From Mariprofundaceae bacterium (lineage in GTDB: Bacteria; Pseudomonadota; Zetaproteobacteria; Mariprofundales; Mariprofundaceae), in the NCBI GenBank assembly GCA_015663235.1, contig DQSL01000088.1:1-43798 (forward strand): 43,798 nt of DNA. Direction: 5' to 3'. Positions within the stretch are counted from its first letter, which is position 1; each line of letters begins with the position of its first letter. Below, piece after piece: positions 1-43,798 of the stretch. Position numbers and translations under genes: made by a program. A model generated the notes under the pieces. That model did no database searches. It saw only the letters and a list, made by a program, of their open reading frames with translations, and had not been told where the DNA came from.

Positions 1-471
1 ACAGCGGATAGTCGGGTGAATATTTCGCCCAAAGGTATGGATAGTTTTGTGGTTGTGAATCCAAACCGTGTACTTTGGCTGAATGTGACAGGCAGTGGCA
101 ATGAATCGGCAGCGCATTTGCAAGAAAATAATCGCATGACGATTATGTTTTGCAGCTTTGAGAAAGTGCCTTTGATTTTAAGGCTGTATGGGCAAGCGCG
201 CATGGTTTTGACAGGTGATGATGATTGGGATGAATTGTATGCTTTGTTTGAGCCGATAGCTGGCGCACGGCAAATCTTTGATGTCAGCATTGACCTTGTG
301 CATACATCCTGTGGTTATGGTGTGCCTCTGTATGATTTTGTGGGTGAACGCCCGACATTGAAGAAGTGGGCAGAGAAAAAAGGTGATAATGGCATTCGTG
401 ATTATTGGGTGGATAAAAATAGTGTGAGCTTGGATGGTGAGAGCATTCCACTTGGCAAGATGGATGATTGA
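1..471 (+). CDS. Pyridoxamine 5'-phosphate oxidase (PPOX) family protein, 5'-truncated by window
   Basis: The frame is open from base 1 and reads ...TADSRVNISPKGMDSF, so the N-terminus (probably a few tens of residues) lies before the window. The GTG at 16 is an internal valine, not the start. The VNISPKGMDSF stretch followed by NRVLWLNVTGSGNES and ENNRMTIMFCSF is typical of split-barrel FMN-binding proteins annotated as the PPOX family. A short alpha-helical tail follows (GVPLYDFVGERPTLKKWAEKKG). Most members bind FMN or F420, and the substrate is unknown. The stop codon overlaps the likely mobA start, suggesting translational coupling. The family call is good; the biochemical role is not known. 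Confidence 0.8.
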   Translation, partial: TADSRVNISPKGMDSFVVVNPNRVLWLNVTGSGNESAAHLQENNRMTIMFCSFEKVPLILRLYGQARMVLTGDDDWDELYALFEPIAGARQIFDVSIDLVHTSCGYGVPLYDFVGERPTLKKWAEKKGDNGIRDYWVDKNSVSLDGESIPLGKMDD

Positions 472-1063
472 GGATTGCACAGCAATCATTTTAGCAGGTG
501 GTGAATCCAAACGCATGGGGCAAGATAAAGCTTCTGTGAAGCTGGCGGGTAAGACGCTATTGGCGCGAGCGATTGCGAACTTGCAGCCTCTGTTTGAAGA
601 TATAATCATCAGTGTGCGTGAACCCATCAAAGATGTTGGACTGCCGCAGCTGTGCGATGTAGGGCAAGACCGTGCTCCGATGATGGGCATTTACCGAACT
701 TTGGACGAGGTGAAAACAAACTGGGTGTTTGTGGTGGCTGTGGATATGCCATTTGTTTCGGCTGATTTGGTGAAGGGTTTGGCGAATAAGCGAGGAAATC
801 ATCAACTGGTTGCACCTATGTTTGATGGTCATGTGCAACCGTTGTTTGCCTATTATGCCAAGGGTTGTTTGCCTGTGATGCAGCAACAGATAAGCGATAA
901 TCAGCGAAGTTTGCGGCGATTGATTGAGCGTATGGACAGCCTGATTGTACAAAAAGATGAATTAGAAACATTTGATGCGAAATTATTGAGCTTTTTAGAC
1001 TTGGATAGCCAACATGAGCTTGAATATGCGGAAAACCTGTTAAAAACAAATCAAAATAGATGA
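464..1063 (+). CDS. mobA: Molybdenum cofactor guanylyltransferase MobA
   Basis: MobA transfers GMP from GTP to molybdopterin to make the MGD form of the cofactor used by DMSO-reductase-family enzymes. The N-terminal nucleotidyltransferase signature AIILAGGESKRMG (residues 7-19) is followed by a lysine in GQDKASV and by the metal-binding VAVDMPFV. These are the standard landmarks of the GT-A-fold enzyme, and the length of 199 aa is normal. The open frame extends to an ATG at 434, but ATG 464 puts the signature the usual few residues from the N-terminus and overlaps the upstream stop (469-471), so I prefer it. It is followed by moeA and mog, making a molybdenum-cofactor group. Confidence 0.9.
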   Translation: MIEDCTAIILAGGESKRMGQDKASVKLAGKTLLARAIANLQPLFEDIIISVREPIKDVGLPQLCDVGQDRAPMMGIYRTLDEVKTNWVFVVAVDMPFVSADLVKGLANKRGNHQLVAPMFDGHVQPLFAYYAKGCLPVMQQQISDNQRSLRRLIERMDSLIVQKDELETFDAKLLSFLDLDSQHELEYAENLLKTNQNR

Positions 1064-1079
1064 AAAGAGACGAAAACAT

Positions 1080-2324
1080 ATGAATTATTTATCAGTTGCC
1101 GATGCACAGGCTTGCATCTTAGATCATATCACAACACAAGCGGTAGAGCTTGTCGCTCTGCACGACAGTCTTAATCGTGTGTTGGCAGAAGATGTGATTG
1201 CCAATCGTAATCACCCGCCTTATGACGTGTCTGCTATGGATGGTTATGCGGTGCGTTTTGATGACATCAAAGATGCGAATGACGCGAACCCTGTCAGCCT
1301 CAAAGTGGTGGATGATATTCGGGCGGGGCAAATGCCAAACATCAAGGTGTTGCAAGGCAGAGCCGCAAGAATCATGACGGGTGCGCCCACACCACAAGGC
1401 GTGGATACGGTGATTCGGGTGGAAGATACGCAAGAAGATGGTGATGATGTTTTGATTCTCACACCGCCAAAACAAGGTGCAAACATTCGCCCATTGGGTG
1501 AGAACCTTAAAAACGGTAAGGTGGTGCTGACAAAGAGCACATTGATTACGCCAGGTGTGTTGGCGATTTTGGCCATGGTGAAAAAGAAACAAGTGCCCGT
1601 ATTCGCCAAACCAACCGTGGCGATTTTATCCACGGGTGATGAGCTGGAAGGGCTGGATGAAGCCATTGATGAAAACAAAATTCCTGATGCCAATAGTCAT
1701 GCCTTGTATGCACAGTGTAAATCATTGGGTATAGAAGCGACATTGCTTGGCATTGCGCGGGATAACCCGTTGGAATTGCGCGCAAAGTTGGCTGAAGGGT
1801 TGAAATATGATGTGTTGCTCGCCAGCGGTGGTGTGTCGGTAGGGCATCATGATTTTGTGCGCCCCACTTTGAATGCACTTGGCATTACCATGCATTTTTG
1901 GCGTGTTGCCATGCGCCCAGGGCATCCGCTGGCTTTTGGTACGACGGATTCAGGGTGTAAAGTGTTTGGTTTGCCGGGCAATCCAGTGTCGAGCATGGTC
2001 TGTTTTGAACAATTTGTCTCACCCGCACTTCGCGCCATGATGGGGCATAGCAAACTTCAACGCTGCACTATCAGGGCTCGACTTACCCATGATGTGAAAG
2101 ACAGAGTTGGTAGGGCGCATTTTGTGCGTGTGACTTTGGGCAGAGATGCACAGGGTTATACAGTGACTTCCACGGGAACACAGGGTAGTGGGGTGTTGAT
2201 GAGCATGGCAATGGCTGAAGGTTTTGTAGTTGTACCCGAACAATCAGAAGGTCTGAAAGTGGGAGATACGGTGCAAGTGCAATTGTTGCAGGGTATGGAT
2301 TTTCAAGAGGGTTTGGATATTTAG
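1080..2324 (+). CDS. moeA: Molybdopterin molybdenumtransferase MoeA
   Basis: MoeA inserts molybdate into adenylylated molybdopterin. The 414-residue length is normal. Visible landmarks are YDVSAMDGYAVRFDD near residue 48, the MTGAPTPQGVDTVIRVED loop, and the MPT-binding core with STGDEL, ASGGVSVGHHDFV and LPGNPVSS. The C-terminal domain IV follows. The start ATG lies 16 bases after the mobA stop, with a purine-rich AAAGAGACG upstream. It acts after MogA (encoded next at 2451) and before MobA, so the three genes supply the last steps of molybdenum-cofactor synthesis. The moaABC genes for the early steps are not in the window. Confidence 0.95.
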   Translation: MNYLSVADAQACILDHITTQAVELVALHDSLNRVLAEDVIANRNHPPYDVSAMDGYAVRFDDIKDANDANPVSLKVVDDIRAGQMPNIKVLQGRAARIMTGAPTPQGVDTVIRVEDTQEDGDDVLILTPPKQGANIRPLGENLKNGKVVLTKSTLITPGVLAILAMVKKKQVPVFAKPTVAILSTGDELEGLDEAIDENKIPDANSHALYAQCKSLGIEATLLGIARDNPLELRAKLAEGLKYDVLLASGGVSVGHHDFVRPTLNALGITMHFWRVAMRPGHPLAFGTTDSGCKVFGLPGNPVSSMVCFEQFVSPALRAMMGHSKLQRCTIRARLTHDVKDRVGRAHFVRVTLGRDAQGYTVTSTGTQGSGVLMSMAMAEGFVVVPEQSEGLKVGDTVQVQLLQGMDFQEGLDI

Positions 2325-2450
2325 CCACAGATGAACACGGATTAGGGTGTAACGTGTGTATGCACTGTCATCCTGAACTTGATTCAGGCTCCACTTTAAT
2401 CGAAATATGGATTCCCGCCTTCGCGGGAATGACGTTATAAAGGTAGGAAT
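2325..2450. other. Intergenic patch of dispersed-repeat-like sequence between moeA and mog
   Basis: This gap starts with CCACAGATGAACACGGATTA, continues with a TCATCCTGAACTTGATTCAGG segment, and ends in a GC-rich hairpin (2411-2430). All three resemble short motifs that recur in intergenic DNA of many proteobacteria. No ORF is seen. The mog ribosome-binding site (TAGGA, just before 2451) follows at once. Confidence 0.5.
2411..2430 (-). repeat. REP-like palindromic repeat, copy 1
   Basis: ATTCCCGC-CTTC-GCGGGAAT is a perfect 8-bp stem with a 4-base loop, flanked by GG and GAC. The reverse complement matches the hairpin at 11602-11621, which differs by a compensating base pair. It probably belongs to a dispersed repeat family. 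Confidence 0.7.
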
Positions 2451-2981
2451 ATGAAAGCAAAAATTGGATTTATTACAGTTTCAGATAGAGCAAGTCGTGG
2501 TGAGTATGAAGACTTGGGCGGCCCTGCGATGATGGCATGGTTTAAGCGGGTGCTGACCAGCGAGTGGGAAGCAGCGAGTCGAGTAATTCCTGATGAACAA
2601 GCAGGCATTGAAGCCACGATTAAAGAACTTGCTGATGATAAAGGTTGTTGTCTGATTGTGACGACTGGCGGCACGGGCCCTGCGGTGCGGGATGTGACCC
2701 CTGAAGCGACTGAAAATGTGTGTGAAAAAATGATGCCAGGTTTTGGTGAATTGATGCGCCAAGAATCGCTTAAATTTGTACCGACTGCGATTTTATCACG
2801 GCAAACGGCAGGTATTCGCGGCAAAGCTTTAATTATTAATTTGCCAGGTAAACCTTCTGCCATTGATGATTGTTTGAATGCGGTATTTCCCGCCGTGCCT
2901 TACTGTATTGACCTGTTTGGCGGGGTTTATTTGGAGGCTGACCCTGATGAATGCAAGGTCTTCCGCCCTAAGAAGAAGTAG
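2451..2981 (+). CDS. mog: Molybdopterin adenylyltransferase MogA
   Basis: MogA adenylylates molybdopterin to activate it for metal insertion by MoeA. The 176-residue protein begins with KIGFITVSDRASRGEYED and carries the MPT-binding motif VTTGGTGPAVRDVTPEATE near residues 70-88. It then has LPGKPSAIDDCLNAVFPAVPYC, all typical of the single-domain MogA/MoaB fold. It is separated from moeA by a 126-bp repeat-bearing gap, so it may not depend wholly on the mobA-moeA transcript. Its 3' end overlaps the 3' end of the convergent cobD gene by 14 bp. Confidence 0.93.
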   Translation: MKAKIGFITVSDRASRGEYEDLGGPAMMAWFKRVLTSEWEAASRVIPDEQAGIEATIKELADDKGCCLIVTTGGTGPAVRDVTPEATENVCEKMMPGFGELMRQESLKFVPTAILSRQTAGIRGKALIINLPGKPSAIDDCLNAVFPAVPYCIDLFGGVYLEADPDECKVFRPKKK

Positions 2982-3963
2982 TTAGTACATCTTCCAAGCG
3001 TTGCCACTCTTGTTTAACATTCGGGAAACCAAAACGAACCCAACCTGATAATTGCTGCCATTCAGGGAAGTGACGCACTAAGATTTTAGCGGCTGCGAAA
3101 TCAGGTGCTTCGCCTGAAGGTTTTGCCAATACGAACGAAGCCGATGATGGGTTTACCTTCCAACCATGTTTTTCCAATAGTGCAATCAACTGTTGCCTAC
3201 TGCTTTGAATTTGCGCATCCCGAACATCTGCTTCATCGAGTAGCTTGGGTAGTATATGCAAACCCAAAGTGGATGCAGGCCAAGGCGCTAGCCAATGATG
3301 CAGTTGCTGAATGGTCGCTGCATCAGCAACCACATAACCCAAACGTAATCCCGGGATACAAAAGGTTTTGGTCAGTGAACCAAGGCGAATCACACCAGCT
3401 ATTAGCCCCAAATTTATACGTTGGGCAAAGGGCATATACGATTCATCGAGCACACCTTGCCGCCCTTGCGGAAAAACCTTTTCTTCACCAGTGGGGTTGT
3501 GCGGGCTGGTTAGCCACAACATATCCGTAAGTGGGATGGGTTCATCATGTTCAAAGCCATGAACTTGGCAGCCAGTACGTTGGGCGCAACGAATTGGCTC
3601 ATTGTAACATGGCACTTCAATCGCCATCGATTGCCAAGGCATGGCTTGAAAAATCGTTTCAATCAGCGCTTGTGCGCCTGCAATGATTAATATATTTTCT
3701 GCTGCCACATTGAAGTATTGCGCCAATACTGCGCGTGCTGGATCACCATTAACATCGGGATATTGGGCAACCAAATCAGCATGTTTTTCCAACCACTTTG
3801 GCAACCAATCTGGCGCACCTGAGGGGTGCAAGCCCGTGGATAAATCAAGAATATCAGCGACATCACATTGCCAAGCCTTGGCTGCTGCTTCAATGCCGCC
3901 GCCATGTGGGAATTGGGAAGGTATAAGCGCACTACCTTTCTGAAATAAAGGGTTAGAAAACAA
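2968..3963 (-). CDS. cobD: L-threonine-O-3-phosphate decarboxylase (CobD/CobC type)
   Basis: This is a PLP fold-type I enzyme. In cobalamin synthesis it makes (R)-1-amino-2-propanol phosphate, the linker added by CbiB. Landmarks include HGGGIEAAAKAW (residues 20-31), DLSTGLHPSG, the TSPHNPTG loop (152-159), the PLP lysine K199 in SLTKTF, and R207 in GLRLGY. The 331-residue length fits. The start is a TTG, supported by a strong AGGAGGG (3971-3977) seven bases upstream. The first codons overlap the end of cbiB, which supports the cobalamin assignment over a generic histidinol-phosphate aminotransferase. The 3' end overlaps mog antisense. Confidence 0.88.
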   Translation of the reverse strand: MFSNPLFQKGSALIPSQFPHGGGIEAAAKAWQCDVADILDLSTGLHPSGAPDWLPKWLEKHADLVAQYPDVNGDPARAVLAQYFNVAAENILIIAGAQALIETIFQAMPWQSMAIEVPCYNEPIRCAQRTGCQVHGFEHDEPIPLTDMLWLTSPHNPTGEEKVFPQGRQGVLDESYMPFAQRINLGLIAGVIRLGSLTKTFCIPGLRLGYVVADAATIQQLHHWLAPWPASTLGLHILPKLLDEADVRDAQIQSSRQQLIALLEKHGWKVNPSSASFVLAKPSGEAPDFAAAKILVRHFPEWQQLSGWVRFGFPNVKQEWQRLEDVLTTSS

Positions 3964-4828
3964 TGGTAATCCCTCCTGCTAAAGCTGCTGCCCATAATAA
4001 AGTGGTGCGCACGATTTGTTGCGCTTCAAAAGCGGCAACCGCATCAATCGCTCTTGCATCTTCTTTGCCGTAAAACGGGCGTTCATCAATCTTGCCATCG
4101 CGTTTGACTGCACCGCCGAGCTTGATGTTGGCAGCATAAGCCAAAGCCACTTCGGGGTAACCTGCGTTGGGTGAAGCATGGGTGGTTGCTTGTGTTTTTA
4201 ATGCTGTCCAAGATACAGATTGTCCGACTCTAAGCATCAGCCATGCGGTGATTCTTGCAGGGATATAGTTCATCATATCATCTACTTTTGCCGCACACCA
4301 ACCAAAATATTGATAACGTGCATTGCGATAGCCCCACATGGCATCGAGTGTGTTGACCATGCGATAAAATGCAGCACCCAAAGGCCCAAACAAGAGAAAC
4401 CAAAACAGGGGTGCAATCACAGCATCGGATGCATTTTCGGCTAAAGATTCAAGGGCAGCGCGGCGGGTATCTTCGCGCTTCATGCCTTTGACATCACGGC
4501 TGACAATCATGGCTAAAGCCGCTTTGGCTTTTTCCACAGTCTTGGCATCAAGCACGGCTTGCACATGCACAAACAATGAATGCCAACCGATGCTTAACCA
4601 CAACATCAATATATCAGCAATCCAGCCGAACATATTGTGCAACCACCACACCGCAAACCAAGATAAACCTACGACCAGCAGCCAAGCAACAATGCCTGTC
4701 AAACGTGTGGACTGATATATGAGCTGTTCCACACGCGATGCAAAACGTCCAAACCAAGCCACGGGATGCCAAGCATTGCTTGGGTCGCCTTTGAAATATT
4801 CAAGCAATAGTGCGACAAATAAAGTCAT
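3953..4828 (-). CDS. cbiB: Adenosylcobinamide-phosphate synthase CbiB
   Basis: CbiB is an inner-membrane enzyme that joins adenosylcobyric acid to the aminopropanol (phosphate) arm. The 291-aa protein has several hydrophobic segments. Recognisable family features are YFKGDPSNAWHPVAWFGRF at the N-terminus, SRDVKGM, ESLAENASDAVIAPLFW (near residues 128-144), and NTLDAMWGYRNARYQYFGW. ATGA overlaps on both sides (the cobQ stop and, downstream, the cobD start) show a tightly coupled operon bluB-cobQ-cbiB-cobD. It is called cobD in some naming schemes. Confidence 0.93.
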   Translation of the reverse strand: MTLFVALLLEYFKGDPSNAWHPVAWFGRFASRVEQLIYQSTRLTGIVAWLLVVGLSWFAVWWLHNMFGWIADILMLWLSIGWHSLFVHVQAVLDAKTVEKAKAALAMIVSRDVKGMKREDTRRAALESLAENASDAVIAPLFWFLLFGPLGAAFYRMVNTLDAMWGYRNARYQYFGWCAAKVDDMMNYIPARITAWLMLRVGQSVSWTALKTQATTHASPNAGYPEVALAYAANIKLGGAVKRDGKIDERPFYGKEDARAIDAVAAFEAQQIVRTTLLWAAALAGGITIVF

Positions 4829-6243
4829 GGTTTATTCATGAGCGGTGCTAAAAGTTCAGGCGACAGTTCAGCTTGCAAGGCATCGGCAAGCCTATCCAAT
4901 GAAGCCAGTATGCGAGTTTGTTGATTGATGCCATCGCTTTGAATGCCCATGCTGCTTAACCAAGCTTGGCGAAATTCGCCCTGTTCAAAAAGCCCGTGGA
5001 TATATGTGCCCCAAACTTGTTGGTCATCCGAACATTTGGCAAAAGGGAAAAGGGCAGTGTCAGCATCGGAAATACCATGATGAATTTCATAACCCGTTAC
5101 ACGTTTTCTGCAAGGGTAGCGTGCGGGTGCATCAATTTGACGCAATGTTTTTTCTTTTACCATGTTGGTTTGCAAGGCTAAGAAAGCCAAGCCTTTTATA
5201 TTTGTGCCTTCCACACCGTTATCTTCAATACACGTCCCCAACATTTGCAGCCCACCGCAAATGCCCAATACTTTACCACCATAACGCAAATGCTGTTGTA
5301 ATGCTTGCGTAAAACCTTGCGCCTTCAGCCACAGTAAATCAGAGGAAACATGTTTGCTGCCAGGGAGAATCACCAAGTCCGCAGGTTGCATACTTTCAGG
5401 GTGGCGCACAAAACGAACATCAATACCTGCTTCGGAAGCCAAGGGGTCAATGTCATCATGGTTGGACATGCGCGGATAAGCAATCACTGCAATGTTAAAT
5501 TTGCTGCAATCCACTTCATTGTTGGCATGGCGAAAGGGGCTGTCTTCTTCAGGAAGCTCCAATGGTAGCCAAGGGATGACACCTGCCAATGGTTTGCGGG
5601 TCTTATTCTCTAGCCAAACCAGTGCATCTTCAAGTAGCTCTTTTGAACCACGAAAACCGTTAATCAATAAAGCTTGAACTCTGTCGCGCTCGGAATCCGA
5701 CAAAATATCCAAGCTACCTTTGAGCGAAGCAAACACACCACCACGATTGATGTCGCCCACCAACCAGACAGGCACATTGGCAGCTTCGGCAAACCCCATA
5801 TTGGCAATATCACCCTCGCGAAGATTGGGTTCAGCAGGGCTTCCCGCTCCTTCGACAATCACCACATCATATTCAGATGTTAGTGTTTTAAAGGATTCAA
5901 GCACAGTATCCAACAACACAATCCTATCTTGGCGAAAGCGTTTGGCGTGTAAATGCCCTGCAACTTTACCGCGCACAATCAGTTGCGCCTTACTGTCGGC
6001 TTCGGGTTTGATGAGCACAGGGTTCATATCCACAGTGGCTTCAATGCCACATGCCAAAGCTTGCAAGGCTTGGGCTCTACCAATTTCACCACCATCAGCA
6101 GTTACTGCTGCATTATTGCTCATGTTTTGCGGTTTGAATGGGGCAACCTTGATGCCGTTTCTAGCCAGTAATCTGCATAAACCTGCAACCATTACCGATT
6201 TGCCCACGCCCGAGGCTGTGCCTTGAATCATGAGTGTTTTCAT
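4825..6243 (-). CDS. cobQ: Cobyric acid synthase CobQ/CbiP
   Basis: This is the glutamine-dependent amidase that amidates side chains b, d, e and g of adenosylcobyrinic acid a,c-diamide. The N-terminal dethiobiotin-synthetase-like ATPase carries IQGTASGVGKSVMVAGL (P-loop) and FKPQNMSNNAAV. The C-terminal class-I glutamine amidotransferase carries the nucleophile in GICGGLQMLG and the histidine in GTYIHGLF. The 472-residue length is standard. Its ATG overlaps the bluB stop (ATGA), and its stop overlaps the cbiB start. Confidence 0.95.
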   Translation of the reverse strand: MKTLMIQGTASGVGKSVMVAGLCRLLARNGIKVAPFKPQNMSNNAAVTADGGEIGRAQALQALACGIEATVDMNPVLIKPEADSKAQLIVRGKVAGHLHAKRFRQDRIVLLDTVLESFKTLTSEYDVVIVEGAGSPAEPNLREGDIANMGFAEAANVPVWLVGDINRGGVFASLKGSLDILSDSERDRVQALLINGFRGSKELLEDALVWLENKTRKPLAGVIPWLPLELPEEDSPFRHANNEVDCSKFNIAVIAYPRMSNHDDIDPLASEAGIDVRFVRHPESMQPADLVILPGSKHVSSDLLWLKAQGFTQALQQHLRYGGKVLGICGGLQMLGTCIEDNGVEGTNIKGLAFLALQTNMVKEKTLRQIDAPARYPCRKRVTGYEIHHGISDADTALFPFAKCSDDQQVWGTYIHGLFEQGEFRQAWLSSMGIQSDGINQQTRILASLDRLADALQAELSPELLAPLMNKP

Positions 6244-6896
6244 GATGGATATTCATCCTCAGATAAGATGGCGGTCAAAGTCTTGCCTTGGCGCCAGTCT
6301 TCTTGTTCTAACATGGGTTTGTCATAAAACGCTTTGACGGGGCCTAAGCAAAGTAGGGCGATAGGTTTTGCGCCTTCTGGGCATTGCAGCAGGGCGGCAA
6401 CATCATCAGGCTCAAAGAAGGAAACCCAGCCCATGCCTAAGTTTTCAACACGAGCAGCGAGCCACATGTTTTCAATCGCGCAAGACACTGATGCCAATGC
6501 CATCGCTTCAGGCATGGTGCGCCTACCAAATATCGTGCCATCATCAGGAGCGAGCACCACCACAATCAACTCGGCACAATCACGAAGCCCTTCCACTTTT
6601 AAGCGCATAAACTCGGCTTGTCGCGCGTTTAAGGCTTGTGCTGTTTTGTCTTTTTCTGCTTCAACCAAAACCACTAAATCATCACGTAATGTCTGTTTGG
6701 TGATGCGAATAAAGCGCCAAGGCTGCATCAAACCTACCGAAGGGGCGGCGTGAGCAGCTTCTAAAATACGGGTCAGAACTTCAGGCGTAACCTCACCACC
6801 CACAAAATGACGCATATCCCGCCGCGCACGAATGATACGATACAAGGTTTCACGTTCTTCGGTTGAGAATTGTAGGTTGGTTTCATGGTGTGGCAT
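6240..6896 (-). CDS. bluB: 5,6-dimethylbenzimidazole synthase BluB
   Basis: BluB is a flavin-destroying, oxygen-dependent nitroreductase-fold enzyme. It converts reduced FMN to 5,6-dimethylbenzimidazole, the lower ligand of B12. The segment RRDMRHFVGGEVTPEVLTRI, then AAHAAPSVGLMQPWRFIRI, then GMGWVSFFEP are hallmark family stretches. The frame can open at a TTG at 6905, but ATG 6896 gives a normal 218-residue protein. No good ribosome-binding site separates the two choices. It heads the minus-strand arm and is divergent from btuF, so the 110-bp gap should hold both promoters. A DMB-making enzyme implies this bacterium makes true cobalamin and has access to oxygen. Confidence 0.92.
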   Translation of the reverse strand: MPHHETNLQFSTEERETLYRIIRARRDMRHFVGGEVTPEVLTRILEAAHAAPSVGLMQPWRFIRITKQTLRDDLVVLVEAEKDKTAQALNARQAEFMRLKVEGLRDCAELIVVVLAPDDGTIFGRRTMPEAMALASVSCAIENMWLAARVENLGMGWVSFFEPDDVAALLQCPEGAKPIALLCLGPVKAFYDKPMLEQEDWRQGKTLTAILSEDEYPS

Positions 6897-7016
6897 AAGT
6901 GCCAATTAGATGGGTAAAGTTCAAGGCTGGCAAGTAAGATTATTTTGCCTACGTTTTAGGATTTAGACAATCGTTTACAAGATGGATACGCTTGCTAAAT
7001 TTTAGATGGATTGAAT

Positions 7017-7826
7017 ATGGGGTATTGTGTGCGCAAAGCGTGGTTTATTGTATGTTTCTTTTGTTCGGTTTTTCCTGCCTTTGCTGGCGAACGAATTTTA
7101 GCCCTTGCGCCGCATGTCTGTGAAACCTTGTACGCGATTGGCGCGGAGAAAGATATTGTGGGGGCAGTCAGTTATTGTGATTACCCCAAAGCTGCCTTAA
7201 AATTGCCGCGCATTGGCGCATATAATCGTATCAATGTTGAAGCTGCTATCGCCTTGCGCCCCACCGTGGCGATTGTGTTGAACATAAAGACACCTGGCGT
7301 GAGCAAACTGCGGCAATTGGGTGTGAAGATTGTGCCAAGTTACCCCGTAACTGTGGATGAAGTGTTGCAAAATGTTCAGATGCTTGGGCGGGTGACAGGG
7401 CATGAACAACAAGCCAATGCACTGGTTTCTGACTTGCAAAAGCGATTGGATAAACTCACTTCGCGTATTTCTTACAAAGAGATTCCTGTTTTTTATGAAA
7501 TCTGGTCAGACCCGTTACTTACTGCGGGCAACAACACCTTTATTCATGATGTTTTAAGGCGTATTGGCTTGCGTAACGTATTTGGCTCGCTTGCTTTGGA
7601 AGCGCCGCGCATCAATGTGGAGTCGGTGATTGCTGCACAACCCAAACTGGTGATTATCCCATCGGAAAACCGTGATGTTTCAAAGCGCGTAATTTTTTGG
7701 AAAAAGTGGTTGGGTGAAGATATTCATATCATTACGGTCAACCCTGATTTGGTGCATAGACCAGGGCCACGATTGTTGGATGGGATGACGGACTTGCTCA
7801 ATCAACTTGAAGGTTTAAAGCTTTGA
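7017..7826 (+). CDS. btuF: Periplasmic cobalamin-binding protein BtuF-like
   Basis: This is the substrate-binding component of a B12 (or corrinoid) ABC importer. A signal peptide is visible (VRKAWFIVCFFCSVFPAFAGE, cleavage probably after AFA). The class-III binding fold follows: ERILALAPHVCETLYAIGAEKDIVGAVSYCDYP, then GAYNRINVEAAIALRPTVAI. The mature protein has no lipobox, so it is probably soluble in the periplasm. ATG 7017 is preferred over the TTG at 7011 because a GGA sits six bases upstream. The TTG start of the btuC permease gene overlaps its stop. Corrinoid specificity rests on the neighbours; a siderophore or haem ligand is less likely. Confidence 0.85.
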   Translation: MGYCVRKAWFIVCFFCSVFPAFAGERILALAPHVCETLYAIGAEKDIVGAVSYCDYPKAALKLPRIGAYNRINVEAAIALRPTVAIVLNIKTPGVSKLRQLGVKIVPSYPVTVDEVLQNVQMLGRVTGHEQQANALVSDLQKRLDKLTSRISYKEIPVFYEIWSDPLLTAGNNTFIHDVLRRIGLRNVFGSLALEAPRINVESVIAAQPKLVIIPSENRDVSKRVIFWKKWLGEDIHIITVNPDLVHRPGPRLLDGMTDLLNQLEGLKL

Positions 7827-8773
7827 AACTGCAAAAAAACGAACTGTTACTTATCGCGGCTTTTGTGGGTATTGCTATGTTTGTGATATTCATTGCCTTG
7901 GGTGTAGGCGAACATTGGATTAATCCGCTGAACCCAAGCAGTGATATGGAAGTTTTGATTCTCTGGGAGATTCGTTTGCCACGCATTCTCACAGCTTTTG
8001 CTGTGGGCGGCATGTTGGCATTGGCTGGCGCTTGGTTTCAAGTGTTGCTGGGTAATCCACTCGCAGAGCCTTATGTGTTGGGCGTGGCGGGCAGTGCTGC
8101 GGTTGGTGCAGTGTCTGCAATGATGCTGTTTCCCGATTCAACACTTGCCATGTCTATGGGTGCATTTATTGGCGCATGGGTAGGTATTGCGGCGGTTTTA
8201 TCCTTTTCATTCCTTGGTGCAACGCGATTATTGCTTGCGGGCGTGGTACTTGCTGCATTTTGGGGCGCAATTTTGATGTTGCTCATGGCGTTGTTGCCAG
8301 AGCGTAGCCTGATGCTTGCTTATGCTTGGATGATGGGTGATTTGTCCAGTTCAAGCCTACCTGTTTGGTCATTATTATTGGTGTGGTTGCTGGCTTTGAT
8401 GTGTGGTGTTTTTCTATCTTTATCTCTGGATAAACTCTTGCTTGGTGAGCGACATGCTGAGGCTTTGGGGGTGCATGTGCAGCGCTTGCGTTTGATACTT
8501 TTGTTTCTTGCCTCAGCGGTGACTGCCATTGCCGTGACTGCCGCAGGCACGATTGGTTTTGTGGGTTTGGTTGTGCCGCATTTGATGCGTTTGTTGTTTG
8601 GTAGTTTGCATAAGGCGGTGTTGATTTCATCCGCATTTGGCGGCGGTATTTTGTTGATTATGGCAGACACCACTGCGCGCACCATCATCAGCCCCGCAGA
8701 ACTTCCTGTGGGTGTATTGACTGCCATGATTGGTGTACCAATTTTCCTTTATCTTTTGTTGAGACGCGCATAA
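7823..8773 (+). CDS. btuC: Cobalamin ABC transporter permease BtuC-like (FecCD family)
   Basis: A 316-aa polytopic FecCD-family permease with about 8-10 membrane helices. Family signatures are LWEIRLPRILTAFAVGGMLALAGAWFQ, NPLAEPYVLGVAGSAAVGA, and the late GTIGFVGLVVPHLMRLLFG segment that contacts the ATPase. The start is TTG, overlapping the btuF stop (TTGA). It forms the channel for the BtuF/BtuD partners encoded on either side. FecCD permeases also move iron-siderophores; the cobalamin call is by context. Confidence 0.87.
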   Translation: MKLQKNELLLIAAFVGIAMFVIFIALGVGEHWINPLNPSSDMEVLILWEIRLPRILTAFAVGGMLALAGAWFQVLLGNPLAEPYVLGVAGSAAVGAVSAMMLFPDSTLAMSMGAFIGAWVGIAAVLSFSFLGATRLLLAGVVLAAFWGAILMLLMALLPERSLMLAYAWMMGDLSSSSLPVWSLLLVWLLALMCGVFLSLSLDKLLLGERHAEALGVHVQRLRLILLFLASAVTAIAVTAAGTIGFVGLVVPHLMRLLFGSLHKAVLISSAFGGGILLIMADTTARTIISPAELPVGVLTAMIGVPIFLYLLLRRA

Positions 8774-8775
8774 TC

Positions 8776-9504
8776 ATGTTGGATATTCAAGACTTATCAC
8801 TTCGTCGAGGCAATAAAATACTTTTTGAATCATTGTCTGCGCAGATGCAGGTTGGACAAGTTGTGGTGGTGCTTGGACCTAACGGCGCAGGAAAATCGAC
8901 TTTATTATTGGCATTGCAAGGCATGTTTCCTTGTGCAAATGGTGAAATCCAATATCAACAAAAACCTGTTTCGACTTATTCGCGCCAAACATTGAGCCGA
9001 ATTTTTACATGGCAAGGTGATTTGCCTCCTTCAGAGTTTGGTTTGACCGTGGGGCAACGCTTGGCTTTATCTGCGGATGCCAAAACGCGGCAAAGCATTG
9101 AAGATGCGTTGCAATATATGGACTTGGGTTTATTGGAGCAACGTGCGTTGGGTGAGTTGTCTAGCGGTGAGCGGCAGCGTGTTGAAATCGCGGCAACCAT
9201 GGTGCGTGATAATCCGATTTGGTTGATGGATGAACCCACCGCACATTTGGATATGCGGCACCAAGTGGATTGCCTGCGTTTGATAAAACAACAATCTAAA
9301 GATGGTCGTTTAATCATTGCTGTGCTGCATGATTTGCAGCAGGCAGCGGGCGTGGCAGATGTGGTCCTGCTGTTGGATGGTTTGGGCGGTGCGACCGTGG
9401 GTGATGCCGCATCCATGCTCACAGCAGCGCGGCTTGAACCAGTATTTCAGGTGAAACTTACAGGGCAAGGCAAAGATTTAAGACCTGTTTATGGAGAGAA
9501 TTAG
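8776..9504 (+). CDS. btuD: Cobalamin ABC transporter ATP-binding protein BtuD-like
   Basis: ATPase of the corrinoid importer, 242 aa. Walker A is GPNGAGKST (residues 34-42), the ABC signature is LSSGERQR (about 128-135), Walker B is IWLMDEPTAHLD, and the switch histidine is in AVLHDLQQA. It starts two bases after the btuC stop and is immediately followed by cobO, so uptake and adenosylation are one transcription unit. Confidence 0.9.
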   Translation: MLDIQDLSLRRGNKILFESLSAQMQVGQVVVVLGPNGAGKSTLLLALQGMFPCANGEIQYQQKPVSTYSRQTLSRIFTWQGDLPPSEFGLTVGQRLALSADAKTRQSIEDALQYMDLGLLEQRALGELSSGERQRVEIAATMVRDNPIWLMDEPTAHLDMRHQVDCLRLIKQQSKDGRLIIAVLHDLQQAAGVADVVLLLDGLGGATVGDAASMLTAARLEPVFQVKLTGQGKDLRPVYGEN

Positions 9505-10041
9505 ATGAAAAAACGTGAAAATAGACAAGGTGTGATGGTGGTCAACCAAGGCGATGGCAAAGGTAAATCATCCTCTGCATTTGGCGTAGTGTTTCGCGCT
9601 GCGGGTTGGGGCATGAAGGTTTGTGTGATTCAATTTATCAAAGGGCAGTGGAAAACGGGCGAACAAAAAGCAGCCGCCAAGTTTGATAATATCGAGTGGC
9701 ACGCCATGGGCGATGGTTTCACTTGGGACACTAAAAACCCTGAACAGGATATTAAAACGACCCAAGAAATTTGGGTATTTGCTCAAGAAAAGATTAAATC
9801 CCAAGAATTTGATTTGGTGGTCTTGGATGAAGTCAATTATTGCTGTGGTTATGGCTGGTTGGATGGCAAAGAGATTGTTGATTTCTTGGAAGCTAATCGC
9901 CCGAAATGGATGCATTTGGTGTTTACAGGGCGCAATGCTGCCGAAGAAGTGATTGCATATGCCGATACCGTAACCGAAATGAAACCCATCAAACATGCCT
10001 TTGATAAAGGCATCAAAGCTGCACAAGGCGTTGAATTTTAA
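9505..10041 (+). CDS. cobO: Cob(I)alamin/corrinoid adenosyltransferase CobO (BtuR type)
   Basis: This enzyme transfers the 5'-deoxyadenosyl group from ATP to the cobalt of corrinoids, either newly made or imported. The P-loop VNQGDGKGKSSSAFG (about residues 13-27) and the AGWGMKVCVIQFIKGQWKTG segment are diagnostic. So are LVVLDEVNYCCGYGW and LVFTGRNAAEEVI. The 178-aa length is normal for the CobA(Salmonella)/CobO/BtuR family. It begins at the base after the btuD stop, and its stop overlaps the cbiX start, so the arm is translationally coupled. Confidence 0.95.
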   Translation: MKKRENRQGVMVVNQGDGKGKSSSAFGVVFRAAGWGMKVCVIQFIKGQWKTGEQKAAAKFDNIEWHAMGDGFTWDTKNPEQDIKTTQEIWVFAQEKIKSQEFDLVVLDEVNYCCGYGWLDGKEIVDFLEANRPKWMHLVFTGRNAAEEVIAYADTVTEMKPIKHAFDKGIKAAQGVEF

Positions 10042-10694
10042 TGTTCACCCTGCTCGCCCACGGCTCAAGTCATGCCAAACATGCAGCCCAAGCAAACATG
10101 CTTGCTGAAAAGGTTTCGCAGGGTTTGGATGAACAAGTTCAAGTTTCCTTTTTATCGGACAACGCTCTGCCCGAAGGGGCAAAGGTGTTGCCTTTATTTT
10201 TAGGCGAAGGCAAACATATGCAGCAGGATGTGCCTGCATTGATGAGGTCTTCAAATGCAAGCATATTAGCGACACCTGCTGATGCAGCCGATAGTTTGGC
10301 AGACTTGGTGGTAAGCGAACTTACGCAAGAATCCAAACGTATTCATGTGGTGTTTGTGGTATATCAATTCACAGGTTTTGAAAAAATTGTGGCTGCCTTA
10401 TATAAACGCGCCAAGAAATGTTCACTGGTTGCAATGGCAACGTTGCACGGCAAACCCAATGTCGAAAGTGTATTGAAAAATTTAGAGCAACAAGGCATCA
10501 AAAAAGTTGTGTTACAGCCCATGTTACTTTTTGAAGGTCACAGTTTGGATGTCTGTATATCCATGACTGAACAAACCAATATGGATATTGAAATCAAACC
10601 CGCGCTGGTCAACATAGACGGCATGAGTGATTGGGTAACACAACAATTCAAAAGAGCCAATTCAAACAAGGTGAGTCATGAAATCATTGGATAG
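10041..10694 (+). CDS. cbiX: Sirohydrochlorin cobaltochelatase CbiX-like
   Basis: A chelatase that inserts cobalt (or iron) into sirohydrochlorin. The first half keeps the chelatase signature LLAHGSSHAKHA (metal His near residue 7) and LPLFLGEGKHMQQDVP (His near 59). The second half retains VLQPMLLFEGHSLDV but its HGS-like motif is replaced by VVYQFTG, so the duplicated halves are asymmetric. The 217-aa length fits a double-domain CbiX. Iron versus cobalt cannot be read from sequence; position between cobO and cobA favours cobalt. The 3' end overlaps cobA by 17 bp. Confidence 0.8.
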   Translation: MFTLLAHGSSHAKHAAQANMLAEKVSQGLDEQVQVSFLSDNALPEGAKVLPLFLGEGKHMQQDVPALMRSSNASILATPADAADSLADLVVSELTQESKRIHVVFVVYQFTGFEKIVAALYKRAKKCSLVAMATLHGKPNVESVLKNLEQQGIKKVVLQPMLLFEGHSLDVCISMTEQTNMDIEIKPALVNIDGMSDWVTQQFKRANSNKVSHEIIG

Positions 10695-11433
10695 CCCATT
10701 AGAAGCAGGTGAAGTGGCATTGGTTGGTGCTGGACCTGGCGATGTTAGCTTGCTCACCTTTGCCGCACACAAACTTATCTCGGATTGCGATGTCATTGTC
10801 TATGACGCATTAGTATCCGATGCCATTTTAGCCTTAGCCCATGATAAAGCAGAGCGTATCAGCGCAGGCAAACGTGGTGGCAGGGCATCGACAAGCCAAG
10901 ATGATATTTGTGCAACCTTGGTGGCTTTAGCCAAACAAGGTAAACGCGTAGTGCGCCTCAAAGGTGGTGACCCGTTTGTCTTTGGGCGTGGTGGTGAAGA
11001 AATGCGCGCTTTGAATGCTGAAAACATCACATTCCGTGTGATTCCTGGCATCACTTCAGGCATTGCAGCCCCTGCACTTGCAGGCATTCCCGTCACCGAC
11101 CGCATCACCAATGCCACACTCGCTTTTCTCACAGGTCATGAAGCCAGTGAAAACAGCCGCATGGATTGGAAAGCTTTGGTCAAAGCATTTCCTGTGTTGG
11201 TGTTTTATATGGGTGCGAAAAACTTGCCCCAAATCGCAACCCGCTTGATAGATGCAGGGTTAAGTGAAAGCACACCCATCGCCATTATTCATGCTGCAGG
11301 CACACAAGATGAAATATGCGATACAGGCACATTATCGCAAGCTAAATCCAAAACAATCATTGCCAAATCACCTGCAATTGTGGTGGTGGGCGATGTGGTT
11401 GATTGTCGGATTGATTGGCGAAACAAGGCATAA
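10678..11433 (+). CDS. cobA: Uroporphyrinogen-III C-methyltransferase CobA (SUMT)
   Basis: It methylates uroporphyrinogen III twice with S-adenosylmethionine to give precorrin-2, the branch compound for sirohaem and B12. Motifs are LVGAGPGDVSLLTFAA (residues 15-30), VVRLKGGDPFVFGRGGEE, and the PGITSGIAAPALAGIPVTDR segment. The 251-aa single-domain length separates it from fused CysG. It overlaps cbiX, so precorrin-2 synthesis and metal insertion are encoded together. It is the last gene of the btuF arm. Confidence 0.94.
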   Translation: MKSLDSPLEAGEVALVGAGPGDVSLLTFAAHKLISDCDVIVYDALVSDAILALAHDKAERISAGKRGGRASTSQDDICATLVALAKQGKRVVRLKGGDPFVFGRGGEEMRALNAENITFRVIPGITSGIAAPALAGIPVTDRITNATLAFLTGHEASENSRMDWKALVKAFPVLVFYMGAKNLPQIATRLIDAGLSESTPIAIIHAAGTQDEICDTGTLSQAKSKTIIAKSPAIVVVGDVVDCRIDWRNKA

Positions 11434-11455
11434 ATTATTAAGAGAATGTACAGCA

Positions 11456-11500
11456 ATTTCATTGACTTGAAATGTCAGATATACCATATATTAGGTATAT
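11456..11500. repeat. Two adjacent AT-rich inverted repeats after cobA
   Basis: ATTTCA-TTGACT-TGAAAT (11456-11473) and ATATACC-ATATATTA-GGTATAT (11479-11500) are perfect 6- and 7-bp inverted repeats. Neither is followed by a T-run, so they are poor intrinsic terminators. They could be operator-like sites or part of transcript 3'-end formation. Confidence 0.35.
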
Positions 11501-11601
11501 ATTGAGCGCTATTCCACACAAAACAATCGGCAACTTCCCCGATGTTAAATAAGTAAAAGGATAGGCTATTTTTCTTTTGGGTAAAGGCTACATCTTTCAT
11601 C

Positions 11602-11621
11602 ATACCCGCGAAGGCGGGTAT
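11602..11621 (+). repeat. REP-like palindromic repeat, copy 2
   Basis: ATACCCGC-GAAG-GCGGGTAT forms a perfect 8-bp stem with a 4-base loop and is followed by CC. It is the reverse-strand counterpart of 2411-2430, with one base pair exchanged in a compensating way (T-A for A-T). A related imperfect palindrome lies 40 bp downstream. Confidence 0.7.
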
Positions 11622-11661
11622 CCATTTTATTATAGAGGTTCTGCAGTTGATGAATTTTCGT

Positions 11662-11677
11662 CCCACGCGTACGCGGG
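11662..11677 (+). repeat. REP-like imperfect palindrome, partner of copy 2
   Basis: CCCACGCGTACGCGGG is an imperfect GC-rich palindrome about 40 bp from the hairpin at 11602. Paired hairpins of this spacing recall BIME-like repeat units. Confidence 0.45.
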
Positions 11678-11754
11678 TACAGGCTCTGTGTAAACATGAC
11701 GGGTTGAGTGCGGAATATTACGGTGGACATATCTGTATCCGGCAGTATTGTTCG

Positions 11755-11930
11755 CCGCGTTATAGGTGCTCGGCGGGTTTTATACCCCATGAGTGAAACG
11801 GGAAGTTAGTGCAATTCTAACGCAGCCCCCGCTACTGTAAGCCTGACGAAGTTGTTTAAAACGCCACTGGTTCAAAAGAACTGGGAAGGCAGAAACAACC
11901 AAGGATGAAGGTGAGCCAGGAGACCGGCCT
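11755..11930 (+). promoter_or_regulatory. Cobalamin (adenosylcobalamin-type) riboswitch controlling btuB
   Basis: The order of conserved elements is that of the cobalamin riboswitch. It has ATAGGTGCTC, then GAGTGAAACGGGAAGT, then AACGCAGCCCCCGCTACTGT, then a peripheral stem closed by GTTGTTT/AAACAAC (11851-11857 with 11893-11899) enclosing CACTGG...CTGGGAAGGC. The B12 box GGTGAGCCAGGAGACC follows (about 11911-11925). It lies 165-340 bases upstream of the btuB start on the same strand. B12 binding is expected to reduce btuB expression. I could not identify a convincing terminator hairpin, so the mechanism may be translational. Confidence 0.95.
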
Positions 11931-12093
11931 AAAACACGAAGCTTACGAGCTTTACAACGGATTAAGTCTCGGTGGGAGGCAGGTCGGTGGTTTCCTGTTT
12001 TGTTTCATCGTAAACGGTTTTCTGTCACCTCATATCTCCAACCAACTTAACCGCAAATATAATATGCGCGGCGGGCGCAAATGGAGAAATACA

Positions 12094-13962
12094 TTGAACC
12101 CCTTCAACAATAAAACGATAAAACAAACAGCTTTACTTGGCATTTTGGCATCACAAATGATGACCAGCCAAGTCCAAGCGCAGGACGGCGCACAAGAGCT
12201 AGACGCTTTGGTGGTCACAGCAGGACGCATTGCTGAGAATCCAGCCAATGTGAGTGCGGCGACAACCGTGATTTCAAGCGATGATATTGAAGCATCACAA
12301 GCAACCACAGTGGTTGATATTTTACGCACCCAAGTGGGCATTGATGTGGCAAACAGCGGCGGTTTGGGCAAGACAACTTCGGTATTCCTTCGGGGTGGCA
12401 GCAGTGGTCAAACTTTGGTTTTGATTGATGGTGTACGCGTTGGTTCTGCAACCACAGGCAGCTTTAATTGGGCAAACCTTTCCACAGCAGACATTGAACG
12501 CATTGAAATCGTGCGCGGCGCGCAATCATCCCTTTATGGCGCGGATGCGATGGCGGGTGTGATTCAAATTTTTACCAAAACAGGTAAAAAAGGCATTCAA
12601 ACGCATGTGTTTGCAGAGGCTGGAACGTATGGCACCAAATCAGGTGGCGTGAGCGTGCAAGGTGGTTCGGATAATGGCGTTACTTACGCATTATCGGCTG
12701 ATACATTAAGTACGGATGGTTTTTCAGTGGCAGCAAATGGCACTGAAGCGGATGCTTATAAACGCACCACATTATCAGGTCGCGTTGGTTTTCAAGCAGG
12801 TGATGCAGATATTGCGCTAAGTGTGCGTAATGTGACAGGTACAACTGACTTGGATGGCGGGTTTCCATTTGGGGATGTGCTGAATTTCACCCAAGAAACC
12901 ACGCAAACTGTGAGCAGTGTAAAAGTTGCATATACATTTTCAGATACATTTGAAAGCACAGTGCAATTATCGCGTTCTGTCGATGACAGCGTTGGTAAAG
13001 ACCCTGCACCAGGCTCTTTTAACAACTCAGATTTTAAGACCACCAGTGACCAATTAACATTGCAAAATCATTGGGACTTAGACACAACATCGGTATTGTT
13101 TGGTCTTGATGCGTTTACCAGTGGCGGCAAAAGTGATAGTGCTGGTTTTGATAAAAGCATTACACAAAATGCTTTGTTTGCTTCGGTAAACCACGACTTT
13201 GATGTTGCAAGTATCAATGCATCTGTGCGATATGATGATAATTCAGTGAGTGACAATCAAACCACATACAAGCTTGGTGCTGTGTATCAAATCAACGATC
13301 AATTTAGAGCTACAGCCAACTACGGCACAGGTTTTAAAGCACCATCTATCAATGATTTGTATTTCCCTGCATCTGCATTTTCAGCAGGTAATGCAAACCT
13401 GAAAGCTGAAACAAGCAAAGGTTGGGATGTTGGTGTGAGCTACCAAACAGAAACAGATAAACTGAAAATCGACATAGGTTTGACTTGGTTTAGTCAAGCT
13501 TATGAAAATTTGATTGTTTGGGCGCCTGATGCTAACTTTTTTTACAGTCCATCCAATGTGGGTGAAGCTACAACCAAAGGCACTGAGTTGACGCTAGGTT
13601 TGCGTAATGACTTTGGCTTTCTACGCGCCAGCTGGACAACGCTTGAAGCCACGGATGATACCAATAACTTGGTATTGGCACGCAGGGCAAAAAGTTCTGA
13701 CAGTATCACTTTAGGTACTGATGTTGTGGGCATTCATGCAGAAATTCAGCAACATATTGTGGGCAAACGCTTTTCCGATACAGCGAACAACACAGAGCTT
13801 GATGCATACAGCAAAACAGATCTTAGGTTGAGTTATGTGTTGGATGATACATGGAAGTTTAAATTCCGTGTCGAAAATCTAACGGATGAAACCTATGAAG
13901 AAGTATCAGGTTATGCCGTTGCTGGTCGTTCGACCTATGCTGGCGTAAACGCTACTTTCTAA
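12094..13962 (+). CDS. btuB: TonB-dependent outer-membrane cobalamin receptor BtuB
   Basis: Outer-membrane beta-barrel that imports vitamin B12 with energy from TonB. A signal peptide ends near SQVQAQ (residue 30). It is followed by a TonB-box-like LDALVVTA (36-43) and a plug domain with VVDILRTQVGIDV, VFLRGGSSGQTLVLIDGVRV and RIEIVRGAQSSLYGADAMAGVI. The barrel ends in aromatic F. The frame is open far upstream into the riboswitch (11905), so that start is false. TTG 12094 has GGAG (12083-12086) seven bases upstream and gives 622 aa, the usual BtuB size. ATG 12064 lacks a ribosome-binding site. The riboswitch upstream makes the B12 call firm. Confidence 0.93.
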   Translation: MNPFNNKTIKQTALLGILASQMMTSQVQAQDGAQELDALVVTAGRIAENPANVSAATTVISSDDIEASQATTVVDILRTQVGIDVANSGGLGKTTSVFLRGGSSGQTLVLIDGVRVGSATTGSFNWANLSTADIERIEIVRGAQSSLYGADAMAGVIQIFTKTGKKGIQTHVFAEAGTYGTKSGGVSVQGGSDNGVTYALSADTLSTDGFSVAANGTEADAYKRTTLSGRVGFQAGDADIALSVRNVTGTTDLDGGFPFGDVLNFTQETTQTVSSVKVAYTFSDTFESTVQLSRSVDDSVGKDPAPGSFNNSDFKTTSDQLTLQNHWDLDTTSVLFGLDAFTSGGKSDSAGFDKSITQNALFASVNHDFDVASINASVRYDDNSVSDNQTTYKLGAVYQINDQFRATANYGTGFKAPSINDLYFPASAFSAGNANLKAETSKGWDVGVSYQTETDKLKIDIGLTWFSQAYENLIVWAPDANFFYSPSNVGEATTKGTELTLGLRNDFGFLRASWTTLEATDDTNNLVLARRAKSSDSITLGTDVVGIHAEIQQHIVGKRFSDTANNTELDAYSKTDLRLSYVLDDTWKFKFRVENLTDETYEEVSGYAVAGRSTYAGVNATF

Positions 13963-14600
13963 TGTCTAAGCAAAGGTATGTAACACTTGGCGTAGCACTT
14001 TGTGCTGCGTTGGGTGTACATGCCCTTGTTCTTTTTTATGTTGTGCAGCCCAGCGTGTTGCTGGTGGATGCGCAACCCATGCAAATTGACCTCATACCAC
14101 AGCTTGCACCCATGCAAGACAAGCTTTTGCAAGAAAAGGCTTTGAAAGAAAATAATAAATTTCAAGCAAACAAACCAATAAAAAACACTGCTCAAAATGA
14201 AGCTAAACATGTTGATGTTTTCAACAGTATAACCATTCCAGAAAATATAGCACAACATACAAACAAGTTTCCTAAGCAAGAAAATAAGATGATTGAAGAG
14301 CCAGCGCAACAACCTACCCAAGAATCAGCTTTGCAAACAGCCCAAGTCGTACCAAAACCTATCCAACAACGTATACTTGCAGCAATTGCTTATCCTAGAC
14401 AGGCGATGCGCCGAGGTTGGGAAGGGTCGGCAAAATTCTCTTTGGCTGTTCAGCAGCAGGTGGTGCAAAGTGTGACGCTTTTAGTGTCGACAGGTTATAA
14501 AACCTTGGATATTGCTGCACAAAAGGGCATTGCTTCCATTGGTTCACTGCCTTTATCCGATGGGGAACATATTCTTCCTGTCACCTTTCAATTGCAATAA
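13962..14600 (+). CDS. tonB: TonB-like energy transducer
   Basis: A 212-aa protein with one N-terminal membrane helix (VTLGVALCAALGVHALVLFYVV, about residues 7-28) and a long charged and glutamine-rich periplasmic linker. The C-terminal TonB domain carries IAYPRQAMRRGWEGSAKFSL and a late STGYKTLDIAAQKGI. The linker has few prolines compared with E. coli TonB. Its ATG overlaps the btuB stop (TAATG), so it is very likely translated with btuB and may be a dedicated partner of that receptor. No exbB or exbD is in the window. Confidence 0.85.
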   Translation: MSKQRYVTLGVALCAALGVHALVLFYVVQPSVLLVDAQPMQIDLIPQLAPMQDKLLQEKALKENNKFQANKPIKNTAQNEAKHVDVFNSITIPENIAQHTNKFPKQENKMIEEPAQQPTQESALQTAQVVPKPIQQRILAAIAYPRQAMRRGWEGSAKFSLAVQQQVVQSVTLLVSTGYKTLDIAAQKGIASIGSLPLSDGEHILPVTFQLQ

Positions 14601-14604
14601 CGAA

Positions 14605-14641
14605 CAACGTGTTGAAATGCGATGATGAATGCATTGCGTTG
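14605..14641 (+). terminator. Possible hairpin after tonB
   Basis: CAACG (14605-14609) can pair with CGTTG (14637-14641), with an inner AATGC/GCATT stem (14616-14620, 14631-14635), followed by ATTGTTTT. The stem is interrupted and AT-rich, so this is a weak intrinsic-terminator candidate. Confidence 0.3.
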
Positions 14642-14703
14642 ATTGTTTTGGTTGCTAAAAAACATACTTAAAAACAATACGTTCATTTTGAGAAGTGAAA
14701 ATG

Positions 14704-14736
14704 CTACGCTTGGCGTAATATAAGGTTTAAGCGTAG
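14704..14736 (+). repeat. Inverted repeat in the tatA leader
   Basis: CTACGCTT (14704-14711) and AAGCGTAG (14729-14736) form a perfect 8-bp inverted repeat with a 17-base spacer. The downstream arm abuts the GAGGGG ribosome-binding site (14738-14743) of tatA. It could be an operator or an mRNA hairpin affecting translation; the sequence alone cannot decide. Confidence 0.45.
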
Positions 14737-14749
14737 AGAGGGGATGCAT

Positions 14750-14989
14750 ATGTTTGGTTTAGGAACAACTGAGTTAATTTTGATTTTGGTGATTGTGATG
14801 GTGCTGTTTGGCGCGAAAAAGCTGCCTGCATTGGGTGAAGGGCTTGCCAAAGGTATTAAAAGTTTCCGTACCAATATTGCCGATGACAGTAAAAAAGATG
14901 AAAAAGAGCCAGGTGACAAAGTGATTGATGCCGAAAAAGTTGAAATCAAAGCTGAAGCCAAAGAGAAAGTTAAGGACAAAGCTGCTTGA
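14750..14989 (+). CDS. tatA: Twin-arginine translocase subunit TatA
   Basis: TatA forms the membrane-weakening or pore-like oligomer of the Tat pathway, which exports folded, often cofactor-bearing proteins. The 79-aa product has [25 protein letters not shown] (membrane helix plus hinge), then the amphipathic [13 protein letters not shown], then a charged lysine-rich tail. ATG 14750 is chosen over 14744 because GAGGGG is six bases upstream and the protein then begins MFGLG as is typical. It heads tatABC. Molybdenum enzymes, whose cofactor genes start this window, are classic Tat cargo. Confidence 0.93.
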
Positions 14990-15019
14990 TGTTGAAGGCT
15001 GCATTGAAAGAGGTGAATC

Positions 15020-15313
15020 ATGCCTGATATTGGGATGATTGAGCTTATTTTGATTGGGTTGATTGGGTTTCTTGTGCTCGGCCCTGAACGATTGCCTGAG
15101 TTTCTGGGGCAGATTGCCAAAATTGTGAAACAAGGTCGTGCTTGGGTAAACAGCCTGAAGAAACAATTGGAATATGAAAAACATACGCTTTCACAGCCTG
15201 CGCAAGATGCGACCCAAGGTGTTGGTGAATCCTTGAAAGAAATCAAACAAGATGTGGAAGCATCCTTGAAAGATGTGACGGATGCAGCAATGGTTGAGAA
15301 AAAAGACAAGTGA
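15020..15313 (+). CDS. tatB: Twin-arginine translocase subunit TatB
   Basis: TatB forms the substrate receptor complex with TatC. The 97-aa protein begins MPDIGMIELILIGLIGFLVL followed by GPERLPEFLGQIAK, with the LGPxRLP hinge that separates TatB from TatA. A long amphipathic/charged C-terminal helix follows. The ribosome-binding site GAGGTG lies just upstream of the ATG. Its stop overlaps the tatC GTG start. Confidence 0.93.
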   Translation: MPDIGMIELILIGLIGFLVLGPERLPEFLGQIAKIVKQGRAWVNSLKKQLEYEKHTLSQPAQDATQGVGESLKEIKQDVEASLKDVTDAAMVEKKDK

Positions 15314-16071
15314 GCACTGCAACGCCAGACCCAACCCCACTCATATCGCACTTAAAAGAGCTTAAAAAACGGCTTACCATTGCTGTGATTACATACATTC
15401 TAGGCGTGTTGGTGCTGATGAATTTTTCGGAAGTGGTGTTTGAATTTATTTCAACGCCCATTCGTGATGCCTTGCCACCGGGTACACCGCTGATATTTTT
15501 GAATGCCCCCGATGTGTTTTTTACTTACCTTAAAATCGCACTGGTGCTAAGTCTGTTTGCTACGTCTCCCATTACTTTCTACCAGCTTTGGGCGTTTGTT
15601 GCGCCAGGTTTATACAAGAATGAAAGACGCGCATTTATTGGTTATTTCCTATCCAGTTTAATATTGATGATTTCAGGAGCGGCATTCGCCTTCTTCATTG
15701 TGTTCCCGCTCATATTCGAGTTCTTTTTGGGCTTTTCAACCGATTTGATTCAGGCGATGCCCGCGATTAAAGAGTATTTAACGCTGGTGCTTAAACTCTT
15801 GTTTGCCTTTGGCATGAGCTTTCAAATTCCCATCATTATTATGCTGCTGGTACGCATGGATTTGGTTGGCATTCAAGGGCTGAAAGAAAAGCGACGTTAT
15901 GTGATTGTGTGGGCATTTATTTTTGCAGCGATTTTAACGCCACCCGATATTATTTCGCAAACATTGTTGGCATTGCCTATGTTGCTGCTGTATGAGGTGG
16001 GTATTATTACAGCTCGCATGGCATTGAAAAAGAAGTCTAAGCCTGAAGAAAGTAGTGAGGAAAACGTATGA
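15310..16071 (+). CDS. tatC: Twin-arginine translocase subunit TatC
   Basis: A 253-aa inner-membrane protein with six predicted helices that recognises the twin-arginine signal. Typical stretches are LISHLKELKKRLTIAVI at the cytoplasmic N-terminus, APDVFFTYLKIALVLS, FYQLWAFVAPGLYKNERR, and FGMSFQIPIII. The region around AAILTPPDIISQTLLALP is the conserved late segment. It starts with GTG overlapping tatB, and its stop overlaps the next small gene (ATGA). Confidence 0.96.
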   Translation: MSTATPDPTPLISHLKELKKRLTIAVITYILGVLVLMNFSEVVFEFISTPIRDALPPGTPLIFLNAPDVFFTYLKIALVLSLFATSPITFYQLWAFVAPGLYKNERRAFIGYFLSSLILMISGAAFAFFIVFPLIFEFFLGFSTDLIQAMPAIKEYLTLVLKLLFAFGMSFQIPIIIMLLVRMDLVGIQGLKEKRRYVIVWAFIFAAILTPPDIISQTLLALPMLLLYEVGIITARMALKKKSKPEESSEENV

Positions 16072-16232
16072 TTATCAAACTTATTATTGCCATTATTGTT
16101 GTGGTTGTTGCTGTAAAAATGTATCGCTATTTGTTCAAAGAAAAAGCATGTGACACCTGCAATAAACGCATTGGCAAAGTGGCTGAAGTTTGTCACCACT
16201 GCAACACGATTCAGCAAAAAGTGGATAGCTGA
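16068..16232 (+). CDS. Small membrane-anchored zinc-ribbon-like protein (54 aa)
   Basis: A 54-residue ORF begins with ATGA overlap at the tatC stop. Residues 2-18 are a hydrophobic helix (IIKLIIAIIVVVVAVKM). A short basic stretch follows, then a four-cysteine module C28-x2-C31 and C42-x2-C45 (KACDTCNKRIGKVAEVCHHC) that looks like a small zinc ribbon or rubredoxin-like knuckle on the cytoplasmic side. I do not recognise the family. Overlap with tatC and compact composition argue that it is a real gene, probably co-translated with the Tat genes. Function unknown; it could be a Tat or divisome accessory, but that is conjecture. Confidence 0.7.
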   Translation: MIIKLIIAIIVVVVAVKMYRYLFKEKACDTCNKRIGKVAEVCHHCNTIQQKVDS

Positions 16233-16270
16233 ATGTTGACCCGTTCGCTATTCAGTGGTTCAATATCCTG

Positions 16271-16561
16271 ATGGATAAACAACAAGTGGAGCAAGAAGTG
16301 CAACAGCGTTTGGATGTGTTGGCAGAGCATTTGGCAACAGTGCGCCGCAATCATGAGCAAATCATGGCGGAAAATAAGCGGTTGCGTGAAGTGACACGGT
16401 TGGCAGAAGGCGAGCTGAGAAAACGCCGTGAACAAATTGAAAAGTTGCAACGAGAAAACCAAAATTCAGAGAATAAACGTTTGGATGCCAAGGCTAGGGT
16501 TGAGCACACCATTGAAAAGTTGGATATTTTGGTGGCTGAAAATGAGAGGCAGCAATCATGA
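16271..16561 (+). CDS. ZapB-like coiled-coil protein next to zapA
   Basis: A 96-aa protein that is almost entirely predicted coiled coil, with heptads running from EQEVQQRLDVLAEHLATV to KLDILVAENERQ, rich in E, K, R and Q. In many proteobacteria a short coiled-coil protein of this kind sits directly before zapA; ZapB bridges FtsZ-bound ZapA to the chromosome terminus protein. The stop codon (16559-16561) overlaps the ribosome-binding site of zapA. Sequence identity to E. coli ZapB is not obvious, so the call rests on size, coiled-coil character and context. Confidence 0.65.
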   Translation: MDKQQVEQEVQQRLDVLAEHLATVRRNHEQIMAENKRLREVTRLAEGELRKRREQIEKLQRENQNSENKRLDAKARVEHTIEKLDILVAENERQQS

Positions 16562-16571
16562 GGTCATGGGC

Positions 16572-16868
16572 ATGAGTGAATCGGTGGAAGTGCTGCTTGG
16601 CGGCGTGAAAATGAATGTGAATACTGATGATGACCCTGTGAGGGTTAAAGCAGCAGCAGCTTTGGTACAAGAGCAATTTATTGCACTCAAACAATCAGGC
16701 ACAATTATTGACAGCAGTAAAATTATGGCTTTGATTGCGTTAAACCTCGCTGATGAATTGATAAATCAACAAGAGAGCACAAACCCTGAGGTCATGGAAA
16801 GCATCAAATCAACACTTGACCAAGTCGTTGCACAAGCAGAGGGTTTAGCTAACGTGTCCCTGCGCTGA
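16572..16868 (+). CDS. zapA: Cell division protein ZapA
   Basis: ZapA binds FtsZ and bundles its protofilaments at the division ring. The 98-residue protein starts MSESVEVLLGGVKMNVNT. It then has DDPVRVKAAAALVQEQF and KIMALIALNLADELI, which match the ZapA beta-alpha head and long coiled-coil helix. The frame extends upstream to 16428, but GAGGT at 16560-16564 places the start at ATG 16572 (seven-base spacing). The end of the coding sequence forms the 5' arm of the 6S RNA closing stem, as described in that entry. Confidence 0.88.
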   Translation: MSESVEVLLGGVKMNVNTDDDPVRVKAAAALVQEQFIALKQSGTIIDSSKIMALIALNLADELINQQESTNPEVMESIKSTLDQVVAQAEGLANVSLR

Positions 16869-17036
16869 TCGAGTCACAACATAGTTGCCTGAGCCTATGT
16901 GTTTCGATTGGGAGATTGCTATTGTTGTTGTGTGCGTCATTCCTTGCGAAAGAACCTGATGCAACAATGCTTCGCCCCCCTCACTTTGAGGGTTCGACAA
17001 CTTCCTGATGATACGACAGTGCGGGGATGCTTTTTA
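16856..17036 (+). ncRNA. ssrS: 6S RNA
   Basis: 6S RNA mimics an open promoter and binds sigma70-RNA polymerase in stationary phase. The 12-base arm 16856-16867 (GTCCCTGCGCTG) pairs along its whole length, with three G-U pairs, with 17017-17028 (CAGTGCGGGGAT), giving the closing stem. Inside are TTGCCTGAGCCTATG, like the 5' strand in known 6S RNAs, and a CCCTCA-CTT-TGAGGG hairpin (16978-16992) followed by GTTCGACAAC. A T-rich run (17031-17040) follows. Location between zapA and the 5-formyltetrahydrofolate cyclo-ligase gene is the classic 6S locus. Confidence 0.9.
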
Positions 17037-17040
17037 TTTT

Positions 17041-17616
17041 ATGTCTGATATATCCTCACTTAAACAACAACTTAGAAAAGAATTAAGGGCTAAACGCAAT
17101 CAGCTTTCTTCAGATGATTATGTTCAGTTTTCCCATGAAATTTGTGCGCAAGTCATTGATTATCTAAATGCTAAACAGGTTAAACAACTGCTCGTTTACA
17201 AAGCTTTGCCTGAAGAAGTGAATACGGACAACTTACTGAGGCTAGATGGTATCGAGGTGTTTGTGCCGCGTATGCTTGCTGATTGTGATATGCTGTGGGT
17301 GAAGCTTAGCGTTGATACCCAATGGCACACGGTAGGTTTTGGTGTGAAAGAGCCAGTAGCGGGTGAAATATGGCAGCCTAGTGCAACGTCTGCAGTGCTG
17401 GTGTGCCCATTGCTTGGCTTTGATGAATCAGGGCAAAGGTTGGGCATGGGTAAAGGTTACTTTGACCGCTGGCTTTCTAAGTATGGTTCAGATGTAGATG
17501 CGATTGGTGTTGCCTTTGCTTGCCAAGCGCTTTCCAAAGTTCCCGTAGAGCCGCATGATGTGCCACTGGCAACAATTATTACAGAAAAAGGAATCATTTC
17601 ATGTCCAACAACTTAA
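17041..17616 (+). CDS. ygfA: 5-formyltetrahydrofolate cyclo-ligase
   Basis: This enzyme converts 5-formyl-THF to 5,10-methenyl-THF with ATP. The 191-aa protein begins MSDISSLKQQLRKELRAKRNQL and carries the ATP/folate motif LGMGKGYFDRWLSKYG (about residues 138-153), preceded by VLVCPLLGFDESGQR. The open frame reaches back to 17008, but that part is the 3' arm of 6S RNA, so ATG 17041 is chosen. It lies directly after 6S RNA, as in gammaproteobacteria where the two are co-transcribed. Its 3' end overlaps ymdB by 16 bp. Confidence 0.93.
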   Translation: MSDISSLKQQLRKELRAKRNQLSSDDYVQFSHEICAQVIDYLNAKQVKQLLVYKALPEEVNTDNLLRLDGIEVFVPRMLADCDMLWVKLSVDTQWHTVGFGVKEPVAGEIWQPSATSAVLVCPLLGFDESGQRLGMGKGYFDRWLSKYGSDVDAIGVAFACQALSKVPVEPHDVPLATIITEKGIISCPTT

Positions 17617-18398
17617 ATATTTTAATCATCGGTGATGTGCTGGGTAAAGCAGGGCGTAGAGCATTGCGCGACCACTTGCCTACATTGTTGGATGAACATC
17701 AAATTGATTTCTGTGTTGCCAATGGTGAAAACATTGCCGCAGGTTTTGGCACAACCTTAAAACTTGCCGATGAGTTGTTCTCCGTGGGTGTTGATGTCAT
17801 CACCAACGGCAATCACTGTTGGGACCAGCGAAGCTTTTTAGAAGATATTGAAGAAGATGACAGGTTTGTGCGCCCTGCAAATTTTTCCAAGTATGCACCA
17901 GGTAATGGTTGGACAGTGCAAGAAACCCGTGACGGTTTTAAGGTTGCTGTTATCAATTTGATTGGACAAGTATTTATGGGGACTTGGGATTGTCCGTTTG
18001 AAGCTGCAGATAAAGCGATTGCAGAGCTTCCTGATGATGTGGATGCTATTCTTGTGGACTTACATGCTGAAGTGACCAGTGAAAAGATGGGTATGGGTTG
18101 GTATTTGGATGGGCAGGTGAGCATGGTGTACGGCACGCATACCCATGTGCCGACTTGTGATGAAATCATTCATGCCAGCGGCACTGCATTTCAATCGGAC
18201 ATTGGAATGACAGGTTCATACAATTCAATTATTGGCATGAAAAAAGAAGGTGCTTTGCGCCGCATGGTCAAGCGTTTGCCGCAACGTTTTGAAGCCGTGG
18301 AGCGCGGAGCAACGATTTTTGCGACGAAAATTACGGTGGATGCTGATACCAAACAAACAACACATATTGAGAGAATTTGTATTCGTCCAGATAGTTAA
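17601..18398 (+). CDS. ymdB: YmdB-type metallophosphoesterase (TIGR00282 family)
   Basis: A calcineurin-like di-metal phosphoesterase; Bacillus YmdB hydrolyses 2',3'-cyclic nucleotides and influences mRNA levels. Metal-site motifs are ILIIGDVLGKAGRR at the N-terminus, VANGENIAAGFG, ITNGNHCWDQ, VDLHAEVTSEK and GTHTHVPTCDE. The 265-aa length is typical. AAAGGAATC provides a ribosome-binding site inside the preceding gene. It faces rpoD, with a bidirectional hairpin between them. Confidence 0.92.
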   Translation: MSNNLNILIIGDVLGKAGRRALRDHLPTLLDEHQIDFCVANGENIAAGFGTTLKLADELFSVGVDVITNGNHCWDQRSFLEDIEEDDRFVRPANFSKYAPGNGWTVQETRDGFKVAVINLIGQVFMGTWDCPFEAADKAIAELPDDVDAILVDLHAEVTSEKMGMGWYLDGQVSMVYGTHTHVPTCDEIIHASGTAFQSDIGMTGSYNSIIGMKKEGALRRMVKRLPQRFEAVERGATIFATKITVDADTKQTTHIERICIRPDS

Positions 18399-18420
18399 GG
18401 TGTGTTTGTTTTTTGCAGGC

Positions 18421-18456
18421 AAAAAAAAGGGCAGCCTAAACTTGCCCCTTTAATCG
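18421..18456. terminator. Bidirectional terminator between ymdB and rpoD
   Basis: AAAAAAAAGGGCA (18421-18433) pairs with TGCCCCTTT (18443-18451) around a 9-base loop. A-rich on one side and T-rich on the other, it can end both the plus-strand ymdB and minus-strand rpoD transcripts. Confidence 0.75.
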
Positions 18457-18471
18457 TTTTGTCTTCGTAAC

Positions 18472-20445
18472 TTACTTATTCAACAGTGATGGTGAAATCT
18501 CTGGGCTTTCAGCAAATGTTTTCAACTTTTGCGCCCGAGATGGATGGCGAAGTTTACGCAATGCTTTGGCTTCAATTTGACGAATACGCTCACGTGTCAC
18601 ATTAAACTGTTTGCCCACTTCTTCCAAAGTATGGTCAGTGTTCATGCCAATGCCAAAGCGCATTCTAAGCACTTTTTGTTCCCTATCCGTTAAGTTTTTT
18701 AAGACCTCATGTGTTGATTCACGCAATGCCTCAGTCACAGCAGTATCCAGTGGGTTTTCAGCTTTGGTATCTTGTACGAAATCACCCAAGCTGGTGTCAT
18801 CATCATCACCCACAGGTGTGTCTAATGATACAGGTTCTTTGGCAACTTCTAATATTTGCTCGACTTTTTCAATCGGCATTTCCAATTTTACTGCAAGTTC
18901 TTCAGGGCTTGGTTCACGTCCTGTTTCTTGCGCAATTTGGCGAGAAATACGCATGATTTTGTTAATCGTTTCAATCATGTGCACTGGAATGCGAATGGTG
19001 CGTGCTTGGTCTGCAATAGAGCGAGTTATGGCTTGGCGAATCCACCATGTTGCATACGTTGAAAATTTATAACCCCTGCGCCATTCAAACTTGTCCACGG
19101 CTTTCATCAAGCCGATATTACCTTCTTGAATCAAATCCAAGAAACCAAGCCCACGGTTGGTGTATTTTTTGGCAATGGAAATCACAAGGCGCAAGTTAGC
19201 CTCAATCATTTCACGTTTGGCTTGACGCATTTTGGCTTCACCCATGGTGAGTTTACGCGCCACATCTTTAAGCTCGTAAACATCCATTTCACTTTCTTGT
19301 TCAACACGTTTGAGGCGGCGTTGGTTCTCTTTAATCTTGGTGGATGAAAGCGTGAATGCATCTGCCCATTTCGCTTCGGGATGTTGCTTGAGCATATCTG
19401 TTACCCACTTTTCATCGGTAAGCCTAGTGGGGAATGTTTCCAAAAATAGTCTGCGCGGCATTTTTGTTTTTAATGCTTGGTCACGGATGGCACGTTCATA
19501 CTTACGCACGCGATTCACATTACTCTTGAAACGACTGACAAGTTTAATCAATTGTTTGTTGGAAAATGGAATGGTGACCAGCTCAAACAACATGGCATTA
19601 AGCACTTCGTCAGCGCGAGCGGCAAGTTTTTTATCGCGTGATTTGCGAACCCTTTGTTGGCGAAGTTGCAAAAATTCTTGATGTAGTTCTTTGGCCTTTT
19701 CAAAGTGCTCCAGTGCCGATTCAAGCTGCTCTTCTTTGGTGATGATGGTTTCTTCCATCGGTGTGCCATCTGGTGTTGCCGTGCGGGCTTTGATGGCGGC
19801 TGCCAAAGCTTCAGCACTCATTTTTGGCTTGGCATCAATCAAGTCATCATCATCTGCTTCACTTTTATCCATACGGTTCTCATATTGTGCAATCGCAGCA
19901 GCATTGACTACTTTATCATCAATATCCAAAATATCTTTGAAGTTGGGTTCTTCTTCTAATTCAAGCGCCTCATCACGAATTTCAATCACACGCTCACCCA
20001 AATGCATGATTTCACGGAATGTTGCTGGACATAAACAAATGGCTTCATGCACTTGCATACGACCTTCTTCAATGCGGCGAGCAATTTCAATTTCACCTTC
20101 GCGGGTAAGCAACTCAACGGTTCCCATCTCACGCAAATACATGCGCACAGGGTCATCCACGCGGATAACTGTTCCCAATGTGGTGGTATCAGCGCGAAGT
20201 GCAGAGTCTTCTTTACGCAGACGGTCTTTGCGCATGGCATACTCGCCTGTGGGTGCGCGTTGTTGGTCAACGACTTCAACACCCATTTCGGTGAATAGAT
20301 TGATAATGCCTTCAACTTGGTTGGCATCGACCAAACCTTCGGGTAAATGGCTGTTTAATTCATCATAAGTGATGTATCCAGCTTCTTTACCCTTGGCCAT
20401 CAATGTACCAAGTTCATTTACCTTAGACTGTTCTGTTTTACTCAT
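18472..20445 (-). CDS. rpoD: Primary sigma factor RpoD (sigma70)
   Basis: Housekeeping sigma factor, 657 aa. Region 1.1 occupies about residues 5-60. Region 1.2 is [20 protein letters not shown] (98-117), and a long acidic non-conserved region follows. Regions 2.1-2.4 are at 411-490, including [40 protein letters not shown] and [20 protein letters not shown]. Region 3 holds the DDDD linker, and region 4.2 ([20 protein letters not shown], 606-625) binds the -35 element. It lies 15 bp after dnaG in the conserved macromolecular-synthesis operon. Confidence 0.97.
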
Positions 20446-20460
20446 GTTTACATGCCGCCA

Positions 20461-22209
20461 TTACAGGGATTCTTTGTGACTCAAATTTTTATTAAATTGT
20501 TTTTGTTGTACTTGCAACGTTTTAAGCTCTTTAATAATGCGCATTTTCACACCAATATCCTTCGAGCGACCATGTAGACCGTTCAAATATGTGATATGCA
20601 TATCCATCAAGAGCTGTTGAAACTCAACATCGTCGACTATTGGTAGGTTCACCCAGCGTGCTATATGCTGATTGTCGGGGAATTCCCGCATCAATTGTGC
20701 CGCTATATCTAATTCGGTGTTTTTCTCATCGCCTACCAGCGAAAAGGCACGGGTGTATATCGGATAAATGGGGTGAGTGTCAATAAAAAAATCAAAGGCA
20801 TCGTCAGGCAAATTCTGAAAACGAACGGGATTTTGTAGTAAACCCGCCATAAACTGGTCATGTTTCATGGGGTTTACAGCCAAATACTGTGCAGGTTTTC
20901 TGGCGATAGGCTGCTTGCTTCTGGACAATGTTTGCGCGGGTTTTTGCAAAGAAAGCTTCACTTCAGTCGCTTTTTCAATTTCACCTTGCCATGCTTGGCG
21001 TAAATAATCATCGGTCATGGTGGAGAGCATGACATCTGCTTTCTTAGCCATGCGCGCTCTGCCTTCTGCACCATCACCTGCAATGTTTTTCAAGCCCAGA
21101 ACCCATGTTTCAAGCATAGGTTTACCATCTTCTTTCAGCCTTTTTTCAAAGGCATCCTTGCCTTCTTTTTGCAGTAAAGTGTCAGGGTCTTCGCCATCAG
21201 GAAGATAGAGAAAACGCGGCGAATGTTCCGACTTTAATATGGGCAACATACGCTCAATAGAACGCCACGCAGCTTTTCGCCCTGCTTTATCACCATCAAA
21301 GCAAAACACAGGTGTTTCCAACAAGCGAAGAATCATATTCAGTTGTGATTCTGTAATGGCTGTGCCCAGTGGGGCAACGGCATAGTCCAAATCATACGAT
21401 GCCATGGCAAGTACATCCATATAACCTTCCACCACCACCAACATTTTGTGTTTGCGCACCGATTCGCGGTGTTCGGCGTAGCCATAAAGCAAGTGTGATT
21501 TATGATAAAAGTCTGTTTCAGGTGAGTTTAAGTATTTGGGTTCGCCATCTCCTAAAATACGCCCGCCAAAACCAACCACGCGACTTTGTTTGTCACGAAT
21601 GGGAAACATCACACGCTCACGGAATCTATCTGCATACCCGCGTTCATTTTTGATAAGCACACCAATCGATTCAAGGTTGCTAAGGTTATGATTATCCTCA
21701 CCAAAACATCGCTTCATAAAACCATAGCCTGCTGGCGCATAACCCAATTGATACTTTTGAATAAGGGCAGGAGAGAGTTTGCGCATTTCAAAATATTCGC
21801 GGGCTTTTTTTCCTTCGTCACTGTTGAGTGTGCGCGAAAAAATACCTGCAACTTTGTCCAATAGCTCCAAGCCGCTTTTCTTTCGAGCTGCTTCTTCGGG
21901 GTTCACAGGTTTGCTGTCAGGAATAGGCATTCCTGCCTTTTGTGCCAAGAATTCCACAGCTTCAGGGAAGGGATAACCATCATGTTCCATCAAAAAGCGA
22001 AAAGCATTGCCACCTTTGCCGCAACCAAAACAATAATACATTTGTTTGTCCACAGAAACGGAGAAAGAAGGGCTTTTTTCATGATGGAATGGGCATAAAC
22101 CCACAAGATTTGCCCCCGAAGGTTTTAAATCAACGTGTCGAGAAATGAGTTCAGCCAAGTCGCTGCGAGAGATAAGCTCATCTAAAAATGTGGAAGAAAA
22201 CTGCGCCAT
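20461..22209 (-). CDS. dnaG: DNA primase DnaG
   Basis: It synthesises RNA primers for replication. The 582-aa protein has an N-terminal CHC2 zinc site with C39, H42, C60 and C63 (GLCPFHHEKSPSFSV and MYYCFGCGKGGN). The TOPRIM catalytic core carries MLVVVEGYMDVLAM, PLGTAITESQL and FCFDGDKAGRKAA. The C-terminal helicase-binding region is less conserved. The N-terminus aligns in register with other primases (MAQFSSTFLDELISRSDLAE), so the start is secure. A good promoter lies almost on top of it. The rpsU gene that often precedes dnaG is absent here. Confidence 0.96.
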   Translation of the reverse strand: MAQFSSTFLDELISRSDLAELISRHVDLKPSGANLVGLCPFHHEKSPSFSVSVDKQMYYCFGCGKGGNAFRFLMEHDGYPFPEAVEFLAQKAGMPIPDSKPVNPEEAARKKSGLELLDKVAGIFSRTLNSDEGKKAREYFEMRKLSPALIQKYQLGYAPAGYGFMKRCFGEDNHNLSNLESIGVLIKNERGYADRFRERVMFPIRDKQSRVVGFGGRILGDGEPKYLNSPETDFYHKSHLLYGYAEHRESVRKHKMLVVVEGYMDVLAMASYDLDYAVAPLGTAITESQLNMILRLLETPVFCFDGDKAGRKAAWRSIERMLPILKSEHSPRFLYLPDGEDPDTLLQKEGKDAFEKRLKEDGKPMLETWVLGLKNIAGDGAEGRARMAKKADVMLSTMTDDYLRQAWQGEIEKATEVKLSLQKPAQTLSRSKQPIARKPAQYLAVNPMKHDQFMAGLLQNPVRFQNLPDDAFDFFIDTHPIYPIYTRAFSLVGDEKNTELDIAAQLMREFPDNQHIARWVNLPIVDDVEFQQLLMDMHITYLNGLHGRSKDIGVKMRIIKELKTLQVQQKQFNKNLSHKESL

Positions 22210-22217
22210 AGACCTGT

Positions 22218-22246
22218 TTTATAGGGTATGTGTGGCGCAAATTCAA
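22218..22246 (-). promoter_or_regulatory. Sigma70-type promoter of dnaG-rpoD
   Basis: On the minus strand, TTGAAT (22246-22241) and TATAAA (22223-22218) are spaced by 17 bp, close to the sigma70 consensus. Transcription would start around 22211, only two or three bases before the dnaG ATG at 22209. Confidence 0.6.
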
Positions 22247-22331
22247 CCTTGGAAATATTATGACTTGTTCAAAACTTCGCTTGTTGTTTTAAACTTTGCT
22301 TGCAGGGTTTGTGGTTAGCGAGGATACGATG

Positions 22332-22904
22332 ATGAAAGAAATGCTGGGATTGATTGCAGTAGGCATGACTTTTATTGCATTTATCCCGTATATCCGCTCC
22401 ATACATCAGGGAAAAACCAAGCCGCATGTGTTTTCTTGGGTGATTTGGGGTTTAACGACATTTATCGTGTTTCTTGGGCAAATGGCAGATGGTGGTGGCC
22501 CTGGTGCTTGGGCGATTGGTGTATCAGGTTTAATCACGATTTATGTGGCTTTTTTAGCTTGGATGAAAAAAGCTGATACACATATTACAACATTAGACTG
22601 GCTGTTTTTCAGCTTGGCATTGGCATCCATCCCGTTGTGGTATTGGACATCCTCACCGATGTGGACAGTAGTGTTGCTTACCATGATTGATGCTTTTGGC
22701 TTTGCGCCAACATTTCGCAAGTCATTCTATAAACCTTGGGATGAACAACTTGGCTTTTATATGTTGATGACAGCACGCAATGTTGTGGTGATTGCAGCGC
22801 TGGCGCATTATTCGCTGACCACAGTGCTTTTTCCAGCCTTAACAGGTTTCTTAGCGTTTATGTTCATTGTCATGGTTGTTTGTCGCCGAAGAACGTTGCT
22901 TTGA
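22332..22904 (+). CDS. Uncharacterised seven-helix membrane protein, SWEET/PQ-loop-like
   Basis: A 190-aa very hydrophobic protein with about seven membrane helices (near residues 4-20, 33-50, 58-78, 88-105, 108-125, 142-160 and 163-184), a 3+1+3 layout like sugar-transporting SWEET proteins. AFIPYIRSIHQGKTKPHVFS (16-35) resembles a PQ-loop turn with PY in place of PQ. FGFAPTFRKSFYKP (122-135) could be its counterpart in the second half. ATG 22332 is chosen for the GAGGA at 22320-22324 (seven-base spacing); ATG 22329 is possible and the TTG at 22296 is not. No substrate can be named. It is divergent from dnaG and convergent with the GGDEF gene. Confidence 0.7.
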   Translation: MKEMLGLIAVGMTFIAFIPYIRSIHQGKTKPHVFSWVIWGLTTFIVFLGQMADGGGPGAWAIGVSGLITIYVAFLAWMKKADTHITTLDWLFFSLALASIPLWYWTSSPMWTVVLLTMIDAFGFAPTFRKSFYKPWDEQLGFYMLMTARNVVVIAALAHYSLTTVLFPALTGFLAFMFIVMVVCRRRTLL

Positions 22905-22927
22905 GGGCGTTTTTTTTCAGATATTTA

Positions 22928-24163
22928 TTATTCTGCATTAACCACTTGATTTCTGCCGTTTCCTTTTGCTTGATATAACGCTGTATCGGCGCGCTTTAAC
23001 CACTGAGCAATAGGTTCTTCATCAAGCCGTTCCGCAACCCCAATGCTGACTTTGACATCAATGTTTCCATGTTGTGTGCGAAAAGTTTCTGTTTCAATGT
23101 CGTGGCGTATTTTCTCGGCTAAGTTTGATGCTTGTGTGCGGTTGGTTTCGGGCAGAACAATGCAAAACTCCTCACCACCAAGTCTTGCTGCCATATCTGT
23201 GCTGCGCACGGCAACTTTGAGCAAACTACCTAGTCTTTTAAGCACCAAATCACCTGCGTCATGCCCATATTGATCATTGATATATTTAAAGTGGTCAATA
23301 TCTATCATTAAAAATGAAGTGCTGGTGTCCTTGCGTAAAGCATTGAAAAATTCACGCAACTTTCTTCGGTTGCCCAAGCCTGTAAGCGGATCATTTCGCG
23401 CTTGCGCTTCGGCTTCATGTAAACGTTTGGCAAGCTTGTCCATTTGTGCGACTTGTGCGGTCATGGTTACTTTAACTTGCTGGCTTGCATGATTCAGTTT
23501 GTCACCTGCTTTGAGAATATTGTTTCGGGCATTGCGCAATAAAGCTTGGGCTTGCTCAGGGTCTGAAGGTAAATCTTGTTCCAGCACAGATTGCACTTCT
23601 TTCAATTCGGGAGAATGTGAACCAACCTCATTCAGCACATGATCCATAGCCTGAACGGATTGTTTTAATGCGCTGGTTAGAAGGTTGAACTCTAAGCGTA
23701 CTTTACTGTTTCCTTGTAAGTATGCCTGTAAATGTTTTGTAAATTGTTTAAAATTAACACTTAAATCATCGCTGCTCGGGTGCGGTTTACCGAGCAAATC
23801 AAAACCTCGGCGAATCATGGTTAAAGCAGATGGCAAATCTTGTTGTGCTGCATCAATCAATATTTTACGTGTTTTTATGTGCGCCCCTAACATGTTTAGC
23901 GCCTCTTTGTTTTGCTCATCAAGGTATAGATGTTTAAGTAATGTGCCGTGTTCTGCATCAAGAAGCAGGGCAAACATATGGGTGATATGCTGATAAAGGT
24001 GAGGGTCAACGCTGGGGGTGTTTTGTAAGGATTCAAGCAGAGAAACCATGCGCCTAAGCAAGCTGCGCATACCATTATCTTGCTCTTTTTGATTGAGTAA
24101 AGCAGGGCGAATCGTGTCTATATTATCCAATAATTCATCGATGATGTGTTTGTGCTGTGGCAT
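22928..24163 (-). CDS. Diguanylate cyclase with helical N-terminal domain
   Basis: It makes cyclic-di-GMP from two GTP. The C-terminal GGDEF domain carries DPLTGLGNRRKLREFF, LMIDIDHFKYINDQYGHDAGD and the active site RLGGEEF (GGEEF at residues 329-333). The product-inhibition I-site RSTD lies five residues before it. The first about 240 residues are alpha-helical and charged, with no membrane segment and no sensor domain that I recognise. ATG 24163 is chosen because GGAG lies six bases upstream; the TTG at 24175 is less likely. 411 aa. It is next to a broken chemoreceptor gene, which may hint at motility or biofilm control. Confidence 0.9.
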   Translation of the reverse strand: MPQHKHIIDELLDNIDTIRPALLNQKEQDNGMRSLLRRMVSLLESLQNTPSVDPHLYQHITHMFALLLDAEHGTLLKHLYLDEQNKEALNMLGAHIKTRKILIDAAQQDLPSALTMIRRGFDLLGKPHPSSDDLSVNFKQFTKHLQAYLQGNSKVRLEFNLLTSALKQSVQAMDHVLNEVGSHSPELKEVQSVLEQDLPSDPEQAQALLRNARNNILKAGDKLNHASQQVKVTMTAQVAQMDKLAKRLHEAEAQARNDPLTGLGNRRKLREFFNALRKDTSTSFLMIDIDHFKYINDQYGHDAGDLVLKRLGSLLKVAVRSTDMAARLGGEEFCIVLPETNRTQASNLAEKIRHDIETETFRTQHGNIDVKVSIGVAERLDEEPIAQWLKRADTALYQAKGNGRNQVVNAE

Positions 24164-24267
24164 GGGCAACTCCAACCTATGTTCATTGGTTAGGAACTAA
24201 GCAGTTATGATGCCATTTTATGAAGGGTTGATTTGATGTAGGCTATCTTTCAGGGTTGCCTCTTACT

Positions 24268-24273
24268 TATAAT
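24268..24273 (+). promoter_or_regulatory. Possible -10 element before the thioredoxin-like gene
   Basis: TATAAT sits 17 bases before the ATG at 24291, but no good -35 element is seen at the right distance. The implied leader would be about ten bases and would start at the GGAG ribosome-binding site. Confidence 0.25.
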
Positions 24274-24290
24274 GATTGACGGAGATAGTT

Positions 24291-24839
24291 ATGGCATTGG
24301 TAGCATCAATTTATAAAGGGGCGTTTCAGCTTCCTGAGTTTTCTTTAAAAGACGCACATGGTGAGTCGCACAGCTTAAAAGGTGCGTTGGGTGAACATGG
24401 TCTTGTGGTTGCATTCACTTGCAACCATTGCCCGTATGCGATTGCAGTTTGGCCGCGTTTGGTGCGCCATGCAGCAACATTAAAAGCAATGGGTATCAAT
24501 ACTGTGGCGATTAACCCGAATATTCATCCTGATTTCCCTGAAGACAATGTGGATGCGATGCGCGAAAAGTTGGTTGAGTGGGGCATTGATTTCCCATATC
24601 TTGCAGATGAAACACAGGAAGTTGCCAAAGCTTTTGATGCGCAGTGTACGCCTGATATTTATATGTTTGATAAAGATGGCGAGCTTTATTACCACGGTCG
24701 CATTGATGATTATTGGAAAGATGAAGCAAGGGTAAATACCGAAGAGCTTTTACCAGCAGCTCAAGCATTGGTGTCAGGCGAGCCTGCGCCACAACCGCAA
24801 CACCCAACCATTGGCTGTTCTATTAAATGGTTGGATTAA
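24291..24839 (+). CDS. Thioredoxin-fold (AhpC/TSA-like) redox protein
   Basis: A 182-aa cytoplasmic protein of the thioredoxin family. FQLPEFSLKDAHGESHSLK leads into the beta strand VVAFTCNHCPYAIAVWPRL, where CNHC is a CxxC active site in the usual position. The helix after it, NPNIHPDFPEDNVDAM, and the cis-proline segment QCTPDIYMFDKDGELYYHGR complete the fold. Such proteins are often labelled thioredoxin family or alkyl hydroperoxide reductase-like; the substrate is unknown. ATG 24291 has GGAG six bases upstream. A strong terminator follows. Confidence 0.85.
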   Translation: MALVASIYKGAFQLPEFSLKDAHGESHSLKGALGEHGLVVAFTCNHCPYAIAVWPRLVRHAATLKAMGINTVAINPNIHPDFPEDNVDAMREKLVEWGIDFPYLADETQEVAKAFDAQCTPDIYMFDKDGELYYHGRIDDYWKDEARVNTEELLPAAQALVSGEPAPQPQHPTIGCSIKWLD

Positions 24840-24860
24840 GAGCTTCTTAAAGCGTTGCTG

Positions 24861-24887
24861 AAAAGGGCTGCGAGTGTAGCCCTTTTT
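24861..24887. terminator. Intrinsic terminator after the thioredoxin-like gene
   Basis: AAAAGGGCT (24861-24869) pairs with AGCCCTTTTT (24878-24887) around an 8-base loop, with a T-run on the plus strand and an A-run giving T on the minus strand. It can serve both convergent genes. Confidence 0.8.
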
Positions 24888-24894
24888 ATGCTTC

Positions 24895-26222
24895 TTATAA
24901 CGATGCTTTTTCTAACTGCTCGAGGCAGGATACAACCTCTGCAGATAAGTCGCCAATGGCATCAACCTTTTGAATGGAAGCAGCAATATCACCTGCATTG
25001 TAAAGCGACACCGCTTCCTTAGCCATGCTATGCATGTTGGCGTGGGGTGTTTCTAGCTTTCTAAACGAAGGGTGAATCCCATATTCGCCTTTGCCTTCAG
25101 CATCATACCATTTGCCAAGGCGACAATGATGATGGTTAGTCACCTCGCTAATATCAATGCTGCCGCGCCCAAGAATCATATCAACCAAGCGTTTTTTCCA
25201 AAACATATGGTCACTTTTTGCCAGTTGAATCACGGCATTGGTAATTTTTAATTCTGCAAACTCTGCCAAGTCTTGGCGAAGCATAACATCCATAGCATCG
25301 GTTTGGTCGAGAATTGATGTTGCTTGGTTTCCCATGCTTCGTGCATCACTTGAGCTGGATGTCACACCTTCAGCAATTTCTGCCGAAGCAATTGATTGAT
25401 CTTTGGTGGCTTGATGAATGCCATACACACTATCATCTACTTGATCCATGCCTGCAGTGATAGATGCCATGGCTTCTTGCCCTGACGCGACAACAGAAGA
25501 CGCATGATGAATGCTGTTGGACATCGCATCCATTTGTTTGACCACGACAGATACGGCCTTTTGAATGTTGTCACTTTTTTCTACGATATTATCGGCTGCA
25601 TCTTTGGTTTGGTGAGAGAGTTGTTTAACCTCACCTGCCACCACAGCAAAACCACGCCCTGCATCTCCAGCACGCGCTGCTTCAATGGTTGCATTGAGTG
25701 CCAAAAATTGGTTTGGTCAGAAATCTTGCGAATAGTTGATAAGAGTTGGTCAATTTCTTGAGAAACAAGTGATAGTCTACGAACTTCAGCGGTGACTTCC
25801 GCCATTTGTGCAGTAGTTGAGTCAATGACCTTATGTACTTGATTCATAGCTTCTGTGCCATTGGATACGGCTTTTTTGGTTTCGGTACTTTGTTGTCCGA
25901 CTTTATCGGCTTATTCAGCCATCATTTGTACAGTGATACTCATTTCTTCAGTAGCAGCCGCCATGCTTTCAGTGCGGTTGGCAACACTATCTGCTGTTTG
26001 TTGAAGTTTTGCCATGCTAATGGTGCTTTCAAAGCCTGCAATAGATAGATTAACTTTATCTTTTAGTTCTTTGAGTTGCATGCTATCAAGCCAAGCTAAC
26101 ATGCTGTTGGCTTGCTCGGATAGCGGGTTATCTTGGGTTATGCGAAATGTAAAATCGCCTTTACTAACTGCATTAAAAAGCGATGTAATTTCAGTTTGTT
26201 GTTCTGAATTTATTTGATTCAT
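24895..26222 (-). pseudogene. Methyl-accepting chemotaxis-type receptor with CZB domain, broken by a stop and a frameshift
   Basis: Three minus-strand pieces make one receptor of about 442 residues. The N-terminal part (from ATG 26222, with AAGGGA eight bases upstream) has no membrane helix and ends at an in-frame TAA (25911-25913) after ITVQMMAE, where a glutamine codon CAA is expected. The frame continues with ADKVGQQSTETKKAV. It is broken again at the five-base A run 25703-25707, where one extra base restores [18 protein letters not shown]. The last part has the signalling tip [18 protein letters not shown]. It ends in a chemoreceptor zinc-binding (CZB) domain with [11 protein letters not shown]. 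It would be a soluble, possibly zinc- or redox-sensing receptor. Sequencing error is possible for the homopolymer lesion but less so for the stop. Confidence 0.85.
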
Positions 26223-26399
26223 AATCATTATCCCTTGGTGTCTGTATCGAAAAGATGGTTGTGCATTCAAAGCAAAATAGATGCCAAATAATGACTTGGG
26301 GAAATAATCAATTTTGAAAGCATTTGTGTTTCTTTGTTTTTTTGGCAGATTGCGGCGATATTTTTCAGGGTTGTATCCCTTTTCAGGAGTGTTATTTTT

Positions 26400-26849
26400 A
26401 TGAATATTGGTTGTGTAAGTAAAGGTTTAGCCATTGCGATTGCTTTGGGTTTGTTTGGTTATTTTGTAGGTCCTATGGTTGGTTTGAATCAAGATATACC
26501 TGTGGGTTCGGTGTTGGCATCAGGTTTGATGTTTGGTTTTTTATTGGGTGCTTGGATGTTTGGCACTAAAGGTTCATCTGCGTCAAAAACAAAACATGAC
26601 AATACCAATGTGTTGTATGTTGGTAATATCCCTTTTAAAGCGCGCGAAGAAGAAGTGCAGCGTTTGTTTGAAGCATACGGCTCTGTTGCTTCGGTTCGTT
26701 TGGTTCGCGGAGGGCCAAGTCGCCGCCCTAAAGGTTATGGTTTTGTGGAAATGGCAACAGCAGGTGATGTGAAAGCAGCCTTAGCCTTGAATGGTGAAGA
26801 GTTTGCAGGTCGCAAGCTGCGCGTGAACGAAGCTAAAGATAAGAACTAA
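26400..26849 (+). CDS. Membrane-anchored RNA-recognition-motif (RRM) protein
   Basis: A 149-aa protein with two hydrophobic helices (about residues 8-26 and 36-54) in the N-terminal third. A short polar linker leads to a complete RRM, with RNP2 LYVGNI (72-77) and RNP1 KGYGFVEM (111-118), the consensus RNA-contacting aromatic and basic positions. ATG 26400 follows AGGAG (26385-26389) at ten bases. The upstream extension of the open frame to 26334 lacks a ribosome-binding site. Bacterial RRM proteins are usually small soluble proteins; tethering to the membrane is uncommon. RNA targets are unknown. It faces rluC and lies near rne. Confidence 0.85.
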   Translation: MNIGCVSKGLAIAIALGLFGYFVGPMVGLNQDIPVGSVLASGLMFGFLLGAWMFGTKGSSASKTKHDNTNVLYVGNIPFKAREEEVQRLFEAYGSVASVRLVRGGPSRRPKGYGFVEMATAGDVKAALALNGEEFAGRKLRVNEAKDKN

Positions 26850-26867
26850 GCTTATTCAGAGTTTCCC

Positions 26868-27824
26868 TTAATCCTTTTTGTTGAAGTGCGCCCAACGCTT
26901 AGGCCAAGGCGCACGACAATCTAGTTGTTTTTTCGATACAGGATGGGTAAAGCGCAGCCGCCAAGCGTGAAGTGCTAAACCTTTGCCTTGGAGAGCCTTA
27001 AAAAGTTTAACGTCCTCTTTTTCGGCATACTTAGGGTCGCCGAGAATGGCGTGACCTTCGTTTTGAAGCTGAACCCTTAGTTGGTGGGTGCGCCCACTGT
27101 GCGGTTGCAGCGCCACCAAGCTATATTTCCAATGATTGTGTTCGCGCAATAAAACTGTTTGTAAATCTGTGATGGCTTCTTGTCCATCTTCAGTATCAAT
27201 GACCATGCGTTCACCACTCTTGGTGATACCTTTGGCAAGTTTGGACTGCATACGTCCTGCATAAGGGTAGGGGTGACCCACGACCCATGCGAGATAGGTT
27301 TTGTGGGCATCGCGCTCGCGGAACTGTTCGGTAAGCTGCCTTAAACAGTGCAAATTTTTGGCAAGCAACAAACAACCACTGGTATCTCTATCCAAACGAT
27401 GCGCCAAGCGTAGCTCAGGCAAGTTTAGTTGAACTTTTAACCGCTCCACCAAACCAGCATCATGACCGCTGCCGCCGTGAACAACCAAACCTTCTTCTTT
27501 GTTGACCAGCAAAATGTCATTGTCTTCATAAATCACATCAAGGTTTCTTAGCGGTTTGAGTGTTGGTTCTTCTGCGTTATGATCTTCAGCGTTGGCACGT
27601 AAACTTACGGGCAAGAAAATGCTATCACCTTCTTGAACACGGTGTTCAGGTTTGACACGTTTACCATTCACGCGGACATTTTTCTTGCGAATTAAGCGCA
27701 AAATCAAGGTGCGTTTTTCTTGACCCAATAAACGGCAAAGTACGCGGTCTAGGCGGCTATCAGCCTCATTTTTGTCAATGATAAGGTGGGCTTGTGTATC
27801 GGGTTTATGTTCTAAACTTGCCAA
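26868..27824 (-). CDS. rluC: 23S rRNA pseudouridine synthase RluC-like
   Basis: A RluA-family pseudouridine synthase of 318 aa. An S4 RNA-binding domain (SRLDRVLCRLL...KKNVRVNGKRVKPEHRVQEGD, about residues 23-65) precedes the catalytic domain with AHRLDRDTSGCLLLAK (catalytic Asp in RLDRDTSG) and HSGRTHQLRVQL. RluC modifies U955, U2504 and U2580 in E. coli. Divergent placement next to rne is the same as in E. coli and favours RluC over RluD, a second copy of which lies at 30120. The start is TTG with GAGGA (27830-27834) five bases upstream; no ATG lies near. Confidence 0.88.
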   Translation of the reverse strand: MASLEHKPDTQAHLIIDKNEADSRLDRVLCRLLGQEKRTLILRLIRKKNVRVNGKRVKPEHRVQEGDSIFLPVSLRANAEDHNAEEPTLKPLRNLDVIYEDNDILLVNKEEGLVVHGGSGHDAGLVERLKVQLNLPELRLAHRLDRDTSGCLLLAKNLHCLRQLTEQFRERDAHKTYLAWVVGHPYPYAGRMQSKLAKGITKSGERMVIDTEDGQEAITDLQTVLLREHNHWKYSLVALQPHSGRTHQLRVQLQNEGHAILGDPKYAEKEDVKLFKALQGKGLALHAWRLRFTHPVSKKQLDCRAPWPKRWAHFNKKD

Positions 27825-28190
27825 AATCGTCCTCTTTTGTTCTAATGCCCCAATTGTACATGTGTTCCGCGTGTGTGGCGATGTTTGCGATTAAGTTCGC
27901 ATTTTGATCGAAAAACTTTGCAGGTTGATGCATTGAGAAGTTAATCCTTCATTTCAATCAATATTTCGGAGAGTGAGTCGTTTTTTTTGCAGGTCTCACC
28001 AAGCCAGTCTCGTGTTGAGCTATGAACAATAAAATAAAACAAAGCCGCCTGACGGTCTTAAATTGATTGCAATTTGATAGGTTTTTAGCATAAGTTAAAA
28101 AACATGCCAAAAGCCTTACCAATAATATAAATCCTTGTTTTTACTTGGGATTTTATGTGTATTTATGCCGTTAGCGGAAAGGAAACCGCT
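27825..28190 (+). other. Long rne leader and divergent promoter region
   Basis: This 366-bp gap between rluC and rne has no convincing ORF. It contains several potential hairpins: a GTGAG/CTCAC pair around an eight-base T-run (near 27974-28000), AAATTG-ATTG-CAATTT (28060-28075), a GTTTTT...AAAAAC pair just after, and the hairpin that presents the rne ribosome-binding site (28172-28191). RNase E leaders in enterobacteria are long and structured and mediate autoregulation by cleavage. A similar role here is an inference. Confidence 0.5.
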
Positions 28191-28191
28191 A
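28172..28191 (+). promoter_or_regulatory. Hairpin with the rne Shine-Dalgarno in its loop
   Basis: TAGCGG (28172-28177) pairs perfectly with CCGCTA (28186-28191); the 8-base loop AAAGGAAA carries the AAGGA ribosome-binding site. The last base of the stem is the A of the rne ATG. Confidence 0.6.
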
Positions 28192-30110
28192 TGAAAAAGT
28201 TGATGCTTATCAACGCCTCAAACGAGGAGGAAAGTCGTGTTGCGATTGTAGAAGATGATTTTTTACAAGAGCTAGACATTGAGTCCACCCACAAAGTTCT
28301 CACCAAAGGTAATATTTACCGAGCCACTATCACCAAAGTAGAAGCCAGCTTACAAGCTGCATTTGTTGAGTATGGTGCGCTTCGCCAAGGGTTTTTACCT
28401 TTGAGCGAAATTCATCCAGACTTCTGGAAAGATGGTGCGGATAAAACCAAAGACTCGCGCAATGTGAATATTCAAGATGTGCTGGAAGCAAAACAAACTA
28501 TCTTGGTTCAAGTTGTTAAAGAAGAGCGAGGCAATAAAGGTGCGGCAATGACCACCTTTATTTCACTTGCAGGGCGTTATTTGGTGCTTAGCCCCAACAC
28601 CGCACGTGGCGGCATTTCGCGCAAGCTTCCTGATGATGTGCGTCGCACATTAAAAGAAATTTTGACGCAGCTTAATGTGCCAGAACATATGGGTTTGATT
28701 GTGCGCACCGCAGGACGCGACCAAAAGCTTGAGGCATTGGAACGAGATTACTCTTATTTGCAACGCTTGTGGGATGAGATTCGTATCAAAGGTGGGTCAA
28801 CGCCGCCGCCGGCATTAATCTACCTTGAAGGCGATATGGCAACACGCGCTATCCGCGACCATTTCAGTGATGATATTCAAGAAATTTGGGTGGATAATCA
28901 TGAAGTGTATACACGCACCAAAAACTTCGTTCATGCTGTGCTTCCTGGCAAAGAAAAGCTGGTAAAACTTTACCGTGGAAAGAAACCTATTTTCCGTCAT
29001 TATGGCATTGAAGGACAATGTGAACAAATTCATGAGCGCGAAATTCGTCTTCCATCTGGCGGCTCCATTGTGTTTGACCCGACCGAAGCATTGACCGCTG
29101 TGGATGTCAATTCATCACGCTCGACTCGTGGTAAACACATTGATGATACGGCACTTAATACCAACCTAGAAGCCGCACAAGAAATTGCGCGCCAGTTGCG
29201 CATTCGTGATATTGGCGGTTTGGTTGTTGTTGATTTTATTGACATGGTCAACCGCAAACATGGGCAGCAGGTGGAAGAGGCACTTAGAGGTGCAACGGTC
29301 AGTGATAAAGCACGGGTTCAATTTGCACGCATTTCACGTTTTGGACTGCTGGAAATGTCACGCCAACGTTTGCACCCATCTGTGCGTGAAACAACCACAG
29401 AAACATGCCCAAGATGTGAAGGTCGCGGCACAATCCTTACGGTTGGATCTATGGCATTGCAAATGCTCACGCGCATGGAAGACTTGGCTGAAAAAGGCAA
29501 AAAACCAAAGCTTGTGGTGCAAGTGCCATCGGAAACGGGCGAGTATTTGATGAACAATAAGCGTGATAATATTGCGCGTATTGAAGAAATGCATGATATT
29601 CAAATTTCATTGCAAATCCGTCCTGATTTGTTGATACCGCACTACCGCATTGAACGCCATTGGCGCGATGAAACACAAGATAGATTGGAAGTGTTGGAAG
29701 ATACGCTCAAAGGCAAAAAACCACAGCGAGTTGCACGAAAACTTAAACAAATGAAACCTGTGGTGGGCATTCCTAAACCTTTGCCAGCGCGTCAAAAGAA
29801 AAGTTGGTTGAAAACATTGTGGGAATCATTGTTTGAGAAAAAGGACAAGGCTGAGAAACCCACGCGTAAACGTGCGCCGCAGCGTAAACGTAAGCGCAAG
29901 CCTATCAATAGTAAGAATGCAAACAAACAGAATAACCAAGCCAAAACGCTACCTGAAAAGAAAGTAGAAAATGAAAAAACAAATGCGACTGAGACACCCA
30001 AACGCCGTCGCCGTCGCCGTCGTCCTGCGAAAGCAAAAGAAGGCGGAAACCAAGCGGTTGATAGCAAAGTAGAAAACAAGAACAAAGAGCCACAAGCCGC
30101 TGCGGAGTAA
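28191..30110 (+). CDS. rne: Ribonuclease E/G
   Basis: Endoribonuclease central to mRNA decay and rRNA/tRNA processing. In this 639-aa protein the N-terminal S1 domain spans about 38-120. Catalytic aspartates are D305 (AVDVNSSRSTRG) and D348 (VVVDFIDM), and the zinc-link cysteines are C406 and C409 (CPRCEGRG), each shifted by two from E. coli RNase E. The tail from about 530 is highly basic and low-complexity, ending in an arginine-rich RRRRRRRPAKAKE segment that probably binds RNA. It is much shorter than the E. coli degradosome scaffold. ATG 28191 is chosen over 28155 for its ribosome-binding site and the canonical MKKLMLINA start. Its structured leader suggests autoregulation. Confidence 0.95.
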   Translation: MKKLMLINASNEEESRVAIVEDDFLQELDIESTHKVLTKGNIYRATITKVEASLQAAFVEYGALRQGFLPLSEIHPDFWKDGADKTKDSRNVNIQDVLEAKQTILVQVVKEERGNKGAAMTTFISLAGRYLVLSPNTARGGISRKLPDDVRRTLKEILTQLNVPEHMGLIVRTAGRDQKLEALERDYSYLQRLWDEIRIKGGSTPPPALIYLEGDMATRAIRDHFSDDIQEIWVDNHEVYTRTKNFVHAVLPGKEKLVKLYRGKKPIFRHYGIEGQCEQIHEREIRLPSGGSIVFDPTEALTAVDVNSSRSTRGKHIDDTALNTNLEAAQEIARQLRIRDIGGLVVVDFIDMVNRKHGQQVEEALRGATVSDKARVQFARISRFGLLEMSRQRLHPSVRETTTETCPRCEGRGTILTVGSMALQMLTRMEDLAEKGKKPKLVVQVPSETGEYLMNNKRDNIARIEEMHDIQISLQIRPDLLIPHYRIERHWRDETQDRLEVLEDTLKGKKPQRVARKLKQMKPVVGIPKPLPARQKKSWLKTLWESLFEKKDKAEKPTRKRAPQRKRKRKPINSKNANKQNNQAKTLPEKKVENEKTNATETPKRRRRRRRPAKAKEGGNQAVDSKVENKNKEPQAAAE

Positions 30111-30119
30111 ATAAGGCTT

Positions 30120-31094
30120 ATGAAACATGAAGGGCAAGGCATCCAACATTGGGAAATTTCTGAGCCCCAGCATGGAAAACGTTTGGATCAGGTGCTAACG
30201 GATGTGTCGGGTTTAACCCGCGTTCGTATTCAATCCTTAATCAGCGATGGTCATGTTTGGAAAGATGGTGCGCAAAGTGTAAAACTCAAGCGTTCAACAC
30301 GCGTTATTTTGGGTGAAGTGTACCAAATGTGTGTGCCAGAGCCGAAAGCATTGACATTAACACCTGAAAACATTGCCTTGGACATCTTATTTGAAGATGA
30401 ATACCTGATTGTGGTGAACAAACCTGCGGGCATGGTGGTGCATCCATCACATGGGCATGATACAGGCACATTGGTTCACGCCTTGCTGTATCACTGTGAT
30501 AGTTTGCCTGGTATCAACGGTGTGGAACGCCCTGGTATTGTGCACCGCCTGGATAAAGACACATCGGGCAGTTTGGTGGTGGCAAAAACAGAAGCCGCGC
30601 ATCAAGGCTTATCGGCATTGTTTGCTAGCCATGATTTGCAGCGTGAATATGTGGCATGGTGCAGGGGTTTTCCGCATTGGATTGAGAAGCGTATTGAGCT
30701 GCCGATTGGTAGACATCCCCATCATAGACAAAAAATGGCAGTGAGCCCGAAAGGGAAAATAGCAATTACCGATGCCAAGTTAGAGAAGCGCTACGATGAC
30801 AATTTCTGTCGCATTCGTTTGCGGCTACACACAGGCAGAACGCATCAAATTCGTGTGCATTTAAGCCATGAAAATGTACCCGTGTTGGCGGATGCTTTGT
30901 ATGGTAGAAAGTTTAATCCAAGCAAGCATATTCCTGAGCCAGCATTTGGCATTTTGACGCAACTAAGCCGCCAAGCTCTACATGCGCAAGTCTTAGGCTT
31001 TAAACACCCCATAACCCATGAAGATATTCATTGTGTTGCACCTTTTCCTGAAGAATTGAAGGCACTTGATGAAGCCTTGGTTGTGCTTGGCTGA
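30120..31094 (+). CDS. rluD: 23S rRNA pseudouridine synthase RluD-like
   Basis: A second RluA-family synthase, 324 aa. The S4 domain (GKRLDQVLTDVSGLTRVRIQ..LISDGHVWKDG) and the catalytic GIVHRLDKDTSGSLVVAK are present, with the RTHQIRVHLSHENVPVLAD region. RluD makes U1911, U1915 and U1917 in helix 69. It is followed by pgeF/yfiH with overlapping TGATG, as in E. coli, where rluD is directly followed by yfiH, so RluD is a better fit than RluA or RluC. It starts 9 bp after the rne stop. Confidence 0.9.
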   Translation: MKHEGQGIQHWEISEPQHGKRLDQVLTDVSGLTRVRIQSLISDGHVWKDGAQSVKLKRSTRVILGEVYQMCVPEPKALTLTPENIALDILFEDEYLIVVNKPAGMVVHPSHGHDTGTLVHALLYHCDSLPGINGVERPGIVHRLDKDTSGSLVVAKTEAAHQGLSALFASHDLQREYVAWCRGFPHWIEKRIELPIGRHPHHRQKMAVSPKGKIAITDAKLEKRYDDNFCRIRLRLHTGRTHQIRVHLSHENVPVLADALYGRKFNPSKHIPEPAFGILTQLSRQALHAQVLGFKHPITHEDIHCVAPFPEELKALDEALVVLG

Positions 31095-31834
31095 TGTTTT
31101 CCTCATCTGAGCTTATGGGAAAACATGGTGTGAAAGCCGTGTTTAGTGATAGGCAAGGTGGAGTCAGCGAAGGCATGTTTTCCAGCTTAAACTTGGGTGA
31201 ACATTTGGGCGATGACGCAGCACATGTTGCAGAAAACTTGGCAACATTGTGCCAGCAAACATCTATACCCATACCTCATCAAGCTGAACAAGTTCATGGT
31301 ATTGAAATATTATATTGTCAGGGTGCTGGAAAGATGCACCAAAGCCAAGCAGACATTTTAATAGCAACTGAAACACAAGTGACGCTTGCAGTGCGCACTG
31401 CCGACTGTTTACCCATACTTTTGGCTGATATTGAAGCAGGTGTTGTGGCGGCTGTTCATGCTGGATGGCGAGGCACGGTACAACATGTTGTTGGTGTGGC
31501 TGTTGATGCGATGTGTGATAAAGGTGCAAAACATGAGCGTATTTTAGCCAGCCTTGGTCCTAGCATTGGTCGCTGCTGTTTTGAAGTCAGCGCGGATATT
31601 GCGGCTTCTTTATCTCAATCTTGTGGCGCGGATGTGCGCTCGGATAAAGAGGGGAAAGTATTTGCCGACTTGTCAAAAACAAATCAATACCAACTGCGCA
31701 ACAAAGGCTTAAGCGCTTCATCCATTGACGTTTCACAGGTTTGTACTTACTGCAATCTACAGCCTCATTACTTTTCTTACCGCCGCGACTGTGGCAAAAC
31801 AGGTCGGCAACTTGCAATGGTCACCTTGCCTTAG
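31094..31834 (+). CDS. pgeF: Polyphenol oxidase/laccase-domain family protein PgeF (YfiH)
   Basis: A 246-aa member of the YfiH/YlmD (DUF152) family, zinc-dependent purine nucleoside phosphorylase or cell-wall editing enzymes formerly called multicopper polyphenol oxidases. Key elements are FSDRQGGVSEGMFSSLNLG, LAVRTADCLPILLAD, AAVHAGWRGTVQHVV (zinc histidine) and the C-terminal CTYCNLQPHYFSYRRDCGKT. The physiological reaction is not settled. Its ATG overlaps the rluD stop. Confidence 0.88.
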   Translation: MFSSSELMGKHGVKAVFSDRQGGVSEGMFSSLNLGEHLGDDAAHVAENLATLCQQTSIPIPHQAEQVHGIEILYCQGAGKMHQSQADILIATETQVTLAVRTADCLPILLADIEAGVVAAVHAGWRGTVQHVVGVAVDAMCDKGAKHERILASLGPSIGRCCFEVSADIAASLSQSCGADVRSDKEGKVFADLSKTNQYQLRNKGLSASSIDVSQVCTYCNLQPHYFSYRRDCGKTGRQLAMVTLP

Positions 31835-31870
31835 CTTGCTCAATCATTTCTTGGCTTTAAACTGGCGTAA

Positions 31871-32422
31871 ATGTTGAAATCTATTTGTATCTTATACCTT
31901 TGTTGGTTTTCTGTTTTTTCTGCTTGGGCGGATGTGTCTTCTGCTGAGAATGGTATGCGAGTATATGTTAAAAATGATGTGGTATATTGTGATATTCAGG
32001 CATTTCAACAAGAAGCTTATATCCTTAAAGTGATTGGTTCAGGCTCTCCCATGACGGTGTTTTGGCAGTTTGATGTCGAGCAAGTGCGTGATTATTGGTT
32101 GAATAAACAGGTTGTTTCGGTGCGTTTGGGCAGACAAGTGATTCCCGACTTGGTGACACAGCGGTGGTTGATGCGCGACTTGAATGTAGGCATTGTCAAA
32201 CATACAACAGATGCTCAAGAAGCCATGCGCTTTCTTTCAGAAATGAATCAGGCGGCGGTGGTTGACGTTTCAGTGCTTGATGCTGATACGAATTATTTAT
32301 TGAAAACACGCTTCTTTTTGTACGAGGGTGAGGCCGAAGACAAGAGTTGGGTTCCATTGTTTAACAGTTCGGGTGTAGATATGGGAGACTTGCCATTGGA
32401 CTTGGGTGTGGTGAATGACTGA
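31871..32422 (+). CDS. DUF4390 family exported protein
   Basis: A 183-aa protein with a signal peptide (LKSICILYLCWFSVFSAWADV, cleavage near residue 20). A beta-rich domain follows, with YVKNDVVYCDIQAF, DYWLNKQVVSVRLGRQVIPD and a C-terminal VPLFNSSGVDMGDLPLDLG. Proteins of this kind (DUF4390) are repeatedly found directly before ntrY-ntrX in proteobacteria; none has a firm function. Its stop overlaps the ntrY start. It may modulate the periplasmic input of NtrY, but this is inference from position. Confidence 0.75.
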   Translation: MLKSICILYLCWFSVFSAWADVSSAENGMRVYVKNDVVYCDIQAFQQEAYILKVIGSGSPMTVFWQFDVEQVRDYWLNKQVVSVRLGRQVIPDLVTQRWLMRDLNVGIVKHTTDAQEAMRFLSEMNQAAVVDVSVLDADTNYLLKTRFFLYEGEAEDKSWVPLFNSSGVDMGDLPLDLGVVND

Positions 32423-34601
32423 AATACCAAAACCCCAGGATGAAAGATTAACTTACGTGCTGCGGTTTCTACCGTTTGCTGTGGTTATTTTATTGGCTGC
32501 GCTGATTTTTTATGTTTGGCCAAGTGAAGACCAATACGGTCCTGTATATTTAAATTGGATTAACATTGGACTGTTGCTGCTGGTGGCTTTTATTGCCTTT
32601 GTTTTTGGTATTCGTTCTTTTTCAACACGTCAGGAAAGTGCAGGGTTAAATTTAAGAACAAAACTTATAACGGTTATGGTGTTAATGGTGCTTTTGCCGT
32701 CGGCTATTTTACAAATCACTGCCAATCAGGTGATTACCAAAGGTTTGGACGTTTGGTTTGATGTTCGCGTAGATACATTGCTGGATAAAGCAATGAATCT
32801 TGCGCAAGGTTTTTATGCAGACCTTGAATCGGATATGGAGCTTTCACTTAAACAGGTTATTTCGGATGATAGCTTCCCAGATTTAGCGCCAACACCTTTA
32901 GGTAGCATGGTTTTAAATCAATACATGGAACAGTTGCTGACGAAACATGGTTGGGATAGGTTGGAGTTGTTTGATGCCTCAGAGCGTTTGGTGGCAACAG
33001 TGCAAGGTGTTCGGCCAGGTTCAAGTTTGGATAATTTGAAAACATTGCCCGTGTCTGATGCTGGGCGGTTAAGCATTGCCTTGGGCAGGTATACGATAGA
33101 CCATCATACTCATAAAGATAGTGAGTATGTAGTTGGTTATTTGCCACTGTTTTCTCAGCGCAGGCTGATTGGTCTTTTTCGTGCGGAAGTGGAGCTGCCC
33201 CCAGAAATTACAGCCAGTGCACGAAGTATTGAAGCAGATTATCGAAAATACCGAGAGCTGGATAGGCATAGACAAGGCATTCAACAAACATTTATGCATA
33301 CATTGATGATTGCGATGATATTGATTGTGTGTGTGGCGGGGATGTTGGCACTGGTGTTTGCGAGAAAGCTGACAGCGCCCGTGGAAGAGTTGGCATCCGC
33401 TTTAGAGCAAGTCAAAGCAGGTGACTTTGATGTTGTTGTGCCTACGAACAGCAGCGATGAGTTGGGTTCGTTGGCTGAATCATTTAACAGCATGATTGCC
33501 CGCTTGAAGTACAATATGGACACACTTACAGAGACACAAACTGAATTGACCAGCGCCTTGGTGAGCAGTCGCCAGCGCCAATATGTGTTGGAAAACTTGT
33601 TAGCGAAATTGCATAGTGGTGTGATTTTGTTGGATGCAACGGGTGAGATACGTTTGATGAATGACACATGCAAGACACTGTTAATGTTACCCAAGCATAA
33701 AGAAAATAAAGGTTCGATATATGACTTTTCTGAAGTTCACCTTAAACCTATTTTGGGCTTTTTTGAGACGTTGCAAACACAGGATTTACAAGATTTGCAA
33801 CATGAAATTGTGATTACCTATGGCTTGCAAACTGTTAAAATATTAGCGCGCGGCACACTTCTTGGTGGCCAACATGATGTTTTTTCGGGTTGGTTGCTGG
33901 TATTTGATGATATTACACAGCTTGCTGAAGCGCAAAAACATCGAGCATGGGCAGAGGTGGCGCAACGCTTAGCCCATGAAATTAAAAATCCACTTACCCC
34001 GATTAAACTATCTACAGAACGTGTGCGCAGAAGATTTCGTGATCAAGTGGATGATGTGAAGGTGTTTGATACCTGCACAGATGCGGTTATCAATCAAGTG
34101 GAGCGTTTGCAACGTTTGTTGGCAGACTTTTCTGATTTGGCAACATTGCCCAAGCCTGATATGGAAGTGGTTTCGATTGCTACGTTGTTGCAAGAGCTTA
34201 AAGAGTTGTATAGCCCTTATCATAATTTAACATTTGAAGGTATGCCCAAAGGACAGGTCTATTGCGACCCCGATCAAATTCGCCAAGTGTTGATTAATTT
34301 GATTGATAATGCTTTAGCAACCAAGGCTCATGTGCGTGTATATGTGGAAATTGTGGATGAACAAACGCGGTTTTTTGTCCAAGATGAAGGCTCTGGTATT
34401 GATGAAAATGCGAGAGAACATATATTTGCACCCTACTTTTCGACCAAAAAAGACGGAAGTGGCTTGGGTTTGGCTATTGCGCAAAGGATTACAGAGGAAC
34501 ATCATGGGCAACTGCAATTGTTGTCTGCATCAGCACCAACACGTTTTTGTATGTGGCTGCCCAATGTGGAAAACCATCGTTCTAAGGAGGGCGACGCATG
34601 A
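32415..34601 (+). CDS. ntrY: Sensor histidine kinase NtrY
   Basis: Membrane kinase of the NtrYX two-component system, linked to nitrogen and redox/respiratory regulation. The 728-aa protein has three N-terminal membrane helices (about 16-35, 48-66 and 83-103), an extracytoplasmic region to about 290, and a fourth helix (about 296-316). A HAMP domain (RKLTAPVEELASALEQVKAG) and a PAS-like domain (about 390-500) follow. Then come the HisKA site H521 in RLAHEIKNPLTPIKLSTERV and the ATPase with VLINLIDNAL and GSGLGLAIAQRI. Its stop overlaps the ntrX ATG. No feature of the sequence identifies the ligand. Confidence 0.93.
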   Translation: MTEIPKPQDERLTYVLRFLPFAVVILLAALIFYVWPSEDQYGPVYLNWINIGLLLLVAFIAFVFGIRSFSTRQESAGLNLRTKLITVMVLMVLLPSAILQITANQVITKGLDVWFDVRVDTLLDKAMNLAQGFYADLESDMELSLKQVISDDSFPDLAPTPLGSMVLNQYMEQLLTKHGWDRLELFDASERLVATVQGVRPGSSLDNLKTLPVSDAGRLSIALGRYTIDHHTHKDSEYVVGYLPLFSQRRLIGLFRAEVELPPEITASARSIEADYRKYRELDRHRQGIQQTFMHTLMIAMILIVCVAGMLALVFARKLTAPVEELASALEQVKAGDFDVVVPTNSSDELGSLAESFNSMIARLKYNMDTLTETQTELTSALVSSRQRQYVLENLLAKLHSGVILLDATGEIRLMNDTCKTLLMLPKHKENKGSIYDFSEVHLKPILGFFETLQTQDLQDLQHEIVITYGLQTVKILARGTLLGGQHDVFSGWLLVFDDITQLAEAQKHRAWAEVAQRLAHEIKNPLTPIKLSTERVRRRFRDQVDDVKVFDTCTDAVINQVERLQRLLADFSDLATLPKPDMEVVSIATLLQELKELYSPYHNLTFEGMPKGQVYCDPDQIRQVLINLIDNALATKAHVRVYVEIVDEQTRFFVQDEGSGIDENAREHIFAPYFSTKKDGSGLGLAIAQRITEEHHGQLQLLSASAPTRFCMWLPNVENHRSKEGDA

Positions 34602-35977
34602 CGATTCAAATCTTGATTGTTGATGATGAGCAGCCTATTCGTGAATCTTTAAGTGGTCTTTTTGAGGATGAAGGTTATCTGGTCAGCTCTTCTGCATCGG
34701 GTGAAGAAGCGGTGGCTCGTTTTCGTAAAAGTCCAACGGATTGTGTCTTTTTGGATATTTGGATGCCAGGCATTGATGGTTTGGAAACCATGGCAAGAAT
34801 CAAACAAATTAACCCTGATGTGCCGATTATTATGATGTCGGGCCATGCGACTATTGATACAGCAGTCAAAGCAACCAAGTTGGGTGCATTTGATTTTATT
34901 GAAAAGCCATTTTCGCTGGAAAAGCTGTTAATTACACTGCGAAATGCTGTGGAAAAAAGAAGGCTTGAATTGGAAAACTCAGACCTAAAAGTTGAAGCAA
35001 GTCATCATATCCCGCAACTGATTGGCAGCAGTAAACCTGTAAGCCTCGTCCGCAGACAACTGGATAAAATTAAGATGAGCAAACAACACGTGATACTGCA
35101 AGGGCAGCATGGGGTGGGTAAATCGATTGCGGCGCGTATCTTACATGAAGGTTCTGCTCAGTCGCAAGTTGGATTCGTGAGGTTCAAAGCCTCGGGGTTA
35201 GATGATAAAGCTATTGAAGCTGAATTGTTTGGTTATGAGAAAGGTGCTTTTGCGGGTGCTTTGCAAGCCAAAAGAGGGCGCTTGGAAGTTGCCCATGGCG
35301 GCACACTTTATATTGAAGAAATTGCTGATATTCCCTTGCCAACACAAGAAAAAATAATACAAGTGATGTTAGAGCACCGCTTGCAGCATATGGGCAATGC
35401 GAGTTATATTCCCTGCGATATTCGTTTGGTGCTAGGCACAAAGTATAGCAAAGAAGAATTGCTGCAAAGCGGAAAAATCCTTAAAGGTTTTTATTTACAA
35501 TTGCATGCCGCAGTGATTCAGTTGCCAAGTCTTCAGGAGCGCGAACAAGATATACCAGAGCTTTTGACAATGTTGATAGCCGAGCAGGTGGCACACTTGG
35601 GTGGCGAACCTGTGAAATTTTCTGATGAGGTGGTGCAATTGCTCCAAGCATATGCTTGGCCAGGTAATGTGCGTGAGTTACGAAACTATGTTGAGCGCTG
35701 CCACCTTTTATGTGCAGGAAAAGAGTTAACACTTGAAAACATGCTGCCTTTGGATGGGAACACCCAGCAGCTTTTATCCTTTTCAGCAGTACCTGACGAC
35801 ACCGTGTTGCAAGATGGGTTTCATGATGCACGGAAGCGGTTTGAGCGTAGTTACATTTTACATCACCTGGATAAAAATGAGTGGAATATTAGCAAAACAG
35901 CAGCGGATATTGGTATGGAACGTAGTCAACTACACCGTAAGATTAAATCGCATGATTTAACACCAGGTAATACATGA
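34598..35977 (+). CDS. ntrX: Response regulator NtrX with degenerate sigma54-activator domain
   Basis: Receiver domain with phospho-acceptor D53 (VFLDIWMP) and K104, then an AAA+ domain, then a Fis-type DNA-binding helix (TAADIGMERSQLHRKIKSHD, 434-453). The 459-aa size is normal. The AAA+ core departs from the sigma54-activator consensus in several places: Walker A is GQHGVGKS (169-176), the sigma54-contacting loop is GAFAGA (216-221) instead of GAFTGA, and Walker B reads TLYIEE instead of TLFLDE. The FRxDLYYRLN arginine region is GFYLQLHAA. It may be unable to activate sigma54 and could act as a plain DNA-binding regulator. AAGGAGGG precedes the ATG. Confidence 0.9.
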   Translation: MTIQILIVDDEQPIRESLSGLFEDEGYLVSSSASGEEAVARFRKSPTDCVFLDIWMPGIDGLETMARIKQINPDVPIIMMSGHATIDTAVKATKLGAFDFIEKPFSLEKLLITLRNAVEKRRLELENSDLKVEASHHIPQLIGSSKPVSLVRRQLDKIKMSKQHVILQGQHGVGKSIAARILHEGSAQSQVGFVRFKASGLDDKAIEAELFGYEKGAFAGALQAKRGRLEVAHGGTLYIEEIADIPLPTQEKIIQVMLEHRLQHMGNASYIPCDIRLVLGTKYSKEELLQSGKILKGFYLQLHAAVIQLPSLQEREQDIPELLTMLIAEQVAHLGGEPVKFSDEVVQLLQAYAWPGNVRELRNYVERCHLLCAGKELTLENMLPLDGNTQQLLSFSAVPDDTVLQDGFHDARKRFERSYILHHLDKNEWNISKTAADIGMERSQLHRKIKSHDLTPGNT

Positions 35978-37347
35978 ATATTCTAATTTTGGGTGCGGGA
36001 GAAGTAGGGTTTCATATTGCGCTTCGATTGGCGGCAGAAGGTCATGATGTTGCGGTTGTGGATAGTGATAAAGAACGTATTCAGCGCGTTTCCGACACTA
36101 TGGATGTGCGCACCGTGTTGGGCAATGCAGCGCACCCATCAGTTTTGGAAAGTGCTGGGGCAGAAAATGCTGATTTATTGATTGCAGCGACTGCCAGTGA
36201 TGAAACCAATATGCTTGCTTGTCAGGTTGCGCATTCGTTGTTCAAAGTTACTATGAAAATGGCACGAATTCGTGAGCCAGATTTTGCAACAAATGAGAAG
36301 TTATTTGGGCGGGATGAGCTGCCCATAGATTTGATTATTTCACCTGAGCATGAGGCTGCAAAAGCTATTGTGAAACGTTATCAAGTTGCTTCGGCGATGG
36401 ATGCGCAAGGTTTTGCCGATGATAAAGTGCAACTGTTGGGCATGATGATTCGCCCCAAAAGTTTACTCGCTGGCTTGGCTTTGGAAGAGATGGGTGAGGT
36501 GATGGGCGATAAACGTGTGTTTGTGGTTGCCTACGAACATAATCGCAAATGGAAAGTGCCGACACGGGATACTGTGTTGCTCGCAGGCGACAGCGTGTAT
36601 TTGGCTGTAAGTAGCGCACAAGTTGATGATGTTGTTGAAGCTTTGGAGGGATGCAAGCAGAATAAAAAAGTGCAACGCAATGTGATGCTGGTTGGCGGCG
36701 GGAATGTTGGTTTTGCTGTTGCGCAAGCGTTAGAAAAAATGGGTGTTTCCATCAAGATGATTGAGCATAATAAAGCGAGAGCGTCATGGATTGCAGACCA
36801 ATTGACTTCAACCGTGGTGTTGCATGGTGATGCCTTGGACAGAGATTTACTTGAAGAAGAAGCCATTTCAAAAATGGATGATTTTTTGGCGCTTACCAAT
36901 GATGATGAAACAAACATTCTAAGCAGTTTGATTGCGCGAAAATACAAAGTTCCTCACGTGGTAACGCTGGTAAATCGTGCAATATATTCGGATTTGGTTC
37001 GGGAAATTGGTTTGGATGTCATTGTTTCACCGCGTTTTACCACGGCGGCATCTATTCTTAGGCATGTGCGGAAAGGGCGCATTTTAGGCATGTCACCACT
37101 TGGTGATGGTAGCTTGGAAGTGATTGAAGCCGAAGCACTGGAAACCGCAGCGATTTTAGATGTCCCACTTCGGGATTTGAAGCTGCCTAAAGAAACAGTG
37201 ATTGGCGCGATTGTGCGTGGCGAAGACGTTATTATCCCTGATGGGGACACTGTTGTGCAACCCAATGACCATGTTGTTTTGGTATCCCGCGCTGAATCTA
37301 TTCGCGCCATTGAAGCTTTGTTTGAGGTTCGCCTTGAATTCTTTTGA
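35974..37347 (+). CDS. trkA: Potassium uptake regulatory protein TrkA
   Basis: Peripheral NAD(H)-binding gating subunit of the Trk potassium system, 457 aa. Two tandem RCK units are visible, each with a Rossmann nucleotide site: ILGAGEVGFHIALRLAAEGH (residues 4-23) and MLVGGGNVGFAVAQALEKMG (about 233-252). An RCK-C domain follows each. Its ATG overlaps the ntrX stop (ATGA) and trkH follows 13 bp later, so NtrYX and potassium uptake share one unit. Confidence 0.95.
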   Translation: MNILILGAGEVGFHIALRLAAEGHDVAVVDSDKERIQRVSDTMDVRTVLGNAAHPSVLESAGAENADLLIAATASDETNMLACQVAHSLFKVTMKMARIREPDFATNEKLFGRDELPIDLIISPEHEAAKAIVKRYQVASAMDAQGFADDKVQLLGMMIRPKSLLAGLALEEMGEVMGDKRVFVVAYEHNRKWKVPTRDTVLLAGDSVYLAVSSAQVDDVVEALEGCKQNKKVQRNVMLVGGGNVGFAVAQALEKMGVSIKMIEHNKARASWIADQLTSTVVLHGDALDRDLLEEEAISKMDDFLALTNDDETNILSSLIARKYKVPHVVTLVNRAIYSDLVREIGLDVIVSPRFTTAASILRHVRKGRILGMSPLGDGSLEVIEAEALETAAILDVPLRDLKLPKETVIGAIVRGEDVIIPDGDTVVQPNDHVVLVSRAESIRAIEALFEVRLEFF

Positions 37348-37360
37348 GATTGTTTGATAG

Positions 37361-38800
37361 ATGCACATCAAAGGCGTGGTATGGACATTAGCTATCCTGA
37401 TTATTCTGTTCTCCTTCGGTATGTTGGTGCCTGCAGTGGTTGCCTTGTATTATCAGTCGGGTTATGCAGATGATTTTGTTTTAGCCAGCTTATTGGTCGC
37501 CATGCTCGGTGTGTTGATGATGGCTTGGGCAGGCTCTGCGCCGAAACAGCTTAGCCATAAAGATGGTTTTCTAATCGTCGCTCTTGCTTGGGTTGTATTG
37601 TCGCTGCTCGGCTCGGCCCCCTTTTTAACCACAGGCGTTGCGCCTTCAGTGATTGATGCATTGTTTGAATCAACTTCAGGTTTAACCACGACAGGCGCGA
37701 CGATTTTAACAGGCTTGGACCATTTACCGCGCTCCATTTTATTTTGGCGTTCCATGCAAGAATGGTTGGGTGGCATGGGTATTATTGTATTGGCGGTTGC
37801 GGTGATGCCACTATTAGGTGTTGGTGGAATGCAGTTATTTCGCGCAGAAACGCCTGGTCCTGTTAAAGATAAATTAACATCAAGAGTCACTGAAACAGCC
37901 AAAGTACTATGGTTTATTTATTTGGGTATCACAGTCGTTACAGGTATTAGCCTGTGGCTTGCGGGCATGGGGTTGTTTGATGCAGTCAATCACGCCATGA
38001 CTACGGTAGCGATTGGTGGTTTCTCAACCCATGATGCGAGCATAGGTTATTATGATTCTATGTGGATTCGGGGGTTGATTGTTCTCTTTATGATACTTGC
38101 AGGCATTAACTTTACCCTGCATTTTGTGGCATTGCGCAAAGGGTTTTCCATAACAACTTACTTGCGTGATGAAGAGTTTATAACCTATATAAAGTGGTTA
38201 TTTTTCCTCATATTTGTGGTTGGTCTGGTCACTTTACTGTCGGGCAACGGAACGTGGGATGAAGTCATTTTTAATACGGTTGCAGTTGCCACCACCACGG
38301 GTTTTGCGGTGAGTGACTATGGTCTTTGGCCACAAGGTGCGATGATGTTACTTTTAATGGCGATGTTTGTTGGGGCGTGCGCAGGCTCAACGGGTGGTGG
38401 CATGAAGGTGGTGCGTGTGCTTTTGCTTTTCCGCCAAGGTATGCGGGAAGTGCGGCGGCTGATACATCCTCATGCTGTCATCCATGTGAAAATTGGTAAA
38501 CAAGGTGTTGAAGGTTCTGTGGTGCAAGCGCTTTGGGGATTCTTTGTGCTATATATGGTTTGTTTTGCGGTGATTGCCGTGTTGGTGGCTATGACAGGTG
38601 TTGATATGATGACAGCCATTTCAGCCGCCGCCGCAGCCATCACTAATACGGGGCCAGGTTTTGGTGCGGTTGGTCCAGCGTCAACGTATGCAGGTTTACC
38701 TGACATGGCAAAAATTGTGTTGATGTTTGGTATGATTTTAGGCCGTTTAGAAATATTTACATTTTTTGTGTTGTTGATTCCAGAATTTTGGAGAAAGTGA
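37361..38800 (+). CDS. trkH: Trk potassium channel/transporter subunit TrkH
   Basis: Integral membrane K+ translocating subunit, 479 aa, four M1-P-M2 repeats. Selectivity-filter-type loops can be seen: TSGLTTTGATIL, TVAIGGFSTHDASIG, VATTTGFAVSDYG and AITNTGPGFGAVG. Other conserved stretches are MQEWLGGMGIIVLAVAVMPL and GACAGSTGGGMKVVR. It partners TrkA, encoded just upstream. No terminator is evident after it. Confidence 0.95.
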   Translation: MHIKGVVWTLAILIILFSFGMLVPAVVALYYQSGYADDFVLASLLVAMLGVLMMAWAGSAPKQLSHKDGFLIVALAWVVLSLLGSAPFLTTGVAPSVIDALFESTSGLTTTGATILTGLDHLPRSILFWRSMQEWLGGMGIIVLAVAVMPLLGVGGMQLFRAETPGPVKDKLTSRVTETAKVLWFIYLGITVVTGISLWLAGMGLFDAVNHAMTTVAIGGFSTHDASIGYYDSMWIRGLIVLFMILAGINFTLHFVALRKGFSITTYLRDEEFITYIKWLFFLIFVVGLVTLLSGNGTWDEVIFNTVAVATTTGFAVSDYGLWPQGAMMLLLMAMFVGACAGSTGGGMKVVRVLLLFRQGMREVRRLIHPHAVIHVKIGKQGVEGSVVQALWGFFVLYMVCFAVIAVLVAMTGVDMMTAISAAAAAITNTGPGFGAVGPASTYAGLPDMAKIVLMFGMILGRLEIFTFFVLLIPEFWRK

Positions 38801-38906
38801 AGTAGGTAGCGGATTAGGTTTGCTTAAAGTTGGCTATATAATTATTTTAGTCTATCGTAGGCATTGGGTATGAGAAACACTTTGGGTATTGTAGAGGATA
38901 GGGATT

Positions 38907-41501
38907 GTGGTTAAAGGTTTTTGGAAAGCAGATTGGTTTATAGGCGTAACATTGACGCTACTTTTCCTGTTTGCATACGCAAGTGGCTCGTCATTACTGC
39001 GAAGCCTAGAGTTTTATATGTACGATTTAGGCGTGGCAGCGAGTGTAGAGCCAGCAGGTGACCGTGTCGTTATTTTAGATATTGACGACACTTCTATTGA
39101 GCTTATAGGGCGTTGGCCGTGGCCTAGAAGTGTGATGGCAGACATGTTGGATAGCTTGAACCAGGCTGGTGTTCGACTTGTTGGCGTGGATGTTTTTTAC
39201 AGCGAAAAAGAAGCCAACAAAGGCACAGATTCCGCTGAGCAGCTTTTTAATATTTTACAAGAACAAGGCGAAGTATTGCTTGCTGAAGCCGAAGCTTTGG
39301 ATGCGAAGGGCGACCTCGCTGGAGCGGATAAAAAGTTTAATGAAGCAGACAAGAAGTTTGCTGAAGCCGATACGATTGCAGCAACTGCACTTGCCAATAA
39401 CGGCGATATGCGTTTGACGCAAGCGACTTTTGAGGCGGGCAATGTGTTTATGCCTATGTTTTACGAAGCTGGTGAACCTTTGGGTCGCCCCGATGCAAGC
39501 CTCCCTGACTATGTTGAACGTATGAGTATTAATAATATTGGAGATGTGGATGAGAATTCACCGCCGATTAGTGCTGTAAATATATCCTATCCTTTTGATG
39601 AGCTGGCGATGGTTTCTGCGGGCATGGGTTATTTGAATGTGTCGCCAAGTGAAGATGGTGTGTTGCGTTCAGAGCCTTTAATTGTTGAGTATTATGGTCA
39701 ATTTTTCCCCTCCATGTCGCTGGCCATGGTGGCGCAAGATTTGAATTTAACCATGGATGATATTCGTATTAACATCGGGTCTAGTGTTGAACTCGGCGCT
39801 TTGACAATTCCAACTGATAGAGAAATGAAAATTTCACCCAAGTTTTATACCAGTGGTTCAGGTAACATCAGTCAAGGTTTCACACATTTCCCTTTTTATG
39901 ATGTGCAATCGGGAAAAATTCCTGTCAGTCTTTTGAAAGATAAGATTGTTTTGATTGGCGTGACTGCGACGGGCATCGGTGCATCTTATTCGACACCTGT
40001 TTCCAGCATGGCGGCTGTTGATTACCATGCCAATGTTATTGAAAGTATTCTCAATGAAGGGTTTATCAGCGCACCAGAATGGGCAAACATGGCAGAGCTC
40101 GGGCTACTTATTTTTGTTGGTTTGTATTTAATACTCTTGCTGCCCCGCCTCAATGCCATGTTAGGCACGGTTGTGTCGATTGTCATGTTGTTGCTCATTT
40201 TAGGTGCAGGTTTTGTTTTGTTGGCAGACAGTGGATTATGGGTGCAAGTTGTGGGTGCGGCAGGTTTATTGCTTGTGGGGCATGTGGTTTTAACCAGTAA
40301 ACGTTTCTTTGCCAGCGAAGAAGATAGAGAAAAGATTTCATCAGAATCTGCTGAAACCAACAAGATGCTTGCGTTATCATTTCAAAGCCAAGGTATGTTG
40401 GATATGGCATTTGATAAATTTAGAAAGTGCCCGCCTAGAGATGATATATTGGATGCTTTGTATACGCTTGCTTTGGATTTTGAGCGCAAACGTCAATTCA
40501 ATAAAGCCTCGGCTGTGTATGAATACATCATGGAAACCAAACCCAAGTTTAAAGATGTAGAGCAGCGGATGCAGCGCACCAAAGATGCTGGCGAATCCAT
40601 GATTTTTGGTGGTGGCGGTGCTGGTAGTGGCATGGGTACGCTGATGATTACAGGTGGAGCAAAACCTACATTGGGTCGCTATGAAATTAGTAAAGAGCTT
40701 GGTAAAGGTGCAATGGGTACGGTTTATTTGGGTAAGGATCCTAAAATTAACCGTGAGGTAGCTATTAAAACCATGGCATTGTCCCAAGAGTTTGAAGGTG
40801 ATGAGCTTCAAGATGTGAAAGATAGATTTTTCCGTGAAGCTGAAACAGCAGGCATGTTGAATCATCCCAATATTGTGATTATGTATGATGCGGGTGAAGA
40901 TCACGACTTGGCATTTATTGCGATGGAATTTTTAGACGGTACAGATTTAGCACCTTACACCAAAAAAGGTAAATTATTGCCGCAAGCTGCGACGCTTAAA
41001 ATTGTCGGTAAAGTCGCTGAAGCACTGCATTATGCAAGCCAGCAGCATGTGGTGCACAGAGATATTAAACCTGCCAATATTATGTTGCTTAAAGATAAAA
41101 CTGTGAAGGTAACAGACTTTGGTATTGCCCGTGTAACGGCATCCAGTAAAACCAAAACAGGTGTGGTGCTAGGCACACCATCTTATATGTCACCAGAACA
41201 ATTATCGGGTAAACATGTGGATGGGCGTTCTGATATTTTCTCGCTTGGTGTGATGTTGTATGAAATGCTGGTGGGCGAGCGCCCATTTAAAGGTGACTCG
41301 ATGGCGACCTTATTGTTCCAGATTGCCAATGAACCACACGTAGATATTCGAGATATAGACCCTAACTTGCCAGAAGAAGTTAGTAAACTGATAGATGCAA
41401 TGTTGGTCAAAGATGCTGATAAGCGGCTACAAAATGGCGCGGCAGTGATTCGAGGGGTGATTGCAAGCTTGAAAGCAATGGCCGCGAAGGAAGGTAAATA
41501 A
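38907..41501 (+). CDS. CHASE2-domain serine/threonine protein kinase
   Basis: An 864-aa transmembrane kinase. One N-terminal helix (about 10-28) leads to an extracytoplasmic CHASE2 sensor (about 30-385; VVILDIDDTSIELIGRWPWP, then KDKIVLIGVTATGIGASYST). This is interrupted at about 110-171 by a charged Ala/Glu/Lys-rich insertion. Three helices follow (about 394-465), then a TPR-like helical region, a glycine-rich linker (about 568-588) and a C-terminal Hanks-type kinase: P-loop GKGAMGTVYLG (from about 598), VAIK lysine, HRDIKPANIM (about 716), VTDFGIAR (about 735) and GTPSYMSPEQ. The GTG start is supported by AGGATAGGG upstream. It overlaps the PP2C gene (TAATG). The stimulus is unknown. Confidence 0.93.
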   Translation: MVKGFWKADWFIGVTLTLLFLFAYASGSSLLRSLEFYMYDLGVAASVEPAGDRVVILDIDDTSIELIGRWPWPRSVMADMLDSLNQAGVRLVGVDVFYSEKEANKGTDSAEQLFNILQEQGEVLLAEAEALDAKGDLAGADKKFNEADKKFAEADTIAATALANNGDMRLTQATFEAGNVFMPMFYEAGEPLGRPDASLPDYVERMSINNIGDVDENSPPISAVNISYPFDELAMVSAGMGYLNVSPSEDGVLRSEPLIVEYYGQFFPSMSLAMVAQDLNLTMDDIRINIGSSVELGALTIPTDREMKISPKFYTSGSGNISQGFTHFPFYDVQSGKIPVSLLKDKIVLIGVTATGIGASYSTPVSSMAAVDYHANVIESILNEGFISAPEWANMAELGLLIFVGLYLILLLPRLNAMLGTVVSIVMLLLILGAGFVLLADSGLWVQVVGAAGLLLVGHVVLTSKRFFASEEDREKISSESAETNKMLALSFQSQGMLDMAFDKFRKCPPRDDILDALYTLALDFERKRQFNKASAVYEYIMETKPKFKDVEQRMQRTKDAGESMIFGGGGAGSGMGTLMITGGAKPTLGRYEISKELGKGAMGTVYLGKDPKINREVAIKTMALSQEFEGDELQDVKDRFFREAETAGMLNHPNIVIMYDAGEDHDLAFIAMEFLDGTDLAPYTKKGKLLPQAATLKIVGKVAEALHYASQQHVVHRDIKPANIMLLKDKTVKVTDFGIARVTASSKTKTGVVLGTPSYMSPEQLSGKHVDGRSDIFSLGVMLYEMLVGERPFKGDSMATLLFQIANEPHVDIRDIDPNLPEEVSKLIDAMLVKDADKRLQNGAAVIRGVIASLKAMAAKEGK

Positions 41502-42313
41502 TGAGTGCATTAGAAATGATTGCTGTCACAGATGTTGGGCGAAAACGCGATCACAATGAAGATTGTGTTGGTGTTGATGAGTCTCATGGTATTGCAGTAT
41601 TGGCTGATGGCATGGGTGGACATAATGCTGGTGAAGTCGCCAGTGCGATGGCGGTTGATATGGTGATGCGCCTTATTAAAGATGGGTTAAGCCATATTGG
41701 CTTGGGTGAGATGGATGAAGATACAGGGTTTTCTAAAGAAGCCGTCTTAGCGCGAAGTTCAGCAGTGACAACAAATAATGCCATTATTGAGGCGGCGAAA
41801 GCAAACCCTGAATGTTCAGGTATGGGAACTACGCTTGTCACGGCAGTGTTTTATGGGGATAGGGTTGCAGTGGCACATGTTGGTGATTCACGCATGTATT
41901 TATTGCGCAATGAATACTTATCACATGTCACCGAAGACCATTCATTGATTCAAGAACAAGTGCGAAGAGGACTATTAACCGCAGAAGATGCACGCAATTC
42001 ATCTATCAAAAATTTAGTGACCCGCGCATTGGGTGTTGAAAAAGATGTTGAAGCTGATGTGGTTGAAGATATTGCACTTGTGGGTGATATTTATATGATG
42101 TGTTCAGATGGTTTGACGGATGTGGTGCCTGATGAGGCTGTTCGCTTGACGATGATTGAACACAGCAAAAACTTTAAAGTGTGCGCGCAGGCACTGATTG
42201 ACTTGGCAAATGATGCTGGAGGACCTGATAATATATCGGTTATTTTGATACGAGTGAACGGCGCACTTTCGCGTAAGAAAGGCTTCTTCTCGCGTTTATT
42301 TGGAGGTAAATAG
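41501..42313 (+). CDS. PP2C-family (PPM) serine/threonine phosphatase
   Basis: A 270-aa soluble metal-dependent phosphatase. The family's metal-binding motifs are complete: VTDVGRKRDHNEDCVG, VLADGMGGHNAGEVAS, GMGTTLVTAV, VAHVGDSRMYLLR, MMCSDGLTDVVPD and GGPDNISVIL. It ends with a basic LSRKKGFFSRLFGGK segment. Its start overlaps the CHASE2 kinase stop and it is followed by the FHA protein, forming a writer-eraser-reader phospho-threonine set. It most likely dephosphorylates the kinase and its targets. Confidence 0.95.
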   Translation: MSALEMIAVTDVGRKRDHNEDCVGVDESHGIAVLADGMGGHNAGEVASAMAVDMVMRLIKDGLSHIGLGEMDEDTGFSKEAVLARSSAVTTNNAIIEAAKANPECSGMGTTLVTAVFYGDRVAVAHVGDSRMYLLRNEYLSHVTEDHSLIQEQVRRGLLTAEDARNSSIKNLVTRALGVEKDVEADVVEDIALVGDIYMMCSDGLTDVVPDEAVRLTMIEHSKNFKVCAQALIDLANDAGGPDNISVILIRVNGALSRKKGFFSRLFGGK

Positions 42314-42314
42314 A

Positions 42315-43019
42315 ATGAGTTGTAAGCTTGTTTTAAAGTTCAAAGACACAGTGATTTCAGAGTATGACCTGAATCAAGAAGAAACGACTATTGGTCGCAA
42401 AGAAGAAAATGAGATTCATGTTGATAATTTGGCTGTAAGTAGCCGCCATGCAAGGATTCTAAAAATTGGTAATAAAGTTATTTTAGAAGACTTGGGTAGC
42501 ACCAATGGTACGCAAGTGAATGATAGGGATGTTACAAAACATGTCCTGAATCATGGCGATATTATCACAGTGGGTAAACATACCCTGACATTTATTTGTG
42601 CAAACGCACCTGCTGCACAGCAAAGTGAAGAAAGTGACATGGATAAAACCATGATTATTAGCTCGGCTGACCGAGAAGAAATGATGGGTAAAGCTGGTGC
42701 TCCGCCAGCATCTGAAATGATGTTGGGAGGTGTTCAATATTTATCAGGGCCTTTGATGGGCAAAAGCATGGAACTCAAAGCTTCTTTGACCAGTATGGGT
42801 AAAGGTAGCAATTGTAGAATTAAAGTGAAGGGTTTACTGGTGGGCAAACAAGCCGCTGTGTTTACACGTAGACCAACAGGTTACCATCTGACGCATTTGG
42901 AAGGCATGAGTAAAACTAAAGTGAATGGTGAATCAATTTCTGACCACCCTAGAGTATTAAAAGATGGTGATATTATTGAGTTATCAGACATTAAAATGCA
43001 ATTCTTTATTAAGAAGTAG
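42315..43019 (+). CDS. Tandem FHA-domain protein (second FHA degenerate)
   Basis: A 234-aa protein. FHA1 (about 20-95) is complete, with GRKEENEIHV, SSRHARI (S43, R44, H45) and the LGSTNGTQVND loop (N64 G65), so it should bind phosphothreonine. A linker (100-140) contains DMDKTMII with T112 as a possible phosphosite. The C-terminal region (about 145-234) folds like another FHA, but the arginine and SRxH positions read GKGSNCRI and GKQA and the loop is GMSKTKVNG, so phospho-binding is probably lost. ATG 42315 has GGAGG (42301-42305) nine bases upstream; the TTG at 42300 is rejected. It is the reader of the kinase/PP2C cassette. Confidence 0.9.
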   Translation: MSCKLVLKFKDTVISEYDLNQEETTIGRKEENEIHVDNLAVSSRHARILKIGNKVILEDLGSTNGTQVNDRDVTKHVLNHGDIITVGKHTLTFICANAPAAQQSEESDMDKTMIISSADREEMMGKAGAPPASEMMLGGVQYLSGPLMGKSMELKASLTSMGKGSNCRIKVKGLLVGKQAAVFTRRPTGYHLTHLEGMSKTKVNGESISDHPRVLKDGDIIELSDIKMQFFIKK

Positions 43020-43037
43020 CCTTTAAAGTGTTCAATC

Positions 43038-43078
43038 AAAAGACCTCGATTGCATCGTTGCTACCGAGGTCTTTTTTG
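43038..43078. terminator. Bidirectional terminator between the FHA gene and purL
   Basis: AAAAGACCTCG (43038-43048) pairs with CGAGGTCTTTT (43065-43075) around a 16-base loop, with a T-run on each strand. It ends both convergent transcripts. Confidence 0.85.
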
Positions 43079-43081
43079 TTT

Positions 43082-43798
43082 TTAATCTAACCAAACACGG
43101 GCATTTTGGAACATACGCAGCCATGCACCAGCTTCGTTACTTCGTTCAGGATAATATGAAAACTGACTGTTTCTAAACAAACGCTCTGGATGTGGCATCA
43201 TAATATTAAAACGCCCATTATCTGTGGTAAAACCTGTTAAACCATCAGGCGATCCATTGGGGTTAGCAGGGTAGGTTGTTGCCGCTTGTCCATTGATATC
43301 GATATAACGCAAGTAAGATGAAGCTTGTTGCTGTTGTTCATTGCTTTCAAACACAGCGCGACCTTCACCGTGGGCAACCACCAATGGTAGCTTAGAGCCA
43401 ACCATGCCCTGCATCAAAATGGATGGTGTATCCAAAACTTCAACCATTAATAAACGTGCTTCAAATTGCTCTGATATATTACGCTCAAAAGTTGGCCAAT
43501 GTTTTGCACCAGGGATGATGTCTTTAAGCTGGCTCATCATTTGACAGCCATTACACACACCCAAAGCAAAGGAATCATCACGGTTAAAAAATGCTTGAAA
43601 CTCCTCGGCGGCACGCGGGTTAAATTTAATCGAATTTGCCCAACCACGACCTGCACCAAGCACATCACCAAAAGAGAAACCACCACAAGCGACTAGCCCT
43701 TGGAAGTCGGCCAAAGATACGCGCCCTTCAATCAAGTCGGACATGTGTACATCTACCGATGTAAATCCTGCTTTGTCAAAAGCTGCCGCCATTTCGAT
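43082..43798 (-). CDS. purL: Phosphoribosylformylglycinamidine synthase PurL, C-terminal part (5' end outside window)
   Basis: The frame is open to the window edge (reading I-E-M-A-A-A-F), so only about 238 C-terminal residues of a roughly 1,300-aa enzyme are present. This part is the class-I glutamine amidotransferase that feeds ammonia to FGAM synthesis. [32 protein letters not shown], the nucleophile in [11 protein letters not shown] and the catalytic His-Glu in MPHPERLFR are visible. The ATG at 43790-43792 is internal. This is the large, single-chain proteobacterial PurL. Confidence 0.96.

Follow-up and report, generated by a model that had tools for sequence, protein, structure and literature searches.

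The window analyzed here is a stretch of 43,798 nucleotides (contig DQSL01000088.1 of assembly GCA_015663235.1) from a genome of Ghiorsea, an iron-oxidizing genus of the Zetaproteobacteria. An ntrX-like gene lies on its plus strand between genes for an NtrY-like kinase and TrkA, and the features that bear on it are as follows.

31871 to 32422, plus strand: DUF4390 protein, upstream of ntrY; the order is the same in relatives
32415 to 34601, plus strand: NtrY-like sensor kinase, with an ATGA overlap with ntrX
34598 to 35977, plus strand: NtrX-like response regulator of 459 amino acids (receiver, AAA+ domain, Fis-type HTH; open reading frame and Pfam)
34598 to 34957, plus strand: receiver domain (PF00072, 2.6e-33), residues 1 to 120 in the rate analysis, with D53 (34754 to 34756) and K103
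35009 to 35527, plus strand: AAA+ core, residues 138 to 310, the fast-evolving part in Ghiorsea (rate analysis)
35102 to 35125, plus strand: Walker A GQHGVGKS, residues 169 to 176 (alignment)
35186 to 35188, plus strand: K197 at the switch-asparagine position (PspF N64; alignment)
35243 to 35260, plus strand: L1 loop GAFAGA, residues 216 to 221 (GAFTGA in activators; alignment)
35312 to 35320, plus strand: Walker B Ile-Glu-Glu, residues 239 to 241, with E240 instead of the Mg-binding Asp (alignment)
35480 to 35500, plus strand: arginine-finger region, residues 295 to 301, with L295 and Q301 and both Arg gone (alignment)
35810 to 35962, plus strand: Fis-type HTH region, residues 405 to 455 (PF02954)
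35974 to 37347, plus strand: TrkA, its start overlapping the ntrX stop
37361 to 38800, plus strand: TrkH, downstream of TrkA

The protein has the architecture of NtrX, with matches to PF00072, PF00158, PF25601, and PF02954, and the neighborhood of NtrX, with an NtrY-like kinase gene adjoining and trkA downstream in the window and in relatives. The NtrY-NtrX-TrkA order is found at 14 of 16 Ghiorsea loci, and one of the other two is cut at a contig end near ntrY. The best NCBIfam model was NF051870 (NtrX), at 402.4 bits compared to 294.5 bits for the runner-up, but this score is under the equivalog cutoff of 600 bits, which three other zeta/delta relatives also fail to reach (465, 515, and 422 bits) and which two proteins of the alphaproteobacterial type exceed (720 and 703 bits). 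Given that score, we call the protein NtrX-like (NtrX below for brevity): it is an orthologue by synteny rather than an NCBIfam NtrX equivalog.

An earlier note on this DNA had proposed that the AAA+ domain has lost the hallmarks of a sigma54 activator, and the residues on which it relied were confirmed when we numbered the protein by alignment with E. coli NtrC and PspF. GAFAGA was placed correctly to the residue, with A219 for the Thr (PspF T86); in the Ile-Glu-Glu that had been read in place of the Walker B LDE, E240 sits at PspF D107; and the arginine region described as missing has L295 and Q301 at PspF R162 and R168, with no intact Arg replacing R162 in the aligned stretch. The window NtrX therefore departs from sigma54 activators at GAFTGA, at the Walker B Asp-Glu (Glu-Glu here), and at two arginine fingers, and it retains Walker A (GxxxxGK), with the GQHGVGKS that the note had read. 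Its description of the receiver Asp and the Fis-type helix as intact also agreed with the alignment (D53) and with the PF02954 match (7.9e-09). D53 and K103 are present in every aligned row except the L004 paralogue, and the window protein also has S81 of the receiver. The switch Asn, on which the note is silent, is also lost (K197), but we discarded this as evidence, since half of the control activators (15 of 30), although intact in other respects, have a His there; the position is also not Asn in 9 of the 85 non-zeta rows.

These changes are not confined to the window. In the orthologue alignment of 16 Ghiorsea genomes, 15 carry Glu at the D107 position, 15 have Leu, Ile, or Ala instead of R162, 15 lack T86, and 13 lack R168, and this recurrence rules out a sequencing or assembly error or chance. 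The 16th genome, sister to the remainder, retains the Walker B Asp and the first arginine finger, and the branch leading to the other 15 (tree support, 98/91) is where we placed the Asp-to-Glu change and the R162 loss; the loss of R168, to Lys in five genomes and to Gln in eight, came later. The same residues are well conserved elsewhere. Among 55 orthologues from other Mariprofundaceae, D107 is kept in 53, R162 in 55, and R168 in 53, and among 85 distinct non-zeta orthologues and near relatives, 84 keep all three. The earlier note had treated the GAFTGA change as a hallmark of lost activation; the change itself is real, but taken alone it is weak evidence, because 12 of the 55 Mariprofundaceae orthologues have the Thr, the other 43 have Pro, Ser, or Ala there, and nearly all of those 43 retain the catalytic residues. 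We accordingly dismissed it as the main evidence. Within Ghiorsea, one orthologue (L012) combines GAFTGA with a broken ATPase, and NtrX proteins of alphaproteobacteria do without the L1 loop, which further weakens the weight of this motif.

The sigma54 machinery itself is present in these genomes. A check for rpoN, proposed in the earlier note, found RpoN encoded in 16 of 16 Ghiorsea genomes, which rules out its absence as the cause of the NtrX changes. In the genome of the window, rpoN is accompanied by at least four intact bEBPs, and each of 30 further bEBP loci in these genomes retains T86, D107, R162, and R168.

For each domain, we compared the tree length of 15 Ghiorsea with that of 18 other Mariprofundaceae, using 20 column bootstraps. 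The relative tree length was 0.76 (0.63 to 0.84) for the AAA+ core, compared to 0.19 (0.11 to 0.30) for the receiver, 0.17 (0.07 to 0.24) for the HTH, and 0.34 for the lid, so that, relative to the receiver and HTH, the core evolves about four times faster in Ghiorsea than elsewhere in the family. The mean pairwise distance in NtrX was 0.469 in the core versus 0.109 in the receiver, whereas the core was the slower domain in two sibling bEBP families (0.076 versus 0.172 and 0.192 versus 0.277). Constraint is thus shown to be relaxed in the AAA+ core alone. Four of seven catalytic positions were among the 16 lost of 83 conserved AAA+ columns (hypergeometric P, 0.023), a modest enrichment for positions that were chosen by the analyst. 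The dN/dS of the AAA+ domain was 0.06 to 0.13, a rough sign only of purifying selection with dS mostly near saturation. On the other hand, the GAF residues do not vary in Ghiorsea, nor does the greater part of the L1 helix, so that the loop must still have some role.

A fast-evolving core could also belong to a decaying, pseudogene-like regulator, with NtrX function vanishing in Ghiorsea and the AAA+ core drifting first. Such decay would fit with the erosion that other families of this order show independently and with one locus (L040 in genome G006) where ntrY is in three frames and transposase-like open reading frames stand where trkA is expected, although this case may be an assembly error. 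We consider decay improbable: the ntrX frame is open in 16 of 16 genomes without an internal stop (two genes are cut by contig ends), the receiver and HTH are among the most conserved domains (across 15 Ghiorsea genomes, 88 of the 120 receiver columns and 37 of the 51 HTH columns show no variation), the Walker A Lys is kept in 16 of 16 and the sensor II Arg in 15 of 16, and the H, N, G1, F, and G2 boxes of the window's NtrY-like kinase were read as intact.

Because the catalytic residues are lost in 15 of 16 Ghiorsea genomes and the acceleration is confined to the ATPase core, Ghiorsea NtrX is very probably unable to act as a sigma54 activator, which upholds the earlier note in part; its further proposal, that the protein works through sigma70 as a repressor or DNA-bending protein, stands as a hypothesis. 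A protein that still works as one would need Glu to serve for the Walker B Asp, other Arg or Lys residues to serve as fingers, and an L1 with Ala, Val, or Leu to engage sigma54. The invariant GAF and L1 helix, the retained Walker A and sensor II, and the Lys at R168 in five genomes would suit it, and available portions of PMC12421884 describe Caulobacter NtrC HTH mutants that raise sigma54 gene expression without GAFTGA. We nevertheless hold a working activator to be unlikely, considering the replacement of R162 by residues other than Arg, the retention of all these residues at the sibling activator loci, and the relaxed constraint on the core. In the portions of PMC7175178 available, most GAFTGA mutants fail to activate, and arginine fingers are described as touching the gamma-phosphate in trans.

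The AAA+ fold appears to be retained. An AlphaFold model of the domain (mean pLDDT, 85.5) superposed on FleQ (6jdi) at 1.4 Å over 246 columns (TM, 0.93 by target length), as expected of an activator-clade AAA+ fold, and ATP binding may persist because the predicted fold and Walker A are kept. Retained ATP binding with hydrolysis and trans fingers lost is a dominant-negative pattern, and in a genome with rpoN and intact bEBPs such a subunit could keep its oligomer surfaces and GAF, mix with NtrC-type activators, and damp sigma54 transcription. This seems very improbable to us, given that bEBPs usually self-assemble and that the fast-changing core surface is ill-suited to a conserved partner.

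We favor, with a probability of about 0.7, a lineage-specific NtrX that is no longer a motor and would act as a phosphorylation-switched DNA binder at sigma70-type promoters, without sigma54. NtrY presumably phosphorylates D53, and the phosphorylated receiver would govern dimerization or the binding of DNA by the conserved Fis-type HTH, with NtrX activating or repressing ordinary sigma70-type promoters. The AAA+ domain would probably bind ATP without hydrolyzing it, the nucleotide serving a structural or allosteric role; ATP hydrolysis by a ring or remodeling of sigma54 polymerase is not to be expected, although residual hydrolysis is possible, Asp to Glu in Walker B being a conservative change. 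The regulon may include its own operon or potassium and envelope genes. A scan of the window with published NtrX motifs was uninformative and identified no target site or sigma70 promoter: CAAN2-5TTG is too common, with 153 matches (none of them between 27824 and 28155), and the second motif matched 25 times.

The closest characterized relative is Brucella abortus NtrX (PDB 5m7n, 5m7o, and 5m7p), which is both the best sequence match (3.9e-90) and a fold match, with a very similar DNA-binding helix, the same REC-AAA+-Fis architecture, an ntrY neighbor, and no GAFTGA; without an L1 loop, it has been solved with ATP and with ADP. Alphaproteobacterial NtrX proteins have a shortened or deleted L1 and keep the Walker B LDE and both fingers, and Ghiorsea is the opposite, with the loop kept and catalysis gone. 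Direct orthologues in the same operon of other Mariprofundaceae (for example, L027 and L029) also differ from Ghiorsea in keeping catalysis. E. coli TyrR, which has no receiver domain, has L1 deleted, unlike Ghiorsea NtrX, but N64, D107, E108, R162, and R168 are all present. Accessible sections of PMC6375630 describe TyrR as a bEBP homologue without the sigma54 loop that works with sigma70, and those of PMC9303241 describe Vibrio cholerae VpsR as bEBP-like and acting with sigma70 polymerase; VpsR is a fold match (7v2b) and, unlike Ghiorsea NtrX, depends on c-di-GMP. The NtrC proteins of Rhodobacter capsulatus and Caulobacter resemble Ghiorsea NtrX in lacking GAFTGA and keeping the phosphorylation site, with sigma70 promoters reported, and differ in having L1 deleted and in being NtrC rather than NtrX. 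The text available from PMC10274813 supplies a precedent in bEBPs that lack GAFTGA and work at sigma70 promoters, with ATP binding but not hydrolysis needed in R. capsulatus NtrC and the Walker motifs needed in Caulobacter NtrC. Compared to such sigma70-acting regulators, Ghiorsea NtrX keeps the length of L1, and the Thr position alone is changed there. Partial texts from the openly licensed PMC literature yielded no report of a zetaproteobacterial NtrX or of a natural loss of the Walker B Asp and arginine fingers in NtrX, and those of PMC7240162 and PMC5892882 hold nothing on NtrX with lost catalysis.

In summary, one family offers a graded natural series, from GAFTGA with catalysis through GAF[P/S/A]GA with catalysis to lost catalysis, and it raises the questions of what the AAA+ domain of a response regulator does after hydrolysis is lost and which step comes first in leaving sigma54. 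A "sigma-54-dependent" annotation of such genes would be wrong. It is conceivable, if rather unlikely, that NtrX became a pseudo-ATPase by a reversed route, with catalysis lost first while L1 was kept and sigma54 was in use, leaving a non-hydrolyzing ATP-binding subunit that works alone at sigma70 promoters or brakes activator rings. The known proteins that have left sigma54, namely, alphaproteobacterial NtrX and NtrC and TyrR, lost L1 and kept the ATPase, and rpoN is still present in the genus whose NtrX lost catalysis.

The 459-residue product of the ORF at 34598-35977 (+) combines a receiver, a sigma54-type AAA+ domain, a lid and a Fis-type HTH. The top curated family was NtrX (NF051870) at 402 bits, short of the 600-bit cutoff, which was passed by two alphaproteobacterial-type NtrX proteins and failed by three other relatives tried. 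Given that the closest named relatives were Ghiorsea sp. MAGs (83-88% identity), we assigned the window to Ghiorsea, Zetaproteobacteria; genus and family here are genome-database groupings, and the family name Mariprofundaceae is our reading of named records. The AAA+ domain scored 138 bits against PF00158, versus 234-247 bits for four other activators of the same genome. We take the T86 numbering in PspF and the importance of D107, R162 and R227 as given. When aligned with NtrC and PspF of E. coli, the protein has A219 at T86 (the L1 threonine), E240 and E241 at Walker B D107 and E108, L295 and Q301 at the arginine fingers R162 and R168, and K197 at the switch asparagine N64, bearing out the changes that the earlier note reported in GAFTGA, Walker B and the arginine region. 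Residues described as functionally important in sigma54 activators (bEBPs) in an excerpt of PMC7175178 include E108, the asparagine, R168 and GAFTGA.

Orthologues of ntrX were found in 75 of the 78 genomes of the order; in the other three (G026, G027 and G029), the orthologue search matched other bEBPs only. Among the 16 Ghiorsea proteins, the D107 position holds E in 15 and D in 1, R162 is L in 12, I in 2, A in 1 and R in 1, R168 is Q in 8, K in 5 and R in 3, and T86 is V in 8, A in 6, L in 1 and T in 1; the Walker A lysine is present in 16/16 and the sensor II arginine in 15/16. The 55 other family members keep D107 (53), R162 (55), R168 (53) and N64 (55), and carry P (28), T (12), S (10) or A (5) at T86. 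Judged from these alignments, the residue loss is a property of the lineage. The sigma54 independence proposed in the earlier note stands, on better ground than GAFTGA. Erosion was seen again in four members of the order's other families, where D107, R162 and R168 occur together only in L125, which lacks L1 and N64; with the family members L028, L123 and L213, these rows show that partial loss recurs. L028, L123, L124, L126 and L213, all zetaproteobacterial NtrX outside Ghiorsea, have each undergone partial loss affecting single catalytic residues, apparently independently. The end of Walker A reads mostly GKA in Mariprofundaceae NtrX (e.g., L026-L038), GKS in Ghiorsea NtrX and GKE in sibling activators. 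C273 (35414-35416), just ahead of the sensor I strand (PCDVR/ACDVR), occurs in 16/16 Ghiorsea NtrX, and Cys is missing there from nearly all other aligned NtrX.

In a 45-row tree with the five trait columns left out, L025 (genome G001) was sister to the remaining 15 Ghiorsea (support 100/100 for the 16-row branch and 98/91 for the 15-row branch). Given that L025 carries VDE and LREDFYYRLN, along with GAFAGA, Walker B Asp and the first arginine finger were thus lost once, on the stem of the 15. The second finger was altered later, to Lys in five rows and Gln in eight, with Arg retained in L018 and L019.

On a fixed topology, the ratio of tree length within these 15 to that within 18 other Mariprofundaceae was highest for the AAA+ core (residues 138-310), at 0.76, followed by the lid (0.34), receiver (0.19) and HTH (0.17); over 20 column bootstraps, the ranges for core (0.63-0.84) and receiver (0.11-0.30) did not overlap. 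Mean pairwise distances were 0.469 (core) and 0.109 (receiver) in Ghiorsea NtrX and 0.342 and 0.204 in the 55 other NtrX, whereas two sibling families in Ghiorsea showed the reverse order (0.076 versus 0.172, 13 rows; 0.192 versus 0.277, 14 rows). Near relatives, whose dS was mostly near saturation, gave a dN/dS of 0.06-0.13 in the AAA+ domain and 0.004-0.03 in the receiver, so the core has drifted yet seems to remain under selection. Walker A, F211-G212, E214, GAF 216-218 and A221-L222 are invariant in the 15. A dead gene is unlikely, since it would not be expected to hold the receiver and HTH this tightly; the altered NtrX is real and well conserved.

Loss of sigma54 as the cause was ruled out by the rpoN check proposed in the earlier note, which found rpoN (PF04552) in 16/16 Ghiorsea. 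A sibling activator used as a control query matched 30 loci in Ghiorsea genomes, among which L002 and L003 of the window genome appear a second time, and T86, D107, R162 and R168 were present in 30/30.

The window has the gene order DUF4390-ntrY-ntrX-trkA-trkH, as do relatives whose locus extends far enough. Of the 16 Ghiorsea loci, 15 (all but that of G006) have trkA directly after ntrX, 14 have ntrY upstream, and 13 have both, G006 having ntrY without trkA; the contigs of L017 and L024 break off within ntrX or immediately ahead of it. The H, N, G1, F and G2 boxes of the window NtrY, the putative partner kinase, were found by plain string match. The G006 locus (L040, 1814-6766) has a three-frame ntrY and minus-strand transposase-like ORFs right after ntrX at the usual trkA position, an arrangement that is possibly an assembly error; G006 also has the sole GAFTGA among Ghiorsea NtrX. 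After trkH, genes for a CHASE2-Ser/Thr kinase, a PP2C phosphatase and an FHA protein follow in series (38907-43019).

An AlphaFold model of NtrX from an 18-row alignment (mean pLDDT 85.5, pTM 0.56) fits Brucella NtrX at full length, and its AAA+ domain matches that of FleQ (6jdi) at 1.4 A; its predicted domain placement is unsure given the low pTM. PDB entries 5m7n and 5m7p are NtrX bound to ATP and ADP, indicating that nucleotide binding is possible for an NtrX without GAFTGA. Beyond the observed residues, lineage, timing, relaxed core, rpoN and operon, we propose that NtrY would phosphorylate D53, that phosphorylation would govern dimerization and DNA binding, that ATP would be bound and not hydrolyzed, and that the targets would be sigma70 promoters. 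Reports on other systems support this mechanism: in S. meliloti, NtrX must be phosphorylated at D53 before it can bind CAAN2-5TTG sites, and some of its targets are repressed (PMC9223101), while R. capsulatus NtrC at sigma70 promoters reportedly depends on the binding of ATP and not on its hydrolysis (PMC10274813).

In the literature searched, we found no description of a protein with L1 kept and catalysis lost as in Ghiorsea NtrX. The non-zetaproteobacterial comparison covered 85 distinct ORFs at 86 loci, a biased sample because it was selected by similarity and is largely alphaproteobacterial; D107, R162 and R168 were retained in 84 rows, GAFTGA or GSFTGA occurred in 10, and 74 lacked that motif and kept all three residues. 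E. coli TyrR, with L1 deleted and its catalytic residues retained, resembles most of these rows, whereas Ghiorsea NtrX is the opposite, having retained the length of L1 and lost the catalytic residues.
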